A stretch of 35,390 bases of DNA from Bacillota bacterium (GTDB lineage Bacteria > Bacillota > Sulfobacillia > JAJYWN01 > JAJZPE01). The stretch lies in the NCBI GenBank assembly GCA_021787335.1, contig JAJYMC010000014.1, positions 1 to 35,390 of the forward strand, given 5' to 3'. Numbering within the stretch: the first letter of the stretch is position 1; every line of letters begins with the position of its first letter. The notes beneath the pieces are model-generated. The model was not told the DNA's origin, did no database searches, and saw nothing but the letters and a program-made list of their open reading frames with translations. Shown piece after piece: positions 1 through 35,390 of the stretch. Made by a program: the position numbers and the translations under genes.

Positions 1-100
1 CTGAAGCCCGGCACTCTACTCCCTTGGGAGTAAATCCCGACCGGGCAACCTGGTAACTTCCCTTCGGGAATCCCACCCCTTCAGGGGTGGGAGGATGTCA
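1..100 (+). ncRNA. 3' end of a TnpB guide RNA (omega/reRNA) and right end of an IS200/IS605-type element (partial)
   Basis: The stretch is a chain of short hairpins: ACTCCC-tt-GGGAGT near 19-32, CCCG...CGGG near 37-46, TTCCC-ttc-GGGAA at 57-69, and a long one at 72-91 (CCCACCCC with GGGGTGGG), followed by GGATGTCAA. This series, ending in a G-rich hairpin then AGGATGTCA, is how I remember the right ends of IS605/IS1341-type tnpB elements, where the RNA scaffold ends at the element boundary and the next roughly 16 bases of host DNA form the guide. The tnpB gene would lie left of the window. If so, the guide begins near 101 and reads the antisense of the end of tldD. Identification is by remembered pattern; no tnpB coding sequence is visible. 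Confidence 0.6.
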
Positions 101-1546
101 ACATTTGCCAACACCCACTCTCACGTGGCGGAAGCGGGCCGGGGCGGCCCCATGGCCGACCCGGATGGCCTGCATCGGCTCACCCTTGCCGCAGTTGGGG
201 ATGCCCCAGACGCGCCATTCGTCGCGGCCGGCGACGGCGTCGAGGGAGCCCCAGAACTCCGGGGTCAGACCGGTGTACGTCGGGTTCTTCAGCATCCGGC
301 CGAGGGACCCGTCCTTGACCTCCCAGGCGACCTCCGTCCCGAACTGGAAGTTGTAGCGGCGGTCGTCGATCGAGTAGGACTTGTTGAGGTCCATGTAGAT
401 GCCGTCCTTGGTGTCCTTGATGATCTCGTCGAGGGACCAGTCACCCGGTTCGAGGTTGATGTTGGTCATCCGGATGAGCGGGATGCGGTCCCAGTTGACG
501 GCGCGCATCGTGCCGTTGGAGACCTGGCCGACGACCGGGGCCGTCTCGCGCGAGGTCAGGTAGCCCTGGAAGATGCCCTTGTCGACGATGGTCGTCTGCT
601 GGGCAGGCACGCCCTCGTCGTCGTAACCGAAGGAGCCGGCGCCACCCGGCACGGTCGAGTCGGCGGTCATGGTCACCTGGTCCGACCCGTAGCGGAAGTT
701 CGCGCCCAGGAGGTCGGTGGTCAGGAAGCTCTTGCCGACGAAGCCGGCCTCGGTCCCCAGGACCCGGTCGAGTTCGATGGGGTGTCCGCAGGACTCGTGG
801 ATCTGCAGGCCGAGCTGAGAGCCCTCGAGGATGAGGTCCCGGTGGCCGCTCGGGCACTGCTCCGCGTCGAGCAGCTCGACGGCCTCGCGGGCGACCCGCT
901 CGGCCTGTCCGGCGAAGTCGAGCTGTTCTATCCATTCATAGCCGGCCAGCCGGAAGTCCCCGCCGAACTGGGCCGGGTAGGATCGGTTCTGGACCTCGCC
1001 CCCACGGGCGGCGACGGCGGTGATGACCCCGCCCGCCTCGTCCAGCGATTGCTCGATGTATGAGCCCTCGGTCGAGGCGAAGACCTTGTCCTCGTGGTCG
1101 AGGCGCATGCCGGCGGTGGCCACGCGGACCTCCGGCGAGGCGTGCATCCGCTTCTCCGCGTCGAGCAGGAGGGCCAGCTTGTCCTCGAGCTTGACCTCGA
1201 ACGGGTCGGTCTTTACCGGACCGCACCAGCGGCCCTCGACCGCCTCGAGCGGGCTGAGGACGACGTCCTTCTCCTTGACCCGAGCCGAGGCCCGGGCGAT
1301 GCGCCCGGCCAGGTCGGCCACGCGGTCGGCCTCGGCCGGCGACAGGGTCGCGCTGGAGGCGAAGCCCCACGCCCCGTCGGCCAGAACGCGGACGCCGAAG
1401 CCGCGGTCGCGCCCGGTCGAGACATTGTCCACTTTACCGTTCTTGATGGCCACCGTCTCCTGACGGCTGCTTATCATCCTCACGTCGGCGTAACTGGCCC
1501 CGGCGGCCCGAGCCCGTTCCAGGACCCGACGACTGAAGTCCCTCAA
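98..1546 (-). CDS. tldD: TldD-family metalloprotease
   Basis: TldD/PmbA-family zinc protease subunit of 482 residues, the usual family size (about 460-480). The family signature HESCGH is at about residues 250-255, in the context IHESCGHPIELDRVLG, and supplies the HExxxH metal site. In better-known members TldD pairs with TldE/PmbA to cleave unfolded or modified peptides in the cytoplasm; no tldE is in the window. I chose a TTG start at 1546, which follows AGGGGGA at about 7 bases. The open frame continues upstream, but that part is proline/arginine-rich and unlike the family. It lies 91 bases after the pduX-like gene and may be the last gene of the cobalamin transcript, though TldD has no role in that pathway. 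The reading frame ends in GVGKC, and its TGA stop sits in the adjoining mobile-element end, so the final residue or residues may have been replaced. Confidence 0.9.
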   Translation of the reverse strand: MRDFSRRVLERARAAGASYADVRMISSRQETVAIKNGKVDNVSTGRDRGFGVRVLADGAWGFASSATLSPAEADRVADLAGRIARASARVKEKDVVLSPLEAVEGRWCGPVKTDPFEVKLEDKLALLLDAEKRMHASPEVRVATAGMRLDHEDKVFASTEGSYIEQSLDEAGGVITAVAARGGEVQNRSYPAQFGGDFRLAGYEWIEQLDFAGQAERVAREAVELLDAEQCPSGHRDLILEGSQLGLQIHESCGHPIELDRVLGTEAGFVGKSFLTTDLLGANFRYGSDQVTMTADSTVPGGAGSFGYDDEGVPAQQTTIVDKGIFQGYLTSRETAPVVGQVSNGTMRAVNWDRIPLIRMTNINLEPGDWSLDEIIKDTKDGIYMDLNKSYSIDDRRYNFQFGTEVAWEVKDGSLGRMLKNPTYTGLTPEFWGSLDAVAGRDEWRVWGIPNCGKGEPMQAIRVGHGAAPARFRHVRVGVGKC

Positions 1547-1637
1547 ACGGCCTTCCCCCTGAAGGCGCCCCGTGGCGGTAGCGGCCGGCGGGACGCGATG
1601 ACTTTGTCCCTGCCCACTCTTTCGGACACTGGGAGTC

Positions 1638-2702
1638 TCATTCGACGCGAGAAGGGTTTGACCTGCCACGACGGTCCCGGCGAGTTTTGACCGATTCGGC
1701 GGCCGTCCGCTGTCCCGGGCGGCTCGCCAGATGTTGCCACCGTGTTCCAGCGGCCATCGGCTCGACATCCACTCCACCTCTGATCAGTTCCAACGCCCGC
1801 GCGGGCAGCCCCAGGCGGGCCACGACGTGGCGGCAAACCGCCACGACGTCCGCCCGGCGGGGGTCGAGCAGGATTCCGATGACCGTCCCGCTGTGAGCCA
1901 CGTTGATCCCCACCGCTCCGACATCCTGCGCCAGCTCGCGGACGGGCTCCCAAAGCGGGTTGGGCAGGAGGTTCTGATGGGCCGCGGCGCTGAGGGTACT
2001 GGCTCGCCCCAGGGTCTCCGGGTCCCCGCGGCGGACAGCGGTCACGGCCAGGGCCAGAGCTTCGGCGACCTGCGGTTCCTTGCCACGGTTGGCCCGGGCC
2101 AGGTCAGCCCGGCGGTTGAAGGCCAGGCTGTCGACGATTCCGCCTGGATCAACCCCGACGATGGCCAGGGGCGGTGGGGGACCCAGCACTTCGGCCCGCC
2201 GGCCGCGGCGGTGGTCCACCAAGGCGATGCCCGGAAACATGATCCCATCGGTGGGTTCCACGGCGAGGCAACGGAGAAAGAGATCCTCTGGCCCGAGCGG
2301 CGCTCCTCCCCCCGCCACCGTCGCCGCACTCATGGCGGCGCAGAGGTCCGCCGTGCTGCTGGCCATGCCCGCCCCGGGGCGCAGTCGACTGTAGAGCCTG
2401 ACAACGCCGCCAGGTCCCTGGGTGGGTTGATAAGCGGGCAAGGCCCGGAGGTCCGCGTGGGAGCCACCGGAGGGTGCGCGGGCCAGGGAGAGCAACGCCG
2501 CGGCCGTGCGCGGCCTGGGACGACCGCCGGCGAGCCGCCACTCCGCTGCGGCCGCGGAGCCACTAGCCTCGAGGGGCCGGGCCAAGGCTACGGTGTAGAT
2601 CCCCACGGGGCAGGTGATCAAGAAGTCCTCCCCTTCCACCTGGCCCTGCACCAATTCGCCCCAGCTCCCCGGTACCCGGGCAATAACGGTTGGCCAATCC
2701 AC
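1638..2702 (-). CDS. pduX: GHMP kinase, probable L-threonine kinase (PduX-like)
   Basis: GHMP-superfamily kinase of 354 residues. The opening IARVPGSWGELVQG and the phosphate-binding loop GAGMASSTADL match PduX, which phosphorylates L-threonine. In the known pathway L-threonine O-3-phosphate is then decarboxylated by CobD to the aminopropanol phosphate linker of cobalamin. The position directly after cobO in a corrin operon supports this role over other GHMP kinases. I placed the start at the GTG at 2702, 12 bases after GGAGGAGG and just before the first conserved residues. Upstream in-frame sequence is low-complexity and has no ATG. The C-terminal 50 or so residues (arginine-rich, ending in NPSRVE) extend beyond typical PduX (about 300 residues) and have no motif I recognise. 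Confidence 0.8.
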   Translation of the reverse strand: MDWPTVIARVPGSWGELVQGQVEGEDFLITCPVGIYTVALARPLEASGSAAAAEWRLAGGRPRPRTAAALLSLARAPSGGSHADLRALPAYQPTQGPGGVVRLYSRLRPGAGMASSTADLCAAMSAATVAGGGAPLGPEDLFLRCLAVEPTDGIMFPGIALVDHRRGRRAEVLGPPPPLAIVGVDPGGIVDSLAFNRRADLARANRGKEPQVAEALALAVTAVRRGDPETLGRASTLSAAAHQNLLPNPLWEPVRELAQDVGAVGINVAHSGTVIGILLDPRRADVVAVCRHVVARLGLPARALELIRGGVDVEPMAAGTRWQHLASRPGQRTAAESVKTRRDRRGRSNPSRVE

Positions 2703-2820
2703 TTTGATCCACTGCCTCCTCCCCACCGTCTTTGCTCGTTCCTCGCGCCGGACGGCGGCGCTCTCCCTGCCGCCTCCCGCATCGCCGCCACTTGTCCTTT
2801 CGCCATCGTCGCCACCTAGC

Positions 2821-3369
2821 TCAAAAGTCGATGCCCCGTTGCGCCGGCAGCCCCTGGTCGGCCCAGGGATGCTTGACCGCCTCCATCGTCGTGACCAGAT
2901 CGGCAGCGGCCACCAGCTCCGGCAAGGCCCGCCGTCCGGTGAGGACGACATGGAGCTCCGACGGACGACGGCGCAGAAAATCTAAGACCTGAGCGGTGGG
3001 CAACGCCTCGGCCAATTCCGGGTGAGCCAGGACGTAGTTGATCTCGTCCAAGATGAGCACCCGGTACTCCCCAGAAAGAGCCCGTTTTTTGGCGTAGTCC
3101 CACGCCGCGGCCACCGCCCGGCGATGCTCTGGCCAGCTCTTTTGGCTATGGCCTGGAAGGGTGAAGCCCTCGCCCATGGCCCGCAGTTCGAAGCCTGGAA
3201 GGTTTGGGGCGGCCAGTCGCTCGCCGGTGGCCCGGCCGCCCTTGATGAACTGGACCATCAGGACGCGCAAACCGTGGCCGCAGGCCCGCAGGGCCAACCC
3301 CAGGGCGGCGGTGGTCTTGCCCTTGCCGTCCCCGGTATAGACAATGACCAGGCCCTTTCCCGCGGTCAT
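2821..3369 (-). CDS. cobO: Corrinoid adenosyltransferase (CobO/CobA/BtuR type)
   Basis: ATP:cob(I)alamin/cob(I)yrinic acid a,c-diamide adenosyltransferase of 182 residues. It transfers the 5'-deoxyadenosyl group of ATP to reduced cobalt in the cytoplasm. The glycine-rich ATP loop GDGKGKTTAALG is at about residues 13-24. The sequence then shows VQFIKGG, the central LILDEINYVL and the LTGRRALPELVAAADLVTTM block, all in the order of the BtuR/CobO family, and the length is normal. The ATG at 3369 overlaps the cbiX stop codon as ATGA, which fixes the start and suggests coupled translation. The next gene begins 118 bases downstream. No truncation or missing ATP-site residue is seen. Confidence 0.93.
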   Translation of the reverse strand: MTAGKGLVIVYTGDGKGKTTAALGLALRACGHGLRVLMVQFIKGGRATGERLAAPNLPGFELRAMGEGFTLPGHSQKSWPEHRRAVAAAWDYAKKRALSGEYRVLILDEINYVLAHPELAEALPTAQVLDFLRRRPSELHVVLTGRRALPELVAAADLVTTMEAVKHPWADQGLPAQRGIDF

Positions 3370-4199
3370 TGCTGACCCGCAGCCGCAGTCTCGACGGCCT
3401 TCGGCGCCAAGCGCAGGTGGCACTGGGCACAATTCATTGGCGCCACCCCCTGGCGGGCCTCCTGGCGACGAGCCAGCACGACCCGGACGAGGTGCGGATG
3501 GCCCCCGAGGTTCCGACCGAGGTAAAGGGGGATCGTGGGGAATTCGCGACGCGCATCCTCGACCCACCCCGCGAGCCGCCGCAGCAGAACTCCATCAAAC
3601 AAAAGGTAAGGCAGGACCACCACCCTCTCGACGCCGAGTCGGACCGCCCGCCGAATGGCTGTCGTCGGGTCGGGGGTGGCAACCCCCGTGTAGCTGATCT
3701 CCGCCACTGGCAGGCCCTGGTCCTCGGCCAGCAGCCGGGCCACCTTGGCCAGGTCGGAGTTGGCGTCGGCGTCGCTGGAGCCGCGGCCGACCAACACCGC
3801 CCCGATGCCGGCCCGGTCAAAGGGGCCGTGGGCGACCTCCACCTCGGTGAACCGGTGGTCGAGGACTTCGAGGACCAGCGGGTCGACACCGAAGGGCCGC
3901 CCATAACGGAACTCGACGTTGGGGTAGCGCGAACGCGCCTCGTCCAGGTACTCAGGGATCTCGATCTTGGCGTGGCCGGCGGCAAAGAGCGTGATGGGCA
4001 GGACCACCACCCGTTCGGCCCCGGCGGCGACGCACCGCGCCAGGCCGGTGGGGATGTCCGGCTCGGCCAGTTCGATGAAACAGGGCTCAACCAGTCCGCC
4101 GCCGCCGGCCGCTCGAACAGCCTCCACGAGCGATAAGAACTGCGCGTTTCCCTCGGCCACCCGGCTGCCGTGGCCAACCATCAACAGTGCTTCGGTCAT
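3366..4199 (-). CDS. cbiX: Sirohydrochlorin cobaltochelatase CbiX, long form with C-terminal CxxC
   Basis: Inserts Co2+ into sirohydrochlorin, the entry step of the early-cobalt (anaerobic) route. The 277 residues form two homologous halves: MVGHGSR at 7-13 with metal-ligand His10 and a second His in AAGHAK (His76), then a second half starting LVGRGSSDADAN near 137. The tail carries MNCAQC at 255-260, followed by His261. This matches the MxCxxC motif reported for long CbiX proteins such as that of Bacillus megaterium, where it is linked to an iron-sulphur cluster. The classic His-rich stretch is not obvious here. The ATG at 4199 overlaps the cbiH stop (ATGA), and the stop overlaps the cobO start in the same way. 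Confidence 0.93.
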   Translation of the reverse strand: MTEALLMVGHGSRVAEGNAQFLSLVEAVRAAGGGGLVEPCFIELAEPDIPTGLARCVAAGAERVVVLPITLFAAGHAKIEIPEYLDEARSRYPNVEFRYGRPFGVDPLVLEVLDHRFTEVEVAHGPFDRAGIGAVLVGRGSSDADANSDLAKVARLLAEDQGLPVAEISYTGVATPDPTTAIRRAVRLGVERVVVLPYLLFDGVLLRRLAGWVEDARREFPTIPLYLGRNLGGHPHLVRVVLARRQEARQGVAPMNCAQCHLRLAPKAVETAAAGQQ

Positions 4200-4984
4200 T
4201 GGCCTGCGTCCCCTTTCTCCAAACGGTATTTGCCGGCGTAACCCCGGGGCGTAACCATGAAGCCCTTGTACACGAAGGTCTGGGAGTTGCCGACGATGAC
4301 CGTGGCCAGCATCCCGACGGGGTGGTCGAGGAGGTGGTCGAGGTCGGTGATGACGACCCGTTGGCCGAGACGATAAGCCTCATGGACCAGGGCCACGGGG
4401 GTGGTCCCCGGCCGGTGGCGGGTGATGGTCGCCCTGGTCACGGCCAGAGGCTCCTTTCGCCGGGTCGCGCTGGGGTTATAGAGGGCGATGACGAAATCGG
4501 CGCCGGCCGCCGCGGCCACGCGGCGGGCGATAACCTCCCAGGGGGTGAGGTGATCGGACAGGGAGATGGTGGCGTAGTCGTGCATCAACGGCGCACCGAC
4601 CAGGGCGGCGCAGCTGTTGGCGGCCGTCGTCCCGGGGATAACCTCCACTTCCAGCCCAGCCGCCGGATCCCAGCCGCGCTCCCGCAGGATCTCGAAGACG
4701 AGGCCGGCCATGCCATAGACCCCCGGGTCTCCCGAGGAGACAACGGCCACCCGCCTCCCCTCCTCAGCCAGGTCCACCGCCTGTTGGACCCGGATGACCT
4801 CCTCGGTCATGCCGCTGGCGATGACCGTCTTGCCGGGGCCGAGGTCGCCAAGGAGGTTCAGGTAAGTCTTGTACCCCACGACCGTGTCGGCCTCGGCGAT
4901 GGCCGCCTCGGCCCGCCGGGTCATCTGTTCGCGGGTGCCGGGACCGATCCCGATGACCAGCAGCTTTCCTCGGTAGTCGCTCAT
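4196..4984 (-). CDS. cbiH: Cobalt-precorrin-3 C17-methyltransferase (CbiH/CobJ)
   Basis: S-adenosylmethionine-dependent methyltransferase of 262 residues that methylates C17 and drives ring contraction. Visible family blocks are the N-terminal LLVIGIGPGTREQMT, VVGYKTYLNLL, SSGDPGVYGMAGLV, VIPGTTAANSCAALVGAPL with HDYATISLSD, and ALYNPSATRRKEPL. These are typical of CbiH/CobJ rather than CbiF or CbiL. The length equals the plain single-domain form, without the fused extra domains found in some CbiH proteins. The ATG at 4984 overlaps the cbiO stop as ATGA. The open frame extends further upstream but only by overlapping cbiO. In this operon CbiH takes the product of CbiL and passes it to CbiF. 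Confidence 0.93.
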   Translation of the reverse strand: MSDYRGKLLVIGIGPGTREQMTRRAEAAIAEADTVVGYKTYLNLLGDLGPGKTVIASGMTEEVIRVQQAVDLAEEGRRVAVVSSGDPGVYGMAGLVFEILRERGWDPAAGLEVEVIPGTTAANSCAALVGAPLMHDYATISLSDHLTPWEVIARRVAAAAGADFVIALYNPSATRRKEPLAVTRATITRHRPGTTPVALVHEAYRLGQRVVITDLDHLLDHPVGMLATVIVGNSQTFVYKGFMVTPRGYAGKYRLEKGDAGQ

Positions 4985-5847
4985 TCCCTCGACCCCCCAC
5001 CTTCGCTTCTGACGACGCGCGCTAGGCGCTCTAGCAGTTCTCCTTGGGTCCGGGGTAGGCCCACGCCAGGGGCTAGCCAACCCAGGTCACGAAGCCTAAA
5101 CCCGACCTCGAGCACCCAGGGCGGGCGCAGGCCGCCCGCCGCCAGCAGCGCCCGGTCCATCAAGACCTCCGCCGGGGGCCCCTGTCGGGCCACCGTTCCC
5201 CGGTTCAGCACGGCGACCTCGCCGGCCCAACCATAGGCCAAGTCGATGTCGTGGGTGACCAGCACCAGGCTGGTTCCTGCCAGATGCAGCTGCTCCAGGG
5301 TCAGCAACAGTTGCTGAGTCCCTCGAGGATCCAGTCCAGCCGTCGGCTCGTCCAGGAACATGAGGCGTGGCCCCATGGCCAGCACCCCGGCGATGGCCAC
5401 CCTTTTTCGCTGCCCAAAGCTGAGGGCGTGGGTCGGACGGTCGGCCAGGTCGGCTATGTCCAGGGCGGCCAGGGCCGCCCCCACGCGCTCCCGGACCACC
5501 GGCAAGGGCAGACCGAGGTTCAGCGGTCCGAAAGAGACGTCCTGGTAGACGGTAGCCGCGAACAGCTGGTCGTCGGGGTCCTGAAGGACCACACCGATCT
5601 CCTGCCGCCAAACCCCCACCCCACGGCGGCTGTAGTCGAGGGGCCGTCCCTCCAGACGGATTTCGCCGCGGTCCGGCCGCAGGACGCCGCTGAGAAGAAG
5701 GAGGAGGGTGGTCTTGCCGGCACCGTTGGCTCCCAGGACGGCAAGGCGACCGTTGTCGGGCACGGTCAGGGTCAGGTCATTGAGGACGGTGTCTCCGTCG
5801 GGATAGCGGTAACTCAGGCCGAGGGCCTGCAAGATGGGCTTAGACAA
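4981..5847 (-). CDS. cbiO: Cobalt ECF transporter ATPase CbiO
   Basis: ATP-binding subunit of the CbiMNQO cobalt importer, about 288 residues. It shows Walker A LGANGAGKTTLL, Q-loop VLQDPDDQLF, signature LSFGQRKRVAIAG, Walker B LMFLDEPTAGLD and switch histidine in VTHDIDL. The QDPDDQLF form of the Q-loop is typical of ECF (CbiO/EcfA) ATPases. Two starts are possible: TTG at 5847, which has AGGTGA 5 bases upstream, or GTG at 5856, which overlaps the cbiQ stop as GTGA but has no clear ribosome site. I prefer 5847. The open frame extends far upstream to 6708, but only as a shadow of cbiQ. It ends in an ATGA overlap with cbiH. Confidence 0.92.
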   Translation of the reverse strand: MSKPILQALGLSYRYPDGDTVLNDLTLTVPDNGRLAVLGANGAGKTTLLLLLSGVLRPDRGEIRLEGRPLDYSRRGVGVWRQEIGVVLQDPDDQLFAATVYQDVSFGPLNLGLPLPVVRERVGAALAALDIADLADRPTHALSFGQRKRVAIAGVLAMGPRLMFLDEPTAGLDPRGTQQLLLTLEQLHLAGTSLVLVTHDIDLAYGWAGEVAVLNRGTVARQGPPAEVLMDRALLAAGGLRPPWVLEVGFRLRDLGWLAPGVGLPRTQGELLERLARVVRSEGGGSRE

Positions 5848-5852
5848 GAGGA

Positions 5853-6602
5853 TCACCTGCTCAGATGAAGGCTGAGGAAGGCCGTCGCCAACTGCAAGGC
5901 CAGGATTCCGCCCATGACGGGCCACGAAGGTCGGCCCTCGTCGACGAGTACGGGCAAATCGCCCCGGTACCCCCGGGCGGCGAGTCCCATCTCCAGGCGC
6001 CGCGCCCGGTCGAGGACCCGGCCGAGGAAGGCTGCCGTCAGCATGGCCAGCGAACGGTAGGTCCGCCGCCAGCCTGAGTAACCCAGACGGATGTCCTGAG
6101 CGGTCCGCATGGCTTCCAGGGTGTCGGAAAAGACGAATAAGAATCGGTAGGTAACCATAATCAGGTCGACGACCGCCCCGGGCACACGCCACCGACGGAA
6201 CAACGGCAACAGATTCTCGACTGGGGTGGTCAAGATCAAGAAGTTCAGGCTGGCGATGGCGGTCAGGGCCCGGAGGACCAACTTCAGGGCAATGATCCTT
6301 CCCGACGGGAGCAGGACGAAATGCCACCCCAGACCCGGTTCCCCGGCCACGCCGACCATCACCGCCGCGGCGCCGGCCAGGACAAATCCAACCGGAGCCA
6401 GCAGCAACCGAAGGTAGGCGACCGCCGGCACGCCGGCCCCGCCGATGGCTGCCGCGAGCATGATCGCGGCGATGATCGGCCCCGCCGGGTAGGGAGGAAG
6501 GACCAGATCCAGTATGAGCATCCCGAGAGCCAAGACCAGCTTCTCTATGGGATGCCGCCGACGCCAGCGGTTGTGGTGAGCCACACGGTCGATGAGGCGC
6601 AT
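5853..6602 (-). CDS. cbiQ: Cobalt ECF transporter transmembrane protein CbiQ
   Basis: T-component of the cobalt importer, 249 residues and integral to the membrane. Several hydrophobic segments are visible, for example LVLALGMLILDLVLPPY and IIAAIMLAAAIGGAGVPAVA. The coupling motif AARGYRG near the C-terminal third matches the Ala-Arg-Gly motif that contacts the ATPase in CbiQ/EcfT proteins, and SDTLEAMRTAQDIRLGY is also typical of the family. The ATG at 6602 lies 8 bases after the cbiN stop. Its stop falls at the start of cbiO, so the two are probably translated together. It is expected to join CbiM, CbiN and CbiO. Confidence 0.92.
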   Translation of the reverse strand: MRLIDRVAHHNRWRRRHPIEKLVLALGMLILDLVLPPYPAGPIIAAIMLAAAIGGAGVPAVAYLRLLLAPVGFVLAGAAAVMVGVAGEPGLGWHFVLLPSGRIIALKLVLRALTAIASLNFLILTTPVENLLPLFRRWRVPGAVVDLIMVTYRFLFVFSDTLEAMRTAQDIRLGYSGWRRTYRSLAMLTAAFLGRVLDRARRLEMGLAARGYRGDLPVLVDEGRPSWPVMGGILALQLATAFLSLHLSR

Positions 6603-6610
6603 GCTCTCGC

Positions 6611-6904
6611 CTATCTCTTGGCCGAGACTCGGCCACGGACGAAGCCGAGGTAGTATCCGATGACACCGGCGCCGGTCGCCGCCTGCAGGGAAAAGAGAAG
6701 CGTCTCAACCTCCGAACCGGGCGGCTCCCAAAGGGGCCGGATCCATGGCCGGTAATTGGGGTGGGTCTGGGCGATGAGTTCCTGGGCCTGCCCGTCGGTG
6801 CCGGCGAAGGTCTCGGCCCCCGTGCCGTGGAGCCCCGCGCGCCAAAGAGGCAAGCTTATGAGCACCGCCGTCATAAGCGCCAGCAGCACCGTTTGCCGCC
6901 TCAC
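6611..6904 (-). CDS. cbiN: Cobalt transporter accessory subunit CbiN
   Basis: Small membrane protein of 97 residues with two hydrophobic segments, one at the N-terminus ([15 protein letters not shown]) and one near the C-terminus ([16 protein letters not shown]). A soluble loop between them contains [12 protein letters not shown] and the sequence [21 protein letters not shown], which is the hallmark of CbiN. In characterised systems CbiN helps metal loading of CbiM. The start is GTG at 6904, overlapping the cbiM TGA stop by 3-4 bases. The order cbiM-cbiN-cbiQ-cbiO is the standard transporter order. Confidence 0.92.
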
Positions 6905-7587
6905 TCCGCGATCCCCCCCGTCTCGGTCTTGGTCACGATGCCCAGGTCGCGCAACTCGGGCCGGCTATAGGCGATGAGCTGGTTCATGACCAGCACCGTC
7001 AGGAAACCCTCACTGGCGGCCAGGGGAACCTGGGTGATGGCAAAGATTCCCATAAACTTGAGCATCGCTCCGACCACGCCGCGCGCCGGATCCGGAAACG
7101 CCAGGGCCAGCTGGACGGAAGTGGTGACATACGTAGCCAGGTCGCCGAGGGCAGCCGCAAAGAACAGGGCCGGCCCCAGCGACAGACCCGCCCGACGGGC
7201 CAATCGATAGATCCCGTAGGAGACCCAAGGTCCGACTATGGCCATGGAAAAGGTATTGGCGCCCAGGGTGCTGATGCCACCATGGGCCAACAGGAGGGCC
7301 TGAAAAAGCAGGACGATGAGCCCGATCACGGTCATGGCCCCGGGGCCGAAGATCACCGCTCCCAGACCGATGCCCGTCGGGTGTGAACTGCTACCGGTCA
7401 CCGAAGGGAGTTTGAGCGCCGACAAGGTGAAGGTGAAAGCCGCCGTGACCCCCAAGAGCAGCTTGACTCGCGGGTTTTCCTCCATCCGTCTGGAAATGGA
7501 CCGCGCGCCGGCGGCCACGAAGGGGGCGGCGGCGACGGTCCAGGCGACACAGTGCTCGATGGGCAGGTAACCTTCCATGATGTGCAT
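6901..7587 (-). CDS. cbiM: Cobalt-binding ECF transporter S-component CbiM
   Basis: Substrate-binding membrane subunit of 228 residues. It starts MHIMEGYLP, the conserved N-terminus in which the free amino group and the following His ligate Co2+ in the family. Further family blocks are [38 protein letters not shown] and [18 protein letters not shown]. Several membrane segments are visible. The ATG at 7587 is preceded by GAGGAGGGG at 7 bases, one of the strongest ribosome sites in the operon and consistent with a fresh start after the 30-base gap from cbiG. The stop overlaps the cbiN GTG. Confidence 0.95.
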
Positions 7588-7617
7588 GGCGAAAGCCCCT
7601 CCTCGATGATGTCTTTG

Positions 7618-8718
7618 CTAGCAACGGGTCCTGGCCACGGCGACGGTGCAGTTGGCGAATTTGCGTTTGGCCACAGCCAGCGTGGCCCCCGGCCCGGCGC
7701 TGACCAAGGCCGCCGGCTCGGCCACCCCCTGGACGCCCACGTAGCGCCAAGCAACCTGGCTGGGGTTGGGCACGACCACCGCGTTCAACCGGTCTTTGTC
7801 GAAAAACTCCACCGGCACCCCGGCCTCCTTGGCCGCCGCCAGCAGCCCAACCTCGTCGGCCTTGGCCTCGATGCTGGCCCAGTTGCGCACGGCCAGGGGC
7901 GAAAGGCCCCCATCCTCGAGGGTCGTGGCCACGGCGGCGGCGATTTCCCCAGCGGGTGTGCCCCGGTTACACCCCACCCCCACCGCCAGGGAACGAGGGC
8001 GGTACACCACCGTCGGGCAGGGCAGAGTCTTGAAAACGTCGGTCCGGTCGCTGATGACCAGGGCCGCGGCGGCGCCGGCGCCTTCGGCCAGCTCGGCCAC
8101 GGTGCGAAGGTTTGCCGGCAGGGGCCGATTCGCCGGCCACCAGTTGAGTTCCCCGGCCTCCTGGTAGAGGGCGACAGGCTCACCGTTGACCAACGCGGCG
8201 CTGACCGCCGTGACGTGCTCCCAGCTACGGTCGTCGATACGCCAGCCGTGCTCCCGGCCGAACAGGTCCACGGCGATGGTCCCCTGGACGTCGGAGGCCG
8301 TGGTGATGACCGCCTGCGCCCCGATGGCGTCGGCGACGCGTTGGGCGAGCTCGTTGGCCCCGCCCAGGTGCCCCGACAGCACGGCCACGGCGAAATGGCC
8401 GCCTTGATCCACCACCACCACCGCCGGGTCGACGTGCTTGCCGCGAAGATGGGGAGCGAGGATCCGTACGACCACTCCCATGGAGAACAGGAAGATGATC
8501 CCGCGGTAATCGGCAAAAAGGGCCGGCACAATCCATCCGGGCGAGCCGGTGAAAGGAATGGTCCGCCGTCTCCCTTCGGAGGCGTCGAAGGCGGCCTCGC
8601 CGGCGAACCTCTCGGCCACCCACAGGTCGGCCTCGGGGAAGGCCTGCCCAAGGCGGGCGGCCAGGGCGGCGCCCCCTCTGGTGATGGCCACGATGGCCAG
8701 GTTGGACAGCCCCTTCAT
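7618..8718 (-). CDS. cbiG: Cobalt-precorrin-5A hydrolase CbiG
   Basis: Opens the ring lactone of cobalt-precorrin-5A with loss of acetaldehyde. The 366 residues show the three family parts. The N-terminal domain has IVAITRGGAALAARL and FLFSMGVVVRILAPHL. The middle holds the VLSGHLGGANELAQRVA block. The C-terminal domain opens LAVGVGCNRGTPAGEI and ends with a VGVQGVAEPAAL block. CbiG belongs to the anaerobic pathway, so with CbiX and CbiD it marks this operon as the early-cobalt route. The ATG at 8718 overlaps the cbiF stop (ATGA). Transcription then continues into the cobalt importer genes. Confidence 0.94.
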   Translation of the reverse strand: MKGLSNLAIVAITRGGAALAARLGQAFPEADLWVAERFAGEAAFDASEGRRRTIPFTGSPGWIVPALFADYRGIIFLFSMGVVVRILAPHLRGKHVDPAVVVVDQGGHFAVAVLSGHLGGANELAQRVADAIGAQAVITTASDVQGTIAVDLFGREHGWRIDDRSWEHVTAVSAALVNGEPVALYQEAGELNWWPANRPLPANLRTVAELAEGAGAAAALVISDRTDVFKTLPCPTVVYRPRSLAVGVGCNRGTPAGEIAAAVATTLEDGGLSPLAVRNWASIEAKADEVGLLAAAKEAGVPVEFFDKDRLNAVVVPNPSQVAWRYVGVQGVAEPAALVSAGPGATLAVAKRKFANCTVAVARTRC

Positions 8719-9527
8719 GACCTCGAAGACCCCTTCCCTCCGGGCCGGCGGCCGTGGGCAAAAGCTGGGTCGTAGAGCCGCGAGCGGTGGCCACCGGCAC
8801 CGCCACCGGGCCTGGCCAGGTCGGGGTCAAAGACCGGTCCGACCAGTATCAGAGCGTGCCGGTCGATCCCTGTCGCGCCGACCTTGTCGGCGATGTCGCC
8901 GAGGGTTCCCCGGACGACCTTTTCGTCGGGCCAACTCGCCTTCTGGATCACCGCCACGGGCGTCGCCTGGCCGTAGCCTCCGGCCGCCAGTTCCACGGCG
9001 ACCTGACCGATCATTCCCACCGAGAGATAGAGGACGAGGGTGGCGCCGTGGGCGGCCAGACCCCGAAGTTTTTCCCCGGCGGGCATCGGCGTCCGGCCCT
9101 CCAGGCGGGTCAGGATGACCGTCTGGGCCAGGCCCGGGACGGTCAGTTCGGCACCCAGGGCAGCCGCGGCGGCGAAGACCGAGGAAACCCCAGGGACAAC
9201 TTCGTACGGAATCCCCTCGCGGTTCAAGGCGGCCATTTGCTCGAAGATGGCCCCGTAGACCGAGGGGTCTCCGGTGTGGACCCGGGCCACCACCTTGCCC
9301 TGGCGGGCGCTGGTTACGAGGATGGCCAGGATCTCCTCGAGGGTCAGTCGGGCGCTGCCATGGATCTCGGCCCCGGGCCGCGCCCAGCGAAGCATGGCCT
9401 CGCTGACGAGGGAATCGGCGTAGACGATGACGTCGGCTGTCTCCAGCAGGCGCCGACCTTTAACGGTGATGAGCTCGGGGTCGCCGGGCCCGGCACCGAT
9501 GAAATAGACCTTACCGGTGGCGATCAT
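8715..9527 (-). CDS. cbiF: Cobalt-precorrin-4 C11-methyltransferase CbiF
   Basis: S-adenosylmethionine-dependent methyltransferase, 270 residues, methylating C11. It shows the glycine-rich VYFIGAGPGDPELITVKG at the N-terminus, then YADSLVSEAML, RVHTGDPSVYGAI, YEVVPGVSSVFAAAAALG and LVLYLSVGMIG, matching CbiF/CobM. The last 30 or so residues, after LVGPVF, are Gly/Arg-rich (RPGGGAGGHRSR and onward) and unlike the family core; they are probably a disordered tail. The ATG at 9527 lies 17 bases inside the 3' end of cbiTL. The stop overlaps cbiG by 4 bases. Confidence 0.94.
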   Translation of the reverse strand: MIATGKVYFIGAGPGDPELITVKGRRLLETADVIVYADSLVSEAMLRWARPGAEIHGSARLTLEEILAILVTSARQGKVVARVHTGDPSVYGAIFEQMAALNREGIPYEVVPGVSSVFAAAAALGAELTVPGLAQTVILTRLEGRTPMPAGEKLRGLAAHGATLVLYLSVGMIGQVAVELAAGGYGQATPVAVIQKASWPDEKVVRGTLGDIADKVGATGIDRHALILVGPVFDPDLARPGGGAGGHRSRLYDPAFAHGRRPGGKGSSRS

Positions 9528-10908
9528 GGATTTTCCTCACCAGCAAAAGAGAGAAGTAGTCGAGGTCGTGGCCGCGGAGTCCCCGGATGTCGTGGACGAG
9601 TTGCTCCTGTCCGGGAACGCTGACCCGGGTCACCAGGCGGGCATCGGCCAGACGCCCGAGGCTTTCCAGGGCCGACCAAACCGTATCGAAATAGGCGCTC
9701 ACCTTGAGGAAGACCACCGTATCGAAACCCTCCAGGACCCGCCGCGCGTCCTCGACATCGCCCACCTCGGCGACGACGGCCAGGCGGTCGTCGCGCAGCC
9801 CGAGGGGGAAACCCAGCCGGGCGGCGGCAGCCAGGAAAGACGACACCCCCGGAACCACCTCCACCTCAACCTTCGGGTTGACCTGGCGAAGGTGATTGTA
9901 CAGATGGACGAAGGTTGAGTAGAAGAACGGGTCGCCTTCGGTGACAGCCGCTACGGACAATCCCGCCTCCAAGCGTCTGAGGACAGTCAGGGTGTTGCGC
10001 CGGACCTCCGTCTCGACCCGGGCCAGGTCGCGGGTCATGGGAAAGTCTAGCTCGAGGACCTCCTGCCGCGTCGGGTCGACGTACTGGCGCACGACCTGCC
10101 AGGCAAAGCCGTCGCCTTTCCGGCGTCCTTTGGGCACGGCGACCACCGGACAGGCGGCGAGGATCCGGTGGGCTTTTATGGTGATGAGTTCGGGGTCTCC
10201 CGGGCCGACGCCGAGTCCGTAGAAGCGTCCCAAGCCACCGCCAGAACGGCGGACGTCTTCTTCCGAGGGCCCGGAGGACCCCGAGTTCCCCTCCGGTTGA
10301 GGCGCCGCCTCCCCATCAGCCTCATCGCGCACCGCGGCGACGACGTAGACCGGGTCCAACGCCTCGAGCCGGGTGAGATCGAGAATCGGTCGGGACCTGG
10401 CCACCTGAAGCAGGACGATCTGCGACGGCCAGCCCACTTCCCGCAACGCGACCAGGCACTGCTGGAGATTTTCCAGGGTGACGACGTTGGCCACCAGACG
10501 CCCTCTGGGGCGGAGGCGGCCGGCCGCCAGGCGAACCAAATCAGCTATGGACCCCGAAGAACCCCCGATAAAGACGGCATCAGGATCCGGCCAGTCGGTC
10601 AGGACCTCCGGCGCCCGCCCATGGACGACGGTGACGTTGGTGGCCCCGAAGCGCTCCACGTTGCGGCGGGCGATGGCGGCATCCTCGGCGTTTTTCTCGA
10701 CGGCGAGAACCCACCCGGCCGGTCCGACGAGGTTGGCCGCCTCGATGGCCACCGAACCGGTAGCCGTGCCGATGTCCCAAACGATGTCGCCCGGTCGAAG
10801 GGCAAGCTTGGCCAAGCTTACAGCCCGCACTTCCTGTTTGGTGATGAGGCCCCGCCGGATGGTGCGCTGTTCGAAGCGGTCGTCCGGAATGCCCAAGGGG
10901 TGTCGCAC
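9511..10908 (-). CDS. cbiTL: Fused cobalt-precorrin C15-methyltransferase/decarboxylase and C20-methyltransferase (CbiT-CbiL)
   Basis: A 465-residue fusion of two B12 methyltransferases. Residues 1-196 are CbiT: IPDDRFEQ, LITKQEVRAVSLAKLAL, SAM motif WDIGTATGSVAIEAA (44-58) and FIGGSSG. CbiT methylates C15 and decarboxylates the C12 acetate. Residues 227-465 are CbiL: FYGLGVGPGDPELITIKAHR, then TEGDPFFYSTFVHLYN and EVVPGVSSFLAAAA. CbiL methylates C20 early in the route. Between them is a charged, Gly/Ser/Pro-rich linker (197-226). CbiT is more often joined to CbiE, so this pairing links a late step to an early one. The start is GTG at 10908, overlapping the cbiDE TAG stop by one base. No frame break is visible at the fusion point. 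Confidence 0.92.
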   Translation of the reverse strand: MRHPLGIPDDRFEQRTIRRGLITKQEVRAVSLAKLALRPGDIVWDIGTATGSVAIEAANLVGPAGWVLAVEKNAEDAAIARRNVERFGATNVTVVHGRAPEVLTDWPDPDAVFIGGSSGSIADLVRLAAGRLRPRGRLVANVVTLENLQQCLVALREVGWPSQIVLLQVARSRPILDLTRLEALDPVYVVAAVRDEADGEAAPQPEGNSGSSGPSEEDVRRSGGGLGRFYGLGVGPGDPELITIKAHRILAACPVVAVPKGRRKGDGFAWQVVRQYVDPTRQEVLELDFPMTRDLARVETEVRRNTLTVLRRLEAGLSVAAVTEGDPFFYSTFVHLYNHLRQVNPKVEVEVVPGVSSFLAAAARLGFPLGLRDDRLAVVAEVGDVEDARRVLEGFDTVVFLKVSAYFDTVWSALESLGRLADARLVTRVSVPGQEQLVHDIRGLRGHDLDYFSLLLVRKIHDRHR

Positions 10909-12722
10909 TAGGTCGTCGCCTCTCTTTCCCGGACCAAAATGACGACGTTAAGGGGCGCCCAAATCTGTCGCGTCAATCCAGCCAGGTCCGTTTCCACCAC
11001 GCGTTCATCGGCGCCACCCAGGTTCTCGCAGACGTAGGCCCGGTACCCGCCCACCTCGGCGGCGAGCAAGTCCCGGCCGATGGCGTCGGGAGAGTTGGTC
11101 GCGTCGGTGAACAGGCCGACCTTATCGGCCCGACGGACCAAGTCTGCCAGACCATCCAGGGGCCGGCCGTGGACCGAATGGAGGACCGCGCCGTCCCAGG
11201 GGATCTTGACGCGGGCGAAAGCCAGGGTCATGGCGCTGACGTTGGGGTGGATACGGATGCGCTCCTTGCCGAGGGCTGTAGCGAGATAGCCGGCGATGCC
11301 GTAAAAGTTGGGATCCCCCGAGGCCAGAACCACCGACTGTCGTGTCTCTTCCGCCAGGCGCAGGGCCAGGTCGGCCAGATCGCCGCGAATGGGCCATTTT
11401 TCGGCCCGATGGTCGGCGAAAAAGGCCAGGTGGCGCTGGCCGCCCACCAGCACCTCTGCCTTCTCGACGAGGCGTAAGGTCTTTAAGGTCAGGCTGTCGG
11501 GGCCGTCGTCCAGGATACCGACGATCTCCACGGTCGACGCGGCCGACCAGGCCGGTACCTCTGCCCGGCCCAGGGGCCGGCCGTCGAAATCGACGAGGAT
11601 GGCCTCAATGGCGTAGGGGGCCTTGACCTCCTCGCGCATCCGCTGGGCCGCCAGCTGACACAGACGCTGGAAGAGGCAGCCCAGCCCCTCCCGGAGGCAG
11701 ATCTCCTGGATGTGCCGGGCGGTATTGGCCTGGGCGATCTCCTCGACCACCGCGGGCGCTGCCCCGCAGTCCTCCCCGGCAAGGCGAGCCAGGAAAGCCG
11801 GGGCGACCTGAGAGCTGTTGACGTGCAGCAAGAAATGACCCTGGGCCACCTTGGACAGCTTGCCAACCATGCTGAGCACCGTGACCTTGGTCACCCCGGG
11901 GCGACCGGCGGCCTCCTTGAGGGACCAGCCGAGGAACTCGCCCATCTGGATGAAGGCCACCTCCGGCAGGTCCCTCAAGATGCCCTGGGCGAACCGCTCA
12001 CTGCGCCCGCCGGTGGTGAACACCAGTTGGCTGGCCCCTTGGGCCAGGGCGACGTCGATGCCCTGGGTGATGGTGGCCCGGTAGGCCGCGGTGGAATAGG
12101 GAACGACGATGCCCGTGGTCCCCAGGATGGAGATGCCCCCGACGATGCCCAAGCGGGGGTTCAAGGTTCGCCTGGCCAACTCTTCGCCGCGAGTCACCCA
12201 GATCTCGACCCGCAGGCCCCGGTCGCCGCGCTCGGCCAGGACCTCGCCGGCGGCCTCGCCGACGTGGCCCACGATCATCCGACGGGGAACGGGATTGATC
12301 GCCGGCCCCCCGACCTCCAGCCCCAGCCCGGGCTTTGTCACCGTACCCACCCCCGGCCCGCCGGCCACGACAATGCCCGGCGTCGTCGTCCAGGTCACCG
12401 TTGCCCCGATCTCAGCCCTGTGGGTGACGTCGGGGTCATCCCCGCCGTCCTTGATGCACGAGCAGCGGGCGAAGTCCGGGCCAAACTCGCAAGAGTGCAA
12501 GGCGAAGGTGGCCTGCCGGCCTCCGGGGAGACGGATGGTCACCTGGTCCTGCCTGGTCTGGGTCAGCAGGGCACGGGTCGCCGCCAGGGCCGCGGCGGTG
12601 GCGTTGGCCCCCGTGGTGTAGCCAGTCCGCAATTTCTTCTGGTCGCGCCGGTTTGCTCCCGCACCAGCGCCCTCACCCGGGCCGGCGCCCGTCGCTGCGC
12701 CGGCCTTCCTCTCCTCAATCAT
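10908..12722 (-). CDS. cbiDE: Fused cobalt-precorrin-5B C1-methyltransferase and cobalt-precorrin-7 C5-methyltransferase (CbiD-CbiE)
   Basis: A 604-residue fusion. Residues about 28-390 are CbiD: LRTGYTTGANATAAALAA, DGGDDPDVTHRAEIGA, GVGTVTKPGLGLEVGGPAINP, GGISILGTTGIVVPYS and VTVLSMVGKLSKVAQG. It methylates C1. Residues about 397-604 are CbiE, which methylates C5: VEIVGILDDGPDSLTL, VGGQRHLAFF, VLASGDPNFYGIAGYLA and IHPNVSAMTLAFARV. The first 27 residues are a Gly/Ala/Lys-rich lead. The ATG at 12722 overlaps the end of cbiC by 8 bases. The open frame continues upstream to 13169, but that part is an out-of-frame copy of cbiC. The CbiE SAM-loop reads GILDDG where GxGDDG or GxGPG is commoner. 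Confidence 0.93.
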   Translation of the reverse strand: MIEERKAGAATGAGPGEGAGAGANRRDQKKLRTGYTTGANATAAALAATRALLTQTRQDQVTIRLPGGRQATFALHSCEFGPDFARCSCIKDGGDDPDVTHRAEIGATVTWTTTPGIVVAGGPGVGTVTKPGLGLEVGGPAINPVPRRMIVGHVGEAAGEVLAERGDRGLRVEIWVTRGEELARRTLNPRLGIVGGISILGTTGIVVPYSTAAYRATITQGIDVALAQGASQLVFTTGGRSERFAQGILRDLPEVAFIQMGEFLGWSLKEAAGRPGVTKVTVLSMVGKLSKVAQGHFLLHVNSSQVAPAFLARLAGEDCGAAPAVVEEIAQANTARHIQEICLREGLGCLFQRLCQLAAQRMREEVKAPYAIEAILVDFDGRPLGRAEVPAWSAASTVEIVGILDDGPDSLTLKTLRLVEKAEVLVGGQRHLAFFADHRAEKWPIRGDLADLALRLAEETRQSVVLASGDPNFYGIAGYLATALGKERIRIHPNVSAMTLAFARVKIPWDGAVLHSVHGRPLDGLADLVRRADKVGLFTDATNSPDAIGRDLLAAEVGGYRAYVCENLGGADERVVETDLAGLTRQIWAPLNVVILVREREATT

Positions 12723-13461
12723 GGTGCAAACCCGCCTCCCCCTGCGTCGCCCCGGTCTCCGGCCCAGGCGCGGCGCGGTCGCGTTCCCGGTAGTGGTCGC
12801 CGGGCCCGCCCAGGCCCGTAGCCAGCTTGAGCAAGGCGTTGACCGCCGCCGCTGCCAGCGGGCTGCCGCCACGGTGGCCGCGAACGGTGATGTACGGAAC
12901 CTTCCGGCCGACCAGTTCCTCCTTGGCCTCGGCGGCGTTGACGAAGCCGACGGGGATGCCGACAACGAGGGCCGGACACCCACCGACGCCGGCGTCGACC
13001 AGGTCGAGGAGGGCCAAGAGGGCTGTCGGGGCGTTGCCGATGGCCACCACCGCCCCCGCAAGGTCGGCGGCCCGCAGCCTGACTGCGGCCACGGCCCGGG
13101 TGGTCCCCTCGGCTCGGGCCTTGGCTGGGACACGGGCATCGTCGAGCAGGCAGACGATGGGGTTGCCAAACTTGCCAGCGAGGTCCCTACTCACCCCCAC
13201 GGCGACCATCCGGACGTCGGTCAGGATCGGACAGCCCCGCCGCAGGGCGGCCACCCCCCCAGCCACGGCCCCGGGGGCGATGGCGATGAGGGGCGCCAGG
13301 CCCGGGTCTCCGGCGGCGTGAATGATCCGTTTGGCCACCGCCCGGTCGGCCGGGTCCGCCGGCAAGAGGTCGCCGGGGACCAACCGGTCGATGATCTGAA
13401 AGGAGCGCTCCTCGATGTCTGCGGCGGCCAGGCCGTAGCGTTCGACCAGGGTCTGACTCAT
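12715..13461 (-). CDS. cbiC: Cobalt-precorrin-8 methylmutase CbiC
   Basis: Moves the C11 methyl group to C12 to give cobyrinate. The 248 residues include IEERSFQIID, the catalytic-histidine block AKRIIHAAGDP (His48), ILTDVRMVAVGV, VAIGNAPTALLALLDLV, PALVVGIPVGFVNAAEAKEE and YITVRGHRGGSPLAAAAVNAL. The family is usually about 210 residues. The additional 30 or so at the C-terminus (RERDRAAPGPETGATQGEAG...) are low-complexity and overlap the start of cbiDE. The ATG at 13461 overlaps the cbiA TGA stop as ATGA; longer starts upstream would lie inside cbiA. Confidence 0.94.
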   Translation of the reverse strand: MSQTLVERYGLAAADIEERSFQIIDRLVPGDLLPADPADRAVAKRIIHAAGDPGLAPLIAIAPGAVAGGVAALRRGCPILTDVRMVAVGVSRDLAGKFGNPIVCLLDDARVPAKARAEGTTRAVAAVRLRAADLAGAVVAIGNAPTALLALLDLVDAGVGGCPALVVGIPVGFVNAAEAKEELVGRKVPYITVRGHRGGSPLAAAAVNALLKLATGLGGPGDHYRERDRAAPGPETGATQGEAGLHHD

Positions 13462-14915
13462 GGCTGGCCCTCCTTCTCCTGCCCCAGGCGCTGCGCCCGG
13501 TAGCGGCGGGCGGCCGCCACCAGACGAGCGGCCGCCCGCGGGTTGGCGGCGAAGTGAAGATGGACGTAGCTGGCCAGAAGATTTTGGCGGAAAAACCCGT
13601 CGGGCCGTGTCCCGCCGCGCCGCGTCGTCGCCAGGTAGGCCGGGGGCCAACCTGCGGGCCGCCCGTCCACCACCGACCAGTGGAACTCGTGGCCCCGCAG
13701 CGTCTCTCCGGGACCAGCGATCAGGACCTCGTCCTGGACGACGGCCGTCGCGTACCCCAGGGAGGCCAGGCGGCGCGTCATCCGCGCCCGCACCGGGATG
13801 GCCCCGACCATCGGCCAAGCCGTCCCGCTTTCGTCGACGATGGCTTCGGTCAGGAACATGAGGCCGCCGCACTCGGCGTAGGTCGGCAACCCCGCGGCGA
13901 TAGCCGCGCCGACCGCGGCCCGCAGGGCTTCGTTGGCCGCCAAGGTCTGCCGGTAGACCTCGGGGAAGCCCCCGCCGAGATAGAGGGCGTCGAGGTCCGG
14001 CGGAAGGTCCAAGTCGGACAAGGGACTGAACTCGACGAGATCGGCACCGAGGTCCCGCAAGAGGTCAAGGCCATCCTCGTAGTAGAAGTTAAAGGCCGCG
14101 TCCCGGGCCAGGCCGATGCGAACCCGCTCGCCAACCTGCACAGACTCCCCGGCCCACGCTGCCAAAGACCTCCCGCCCATCACCGAGGCGTCGGCCGGCA
14201 TCGGTAGAGGAGGACTCCCCGTCCTGGCCAGACGAAGCACGGCGTCCAGGTCCACCGTCTGGCCGACCACCTCGGCCAGGCTGTCCAGGTAGGCCGCGAC
14301 CTGCTCTCGCTCGTAGCTCGGGACAAGGCCGAGGTGGCGTTCGGGCAGGCGAATGGCTGCGTCCTTGGGGACGTAGCCCACGGGTTCCACTCCTCGCGCG
14401 TAGGCGTTGACCGCCGCCGCCAGGAGTTGATAGTGGTGCTCGGAACCGACGTTGTTGAAGACAACGCCGGCCACGCGCAGGGACGGGTCGAATTCGGCCA
14501 GGCCGCGTACCACGGCCGCGGCCGTGCGGGCCATCCCCCGCGCGTCGACCACCAGCAACACCGGGGCAGCCAGCCACCGGGCCACCTGAGCCGTGGAGCC
14601 ATCCTCACCGGACGGGCCGGCGCCGTCGAACAACCCCATGACCCCCTCGATGAGGGCGATGTCCGCGTCCGCGGCCGTGCGGACAAACAGACCGCGGATG
14701 GCTTCCTCGCCGAACATCCAACCATCCAGGTTACGGGAACGCCGCCCGGTGGCGACCGAATGATAGGTGGGATCGATGTAGTCCGGCCCGATCTTGTAGG
14801 GTTGCACCCGCAGGCCGCGGCGGGCCAGGGCGGCCATCAGTCCCGTGGCCAGAGTGGTCTTGCCGCTGCCGCTCTGGGCGGCGGCGATGACCAAGCGGGG
14901 CATCGACAGTTTCAT
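13458..14915 (-). CDS. cbiA: Cobyrinic acid a,c-diamide synthase CbiA
   Basis: Glutamine- and ATP-dependent amidation of the a and c side chains of cobyrinate. Of 485 residues, the N-terminal dethiobiotin-synthetase-like domain has the P-loop AAAQSGSGKTTLATGL at about 11-26 and KIGPDYIDPTYH. The C-terminal class I glutamine amidotransferase domain has YLGGGFPEVY and the nucleophile in TYAECGGLMFL (Cys349), plus a late GHEFHWSVV block. This is the first gene of the operon; a terminator and riboswitch lie directly upstream. The ATG at 14915 follows AGAGGT at about 9 bases. The gene overlaps cbiC by 4 bases. All catalytic elements I can recognise are present. Confidence 0.95.
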   Translation of the reverse strand: MKLSMPRLVIAAAQSGSGKTTLATGLMAALARRGLRVQPYKIGPDYIDPTYHSVATGRRSRNLDGWMFGEEAIRGLFVRTAADADIALIEGVMGLFDGAGPSGEDGSTAQVARWLAAPVLLVVDARGMARTAAAVVRGLAEFDPSLRVAGVVFNNVGSEHHYQLLAAAVNAYARGVEPVGYVPKDAAIRLPERHLGLVPSYEREQVAAYLDSLAEVVGQTVDLDAVLRLARTGSPPLPMPADASVMGGRSLAAWAGESVQVGERVRIGLARDAAFNFYYEDGLDLLRDLGADLVEFSPLSDLDLPPDLDALYLGGGFPEVYRQTLAANEALRAAVGAAIAAGLPTYAECGGLMFLTEAIVDESGTAWPMVGAIPVRARMTRRLASLGYATAVVQDEVLIAGPGETLRGHEFHWSVVDGRPAGWPPAYLATTRRGGTRPDGFFRQNLLASYVHLHFAANPRAAARLVAAARRYRAQRLGQEKEGQP

Positions 14916-14970
14916 GCGCCATCGACCTCTTGGTGGGATTTCATCGGCAACTTAGCGTGCTCTGGACGCA

Positions 14971-15007
14971 CAAAAGAATCCCGGTCTCCTCGTCGGAGGC
15001 CGGGATT
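14971..15007 (-). terminator. Intrinsic terminator of the cobalamin riboswitch
   Basis: Read on the minus strand, AATCCCGGCCTCC pairs with GGTCTCCGGGATT's counterpart in a 13-pair stem (one wobble) around a 5-base loop, followed directly by CTTTTG. It lies between the riboswitch and cbiA, the right place for a ligand-controlled transcription stop. I did not identify the alternative antiterminator pairing. Confidence 0.8.
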
Positions 15008-15164
15008 GGTCCGCAGGTCTACACCAAACCGATTGTTTCCAGATCCACAGGGGCAACGCGATGTCGCCCATCACTGCGCCCCGGGGAGCCCGCAACCGCT
15101 TGTCCGCGCTGCGACGCCCAACCGGAAACCACCCTTTTGGCGTGCCTTCCCTTTCTCCACGAAG

Positions 15165-15372
15165 ATATCGCACGCAGCCACAGGCAGGTTTCCTGGCTTC
15201 CGTTCGTCGCGCTCGACGCCTTCCCATGGCCTTTCGACCACAGTGACCTATCGCGAGCGCTCCCGGTTACAGTGGCGGGACCGCGCCGGACTCGCAGCTG
15301 AAAGCCGCTCACCGGACTTCCCTATTACCCCCGGCCGTGGCCGGGGACACCTGGAGCTATACTCGGTATTCA
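15165..15372 (-). promoter_or_regulatory. Cobalamin riboswitch
   Basis: On the minus strand the consensus blocks of a cobalamin aptamer appear in order: AGGTGTCCCCGG near the 5' end, GGGAAGTCCGGTG, GAGTCCGGCGCGGTCCCGCC followed by ACTGTAACCGG, CCATGGGAAGG, then the B12 box GGAAGCCAGGAAACCTGCC at about 15182-15200 and a closing TGTGGCTGCGTG. It precedes a terminator and the cobalamin operon, so high cobalamin is expected to stop transcription. The ends are approximate. The region between aptamer and terminator (about 15008-15160) must hold the switching sequences; no gene is seen there. Confidence 0.93.
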
Positions 15373-15383
15373 ATTGCGTTTTC

Positions 15384-15412
15384 AGTGTAGCACACGGGGC
15401 AACCGGTGGCAA
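15384..15412 (-). promoter_or_regulatory. Probable sigma-A promoter of the cobalamin operon
   Basis: Minus-strand TTGCCA (15407-15412) and TACACT (15384-15389) are separated by exactly 17 bases. Transcription would start near 15377, just before the riboswitch 5' stem. The -35 box lies within about 10 bases of the transposase-fragment left end. Base-match inference only. Confidence 0.65.
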
Positions 15413-15417
15413 GAGGG

Positions 15418-15640
15418 CGAGTTGCCTCACAAAAAAGGTACTCGAAACGGAATCGTTGCCTCATAACAAAAAGGTATCTGAGGGGAACATGCCTGTCCTG
15501 TCTCGAAAGGAGGGCCATTTCATGGACCTGAAGGGGGCAGGCAGGGTGCCTCTTGCTCTCCGCGAGAGACGGGTGGTAGTCCGCGAACTGGCAGAACGGT
15601 ATCGCGGCGCCGATAAGAACGAGAAGGGCAGGATAGGGTG
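15418..15640 (+). mobile_element. Truncated insertion-sequence left end with transposase start
   Basis: Two imperfect direct repeats, GTTGCCTCA-(caaaa/taaca)-AAGGTA, begin near 15420 and 15455. They look like transposase-binding sites at an element's left end. They lead into a ribosome site and the first codons of a transposase, which ends abruptly near 15640 where ABC ATPase sequence begins on the other strand. The rest of the element is missing. The junction was judged by where each protein stops resembling its family. Confidence 0.6.
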
Positions 15641-16401
15641 GGGCCGAAACGTTCCTTGAGTTCAGACAACGAACCTTGAAAGACTGACCGTCCCTTCGCA
15701 ATGACGATGACCCGCTGGCACAGCTCCTCCACGTCGCTCACCTGATGAGTGGTGAGCATGATCGTTAACCCGTGCTCCTGCTGATAGTGCTTCAGGAAGC
15801 GCTGGAGGCGGTCGCGGGCGATCACGTCCAGGCCGACAGTGGGCTCGTCCAAGAAAAGGACGTTCGGCTCGTGGATGAGGGCGGCCAGCAGTTCGCAGCG
15901 CATGCATTCGCCGAAGGAGAGCTTCCGTACCTGGGTATGAAGGAGAGGCCTCACCTCGAAGACGTCCTCGAACTCCTCAATCCGCCGTTTGAACTGAGCC
16001 TGTGGAAGTGAATAGACCGCCTTGTACAGAAGCAGCGCGTCGTACACTGACAGGTCCCAGAAGAGGAGGGTCTTCTGGCTGAACAGAACCCCTATGTTCC
16101 TCGTGTAGGACAAGCGCTCGCGCCACGGGACGACCCCGCCTACTAACACCTTGCCAGCGTCGGGAATAAGAACCCCTGTCAGGCATTTCATCGTCGTCGA
16201 TTTTCCACTGCCGTTCGGGCCGATGTAGGCGACCGCTTCGCCCTCTTCGACCTGGAAGCTTATCCCCGACAGGGTGTCTCGCACGCCCATGCGTGGCGCG
16301 AACAGGTACCGCAACGGGGACTGGCCCGGTTCCGGCACTCGATAGGTCTTGCGCAGGTTCTCAACCTCGATGAACGACAATCGGGGGACCCTCCTCTTCA
16401 T
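15520..16401 (-). pseudogene. ABC-2-type transporter ATPase, 3' end replaced by IS sequence
   Basis: ATPase subunit of an ABC exporter of the NatA/ABC-2 kind. Residues 1-257 look genuine: FIEVENLRKTYRVPE, Walker A GPNGSGKST (61-69), Q-loop LFSQKTLLFWDL, signature LSFGECMRCEL (161-171, Glu in the usual Gln place), Walker B LFLDEPTVGLD (182-192) and TTHQVSDVE. After ELKERFGPTLS the frame enters the inserted transposase fragment and ends in 36 unrelated Arg/Pro-rich residues. Family members run about 60 residues longer, and no permease gene follows, so the transporter is probably dead. The ATG at 16401 overlaps the stop of the GGDEF-like gene as ATGA. Confidence 0.8.
15522..15659 (+). pseudogene. 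N-terminal fragment of an integrase-core (ISNCY/IS481-like) transposase
   Basis: The ATG at 15522 follows AAAGGAGGG at 8 bases. The encoded RERRVVVRELAERYRGADKN followed by EKGRI is the helix-turn-helix start of a common Bacillota transposase type, whose next residues are usually LDEFVALTGYNR. Here the frame instead goes to GWGRNVP and stops, because the DNA has changed to the 3' part of the facing ABC ATPase gene. About 39 of an expected 400 or more residues remain, so it cannot be active. The family name is from memory of similar proteins. Confidence 0.65.
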
Positions 16402-16916
16402 ACGTGCCTTGGGGCGGCCAGCCTCATCTCGAGTCGCGGCAGCAACTCATCGAGGTTTCGTCCGTCGGACGGATGGAAGACCAGCGCAAGCGCTAAATCC
16501 ACGGTCATCGGTCGCGCAACCGGGATGGTCAGGGCCACGCCCCGTAGCGCGGCGCGCGCCCTCCCCAGGAGATAGCGGCGGGCAGTCCTATCCGCGTTGG
16601 GGATTGGCACAATCCCCTCATCGCCGGACAGCCGAAACCAGTTCGCTGAAAACGTGCAGGACAACGTGGAACCGACCCGGGCGATCACCTCGTCACCAAG
16701 GCTCCGACCGTGGCAAGCATTGAGGCGACCCAAACCCTTGAAATCCCAGGCAAGCAAGGCGAAATGGCGCCCCTTGGCAAGGTCGTCGCGCAGGATCGCC
16801 CCAAGATCGCGCGGACCCAGGGGAGGCCGCTCATCGGCCACGGGCACCATAGGGCTGGCCTTCAGGAAGTCGCAGGGAACCGTGTCCATGGGAGTGGTCA
16901 TTTCCTCGAAGGTCAT
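16398..16916 (-). CDS. Degenerate GGDEF-domain protein
   Basis: A 172-residue protein resembling a diguanylate cyclase domain without its active site. The stretch WDFKGLGRLNACHGRSLGDE (57-76) follows the pattern D-x-D-x-F-K-x-x-N-D...G...GDE, with the metal and substrate positions partly lost. The central turn reads RLSGDEG (95-101), where an active enzyme has GGDEF/GGEEF. It probably cannot make cyclic di-GMP and may bind a nucleotide or act structurally. The start at 16916 is chosen because upstream in-frame sequence overlaps the preceding gene and is Arg/Pro-rich. It overlaps the ABC ATPase start by 4 bases, so the two belonged to one operon. Confidence 0.6.
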   Translation of the reverse strand: MTFEEMTTPMDTVPCDFLKASPMVPVADERPPLGPRDLGAILRDDLAKGRHFALLAWDFKGLGRLNACHGRSLGDEVIARVGSTLSCTFSANWFRLSGDEGIVPIPNADRTARRYLLGRARAALRGVALTIPVARPMTVDLALALVFHPSDGRNLDELLPRLEMRLAAPRHV

Positions 16917-16948
16917 TCCACCACCACCGGGCCTTCGGGAGGAACCGC

Positions 16949-17503
16949 TCAAACAAGGCCTCCGATAGCCAGGGGCAGCGGTCCAGACATCCGTAAGGCA
17001 CGCCGGTAGACCGAAAGCAATCCGCTGTCTTCTCTGGCCTGGGACCCCGGCCGCGGGCGCTGGCTGCGAGGGAGCTTCCAATCCCGCAAGACGCGGGCAT
17101 GGTTCCGGTAAAACGGAGCCAGTGACGGCGGGCAGAACTCCTTGTCGTGGCTGCGCGCGAGCTCTTTCCAGCCATCGACCGAAGTCCTCCAACGGTCCAG
17201 AGGGAGGAGCAGCCTTTCTTCCAGTATCAGGTCGACGAACAGGTCCGCAAGGGTAAAGAAGAGCAGGCTCAACTCCCTTTGGAAGGCGGCCGTTCGGGGG
17301 TGCGCCATGGCCCTTGGAGCCACGACGCCGTTCCTCTTTGCCAGAAGGACATGGGCCAGTTCATGGGCCAATGTGTAAGACTCAGGCTTCTCTCCCATGT
17401 GGATGACGATACGTTCCGGCAGGAAAACCGTTCGAGGTGTCCGGAAACCCTGTCCGCCAGTCGCTGAGAGCAGGTCGACGGGTAGCCCGGTCTCAAGCAG
17501 CAC
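16949..17503 (-). CDS. HExxH metallopeptidase-like protein, probably frameshifted at the 5' end
   Basis: The 184 residues contain YTLAHELAHVLLAKRNG, with zinc-ligand motif HELAH at 47-51. The rest shows no close family that I can name. A leucine-rich stretch (ELSLLFFTLADLFVDLIL) follows. The frame opens at GTG 17503 as VLLETGLPVDLL, without a ribosome site. A second frame begins at GTG 17559 (after AAGGTGAACGGGG) and reads LTRFRFDTQTRQLYRE. Joining the two as ...LYRE-VLLETG needs only one additional G in GAGTG, so a single-base deletion is likely and the gene may be a pseudogene. It sits between the disrupted lead gene and the GGDEF-like gene on the same strand. Confidence 0.6.
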   Translation of the reverse strand: MLLETGLPVDLLSATGGQGFRTPRTVFLPERIVIHMGEKPESYTLAHELAHVLLAKRNGVVAPRAMAHPRTAAFQRELSLLFFTLADLFVDLILEERLLLPLDRWRTSVDGWKELARSHDKEFCPPSLAPFYRNHARVLRDWKLPRSQRPRPGSQAREDSGLLSVYRRALRMSGPLPLAIGGLV

Positions 17504-17716
17504 TCCCGGTATAGCTGCCTGGTTTGGGTGTCAAAACGAAAGCGGGTCAGGAGGCCCACCCCCGTTCACCTTGGCCCGAAGGTTGATCATCGGTGTGTTT
17601 GCTAACATAAGAGTTGACCACTGAAGCCACAAACGCTCACAAGAAAGTTGACCACCCTGAGCCCTTATCCTGTACGCTAGGAGTTGTACGACTCTGGCGG
17701 ACAGGAGGAAAGGTTG

Positions 17717-18670
17717 ATGCTCAGGATGGTCGATAAAGAGTATATCCGAAAGAAGCATTTTGTTGAAGGGTGGTCAATCCACCGTATCAGCCGTCAGTGT
17801 GAGGTTTCAAGGCAAACGGTCCGCAAGTGTCTGAAAGACGCATGCATTCCCCGCTATACGTTGTCAAGGTCGCGGCCCGCACCGGTGATGGGAAAGTGGC
17901 TGCCGGTCATCGAGCAGTGGCTGAAAGAGGACCGGACCCGGCCGCGGAAGCAGCGCCACACAGCCAAGAGGATTCATGATCGGTTGGTCGAGGAGTTTCC
18001 CGGCGAGTTCATCGGGGCGGAGTCGACCGTCCGCCGGGTGGTGCGACAGCTACGGGGTCAGCTTGTGAGGCCGGAGGCCTTCGTGCCACTGGTTTCCGAG
18101 CCTGGGGAACTCGGGCAGGTGGACTTTCAGGAGTCCAAGCTGGCTCTGGTGACGTGCGACCGCAACCGCTACTCGGTCCCGTCGAACCTGGTTGGGCAAA
18201 CGGTACGACTTGACGTGTATTCCGACCGCATCGAGGTGTATCACCGGAGCGCCCTGGTTGCCAGGCACACGCGGCTTACCGGCCGCGGTGGCATGGCCAC
18301 GGACTTCAGGCACTATCTCGACGTGGTGGCGTTCAAGCGCCGGACCTCGATGGAGGCGGCCTTTGTGGACGGGATGCCGGCCGTTTATAAGACAGCCCGG
18401 GAGAAGCTGCGCTTACGGGACCGTGGCTATCGGGAGTTCGCCGGGATTCTGGCCTTGAACCGGGAATGGCCCGCCGAGGCCGTCGAGACGGCCCTGGCCA
18501 AAGCGATAGAGGCTGACCGTCTGACCGTCGAAGCGGTGCGCCAACTGATTCTGGCCGACTTTACGCCTCAGCGCGTACCCGTGACGGTGCCGGCGGCGAT
18601 CGCCGTGACCCTGACCCCACCCAACCTAAGACGCTATGACCGGCTGGCGAAGGGGGCGGCAGGTTCGTGA
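17717..18670 (+). CDS. istA: IS21 transposase IstA lacking its catalytic core
   Basis: A 317-residue IstA; full members have about 400-500 residues. The N-terminal helix-turn-helix (IHRISRQCEVSRQTVRKCLK) is intact. Next comes the start of the DDE domain, GELGQVDFQE, with the first catalytic Asp. The sequence then jumps straight to SKLALVTCDRNRYSVPSNLV, which belongs to the C-terminal domain. The part that should carry the second Asp and the Glu (about 170 residues by comparison with the other IstA at 27958-29172) is absent, in frame. The protein can probably bind DNA but cannot cut or join it. The ATG at 17717 has AGGAGGAA 8 bases upstream. Confidence 0.85.
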   Translation: MLRMVDKEYIRKKHFVEGWSIHRISRQCEVSRQTVRKCLKDACIPRYTLSRSRPAPVMGKWLPVIEQWLKEDRTRPRKQRHTAKRIHDRLVEEFPGEFIGAESTVRRVVRQLRGQLVRPEAFVPLVSEPGELGQVDFQESKLALVTCDRNRYSVPSNLVGQTVRLDVYSDRIEVYHRSALVARHTRLTGRGGMATDFRHYLDVVAFKRRTSMEAAFVDGMPAVYKTAREKLRLRDRGYREFAGILALNREWPAEAVETALAKAIEADRLTVEAVRQLILADFTPQRVPVTVPAAIAVTLTPPNLRRYDRLAKGAAGS

Positions 18671-19416
18671 CCGACCCGCGCGAGGCGCTCCTCGACAATT
18701 ACCTGCGGGACCTGAAGATGCCTGGACTCAAGCGGACTTACCGTTCACTCGCCCGTGAGGCTTTCGAGCAGAGCAAGCACCCGCTAGACTTCCTCTCCGC
18801 CTGCCTGGCCACGGAGGCCGACTCCCGACGGGAGCACCGGCTACAGGCCCACCTGCGCTCGGCCCGATTCCCGATGGTGAAGACCCTTGATGCCTTCGAT
18901 TTCTCAGCCATTCCGAGCCTTCCCAAGCCCAAAGTGCTGGACCTGGCCCGCGGTGAGTTCATCCGGGCCAAGGAAGACGTCGTCTGCCTCGGCGGTTCCG
19001 GCACCGGCAAGACGCACATCGCCATCGCCATCGGGCTCACGGCCATTGCGGCAGGTTACCGGGTTCGCTTCATTCAGGCCATCACCCTGGCCCAGGAGCT
19101 GTTGCAGGCGCAGCAGGAATACCGGCTGCCCAAGTACCTGAAGGCTTGGCAGAGTGTCGATCTGGTGATCGCCGACGAGCTTGGATATCTTGGCCTGGGT
19201 CCCGGCGGCCCGCTCCTCTTCCAGTTCTGCGCGGACCGCTACGAACGAGGCAGCCTCTTGATAACCAGCAACCTCGAGTTCTCGCGCTGGGGGGAGGTGT
19301 TCGGCGATGCCACCCTGACAAGCGCGCTGCTTGACCGGCTCACGCACCACTCAACCGTCCTCGTCTTTGACGGCGAGTCCTACCGCTTCCGCGAAAGCCA
19401 GCGCCGCCGAATTTAG
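18667..19416 (+). CDS. istB: IS21 helper ATPase IstB
   Basis: AAA+ ATPase of 249 residues, the normal length, that controls target choice by IstA. It has Walker A GGSGTGKTHIAIAIG, Walker B LVIADELGYL, sensor-like SLLITSNLEFSRWGEVFGD, and the family end LLDRLTHHSTVLVFDGESYR. The GTG at 18667 overlaps the istA stop (GTGA). It appears intact although its partner is not, so the element would depend on another IS21 transposase to move. Confidence 0.92.
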   Translation: MTDPREALLDNYLRDLKMPGLKRTYRSLAREAFEQSKHPLDFLSACLATEADSRREHRLQAHLRSARFPMVKTLDAFDFSAIPSLPKPKVLDLARGEFIRAKEDVVCLGGSGTGKTHIAIAIGLTAIAAGYRVRFIQAITLAQELLQAQQEYRLPKYLKAWQSVDLVIADELGYLGLGPGGPLLFQFCADRYERGSLLITSNLEFSRWGEVFGDATLTSALLDRLTHHSTVLVFDGESYRFRESQRRRI

Positions 19417-19450
19417 CCCCCCCCGGTCAACTTTTCGATTGACAAACACA

Positions 19451-19851
19451 TAGAGGTGGTACAACACATTGTAGCTAATGGCCTTGATGAGGGTGTTGAG
19501 CATGGCTTCGGCCGATCCAAGGAAGGGTTGGGCGGCCGTGCGCTCGAAGACATCGCCCGCTGTAGCCATGTCTACATACAGCTGCCTGAGTCTCAGCACA
19601 TGGGAGTAGCAGAAAAGCGGATTACGCAAAACCTCTTCACAAAGAGCCACCCGAAATCTATCGAAATCCGCCCTCGGAATGAGAACGATCCCCCTGCGGT
19701 GCTCTCTTCCAAGTATGCCCGGTTCCCCGAGCAGTTGCTGTCGCGACCGTAAGAGGCTAAGTACATCGAATTGTTGCTGGATTCGGGAGCCACAATCATG
19801 TGTGAACGAGAAATCGGAGGCGACAACGGCACCCGCCGGTATGAACTCCAT
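19451..19851 (-). pseudogene. Unknown protein, split by the IS21 element
   Basis: A good ribosome site (AAGGAG, 7 bases) precedes ATG 19851. The frame gives about 133 residues, beginning MEFIPAGAVVASDF and ending ISYNVLYHLY, then runs into the inverted repeat and stops inside istB at 19351. The likely C-terminal remnant is on the other side of the element: INLRAKVNGGGPPDPLSF and a stop at 17531. I do not recognise the family. Visible features are an Arg/Leu-rich helical middle (CEEVLRNPLFCYSHVLRLRQ) and no signal peptide. It was probably the first gene of the operon that continues with the HExxH, GGDEF-like and ABC ATPase genes. Confidence 0.55.
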
Positions 19852-19869
19852 AGTGCACTCCTTGAAGGG

Positions 19870-19899
19870 AAGGCCATGGCTTCTCGAAGCCATGGCCTT
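19870..19899 (-). terminator. Perfect 14-pair hairpin between the exporter operon and the next gene
   Basis: AAGGCCATGGCTTC pairs perfectly with GAAGCCATGGCCTT across a 2-base centre. On the minus strand it is followed by CCCTTC and then the ribosome site of the gene starting at 19851. It is probably the terminator of the exporter operon, though no real T-run follows; a role in the downstream leader is also possible. Confidence 0.45.
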
Positions 19900-19931
19900 A
19901 AGTTCCTGGACCCCTTAGCTATTTGTTCTTG

Positions 19932-19954
19932 ACCCCGGGTCAATGGCCCGGGGT
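19932..19954 (-). terminator. GC hairpin just after the exporter operon
   Basis: ACCCCGGG and CCCGGGGT form an 8-pair stem with a 7-base loop, 10 bases after the stop of the last exporter gene. No T-run follows (CAAGAAC), so termination here is uncertain. Confidence 0.35.
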
Positions 19955-19963
19955 TGGTGGCTA

Positions 19964-21862
19964 CTATCCCGAATCCGAACGTTCGGGCGGCCCCTGCGCG
20001 GCCCCGCCTTCGGCTTGGCCGGCGAACTGCTTCTCGTACAGGTCGCGGTAGCGGCCGCCCTTCTCGAGCAGCTCCTTGTGGGTGCCGTGCTCAACCACCC
20101 GACCCTCGTCGATGACGTAGATGCGGTCGGCGCTGCGGATGGTCGACAGGCGGTGGGCGATGATGAAGGCCGTCCGGCCCTTGAGCAGCTTCTCCAGGGC
20201 CCGCTGGATGAGCAGCTCGGTGTAGGCGTCGACGCTCGAGGTGGCCTCGTCGAGGATGAGGATCTTCGGGTCGGCGATGAGGGCCCGGGCGAAGGCGATG
20301 AGTTGCCGCTGACCCGTGGAGAGCTTGGCCCCGCGCTCGTGGACCTCGGTTTTGTAGTCCTCGGGCAGGTTCATGATGAAGTCGTGGGCGTTGACCGTCT
20401 TGGCCGCGGCGATGACCTCGTCGTCGGTGGCCCCGATCCGCCCGTAGCGGATGTTGTCGGCGACGGTCCCCGAAAAGATGAAGGTGTCCTGGAGGACCAC
20501 GCCGAGTTGGCTGCGCAGCGAGACCATGGTCACCGAGCGGAGGTCATGGCCGTCGATGACGACGCGGCCCTCGTCCGGGTCGTAGAAGCGGGCCAGGAGG
20601 TTGATGAGCGTCGACTTGCCGGCGCCGGTCGGTCCGACCAGGGCGATGTTCTCGCCCGGGCGGCAGACCAGCGAGACGTCGTGGAGCACGGGCTGGGACG
20701 GCTCGTAGCCGAAGGTGACATCCTCGAAGCGGACGTCGCCCTCGATCGGCGGCAGCGGCGCCGCCCCGGGCTCGTCGCGGACCTCGGGGACGTTGTCCAT
20801 GATCTGAAAGACGCGCTCGGTGGAGACGATGGCCGATTGGAACATGTTGTAGATCTGCGACAGGTCGCGGATGGGCATGAAGAAGCGAGTGACGTAGCCG
20901 ATGAAGGCGACCAGGACGCCGATGGTGATGGTCCCGGCGGTCAGGCCGGTCTTGAGGGCGTCGATGATGATGAGCCCGCCGGCGAAGAGGACGATGACCG
21001 TGGCCACCTGGCCGATGAACTCGACCAGCGGGAAGAAGACCGACGTGAGGGCGGCCGCCTGGAGGTTGGCCTGGAAGTTGCCCTGGTTGGTCGAGTCGAA
21101 GCGCTGCAGGTTCATGTCCTCGCGGGTGAAGGACTGGGTCACCTTCATCCCCGAGATGGACTCCTGGAGGTTGGCGTTGACGTCGGCGATGCGGCGGCGG
21201 ACCCGGTGGTAGGCCGTGCGCATGCGGTTCTGGAAGTAGAACGAGACGAAGACCATTACCGGCAGGACGGTGAAGGTGATCAGCGCCAACCGCCAGTTCA
21301 GGAGGAGCATGATGGCCATGATCCCGAAGATCGTCAGGAAGTCATTCAGCAGGCTGACCAGGCCCGACGACAGGAGTTGGTTGAGGGCTTCGATGTCGTT
21401 GGTGACGCGGGACATCAGCCGGCCGGCCTCGATGCCGTCGAAGAAGCGTAGGGTCAGGGTCTGGATGTGGCCGAACAGGTCGCGCCGCAAATTGTAGATG
21501 ATGTTCTGGCCGGCCAGGGAGATGACGTAGGTCTGCCAGTACGTGACCAGCCAGTTGATGACGTAGATGACGAGGTAGATGAGGGCCACGCGGTTCAGCC
21601 CGAAGAAGCGCTGAGCCGTTGAGAGGGCCTCGTTGTCGACGTAGCCGTCGATGGCCACCTTCATCAGGTAGGGCCCGAGGAGACCGGTGGCCGAGGCCAC
21701 GATCATCAGGAGGAGGGCCGAGACGAGGTGCATCCGGTAGGGGACGATGTACTTCCACAGCCTGAGCAGCACCGAGCTGTCCAGCCGGGAGTAATCGTCC
21801 TCGTCACTGTCGAACTGCCCGTGGATGCCGCCGCCGCGGCCCCAACCGCCGCCGAAGTGCAC
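19964..21862 (-). CDS. ABC exporter half-transporter, second subunit of a heterodimer
   Basis: A 632-residue type-I (MsbA/BmrD-like) exporter half: a membrane domain followed by an ATPase domain. The start is low-complexity Gly/Asp (GGGWGRGGGIHGQF). Membrane segments follow from about residue 45 (HLVSALLLMIVASATGLLG). The ATPase has Walker A GPTGAGKSTLINL, Q-loop VLQDTF, signature KLSTGQRQLIAFARAL (about 513), Walker B ILILDEATSS and switch histidine IIAHRLSTI. The signature is LSTGQ rather than LSGGQ. The GTG at 21862 shares one base with the TAG stop of the preceding exporter gene and follows a purine-rich AAGGAAGGGGGG. Pairing with the upstream half suggests a drug or lipid exporter; the substrate is unknown. 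Confidence 0.9.
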   Translation of the reverse strand: MHFGGGWGRGGGIHGQFDSDEDDYSRLDSSVLLRLWKYIVPYRMHLVSALLLMIVASATGLLGPYLMKVAIDGYVDNEALSTAQRFFGLNRVALIYLVIYVINWLVTYWQTYVISLAGQNIIYNLRRDLFGHIQTLTLRFFDGIEAGRLMSRVTNDIEALNQLLSSGLVSLLNDFLTIFGIMAIMLLLNWRLALITFTVLPVMVFVSFYFQNRMRTAYHRVRRRIADVNANLQESISGMKVTQSFTREDMNLQRFDSTNQGNFQANLQAAALTSVFFPLVEFIGQVATVIVLFAGGLIIIDALKTGLTAGTITIGVLVAFIGYVTRFFMPIRDLSQIYNMFQSAIVSTERVFQIMDNVPEVRDEPGAAPLPPIEGDVRFEDVTFGYEPSQPVLHDVSLVCRPGENIALVGPTGAGKSTLINLLARFYDPDEGRVVIDGHDLRSVTMVSLRSQLGVVLQDTFIFSGTVADNIRYGRIGATDDEVIAAAKTVNAHDFIMNLPEDYKTEVHERGAKLSTGQRQLIAFARALIADPKILILDEATSSVDAYTELLIQRALEKLLKGRTAFIIAHRLSTIRSADRIYVIDEGRVVEHGTHKELLEKGGRYRDLYEKQFAGQAEGGAAQGPPERSDSG

Positions 21863-23676
21863 TAGCCCCGCCCCCCTTCCTTGGCCGCCGCCGATTCCGC
21901 GGCTGCCGTGCCGGCCGCGCCGCTGGTCTGGGCCAGTTCCTCTTCTTCCTCTTCCTGCGCCTTGAACTGCAGGTCATAGATGTCTTTGTAGATGCCGCCC
22001 CTGGCCAGGAGGGCCTCGTGGGTGCCCTCCTCGACGATGCGGCCGCGATCGAGGACGATGATCTTGTTCGCGTTGCGCACCGTCGACAGGCGCTGGGCGA
22101 TGACGAAGCTGGTCCGGCCCTTCATGACTTCTTTGAACGCCTTTTGGATGAGGTACTCGGTCTGCGTATCGACGCTCGACGTGGACTCGTCGAGGATGAG
22201 GATGCGGGCGTCGATGACCAGGGCGCGGGCGATGGCCACGCGCTGCTTCTGGCCGCCGGAGAGGCCGACCCCGCGCTCGCCGAGGAAAGTGTTGTAGCCC
22301 TGCGGCAGGCTCATGATGAACTCATGGATCTGGGCCGCCTTGGCCGCCCTGATGACCCCTTCGAGGGGGGCGTTGGCCCGCCCGTAGGCGATGTTGTCGC
22401 GGATGGAGGCGGCGAAGAGGAACGGCTCCTGGGAGACGACGCCGATTTGCTTGCGGAGCGACTCCAGCTTGACCCGGCGGACGTCGAGGCCGTCAATCTC
22501 CACCGCGCCCTGGTTGACGTCGTAGAAGCGCGGGATGAGGTTGATCAGGCTCGACTTGCCCGAGCCGGTGCCGCCGAGGATGGCGATGATCTCGCCCGGT
22601 TTGGCCTCGATGTCGATCTCGCGGATGACCGGGTGCTGCGGGTCGTAGCCGAAGGTGGCGTCCTTGAGACGGACGGCGCCCTTGAGGAGCGGCATGGGGA
22701 TGGCGTCCGGGGCGTCATGGACCTCGGCCCGCGTATCGAGGATTTCGAAGACGCGCTGGCCGGCGGCGATGGCCCGCTCCGACAGGCTGACCAGGAAGCC
22801 GAGCATCCGGACCGGTTGGATGAACTGGGTCAGGTAGGAGTTGAAGGCGACGAAGCTGCCGAGGGTCAGGACGCCGCGGATGACATCGCGGCCGCCGAAC
22901 CAGAGGATGAACGTCGTCGCCAGGCCGGTCAGGAAGTTGAAGTAGGGCATGTAGAAGGCCTGGATGCGGACGGCGGTGAGGTTCTTGTCCATGTAGTCCC
23001 GGTTGTCCCGGGCGAACTTCTCGGTCTCGTGCGGCTCGCGGGCGAAGGCCTTGACCACCCGGATGCCGGTGATGTTCTCCTGGAGGGTGATGGTCAGGAC
23101 GGCCATCTGCTGCTGGATAGCCGTGAACATCGGGCGGATGCGCCGCTGGAAGAGGATGACCGCATGGGCCAGGAACGGCAGGGTGACCATCGAGATCAGC
23201 GTCAGCTGCCAGTTCATCGTGAAGAGGATGAAGAAGATGGCGACGAAGGTGATGAGGTTGGTCAGGAGCTGGACCATGCCCCACCCGAGGAAGCGGTTGA
23301 TCAGCTCGACGTCGGCGGTCAGGCGGGACATCAGCTGGCCGGTCTGGGCCTTGTCGTAGAAGCCGAAGGACAGCTGCTGCAGGTGCGCGTATAGATCGTT
23401 GCGCATGTCGTAGGTGACCCGCTGGCTCATGTACTCCATCGCGTAGCGCTGGGCGAAGGTCAGGGCGCCGCGGAGGAGCGAGGCGGCCAGGATGGCCACG
23501 GCGCCGATCCACAGCAGGTCATAGCGGCCGCCGCGGAGGACGGTGTCGATGATCCATTTCGTCACCCACGGCGTGACCAGGCCGAGAGCGGAGACGATGG
23601 TGACCAGGCCCATCGAGCCGAGCAGGATGGGCCAATACTTCAGGGCGTACTTGGCGAGACGCCGAATGGTTACCAT
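21862..23676 (-). CDS. ABC exporter half-transporter, first subunit of a heterodimer
   Basis: A 604-residue type-I exporter half (BmrC-like). Membrane segments fill the first 320 or so residues (ILLGSMGLVTIVSALGLV; LITFVAIFFILFTMNWQLTL). The ATPase has Walker A GGTGSGKSS (about 368), Q-loop VVSQEPF, signature GLSGGQKQRVAIARAL (about 472) and Walker B ILILDES. The switch position reads VIAQRLSTV, with Gln528 in place of His. With the LSTGQ signature of its partner, this makes one of the two ATP sites non-standard, as in known heterodimers. The C-terminus has an acidic run (six Glu) and an Ala-rich tail. The ATG at 23676 lies 15 bases after the AbrB-type gene. Confidence 0.9.
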   Translation of the reverse strand: MVTIRRLAKYALKYWPILLGSMGLVTIVSALGLVTPWVTKWIIDTVLRGGRYDLLWIGAVAILAASLLRGALTFAQRYAMEYMSQRVTYDMRNDLYAHLQQLSFGFYDKAQTGQLMSRLTADVELINRFLGWGMVQLLTNLITFVAIFFILFTMNWQLTLISMVTLPFLAHAVILFQRRIRPMFTAIQQQMAVLTITLQENITGIRVVKAFAREPHETEKFARDNRDYMDKNLTAVRIQAFYMPYFNFLTGLATTFILWFGGRDVIRGVLTLGSFVAFNSYLTQFIQPVRMLGFLVSLSERAIAAGQRVFEILDTRAEVHDAPDAIPMPLLKGAVRLKDATFGYDPQHPVIREIDIEAKPGEIIAILGGTGSGKSSLINLIPRFYDVNQGAVEIDGLDVRRVKLESLRKQIGVVSQEPFLFAASIRDNIAYGRANAPLEGVIRAAKAAQIHEFIMSLPQGYNTFLGERGVGLSGGQKQRVAIARALVIDARILILDESTSSVDTQTEYLIQKAFKEVMKGRTSFVIAQRLSTVRNANKIIVLDRGRIVEEGTHEALLARGGIYKDIYDLQFKAQEEEEEELAQTSGAAGTAAAESAAAKEGGRG

Positions 23677-23691
23677 AGGCGGCCTCCGGGG

Positions 23692-23994
23692 TCAGTCTTT
23701 GGACTTGGCGCGGGGGCGCGGGGTGCGGGGCTTGGCTTCGTCGGCCTGGGCGGCCTCGCGCTTTTCGAGGAGACGCTCGAGGCCCGACAGCTCGGCCATC
23801 GTCTCGTCGACGTACCGGGCGATCACGTCGTCCTTCACGAGGAGCAGGCCCAGCTTGTTCTGCCGGCCGAAGACCAGGATCTTGTCGCCGAACTCGAGCC
23901 CGAACTCCTTCCTGGCGTCGGCCGGGATGACGATCTGCCCGCGCTCGCCAACGGTGGTCGAGCCGAGGAACTTCGCTCTGAGCAGGGCGGTCAC
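23692..23994 (-). CDS. AbrB/SpoVT-type transcriptional regulator
   Basis: A 100-residue protein with an N-terminal swapped-hairpin DNA-binding domain: STTVGERGQIVIPADARKEF at about 12-31, then GLEFGDKILVFGRQNKLGLLLVK. This is the AbrB/MazE/SpoVT pattern. The C-terminal half is a charged helix and a basic tail (KPRTPRPRAKSKD). The start is GTG at 23994, 5 bases after GGAGGTGA; an upstream in-frame GTG at 24003 would sit inside that ribosome site. It is the first gene of the exporter operon and probably controls it. The palindrome-like GTCTAC...GTAGAC at 24052-24093 could be its operator. Confidence 0.87.
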   Translation of the reverse strand: MTALLRAKFLGSTTVGERGQIVIPADARKEFGLEFGDKILVFGRQNKLGLLLVKDDVIARYVDETMAELSGLERLLEKREAAQADEAKPRTPRPRAKSKD

Positions 23995-24062
23995 ATGACT
24001 CACCTCCAGCTAGATGCGGCTTTGGGACATTTCCGTTTGGGTAAATTACTGTCTACGAAGGT

Positions 24063-24091
24063 ATGATATGTATGACACTTCATATTGTAGA
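24063..24091 (-). promoter_or_regulatory. Probable promoter of the AbrB-exporter operon
   Basis: Minus-strand TCTACA (24086-24091) and TATCAT (24063-24068) are 17 bases apart, matching sigma-A boxes at 4/6 and 5/6. The area is AT-rich against GC-rich surroundings. Flanking GTCTAC and GTAGAC, each next to a GAAG/CTTC, form an imperfect inverted repeat around the promoter that could bind the AbrB-type regulator. Confidence 0.5.
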
Positions 24092-24113
24092 CTCCCCGGG
24101 GCGGGGGCGTCAA

Positions 24114-24180
24114 GGTACTGTGTCGTCGTCGTTGTGGTGGTGGTCTTTCGTCGTCGCGGTACTGTTGTCGTCGTCGCCGC
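24114..24180. repeat. GTC/GTG trinucleotide-rich low-complexity repeat
   Basis: Two near-identical units begin GGTACTGT and continue with three or more GTC/TCG triplets, at 24114-24131 and 24158-24176. A GTGGTGGTGG run lies between them. No convincing gene covers it; frames here read as runs of Val or Thr. The region between the promoter and the gene ending at 24276 otherwise holds nothing I recognise. Confidence 0.6.
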
Positions 24181-24275
24181 GGTCACGGCGGCGGCCAGCA
24201 GAAGAAGGTGGCCCGGCAGAAAGCTCTGCCAGGCCATCGCCTTGCTTCGGACACCAACACGCACGCTCGTTCACG

Positions 24276-25079
24276 TCACGGGCTTGTGCCCATGCCCGTG
24301 ATGTGATAGTCGGTGCCGGCGCCCTCCATGTCTACAAAGAAGGTCTTTTTCAGGATCCAGCCGTCGGGTCCTATCTGGCCGTTCCCGGCCATCCAGCCAC
24401 TCTTGCTGGCCGGGAGGACCGAGAACTCGACATAGAAGGTCAGCCGCCCGGTGGCCGGCCATTCATACTCGAACTTGACCGTGTCGATGTGGTAGTCTAT
24501 CAGGCGGCTGCTCTCATCCACCCCGGCGGACTTGAGGTCTCGCAGGTACTCGTCGATGAGGTTCCGACAGATGTTGGCAAGCTCCGCGACGTTGGAAGGC
24601 GTCGGGGGCTGAACCTTCTCCTCCTTGATCGGCATGCCGACGAGCTTGGGTTGGCCGCCAGCCTCCCCCACCTCGTAGACCTCAACCTGCTCCGTCCCGG
24701 CGAAGGTGGCGACGAAAGTCGGGATTGGCCTGACGCCATCAGTGGCGGCGTCTTCCGGCAGCCTGCGGTTCTCGAGCAATAGCCGCCAGGTGCCTTGATC
24801 GTAATCGGCGTTCATGAGGTCCACCATATAGCCGGCGGTGGTCTGTTCCCCCATGCTCACGAGCAGGACCTTGTCACCGCCGTAGAGGCCGTCGAGGCCG
24901 ATAACCGCCCTTTTGTCCTTGGCCTTCACCGCGACCCATACGTTGGTCACCACGTTCAAACCGTAGCTTCCCGTCGCGAAGAAATGAACGCCGTCCTGCG
25001 GCTGAGGGCGAGGCAACTCCTGAGACAGTCGGTAGGTCAGTCCCTTGTAAGATGACATATAAGTTTGCGCTGGTGACAC
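24276..25079 (-). CDS. Protein with a PrcB-like domain, probably 5'-truncated
   Basis: About 267 residues. The block KVLLVSMGEQTTAGYMVDL and the following strand pattern resemble the PrcB C-terminal domain (consensus like LVSLGExPTGGY), found in exported proteins and in an accessory subunit of a spirochaete protease. The C-terminal half (LIDYHIDTVKFEYEWPATGR, then a WILKKTFFVD end) is unknown. The frame opens at GTG 25079 directly after a TGA, without a ribosome site, and there is no signal peptide although this family is normally exported. I infer that the 5' part is lost or frameshifted; a second frame (VSVTSANLYVILQGTDL) overlaps the start. Confidence 0.5.
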   Translation of the reverse strand: MSPAQTYMSSYKGLTYRLSQELPRPQPQDGVHFFATGSYGLNVVTNVWVAVKAKDKRAVIGLDGLYGGDKVLLVSMGEQTTAGYMVDLMNADYDQGTWRLLLENRRLPEDAATDGVRPIPTFVATFAGTEQVEVYEVGEAGGQPKLVGMPIKEEKVQPPTPSNVAELANICRNLIDEYLRDLKSAGVDESSRLIDYHIDTVKFEYEWPATGRLTFYVEFSVLPASKSGWMAGNGQIGPDGWILKKTFFVDMEGAGTDYHITGMGTSP

Positions 25080-25258
25080 TCACGCTTGCGCCGCGGACAT
25101 CTAGACTTGCATTGTCTGCCCGTCAGGGGGGTATGGGGGTGTACGGCGATGCCACTAGCGCAGAGACAATTGAGCTGTCATCCGTAACATGCTCCAATCG
25201 TCTAGGGGTGTCTCGACGATAGGGGCGGCCGTCTAGCTCCCGACGCTCGGAGAAAAGC

Positions 25259-25285
25259 AGAGGGGCCGCTTCATGGCGGCCCTCT
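25259..25285. terminator. Hairpin in the 25080-25482 gap
   Basis: AGAGGGGCCGC and GCGGCCCTCT form a stem of about 10 pairs (one bulged G) with a 6-base loop; the minus strand continues GCTTTTCT. It could terminate minus-strand transcription. No gene is convincing between 25080 and 25482. Confidence 0.4.
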
Positions 25286-25387
25286 TGCTGGTTGTCAGAT
25301 TCCACATAAGCTCGCATTTTGGACACCGAGCTCCGCGCCACGGACGCATATCTCCACATCTTATGCCCATAAGGGGGTATAGGCATT

Positions 25388-25420
25388 GAGAGACCACGGC
25401 ATTCTTCACCGTGGTCTCTC
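25388..25420 (-). terminator. 12-pair hairpin downstream of the 108-residue gene
   Basis: GAGAGACCACGG and CCGTGGTCTCTC pair perfectly around a 9-base loop, 63 bases past the stop at 25483. No T-run follows on either strand (AATGCC on minus). Its place at the end of the small operon suggests a terminator. Confidence 0.5.
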
Positions 25421-25482
25421 CACTGTAGTCTGGGTGTCTTCCCCTTAGGTGAGGGCCGAGATTTCACAAGGGCCTGGGTGGG

Positions 25483-25809
25483 TCAGCGACTCCGCCTGGC
25501 AAACCAGTGGGCGAGCTCATCCACGACCCTTACGAGCTCGATTTTGTCGTCGGCCGACAGCCGTTCAGCTTTGATGAGCCACTTACCACGGCCGGTGGGG
25601 TCTTCTGTGTCGGTCGTGTCCATAAGCCCCTTGAGTACGGTCACCCAGAGCCTGGCATTGTCGTCTAGGTCCTCAGGCCTAACGTCAAGAAGGCCTAGAT
25701 GGCACTCGTGAAAGGCCATAGCAATGTCCTCTGCCTCGTGTGAAGGGGAAGGCAGCATGAGGTTGCGCCGAGCCGTGGAGAACTTCTCTGAAGGGTAGCT
25801 AAAATCCAT
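25483..25809 (-). CDS. Unknown 108-residue protein
   Basis: A well-formed small gene: AAAGG lies 10 bases before ATG 25809. The protein starts MDFSYPSEKFSTARRNLMLP and contains FHECHLGLLDV, LDDNARLWVTVLKGLMDTT and a C-terminal VRVVDELAHWFARR. It is mostly helical and acidic, without membrane segments or signal peptide. I do not recognise the family. It follows a 57-residue ORF by 24 bases on the same strand, so the two are probably an operon. Its AT-richer, full-alphabet composition differs from the GC-driven shadow frames, supporting real coding. Confidence 0.65.
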   Translation of the reverse strand: MDFSYPSEKFSTARRNLMLPSPSHEAEDIAMAFHECHLGLLDVRPEDLDDNARLWVTVLKGLMDTTDTEDPTGRGKWLIKAERLSADDKIELVRVVDELAHWFARRSR

Positions 25810-25833
25810 GAGATCACAACCTTTCTCATTGTC

Positions 25834-26007
25834 TCAGTCTCGTGATGACCCCGCGGATCCGGATTCCGCGGGGTCATCTGCATGACTAAGGCCGGGACTC
25901 CCCAAGAAGCCATATAGTGGAACCCAAGAATCGCTTCCCAGTTCATGCTCTATGAATCGTAGCCAATCGGGCATTAAAAGGTCTCTTAAATCTCCATGCT
26001 TAATCAC
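25834..26007 (-). CDS. Possible 57-residue small protein
   Basis: GTG 26007 follows GGGGGGACG at 6-7 bases. The frame begins VIKHGDLRDLLMPDWLRFIE, continues HELGSDSWVPLYGFLGSPGL and ends in a small-residue tail (ADDPAESGSAGSS). The first 40 residues look like a genuine globular sequence (two Trp, mixed charge). The tail is encoded by a long palindrome (25844-25878), so the original protein may have ended earlier or the palindrome may have inserted in frame. It is followed 24 bases later by the 108-residue gene. The function is unknown. Confidence 0.45.
   Translation of the reverse strand: MIKHGDLRDLLMPDWLRFIEHELGSDSWVPLYGFLGSPGLSHADDPAESGSAGSSRD
25844..25878. repeat. Long perfect palindrome
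   Basis: GATGACCCCGCGG pairs with CCGCGGGGTCATC (13 pairs) around a 9-base centre that itself contains ATCCGGAT. It lies within the end of the 57-residue ORF and 35 bases before the next gene, so it could be an internal terminator/processing hairpin or an operator. Confidence 0.7.
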
Positions 26008-26056
26008 AGATCGTCCCCCCGAATAAGGCTGCTATTACCAGGCCCTCGTGAGCATG

Positions 26057-26095
26057 GCCAAAAACGCCGCTACCTCTTTTTGGGGTGCGGCGTTT
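26057..26095 (-). terminator. Intrinsic terminator of the HNH/HTH operon
   Basis: On the minus strand AAACGCCGC pairs with GCGGCGTTT (9 pairs, 16-base loop), and the stem ends in five Ts before GGCC. It lies 54 bases after the HTH gene stop. Confidence 0.65.
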
Positions 26096-26148
26096 AGTCT
26101 GCGTGCCTCTTATATCTTTTTGTCTTCGACGAGCAATGGCCAAGTCCT

Positions 26149-26457
26149 TCAACTGCGAGCTGGTTTTCGGGCATTCTGCGGGCGCTCCCCCCAAACGCCT
26201 TTCCTCTTTAGCGCAAAAACGTCGGACTCCAGAAGGAGAGACTCCTTTGCCACCCCGGGGCCGGGGACGGGTTCGAGTTCGCCTCTAGCTATCAGTCCTC
26301 TGATTTTCTGCGAAGGGCACCCCAGAACCTTGGCCGCCTTCGGCACCGAATACGCTTGGCTTAGCTTAATGAGATCGGCCTTCCGGAAGAGGGCTCGCCG
26401 CCCGATTGAGAACACTGGTGTAATCCGCCCTTGGCGGACCCAACGATCAAGCGACAT
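26149..26457 (-). CDS. Helix-turn-helix protein (excisionase/MerR-like)
   Basis: A 102-residue protein with two DNA-binding-like pieces. The start, SLDRWVRQGRITPVFSIGRR, looks like the recognition helix and wing of a helix-turn-helix. A second unit, YSVPKAAKVLGCPSQKIRGL followed by IARGELEPV, is more complete. The first unit lacks its opening helix. A neighbouring frame just upstream reads ASKEKAFEAAIEVRQSL, which could be that helix, so a frameshift near 26460 is possible. No clear ribosome site precedes ATG 26457. It lies 92 bases after the HNH gene on the same strand and before a terminator; a regulator of that operon is a reasonable guess. Confidence 0.6.
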   Translation of the reverse strand: MSLDRWVRQGRITPVFSIGRRALFRKADLIKLSQAYSVPKAAKVLGCPSQKIRGLIARGELEPVPGPGVAKESLLLESDVFALKRKGVWGERPQNARKPARS

Positions 26458-26549
26458 AGGGACTGGCGCACCTCAATCGCCGCTTCAAATGCCTTCTCTT
26501 TGGAGGCTGGCGTCCCAAACGCATTAGCTAGGCGTCCGCGAGGAGCCGG

Positions 26550-27539
26550 CTATGAAGGACTGAGTCCGGAATCAAAGTGGAAGTCGCGTGTTGCCCTAGC
26601 GACCCTGAACTCTTCAAGTCCAGGGTACGGATGTTCTTGGGTCAGCTCTTCTGGTGTATATTCAACGCGATGACGTCGAATTGAAAGGTCCTCCCCGTAC
26701 GGGCCGGACTGCGCAATTAAGGCACCCTCACTAATCCTGAACGTCGGATCTATTGTGTGACGGACTATATCGCAAACATGGTTGGCTGCCCGCGTGAGCT
26801 CAAGCGTCAGGTCCTGTACGAGTGCAACGTGGTACTCGTATTCGCTATGCAGCCTTGCATAAAGGGCGGGGTCCCAACGGTCGATTTTGTAGAAGGCATC
26901 TGTTAACGCCCTTCCATTCTGCCAGTAAATCGAGTGGCTTTTGAACTGGAACAGCAGATCTTTCAGAACGAAGGCGAAATTCTCGAAAGCGGCCCTTAGG
27001 TTAGGGTATTCTTTTGGCCATATCCTTTTAAACAACCAGTCGAACAACCTTTCAAGCCTTTCGACATCGGACTTTGTGGTCTCTGGACGCTCAGCAAGCA
27101 TGTAGGAGGTCCAAGCTTCCCATCCATTAAGCCGCCCATCTGTTACCCATTTCTCAACGTAGTCTGCAAGAAGCTCTCGGGCGGCTTGTCTTTCACTGTC
27201 AAAGCCGTCGAGGGATTGCCTGACCCATTTCTCGTGCTGGCTCTTAAGGTCTTTGAGCTTATCAACCGTGAAAGTGTTAACCTGGTCATCGACGACCTTA
27301 TGGTGGTTTCTGCATAGCAGGATCAGGTTGCTGTACTTGTTCCGAAGTTCTATGGGCATAGAAGTGTTTCCCCGGGGACCATCTGGCTCTTCAGCCACTA
27401 TGTGACATACTTCTCCCACCATAGACTCATCATCGGTCAGCGTGCTGTCCTGAACGAGCTCCATTCTGCATACCGCGCATCTATTGGCTGCACGCCCCCA
27501 TAGCATAGTTCTTGTCTTCGTTGAAACATCGGCACGCAA
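26550..27539 (-). CDS. HNH endonuclease with unknown C-terminal domain
   Basis: A 329-residue protein. Residues 10-110 form an HNH nuclease domain: RCAVC (Cys21, Cys24), EVCHIVAEEPDGPRGN with catalytic-type His46, and NLILLCRNHHKVVDD (Asn71, Cys76, His80). The motif arrangement resembles the HNH domains of defence nucleases such as the CBASS effector Cap5, but residues 115-329 are helical and do not look like SAVED. The C-terminus is rich in Trp and aromatic residues (WEAWTSYML, FDWLFKRIW, HSIYWQNGRAL). It likely cuts DNA when its C-terminal domain receives a signal; that is inference. The start is TTG at 27539 after GGGGGGT. It follows a 37-codon ORF by one base and a truncated gene, on the same strand. 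Confidence 0.82.
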   Translation of the reverse strand: MRADVSTKTRTMLWGRAANRCAVCRMELVQDSTLTDDESMVGEVCHIVAEEPDGPRGNTSMPIELRNKYSNLILLCRNHHKVVDDQVNTFTVDKLKDLKSQHEKWVRQSLDGFDSERQAARELLADYVEKWVTDGRLNGWEAWTSYMLAERPETTKSDVERLERLFDWLFKRIWPKEYPNLRAAFENFAFVLKDLLFQFKSHSIYWQNGRALTDAFYKIDRWDPALYARLHSEYEYHVALVQDLTLELTRAANHVCDIVRHTIDPTFRISEGALIAQSGPYGEDLSIRRHRVEYTPEELTQEHPYPGLEEFRVARATRDFHFDSGLSPS

Positions 27540-27540
27540 A

Positions 27541-27654
27541 TTAGTACCCCCCGAGTGCCCGTCTTGCTAAAGCTAGAGGTAACCGACCCTCATCTGCGAC
27601 CACTCTGCCGCGCCCATTGGGTGTTCCATTCCTTGTAACCTTCCATAATCTCAT
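27541..27654 (-). CDS. Possible 37-residue small protein before the HNH gene
   Basis: ATG 27654 opens a frame beginning MRLWKVTRNGTPNGRGRVVA and ending in ARRALGGY. Its TAA stop is one base from the HNH TTG start, so the two would be translationally coupled. It starts 13 bases after the stop of the truncated gene upstream. The protein is basic, with no family that I recognise. The ribosome site is weak. It is supported mainly by the packing of the three frames. Confidence 0.35.
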   Translation of the reverse strand: MRLWKVTRNGTPNGRGRVVADEGRLPLALARRALGGY

Positions 27655-27667
27655 GGCCTATGCGAGT

Positions 27668-27837
27668 CTAGACAGCTCTAAAGAATTCCGCGACCTCGTT
27701 GAAGACCTCACGAACGCCCGGCCTCACACTGAGCTTCAAGACTGCGGTTTGGACCTCAGGCGGCGTAAAACCGGACATCCACAGGAGTGAAGGGACGGGG
27801 CCAGCGCCCTTCCGTCTCTGCATGGCCGACGAATAGA
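27668..27837 (-). pseudogene. 3' remnant of a gene cut by the second IS21 element
   Basis: A frame enters from the IS21 left end at 27838 and ends at TAG 27668. From the internal Met at 27823 it reads 51 residues, including GPVPSLLWMSGFTPPEVQTA and VREVFNEVAEFFRAV. The end looks like an ordinary amphipathic helix, not GC-driven shadow. No start or ribosome site is left, so the gene's 5' part was lost on insertion. Its position suggests it was the first gene of the HNH operon. No family recognised. Confidence 0.45.
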
Positions 27838-27957
27838 TGTCAGGGCCGATGGTAAAATCCCCATAACGGCCGAATGAAAAATCCCCACCCCCCGTCGAAT
27901 TGAGGCACCAAAACCTTAGCCAGGTGGAGGTGCCTACAAACGTTAGGGGGCAGGGAA

Positions 27958-29172
27958 GTGGATAGACTCATCGAGATGCGAGAGCGCGGTATGAGCATCA
28001 GCGCCATCGCCAGGGAGATCGAGTGCGACCGAAAGACAGTCCGTAAGTGGCTCAGTGAAGGTAGATTCCGGCCTAAGAAGCTAGGGCCGCGGCGGTCTGG
28101 CAAGCTGGACCAACACAAAGAGTATATCATGCGCCGACTCGGCGAGGGAGTCTTCAATACCGCGGTCCTATTGAGGGAGCTAAGAGCCCAGGGGTATCTG
28201 GGCGGCCGCAGCATCCTCAAGGATTTCGTTTCCCCCTTCCGGCAACAGCGCCAGGTGCAGGCGACGGTCCGCTTCGAGACCCCGCCCGGCGAGCAGGTCC
28301 AGATGGACTGGGGCGAGTGCGGGGAGCTTGAGGAGGACGGTGTGTCGCGGAAGGTCTACTGCTTCTCACTGGTCCTCGGCTACTCCCGGATGCTTTACGC
28401 TGAGTTCGTGACCCAGCGGGACGTGGACACCATGATCGGATGCGTCCTGCGGGGCTTCAAATACTTCGGCGGGCTGCCAAAGACCATCCTGACGGACAAC
28501 ATGAGCCAGGTCACCCCGGGCCGGGACGCCGACGAGCAGCCCCGGTGGAACCAGCGGTTCCTCGACTTCACCCGGCACTACGGGCTCACCGTTCGGCTCT
28601 GTCGGTTCAGGCGGCCCGCCACGAAGGGCAAGATCGAGTCTGGTGTCGGGTACGTCAAGGGGAACTTCCTGCCCGGGGTACGCGAGGTCTTCTCCCTCGC
28701 CGACCTGAACGCCCAGCTCCGGGCCTGGCTTGCGGACACCGCCAATTGCCGGGTCCATGGCACGACCCACGAGCTGCCCATCCGCCGCCTGCCCGATGAA
28801 CACCTCCGGCCACTCACCGGTGTGCCCGAGTTCGACACGGCAAAACACCTGCGGCGGCGGGTTAGCCGGGACTGCTACGTGGACGTCGAGACCAACCGCT
28901 ATTCCGTCCCGTGGATCCACGCCGGCCGGGACGTCACGGTGAGAATTGCGTCCGAGGGCCTCCTGGAGGTCCTCTGGGACGGGACGTCGATCGCCCGCCA
29001 CCAGGTCGTCGCTGGGCGCTACCAGCTCGTCACCGACCCCAGGCACTTCGAGGGGTTGCCGATGGGTGAAAGCCGGCCGGTGAACCGGTTCAGGCTTCCC
29101 GTGGCGGCACCGTCCGTTGAGGTCCGGCCACTATCGGCCTATGAGGCCCTGGCGGAGGTGGGTGACCGGTGA
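27958..29172 (+). CDS. istA: IS21 transposase IstA
   Basis: A full-length IstA of 404 residues. The N-terminal helix-turn-helix reads MSISAIAREIECDRKTVRKW. The DDE core is complete: first Asp in EQVQMDWGEC, second in TILTDNMSQV, Glu in KGKIESGVGYVKG. The C-terminal domain has VETNRYSVPW. The start is GTG at 27958, after GCAGGGAA. It should be able to catalyse transposition with the IstB beside it. There is no sign of decay, in contrast to the IstA at 17717-18670. Confidence 0.93.
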   Translation: MDRLIEMRERGMSISAIAREIECDRKTVRKWLSEGRFRPKKLGPRRSGKLDQHKEYIMRRLGEGVFNTAVLLRELRAQGYLGGRSILKDFVSPFRQQRQVQATVRFETPPGEQVQMDWGECGELEEDGVSRKVYCFSLVLGYSRMLYAEFVTQRDVDTMIGCVLRGFKYFGGLPKTILTDNMSQVTPGRDADEQPRWNQRFLDFTRHYGLTVRLCRFRRPATKGKIESGVGYVKGNFLPGVREVFSLADLNAQLRAWLADTANCRVHGTTHELPIRRLPDEHLRPLTGVPEFDTAKHLRRRVSRDCYVDVETNRYSVPWIHAGRDVTVRIASEGLLEVLWDGTSIARHQVVAGRYQLVTDPRHFEGLPMGESRPVNRFRLPVAAPSVEVRPLSAYEALAEVGDR

Positions 29173-29960
29173 TCGAGCTCACCAGGGTCCGCGAAGGCCT
29201 GGAGTTCCTTGGCCTGAATGAGATGGCCGCGGTGCTCGACAGCAGGCTGGAGGCGGCGGCCCAGAAAGACAAGACGTACCTTGAGTTCCTCACCGACCTG
29301 GTGGACTCTGAGTTGGCCGTCCGCCGGGAGCGTTACCTCAAGACCAGAACCAGGCTCGCCCACCTGCCGTTCCACAAGACCCTTGAGCAGTTCGACTTCT
29401 CGTTCCAGCCATCCATCGACGACCGGCAGATCCGGGAACTGAGTACGCTCAGGTTTGCCTATGACGCCTCGAACGTGATCTTCCTCGGCCCGCCGGGAGT
29501 GGGCAAGACCCATCTCGCCGTGGCCCTGGGGGTTGAAGCCATCCGCCAGGGGCTGGGCGTCTACTTCATCACCGCCCACGACCTGGTGAACGACCTCAGG
29601 CGGGCCTGGGCCGAGAACCGGCTGGAGCGGCGGATGCGGGTCTACCTGGCTCCCAGGGTCCTGATCATCGACGAGATGGGGTATCTCCCGATGGACGACG
29701 CCGGGGCGACGATCTTCTTCCAGCTCGTCTCGGCCCGCTATGAGCGCGGCTCGATCGTCCTGACCTCCAACAAGAGCTTCGGCGACTGGGGCACCATCTT
29801 CGGGGACGCCATCATCGCCACGGCCATCCTGGACCGCCTGCTGCACCACTCGACCACGGTGAACATCCGGGGCGAGAGCTACAGGCTCCGGGAGAAGAAA
29901 CGGGCCGGGCTCTTCAACCCGTCCAAGACCATTCAGGAGGTGCCGCCGGCTGCCAACTGA
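29169..29960 (+). CDS. istB: IS21 helper ATPase IstB
   Basis: AAA+ ATPase of 263 residues. It has Walker A GPPGVGKTHLAVALG, Walker B VLIIDEMGYLPMDD, sensor SIVLTSNKSFGDWGTIFGD and the family end LLHHSTTVNIRGESYRLREK. The start codon overlaps the istA stop (GTGA). It appears intact. Confidence 0.94.
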   Translation: MIELTRVREGLEFLGLNEMAAVLDSRLEAAAQKDKTYLEFLTDLVDSELAVRRERYLKTRTRLAHLPFHKTLEQFDFSFQPSIDDRQIRELSTLRFAYDASNVIFLGPPGVGKTHLAVALGVEAIRQGLGVYFITAHDLVNDLRRAWAENRLERRMRVYLAPRVLIIDEMGYLPMDDAGATIFFQLVSARYERGSIVLTSNKSFGDWGTIFGDAIIATAILDRLLHHSTTVNIRGESYRLREKKRAGLFNPSKTIQEVPPAAN

Positions 29961-30048
29961 GGCCCGGGGTGGGGAATTTGAAACCGGCTAAACTGGGGAT
30001 TTTCAAACCGGCCTTGACACCCGGGCCGGTTCCGTTGAGAGACACCGA

Positions 30049-30088
30049 ATGGTCCTTGCAGCTCCCGGAGCTGGGGCGAAAGGACCAT
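30049..30088 (+). promoter_or_regulatory. Hairpin enclosing the ribosome site of the 59-residue ORF
   Basis: ATGGTCCTT (30049-30057) pairs perfectly with AAGGACCAT (30080-30088), which contains the ribosome site and the first two bases of the ATG at 30087. An inner AGCTCC/GGAGCT pair sits in the loop. In RNA the start would be hidden, so translation may be switched. Structure seen, role inferred. Confidence 0.5.
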
Positions 30089-30266
30089 GGTAAACTCCAA
30101 GGCCTCTCCCGTCCAAAGCCAAGCCGCGAGTCTCGATTGGCGGACTCTGGAGCTTGGGCACCTGGACGGGGAGAATCTCCGGAGAGAGGAAGGGTTCTGC
30201 GCGAAGCTGGCCGAGATCGTGAGAAGATCCCAGGCACAAAAAAAGAAAGCAGAAAAGGCCAGCTAA
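30087..30266 (+). CDS. Possible 59-residue small protein
   Basis: ATG 30087 follows AAAGGACC. The frame begins MVNSKASPVQSQAASLDWRT, continues LELGHLDGENLRREEGFCAK and ends in a lysine-rich helix (RRSQAQKKKAEKAS) before TAA. The composition looks like real protein (amphipathic helix, charged tail). There is no recognised family. It is the first ORF after the IS21 right end and precedes the recombinase genes by about 340 bases. It could be a small DNA-binding or regulatory factor; I cannot say more. Confidence 0.45.
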   Translation: MVNSKASPVQSQAASLDWRTLELGHLDGENLRREEGFCAKLAEIVRRSQAQKKKAEKAS

Positions 30267-30607
30267 GAAGACCACGCCGCGGGGCGGCCGGCCCTGACGG
30301 CAAAATCGAATAGGCGGGACCAACCAATAGTGATCCGAATGTTCCGCGAACACTTCCTGAACGCGCATGTTGAAAAGCCCTATAAGGAAGCGTTCCTGTC
30401 CCGAAGACGATCCACCGGGGACACCAAGAGCAAGACCCGTCCGACAGTTCCTATGACCGAAGACGTCCGTTCGAAGAGAGTTGCCGCGTGTAATGCCCGC
30501 CCTTAGGAATCGAAGAAGCCCCGGTTGGTCCCGCCAGAGTCCCATCCAAAGGGAAGTCCCCGCCCCTGTACCAGTCCCTCACCAAGATCACAAGGAGGAG
30601 CCGATAG
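30267..30607 (+). other. Leader region of the recombinase genes
   Basis: A 341-base gap. A 58-codon frame (GTG 30330 to TAG 30506; IRMFREHFLNAHVEKPYKEA onward) is possible but has no ribosome site, so I do not call it. The region ends in AAGGAGGAG just before the next ATG. No terminator or clear promoter is seen. Confidence 0.4.
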
Positions 30608-31015
30608 ATGGTTCAGGATGGAGACAAGATTACAGCCGCTGCCTACGTGCGGGTCGCCCCAGGCGATGACCTTGGCGAACGTAAGGCGGAGATCCAGCGC
30701 GCAGTCATCAGGAAATACGCTGCTCGGAGGGGACTAATCATCCCGGACGAGTACTGGTTCATCGACGAGTGTAGCGGACTAAAAGGAGACCGCCCAGGCC
30801 TGCAGCAGGTTCTTCGCCTTTCGAGAGAAAGGAAGATCCAAGCCGTGCTTGTGTCGCACTTGAGCGCGCTCCACAGATACGTCCCCACGCTGATTCGAGT
30901 CATCCGTGCCCTCGACAAGGACGGAGTGGAGGTTGTACCGATTTTGGAGGGTCCTGTCCTTGATGCCTTCTTAGATGCCTTCTCACGCGCCGCCGGAGGA
31001 AGCCTGGCCGTATGA
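30608..31015 (+). CDS. Serine-recombinase domain protein without the catalytic serine
   Basis: A 135-residue protein consisting only of a resolvase-type catalytic fold: AAYVRVAPGDD (12-22), a helix, FIDECSGLKGDRPGLQQVL, AVLVSHLSALHRY and VRALDKDGVEVV-like strands. In active enzymes the first motif is Y-x-R-V-S; here the serine is Ala17, and the later RLSRLxR-type arginines are replaced by SHLSALHRY. The R-P-G-L motif is kept. It has no DNA-binding domain. It cannot cut DNA as known enzymes do, but could dimerise with the full recombinase encoded directly after it. The ribosome site AAGGAGGAG is strong, and its TGA overlaps the next ATG (ATGATG). Confidence 0.72.
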   Translation: MVQDGDKITAAAYVRVAPGDDLGERKAEIQRAVIRKYAARRGLIIPDEYWFIDECSGLKGDRPGLQQVLRLSRERKIQAVLVSHLSALHRYVPTLIRVIRALDKDGVEVVPILEGPVLDAFLDAFSRAAGGSLAV

Positions 31016-32934
31016 TGTCCCCAACGCCCATGCCTCCCGCCGGCTACGGCGGGAGGCATGCCGCCTTGGGCAGCCACTTGGGTCCAATCATGGCGGCAGG
31101 GTACATCAGGGTATCGAGGGACAAGGCCAAGCACGGACTCGTTGACGAGATCATCTCCCCGGAAATGCAGAGGGCAGAGATTCTCAGGTATGCGGAATCC
31201 CACAAATATCAAGTGCCCGATAACTTTATCTTCGAAGACCTAGACAAGTCCGGATTCAACATTCCTTTTGAGAAGCGCCCGGGCTTGATGCAGATCATCC
31301 GGTTGGCTGAACAGGGCCTGATCCAGCACGTCATCACCTACAAGATCAGCCGGCTGTCAAGGGTTCTACTTGACACTCTGCAGATAACTAAACTTCTTAG
31401 CACCAAGGGGATCTCGGTGATCTTCATCAATGAAGGCATCGATTCCGGCAACCACGGCCACAAAATCGTGCTGGCCACGCTCGGAGCCGTGGCCGAGAGC
31501 CAGGCCGAAGAGATCCGCAATTACGCGATAAGCATCAAAGCTCACCAGGCAGAACAAGGCATCGTTCCAGGCTGCGTCGCACCCTACGGCTTGGTGCGCA
31601 AGAACAAGGTCTTTGATAAGAATCCAGAGACCTTTCCTCACCTCAAGAGGATGTTCGATATGGTGGCCTCGGGCCAGACGCCGTACCGGGTGCGGAAGGT
31701 CTTCAACTCGGAGGGCATCAAGTCGCCGCGGGGCAAACAATGGTCGGATGAGGTCATGCGCGACCTCATTCGGAACCCCACCTACATAGGCCAGTTCAGA
31801 TTCAAGAAGGAAGTGTGCGAGGCGAGGCACAAACCCTTTCTGCCCAAAGACCTGTGGCTACGAGCCAACGACCAGTTGGCTCTCAGAGCGAACCACCAGG
31901 ACAGCAGAAGGCACCGGATGCTCAGCGGCCTCATCACCTGCGGCCAATGCGGGTCTCCCTTCAACGTCCATCATGGGGGCGGCCACGCCAGGCGCGTCGG
32001 ATATCAGTGCCGGAACCGGTTCGAGACGGGGTGCCCGTCTCCCCGGCTGGACGCTCCGACACTCGAAGCCGCGCTGAAGTCCAAGCTAAGGGAGCTTGCT
32101 CTTAACAAGGCGGTTCTCCAGCGAGTGGCGGAAAAACTCGAAAAGGAGGCATCGCGCCCGCTCAGCCCAATCCTGGCGGACCGCGATAGGCTCAACACCA
32201 AGCTCAAGAAGGTTCAAGACAAGATTGAGCTGCTGTTGAGGGACCGCTACGACGGCCGGATTGCCGACGATCAATTCGCCGAAAAGAATCACCAGTTTCT
32301 TTCCGAGAGGGACGAGCTCAAGGCCAAGCTGGACAGGATTGAGGCGCAGGTGGAGAACCCCCGGCGCAAAGTCGAACGCCACCAGAACCTCACGGCCATC
32401 CTTCAAGAGGTAGCTCAGGCCTGGGACTCGTTCAGCGATGAGGACATTCAAGATCTCCTCAGGGAGCTCGGGGTCATCCTGGTCGCGGAAAAGGACGGGG
32501 TTGTTTTCGAGGCCCTCGGATACAAGGACAAGCTTCCCGGCAAGGCCACCATCAGCACTCTCTACTTCGAGCAGTTCGTCGACGGCTTGGGAAAGGAAAG
32601 AGGATTCTGGAGCCAGGCCCAGGAGCAGTTTCTCCTCCGAAACTGGGAACGCCACGACGCCCGGTGGATCGCCAAGAAGCTCAAGCGAACGGAGAGCGGC
32701 GTACGGCAAAAGCTCTACACCTTAAGGCAAAGCGGCCAAATCTCCTTCAGGAAAAGGCCCGGCGGCGGGCTCCCGGATCCGGAGCGACCCGAAGTCCCAG
32801 AACCGAACCCCAGAGCGAAAGGAGGTGAAAGCGCCGATGGGGGAGGGACTCAACGACTCCCGAATCACGGTTCATCCCCGTCCTCGCCGCCCATCGAGTT
32901 CTCCCGGAACCACCACGGCCATCATCAGGACTGA
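31012..32934 (+). CDS. Large serine recombinase
   Basis: A site-specific recombinase of 640 residues (614 if started at ATG 31090). The catalytic domain opens MAAGYIRVSRDK (Ser in RVS), then DLDKSGFNIPFEKRPGL, YKISRLSRVLLDT and the long helix ESQAEEIRNYAISIKAHQ. The recombinase domain has IVPGCVAPYGLVRKN and LIRNPTYIGQFRF. The zinc ribbon has ITCGQCGSPF (Cys284/287 in the shorter numbering) and a CRNRFETGC pair. A coiled coil and a C-terminal Myb-like helix-turn-helix (NWERHDARWIAKKLKRTESG) follow. ATG 31012 is coupled to the preceding stop with GGAGGAAG upstream. ATG 31090 fits the domain start but has no ribosome site and follows a strong hairpin. It probably drives excision or integration of a mobile element; the att sites were not found. 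Confidence 0.92.
   Translation: MMSPTPMPPAGYGGRHAALGSHLGPIMAAGYIRVSRDKAKHGLVDEIISPEMQRAEILRYAESHKYQVPDNFIFEDLDKSGFNIPFEKRPGLMQIIRLAEQGLIQHVITYKISRLSRVLLDTLQITKLLSTKGISVIFINEGIDSGNHGHKIVLATLGAVAESQAEEIRNYAISIKAHQAEQGIVPGCVAPYGLVRKNKVFDKNPETFPHLKRMFDMVASGQTPYRVRKVFNSEGIKSPRGKQWSDEVMRDLIRNPTYIGQFRFKKEVCEARHKPFLPKDLWLRANDQLALRANHQDSRRHRMLSGLITCGQCGSPFNVHHGGGHARRVGYQCRNRFETGCPSPRLDAPTLEAALKSKLRELALNKAVLQRVAEKLEKEASRPLSPILADRDRLNTKLKKVQDKIELLLRDRYDGRIADDQFAEKNHQFLSERDELKAKLDRIEAQVENPRRKVERHQNLTAILQEVAQAWDSFSDEDIQDLLRELGVILVAEKDGVVFEALGYKDKLPGKATISTLYFEQFVDGLGKERGFWSQAQEQFLLRNWERHDARWIAKKLKRTESGVRQKLYTLRQSGQISFRKRPGGGLPDPERPEVPEPNPRAKGGESADGGGTQRLPNHGSSPSSPPIEFSRNHHGHHQD
31029..31060 (+). repeat. 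14-pair perfect hairpin at the start of the recombinase gene
   Basis: CATGCCTCCCGCCG and CGGCGGGAGGCATG pair perfectly around GCTA. It lies between the two possible start codons of the large recombinase. It may be an inserted palindromic element, a translation-control hairpin or a site bound by the recombinases. Confidence 0.75.
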
Positions 32935-33133
32935 GAAGGGGGGTGTGGTCGCCTTGACGGGTGTGCCCAATACGGGTCTGTCCCGCCTGACCAAAGCCGT
33001 GAGCGCGGCCGGGGCAGAACTCCTTTGTTGGGGCTCCCTTGAGGGTATCGGGAAAGCTGTAAAAGAGTGCTCGATCTTCAGCCTCATCGATGCCCCCAAT
33101 TGGCTGGAGACGTTGCTGAAGTCGGAACGTTAG
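32837..33133 (+). CDS. Unknown 98-residue protein
   Basis: ATG 32837 lies 8 bases after GGAGGTGA, a strong ribosome site inside the 3' end of the recombinase gene, so it overlaps that gene by 98 bases. The N-terminal 35 residues are Arg/Pro/Ser/Thr-rich. A compact part then follows: VVALTGVPNTGLSRLTKAVS, GAELLCWGSLEGIGKAVK and a C-terminal LIDAPNWLETLLKSER. I do not recognise it. Tight coupling to the recombinase suggests a helper such as a directionality factor, but no DNA-binding motif is obvious. The following 293 bases (33134-33426) hold no gene that I can support. Confidence 0.6.
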   Translation: MGEGLNDSRITVHPRPRRPSSSPGTTTAIIRTEKGGVVALTGVPNTGLSRLTKAVSAAGAELLCWGSLEGIGKAVKECSIFSLIDAPNWLETLLKSER

Positions 33134-33426
33134 GCCCGTCGGCCGTCTTGCGACACTCGTACAGCCCGCAAACGTTTCTTGAAACGAGTCTCTACTTCGA
33201 GTTGTGGCGTGGCCCACATAGCGAGAACCGAAATAAGTCCGCGAAACAGACCCAAAACCTACCGGAAATCGACCGTCCAGCCCGGGGAACGAGCGTGCGA
33301 CGAATTCCCGGGGCCGAGCGCTGGAGCGCGAGGCCCCAGGCCTCCCTCGGCACCTTCGGGCCATGTGCCTGACCAGGCCGCCCCGGGGCGACAGAGACTT
33401 GCCGTAGGAGAAAGGAGGGAAGGGAA

Positions 33427-33954
33427 ATGGACGAAAGATATCCAAGACGCCGTTACGAAGACCTTAGGAAGAAGAAAGATTCCGGGATCCCCTTGGACTT
33501 CGGGGCTCTGACAACAGAGGAGCTGCGGGAGCTAAGGCGAGGGGCTTCGATCGAGGAAATCGCCCAACTCTATGACGTCAGCCTTACTGCTGTATTGCGC
33601 AAGGAGGCCGGTCTCACGACCAAGACCGAAATAGAGCAATTAATGGAGTCGACAGTCGAGTACTTTGAGTGGGCCAGGTCAAAGACGCTTCCGGAAGGCA
33701 CACTCTACAACGCCCTCAAAGCGCGGAAAGAGGCTGGTGAAAAGCTCAACTGGCGGGAGATAACAGAAGAGGAGCTATTCACCCTTAGGGAAGAAGCCAC
33801 CTGCAAACAGATTGGCGATCTCTTCGGAGTCTGCGCCGGAACCGTAACACGGAAATGCACCGAGTATGGGATTAACATGCATGGAGTATTCGTTGCAGGA
33901 GTGCTGGCCACTTTCCGTCGAAAGCTCAAAGAGACAGGGGACAGCTGCCCTTGA
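33427..33954 (+). CDS. Protein with two copies of a helix-turn-helix unit
   Basis: A 175-residue protein made of an internal duplication. Copy 1 (about 9-63) includes YEDLRKKKDSG, LTTEELRELRRGASIEEIAQ and LYDVSLTAVLRKEAGL. Copy 2 (about 93-149) includes YNALKARKEAG, ITEEELFTLREEATCKQIGD and LFGVCAGTVTRKCTEYGI. Each ends in a helix-turn-helix pattern (IxxLYxVSxxxV-like). The ribosome site AAAGGAGGGAAGG is strong. It is the last plus-strand gene before a terminator, so it probably belongs to the recombinase module as a DNA-binding regulator. No family name is known to me. Confidence 0.7.
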   Translation: MDERYPRRRYEDLRKKKDSGIPLDFGALTTEELRELRRGASIEEIAQLYDVSLTAVLRKEAGLTTKTEIEQLMESTVEYFEWARSKTLPEGTLYNALKARKEAGEKLNWREITEEELFTLREEATCKQIGDLFGVCAGTVTRKCTEYGINMHGVFVAGVLATFRRKLKETGDSCP

Positions 33955-33990
33955 GGGAAGGCCGGCAGTCCAACACTGGCAGGGAATGAT

Positions 33991-34020
33991 GGCGCGCCCG
34001 AGACTAGGCTCGGGCGCGCC
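33991..34020 (+). terminator. Terminator-like hairpin closing the recombinase module
   Basis: GGCGCGCCCGAG pairs perfectly with CTCGGGCGCGCC (12 pairs, 6-base loop), followed by GTCCCTTTG. It starts 36 bases after the stop of the duplicated helix-turn-helix gene. The T-run is short. Confidence 0.6.
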
Positions 34021-34244
34021 GTCCCTTTGTGGACGTGAACTCAGAGAGTGGTTGGGAGCGAGCAAGTCTTCGGGGCCGCGGTAATGTGCTCAGAGTGGGG
34101 CATCCGGGACCGAGACAAAGAAACTCGTGATGCGGTGGCTGCTTTGGATCTTGACGAAGGGCTCAGCGGCGCTGATGCAAGGCAAGTAAAGTATGGACCG
34201 ACAGCGTTTGCGCTCCCAGCTACATTGCAGCACTGGAATGAAGA

Positions 34245-34272
34245 AGGCGCTGCGTCCTCAGACGCAGCGCCT
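34245..34272 (-). terminator. Intrinsic terminator of the last two minus-strand genes
   Basis: AGGCGCTGCGTC pairs perfectly with GACGCAGCGCCT (12 pairs, 4-base loop). On the minus strand it is followed by TCTTCATT. It lies 75 bases past the stop at 34347. The 34021-34244 stretch between the two terminators holds no gene that I can support. Confidence 0.7.
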
Positions 34273-34346
34273 GTATGCGATTTTCTTGGTTCTTGGGCCT
34301 CAGAGAACCCCGGCTCCGTTTAGCGGACCACCTTTGGGCGGCGGTT

Positions 34347-34877
34347 CTAGTCACGTGACTCATCAGTGATCTCGATGCTCCGGGACCACCACGTATAGGC
34401 GTCGTTAAGGGGCAAAGACGGGGCATCGGGGTCGAAGGAGGAGAGCGGGACCAGAGTGACGAGGCACATCCCTACTCGTGAGAGCAGTTCATCCATCATC
34501 GCATACTGGTCTGCCGCGTCGTCAGCGATTGCCCCATGCATCAGGAGCGGTCGGGAATCCACCGGGTCCAAGACCTCTAGCCCTACCGCCACGGTAGTCC
34601 GATTCAAGAGCGACAGGTGTATCTTGAAATTGATCACCGAGCCGTCCTCATCGCGGACAACGTGTTCCGAGACCAACTTACCGACACTTTCGAGTCTGTC
34701 GTCTGGGTAATACATTACGAGGGCCGGGATCACGGGGCCGCAGGGGAAACTCACGATTCCGAAGGTTGTCTGAAGCTCGTCAGGTCTATAGGCTCTCGGG
34801 AAAGGGGGCCATCTGGTCACTCGGGTCACGTAGATTCCTCGCGGTTTGCTTGTGCAGGGACTCATGTGTTCACTCAA
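34347..34877 (-). CDS. Unknown 176-residue protein
   Basis: The frame begins TTG 34877, 10 bases after AGGAG, four bases past the upstream stop. ATG 34865 is an alternative, giving 172 residues. The protein has blocks such as TTFGIVSFPCGPVIPALVMY, NFKIHLSLLNRTTVAVGLEV and SRVGMCLVTLVPLSSFDPDA, with strands suggesting a beta-rich fold. It has no signal peptide, membrane span or motif that I recognise. It forms a two-gene unit with the gene at 34881 and ends before a clear terminator. Confidence 0.6.
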   Translation of the reverse strand: MSEHMSPCTSKPRGIYVTRVTRWPPFPRAYRPDELQTTFGIVSFPCGPVIPALVMYYPDDRLESVGKLVSEHVVRDEDGSVINFKIHLSLLNRTTVAVGLEVLDPVDSRPLLMHGAIADDAADQYAMMDELLSRVGMCLVTLVPLSSFDPDAPSLPLNDAYTWWSRSIEITDESRD

Positions 34878-34880
34878 GTC

Positions 34881-35375
34881 TCAGCCACTCCTTCTGCCGA
34901 CGTATGTCAGATAATTTGTGAGCGCACTTCTTAAGGACCGAGCGGCCTCAAGGAAGTCCTTGTCCTGGCGGACGACCTCCTCGATCCGTGCCGGCGCAGA
35001 CATCAACCTTCCATCGGCCGCGAGACACGTCCAAGCCTTGGGCTGGGGCAGCGATCGCCTAAAGAGCTTGACGAACGCTTTATCGTGAAGAATGACCCTG
35101 AATCCTCCATACGGGGTTCGGCCGTCATCTGGTTTCTCCCAGAACCGGTCGATCAGGATCAGGCCGGCGACTGGTAAGAAGGCTGGGGAATGGCCCTGGC
35201 GGATCGTCAGGAGGCTCTCTACTTTTGCGCGGCTCACCACATCGCAGGCCTCGCGGACCAGCTCGACTCGGCGCTCTTGCGGCAGGCCTTGCCCAGTCCT
35301 GATTATCTCGGCGAGGTCGGCCAGGGTGTTCTCGGCGTCAAGGGCGAGTCTGGCGCGGTCTCTGCCGATGGTCAT
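34881..35375 (-). CDS. Unknown protein, possibly continuing past the window
   Basis: From ATG 35375 the frame gives 164 residues: helical at the start (RARLALDAENTLADLAEIIR), then a compact middle (SLLTIRQGHSPAFLPVAGLI, FRVILHDKAFVKLF) and a helical end (FLEAARSLRSALTNYLTYVG). The ribosome site before 35375 is weak and the frame stays open to the window edge, so the true start may lie outside. There is no recognised family. It is coupled to the gene at 34347, whose start lies four bases after this stop. Confidence 0.6.
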   Translation of the reverse strand: MTIGRDRARLALDAENTLADLAEIIRTGQGLPQERRVELVREACDVVSRAKVESLLTIRQGHSPAFLPVAGLILIDRFWEKPDDGRTPYGGFRVILHDKAFVKLFRRSLPQPKAWTCLAADGRLMSAPARIEEVVRQDKDFLEAARSLRSALTNYLTYVGRRSG

Positions 35376-35390
35376 CCAGGGATCCGTGAC

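Follow-up and report, generated by a model that had tools for sequence, protein, structure and literature searches.

A serine-less resolvase-domain protein encoded directly upstream of a large serine recombinase, and its parallels in clostridial loci

The window analysed here is a stretch of 35,390 nucleotides from a Bacillota genome. Near its downstream end lie two co-oriented genes of the serine recombinase family (Table 1), the first encoding a 135-residue resolvase-domain protein, P0001, and the second a large serine recombinase (LSR), P0002. The Shine-Dalgarno sequence of P0001 is strong and stands ~8 nt ahead of the ATG, and the GC contents of the three codon positions (0.68/0.43/0.64) are of coding type for the present sequence. 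P0001 is probably expressed. The initial annotation had also placed two further genes with good ribosome-binding sites in this module, and both were recovered downstream, one starting at ATG 32837 of the ORF that ends at 33133, the other at 33427. An IS21-family element lies just upstream and is not part of the module; a second istA/istB pair of the IS21 type occurs in the window at 17684-19416.

Table 1. Features of the P0001-P0002 locus, in window coordinates
Feature	Position	Strand	Basis
IS21-family element istA/istB, imperfect 54-nt terminal inverted repeats	27838..30019	+	domains, repeats
Shine-Dalgarno AAGGAGGA of P0001	30592..30599	+	sequence
P0001, serine-dead resolvase-domain protein, 135 aa	30608..31015	+	ORF, Pfam, alignment, AF2 model
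GGAGGAA, Shine-Dalgarno-like, before upstream LSR start	30995..31001	+	sequence
ATGA, upstream candidate LSR start overlapping P0001 stop (TGA)	31012..31015	+	sequence
P0002, LSR, 640 aa, catalytic residues intact	31012..32934	+	domains, motifs, homologue alignment
Perfect 13-bp hairpin, GCTA loop, between both candidate LSR starts	31030..31059	+	sequence, RNA folding
Small ORF, no significant family, overlaps LSR 3′ end, Shine-Dalgarno AAGGAGGTGAA	32837..33133	+	ORF, Pfam search
175-aa ORF, Shine-Dalgarno AAAGGAGGGAAGGG, two helix-turn-helix-like halves (HTH_23, 2.6e-5), candidate regulator	33427..33954	+	Pfam

Positions 25056-35390 gave no DNA match in genomes G001-G003 apart from IS21 sequence and short fragments, indicating that the region is accessory. 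Neither the element boundaries of the P0001 module nor an alignable empty site was found. The end of the window at 35390 adjoins a run of N (a scaffold gap, L092 10392-10401), and the far side of the module is perhaps not truly contiguous. Past the window, at L092 15400-18020 (contig ~40400-43020), genes for a cytosine methyltransferase, a possible restriction enzyme and a Vsr-like protein were recognised by eye; all three may be cargo carried by this accessory region.

The Pfam Resolvase family (PF00239) matched residues 10-114 of P0001 with E = 3.8e-16. This was the sole domain found: the PF07508 Recombinase domain, zinc ribbon and coiled coil that mark an LSR are missing and, as had been stated at the outset, P0001 contains no DNA-binding domain. 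The nucleophile position (S10) is occupied by Ala17-Pro18, exactly the replacement first reported. The first serine comes no earlier than residue 56, so the nucleophile could not be rescued by a shifted alignment. An alignment of P0001 with 59 active, non-redundant serine recombinases contained seven columns invariant in the active set, the serine column by construction, since serine defined the set. P0001 changes exactly two of the seven, S10 and R68 (A87), and keeps Y6, R8 (R15), Q, R45 (R62) and R71 (R90), together with the SG/RPGL core; these two positions were also the only changes among the 14 columns that active enzymes conserve most strongly. D67 is also replaced, by Ser, but this is no lesion because the active neighbour P0002 has Ser at the same position. 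The earlier statement that the RLSR-type arginines are lacking is thus correct for the first of them, whereas the second is kept, as are R8 and R45. Without the nucleophilic serine and R68, one of the four arginines of an active enzyme, P0001 is, judged by its sequence, a real, catalytically dead and truncated serine recombinase catalytic domain.

Retention of the resolvase fold, also claimed initially, was borne out by structure prediction. An AlphaFold2 model computed from a 79-sequence alignment (mean pLDDT 87.4, pTM 0.79) comprises the alpha/beta catalytic core and, C-terminal to it, only one short helix (residues 116-129). Its best structural match was the catalytic domain of an IS607-like TnpA (6dgc, Z = 17.4, 1.2 Å over 101 residues), and the TP901-1 integrase catalytic domain (3bvp) gave Z = 15.7. 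Both the significant family match and the matching model place P0001 in the PF00239 fold. The C-terminal stretch, however, is ~14 residues long in P0001 against ~36 in P0002, and we take the longer stretch to be αE, the helix that mediates dimerisation in serine recombinases. Most of αE is missing in P0001, a point that the initial annotation had not raised. Dimerisation with the live LSR, the mechanism suggested there, is therefore not the obvious expectation in its canonical form, and the shortened helix would disfavour it; docking on the LSR by the core surface would be possible.

P0002 is the complete LSR that had been described. It carries Resolvase (PF00239), Recombinase (PF07508) and zinc-ribbon domains, and its RVS and SRLSR motifs are intact. 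Its best NCBIfam matches, CcrB and XisF, fell far below cutoff. The nearest relative is the LSR of a same-family genome (G002), which is 42% identical and aligns from ATG 31090. The C-terminus of P0002 (32590-32745) carries a conserved extension past the coiled coil (W-S-x-A-Q ... NW..HDA.WIA...RTE.GVRQK), also present in the G002 homologue; it looks like an extra helix-turn-helix and has no Pfam family match.

Two starts are candidates for P0002. The start at 31012 has a Shine-Dalgarno sequence and overlaps the P0001 stop, while that at 31090 has homology and no Shine-Dalgarno sequence. The overlap, which had been given as a fact, is uncertain since it depends on the upstream start and homology begins at the downstream one; from the sequence the ATGA overlap is likely but not certain. 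The 126-nt region around the hairpin that lies between the two starts folds 3.5 SD better than shuffles (z = −3.5). The hairpin is unique in the genome, and a genomic repeat was thereby ruled out. It could be that the reading frame matters here and not the protein, with P0001 serving as a leader cistron whose translation controls how accessible the LSR start is near the hairpin. The ATGA overlap, the strength of the hairpin and the lack of a Shine-Dalgarno sequence at ATG 31090 would all fit such a leader, but a conserved 105-residue catalytic fold would be superfluous for it, the hairpin is known from one sequence, and in clostridial loci of similar design (below) a spacer of 170-260 nt that holds another ORF separates the companion gene from the LSR. 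We consider this reading very unlikely.

No close homologue of P0001 was found in 84,980 GTDB genomes, IMG/VR, phages, plasmids and ~500 relatives. Phages, plasmids, 101 relatives and 398 genomes of the phylum yielded only generic matches of 27-43% identity, and NCBIfam gave only weak matches to the dead proteins (YneB-like, IS607, CcrB). The flanks read around six related LSRs (G002, G093, G439, G141, G469 and G328) contained no resolvase-domain ORF, nor did an LSR-profile search of GTDB contigs and IMG/VR return any LSR relative with a partner, the GTDB loci returned being distant. A conserved pairing had been envisaged for this locus, and the six LSRs without a partner count against it in P0002's own lineage.

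Two further serine-less resolvase domains were encountered in these searches. One (L003, G000:C39:18745-19032) is a second such ORF in the same genome, with a YVRTG motif and 216 aa, and resembles a leftover from a different LSR lineage. The other (L010, G041:C11, motif YARVA) continues at its C-terminus into an HTH_17 DNA-binding domain and may be a recombinase-derived regulator. Both were rejected as LSR companions, as there was no LSR within the ~1.5-kb flanks examined.

Among the weak matches from the phylum were serine-dead, domain-only proteins of YCRIDAPED, YCRVANGDPE, YCRVA/D-x-x-DD and YCRIDKGGN types (all fetched loci were profiled), the first of them at ~20 loci, and IMG/VR supplied more loci of this kind. 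In total, over 20 clostridial and viral-contig loci carry a serine-lacking domain directly upstream of an LSR. The name clostridial is our reading of their sequences and record sources, and the bacteria concerned are of gut type. The recurrence of serine-lacking homologues upstream of LSRs, which the initial annotation had proposed to look for, therefore holds for the architecture but not for direct homologues of P0001. Genes of the YCRIDAPED and YCRVANGDPE types lie 170-260 nt upstream of the LSR on the same strand, and those of the YCRVA/D-x-x-DD and YCRIDKGGN types overlap an LSR 3′ end. Of 39 serine-dead small ORFs, 31 had a co-oriented LSR no more than 500 nt away, compared with 2 of 42 serine-intact ones (Fisher p = 1e-12, a value that overstates the case, as most of the 31 are related, one clade dominates and the loci are not phylogenetically independent).

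Constraint was measured on the RIDAPED group. Across 20 loci the motif was nearly invariant and the median dN/dS was 0.14, showing purifying selection; these are therefore functional genes and not wrecks. Their module consists, in order, of the dead domain, a small ORF, LSR-A, a ~295-aa DNA-binding-only LSR fragment and LSR-B. The small ORF between the dead gene and LSR-A encodes 53 aa and has its own Shine-Dalgarno sequence (L135:1885-2138, L101:6675-6921); one of these two matched SHOCT_2 (7.8e-18) and the other had no family match. The ~295-aa protein between the LSRs (L097:3202-4101, minus strand; L101:8534-9409, plus strand) has the LSR Recombinase and zinc-ribbon domains and no catalytic domain, and in terms of its domains it is the complement of the dead catalytic-domain protein. 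A model of one clostridial dead protein (pLDDT 90.8) showed the same elements as P0001, with the last helix at 116-130 compared with 116-129. No description of a serine-less LSR companion was found in the open-access literature of PMC.

The resemblance raises the question of whether P0001 is a divergent member of the clostridial serine-dead family, with one origin and the family's function. In both, the site of serine replacement falls in a Y-x-R-[VI]-[AD]-x-x-D segment, and length, C-terminal truncation and position upstream of an LSR are the same. In a maximum-likelihood tree from which catalytic columns had been removed, however, P0001 grouped with P0002 and the LSRs of G002 and G093 (support 100/89, on 94 columns only), and a quick tree agreed on this placement with its own LSR lineage (support 88). 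The closest sequence to P0001 was likewise its neighbour P0002 (34%) and not a clostridial member, also with catalytic columns masked, and a SHOCT-like ORF and a DNA-binding-only LSR gene are absent beside P0001. When P0001 was constrained to the clostridial companion clade, the log-likelihood fell by only 5.1 units, and the AU test did not reject this arrangement (p = 0.30). A simple identification with the clostridial family is thus neither supported by the best tree nor rejected, and we regard common origin as unlikely. Between P0001 and P0002 synonymous sites are saturated and 48% of non-synonymous sites differ, figures that span the whole history of the pair and not only the time after serine loss; the saturation indicates that the split is old. 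P0001 is probably an old tandem offshoot of the N-terminal domain of its own LSR lineage, and its likeness to the clostridial companions probably arose by convergence. Because the tree places P0001 with its own LSR, the constraint measured on those companions does not carry over to it.

We propose that P0001 is coupled to the LSR in translation and modulates it without catalytic activity, in convergence with the clostridial companions, an explanation to which we give an even chance. The N-terminal domain of the LSR lineage would have been duplicated long ago, and the product would have been retained for this modulating role; it and the active LSR could be translated from one transcript. P0001 cannot cut and has no DNA-binding domain, so it would act only through partners; the sole partner encoded with it is P0002, whose catalytic domain it resembles. 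It would dock on that domain and limit or direct synapsis, as an inhibitor or a directionality helper. Expression of P0001, binding to the LSR and an effect on recombination are what we infer from this arrangement.

P0001 may instead be a decaying remnant, a duplicated LSR N-terminal domain that has lost its C-terminal domains and active site and has not yet acquired a stop. Its grouping with the neighbouring LSR lineage (100/89) suits this reading, as do its occurrence in one genome, with no conserved homologue or pairing at related LSR loci, and its position next to an IS21 element, within accessory DNA that the nearest genomes do not have. Solitary serine-less resolvase ORFs, moreover, do occur: the flanks read around L003 of the same genome and around L010 hold no LSR. 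Other features speak against a remnant: the ORF is intact, with a strong Shine-Dalgarno sequence and a possible overlap with the LSR start, its losses are two catalytic residues with the other conserved core positions kept, and its fold is predicted at high confidence. When ORF drift was simulated at 0.1 substitutions per site, the frame survived intact in ~1% of cases, so the survival odds of a drifting ORF are low. We hold decay, the main rival, to be possible though somewhat doubtful. Together with the clostridial parallel, the intact ORF, strong Shine-Dalgarno sequence, catalytic-only losses, good fold and low drift odds put the case for a function of P0001 at about one half. The P0001 copy alone is a weak case, and the clostridial family is the stronger result.

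More broadly, and as a tentative proposal, dead truncated recombinase domains may be a recurrent class of LSR control proteins that arose independently from different LSR lineages. In clostridial mobile elements they would belong to a machine of four parts, the dead catalytic domain, an LSR, a DNA-binding-only LSR and a second LSR, that governs whether, and in which direction, the element moves. The serine-dead companion arrangement may thus represent an overlooked control of mobile DNA; a conserved serine-dead partner of resolvase fold beside an LSR is a candidate for control of tandem LSR modules, and such a partner could be a handle for switching LSRs in genome engineering.

With the PF00239 domains of the TP901-1 integrase N-domain, TnpX, gamma-delta resolvase and IS607 TnpA, P0001 has in common the fold, the residues Y, R8, Q, R45 and R71, and the SG/RPGL core; unlike these active enzymes it lacks the nucleophilic serine, R68, a full αE and a DNA-binding domain. 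Control of LSRs is largely known for phage integrases, which have unrelated recombination directionality factors (RDFs), and less so for the tandem LSR modules of ICE-like elements. We know of no RDF with a resolvase fold. Known RDFs limit or direct synapsis by binding LSR regions other than the one proposed here. The RDF gp3 of phiC31 is reported to bind the integrase zinc domain (PMC5814800). RDFs of this kind, as small non-catalytic proteins acting on LSRs, would be functional analogues of the role proposed for P0001. Streptococcal ICEs carry serine integrase triplets, described as all having the catalytic serine and PF07508 (PMC4701971); like the P0001 module, these are tandem co-oriented serine recombinase genes forming one integration module, but the passages on them make no mention of a serine-dead, domain-only partner. 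CcrA/CcrB of SCCmec, and XisF with XisH/XisI, are LSRs that work with a second protein, as proposed for P0002. Unlike P0001, CcrA and CcrB are each an active recombinase of full length, and XisH and XisI are XisF accessories unrelated to resolvases. The clostridial RIDAPED companions (L098, L101, L135 and others) differ from P0001 in being conserved across many genomes, in mostly retaining R68 and in forming a separate clade in the best tree, and downstream of their genes come a small SHOCT-like ORF and then two LSRs with a DNA-binding-only LSR fragment between them, whereas P0001 is without such an ORF or fragment. What they share with P0001 is the absence of the serine, a similar size (~125 aa), the truncation, the fold and the position upstream of an LSR.
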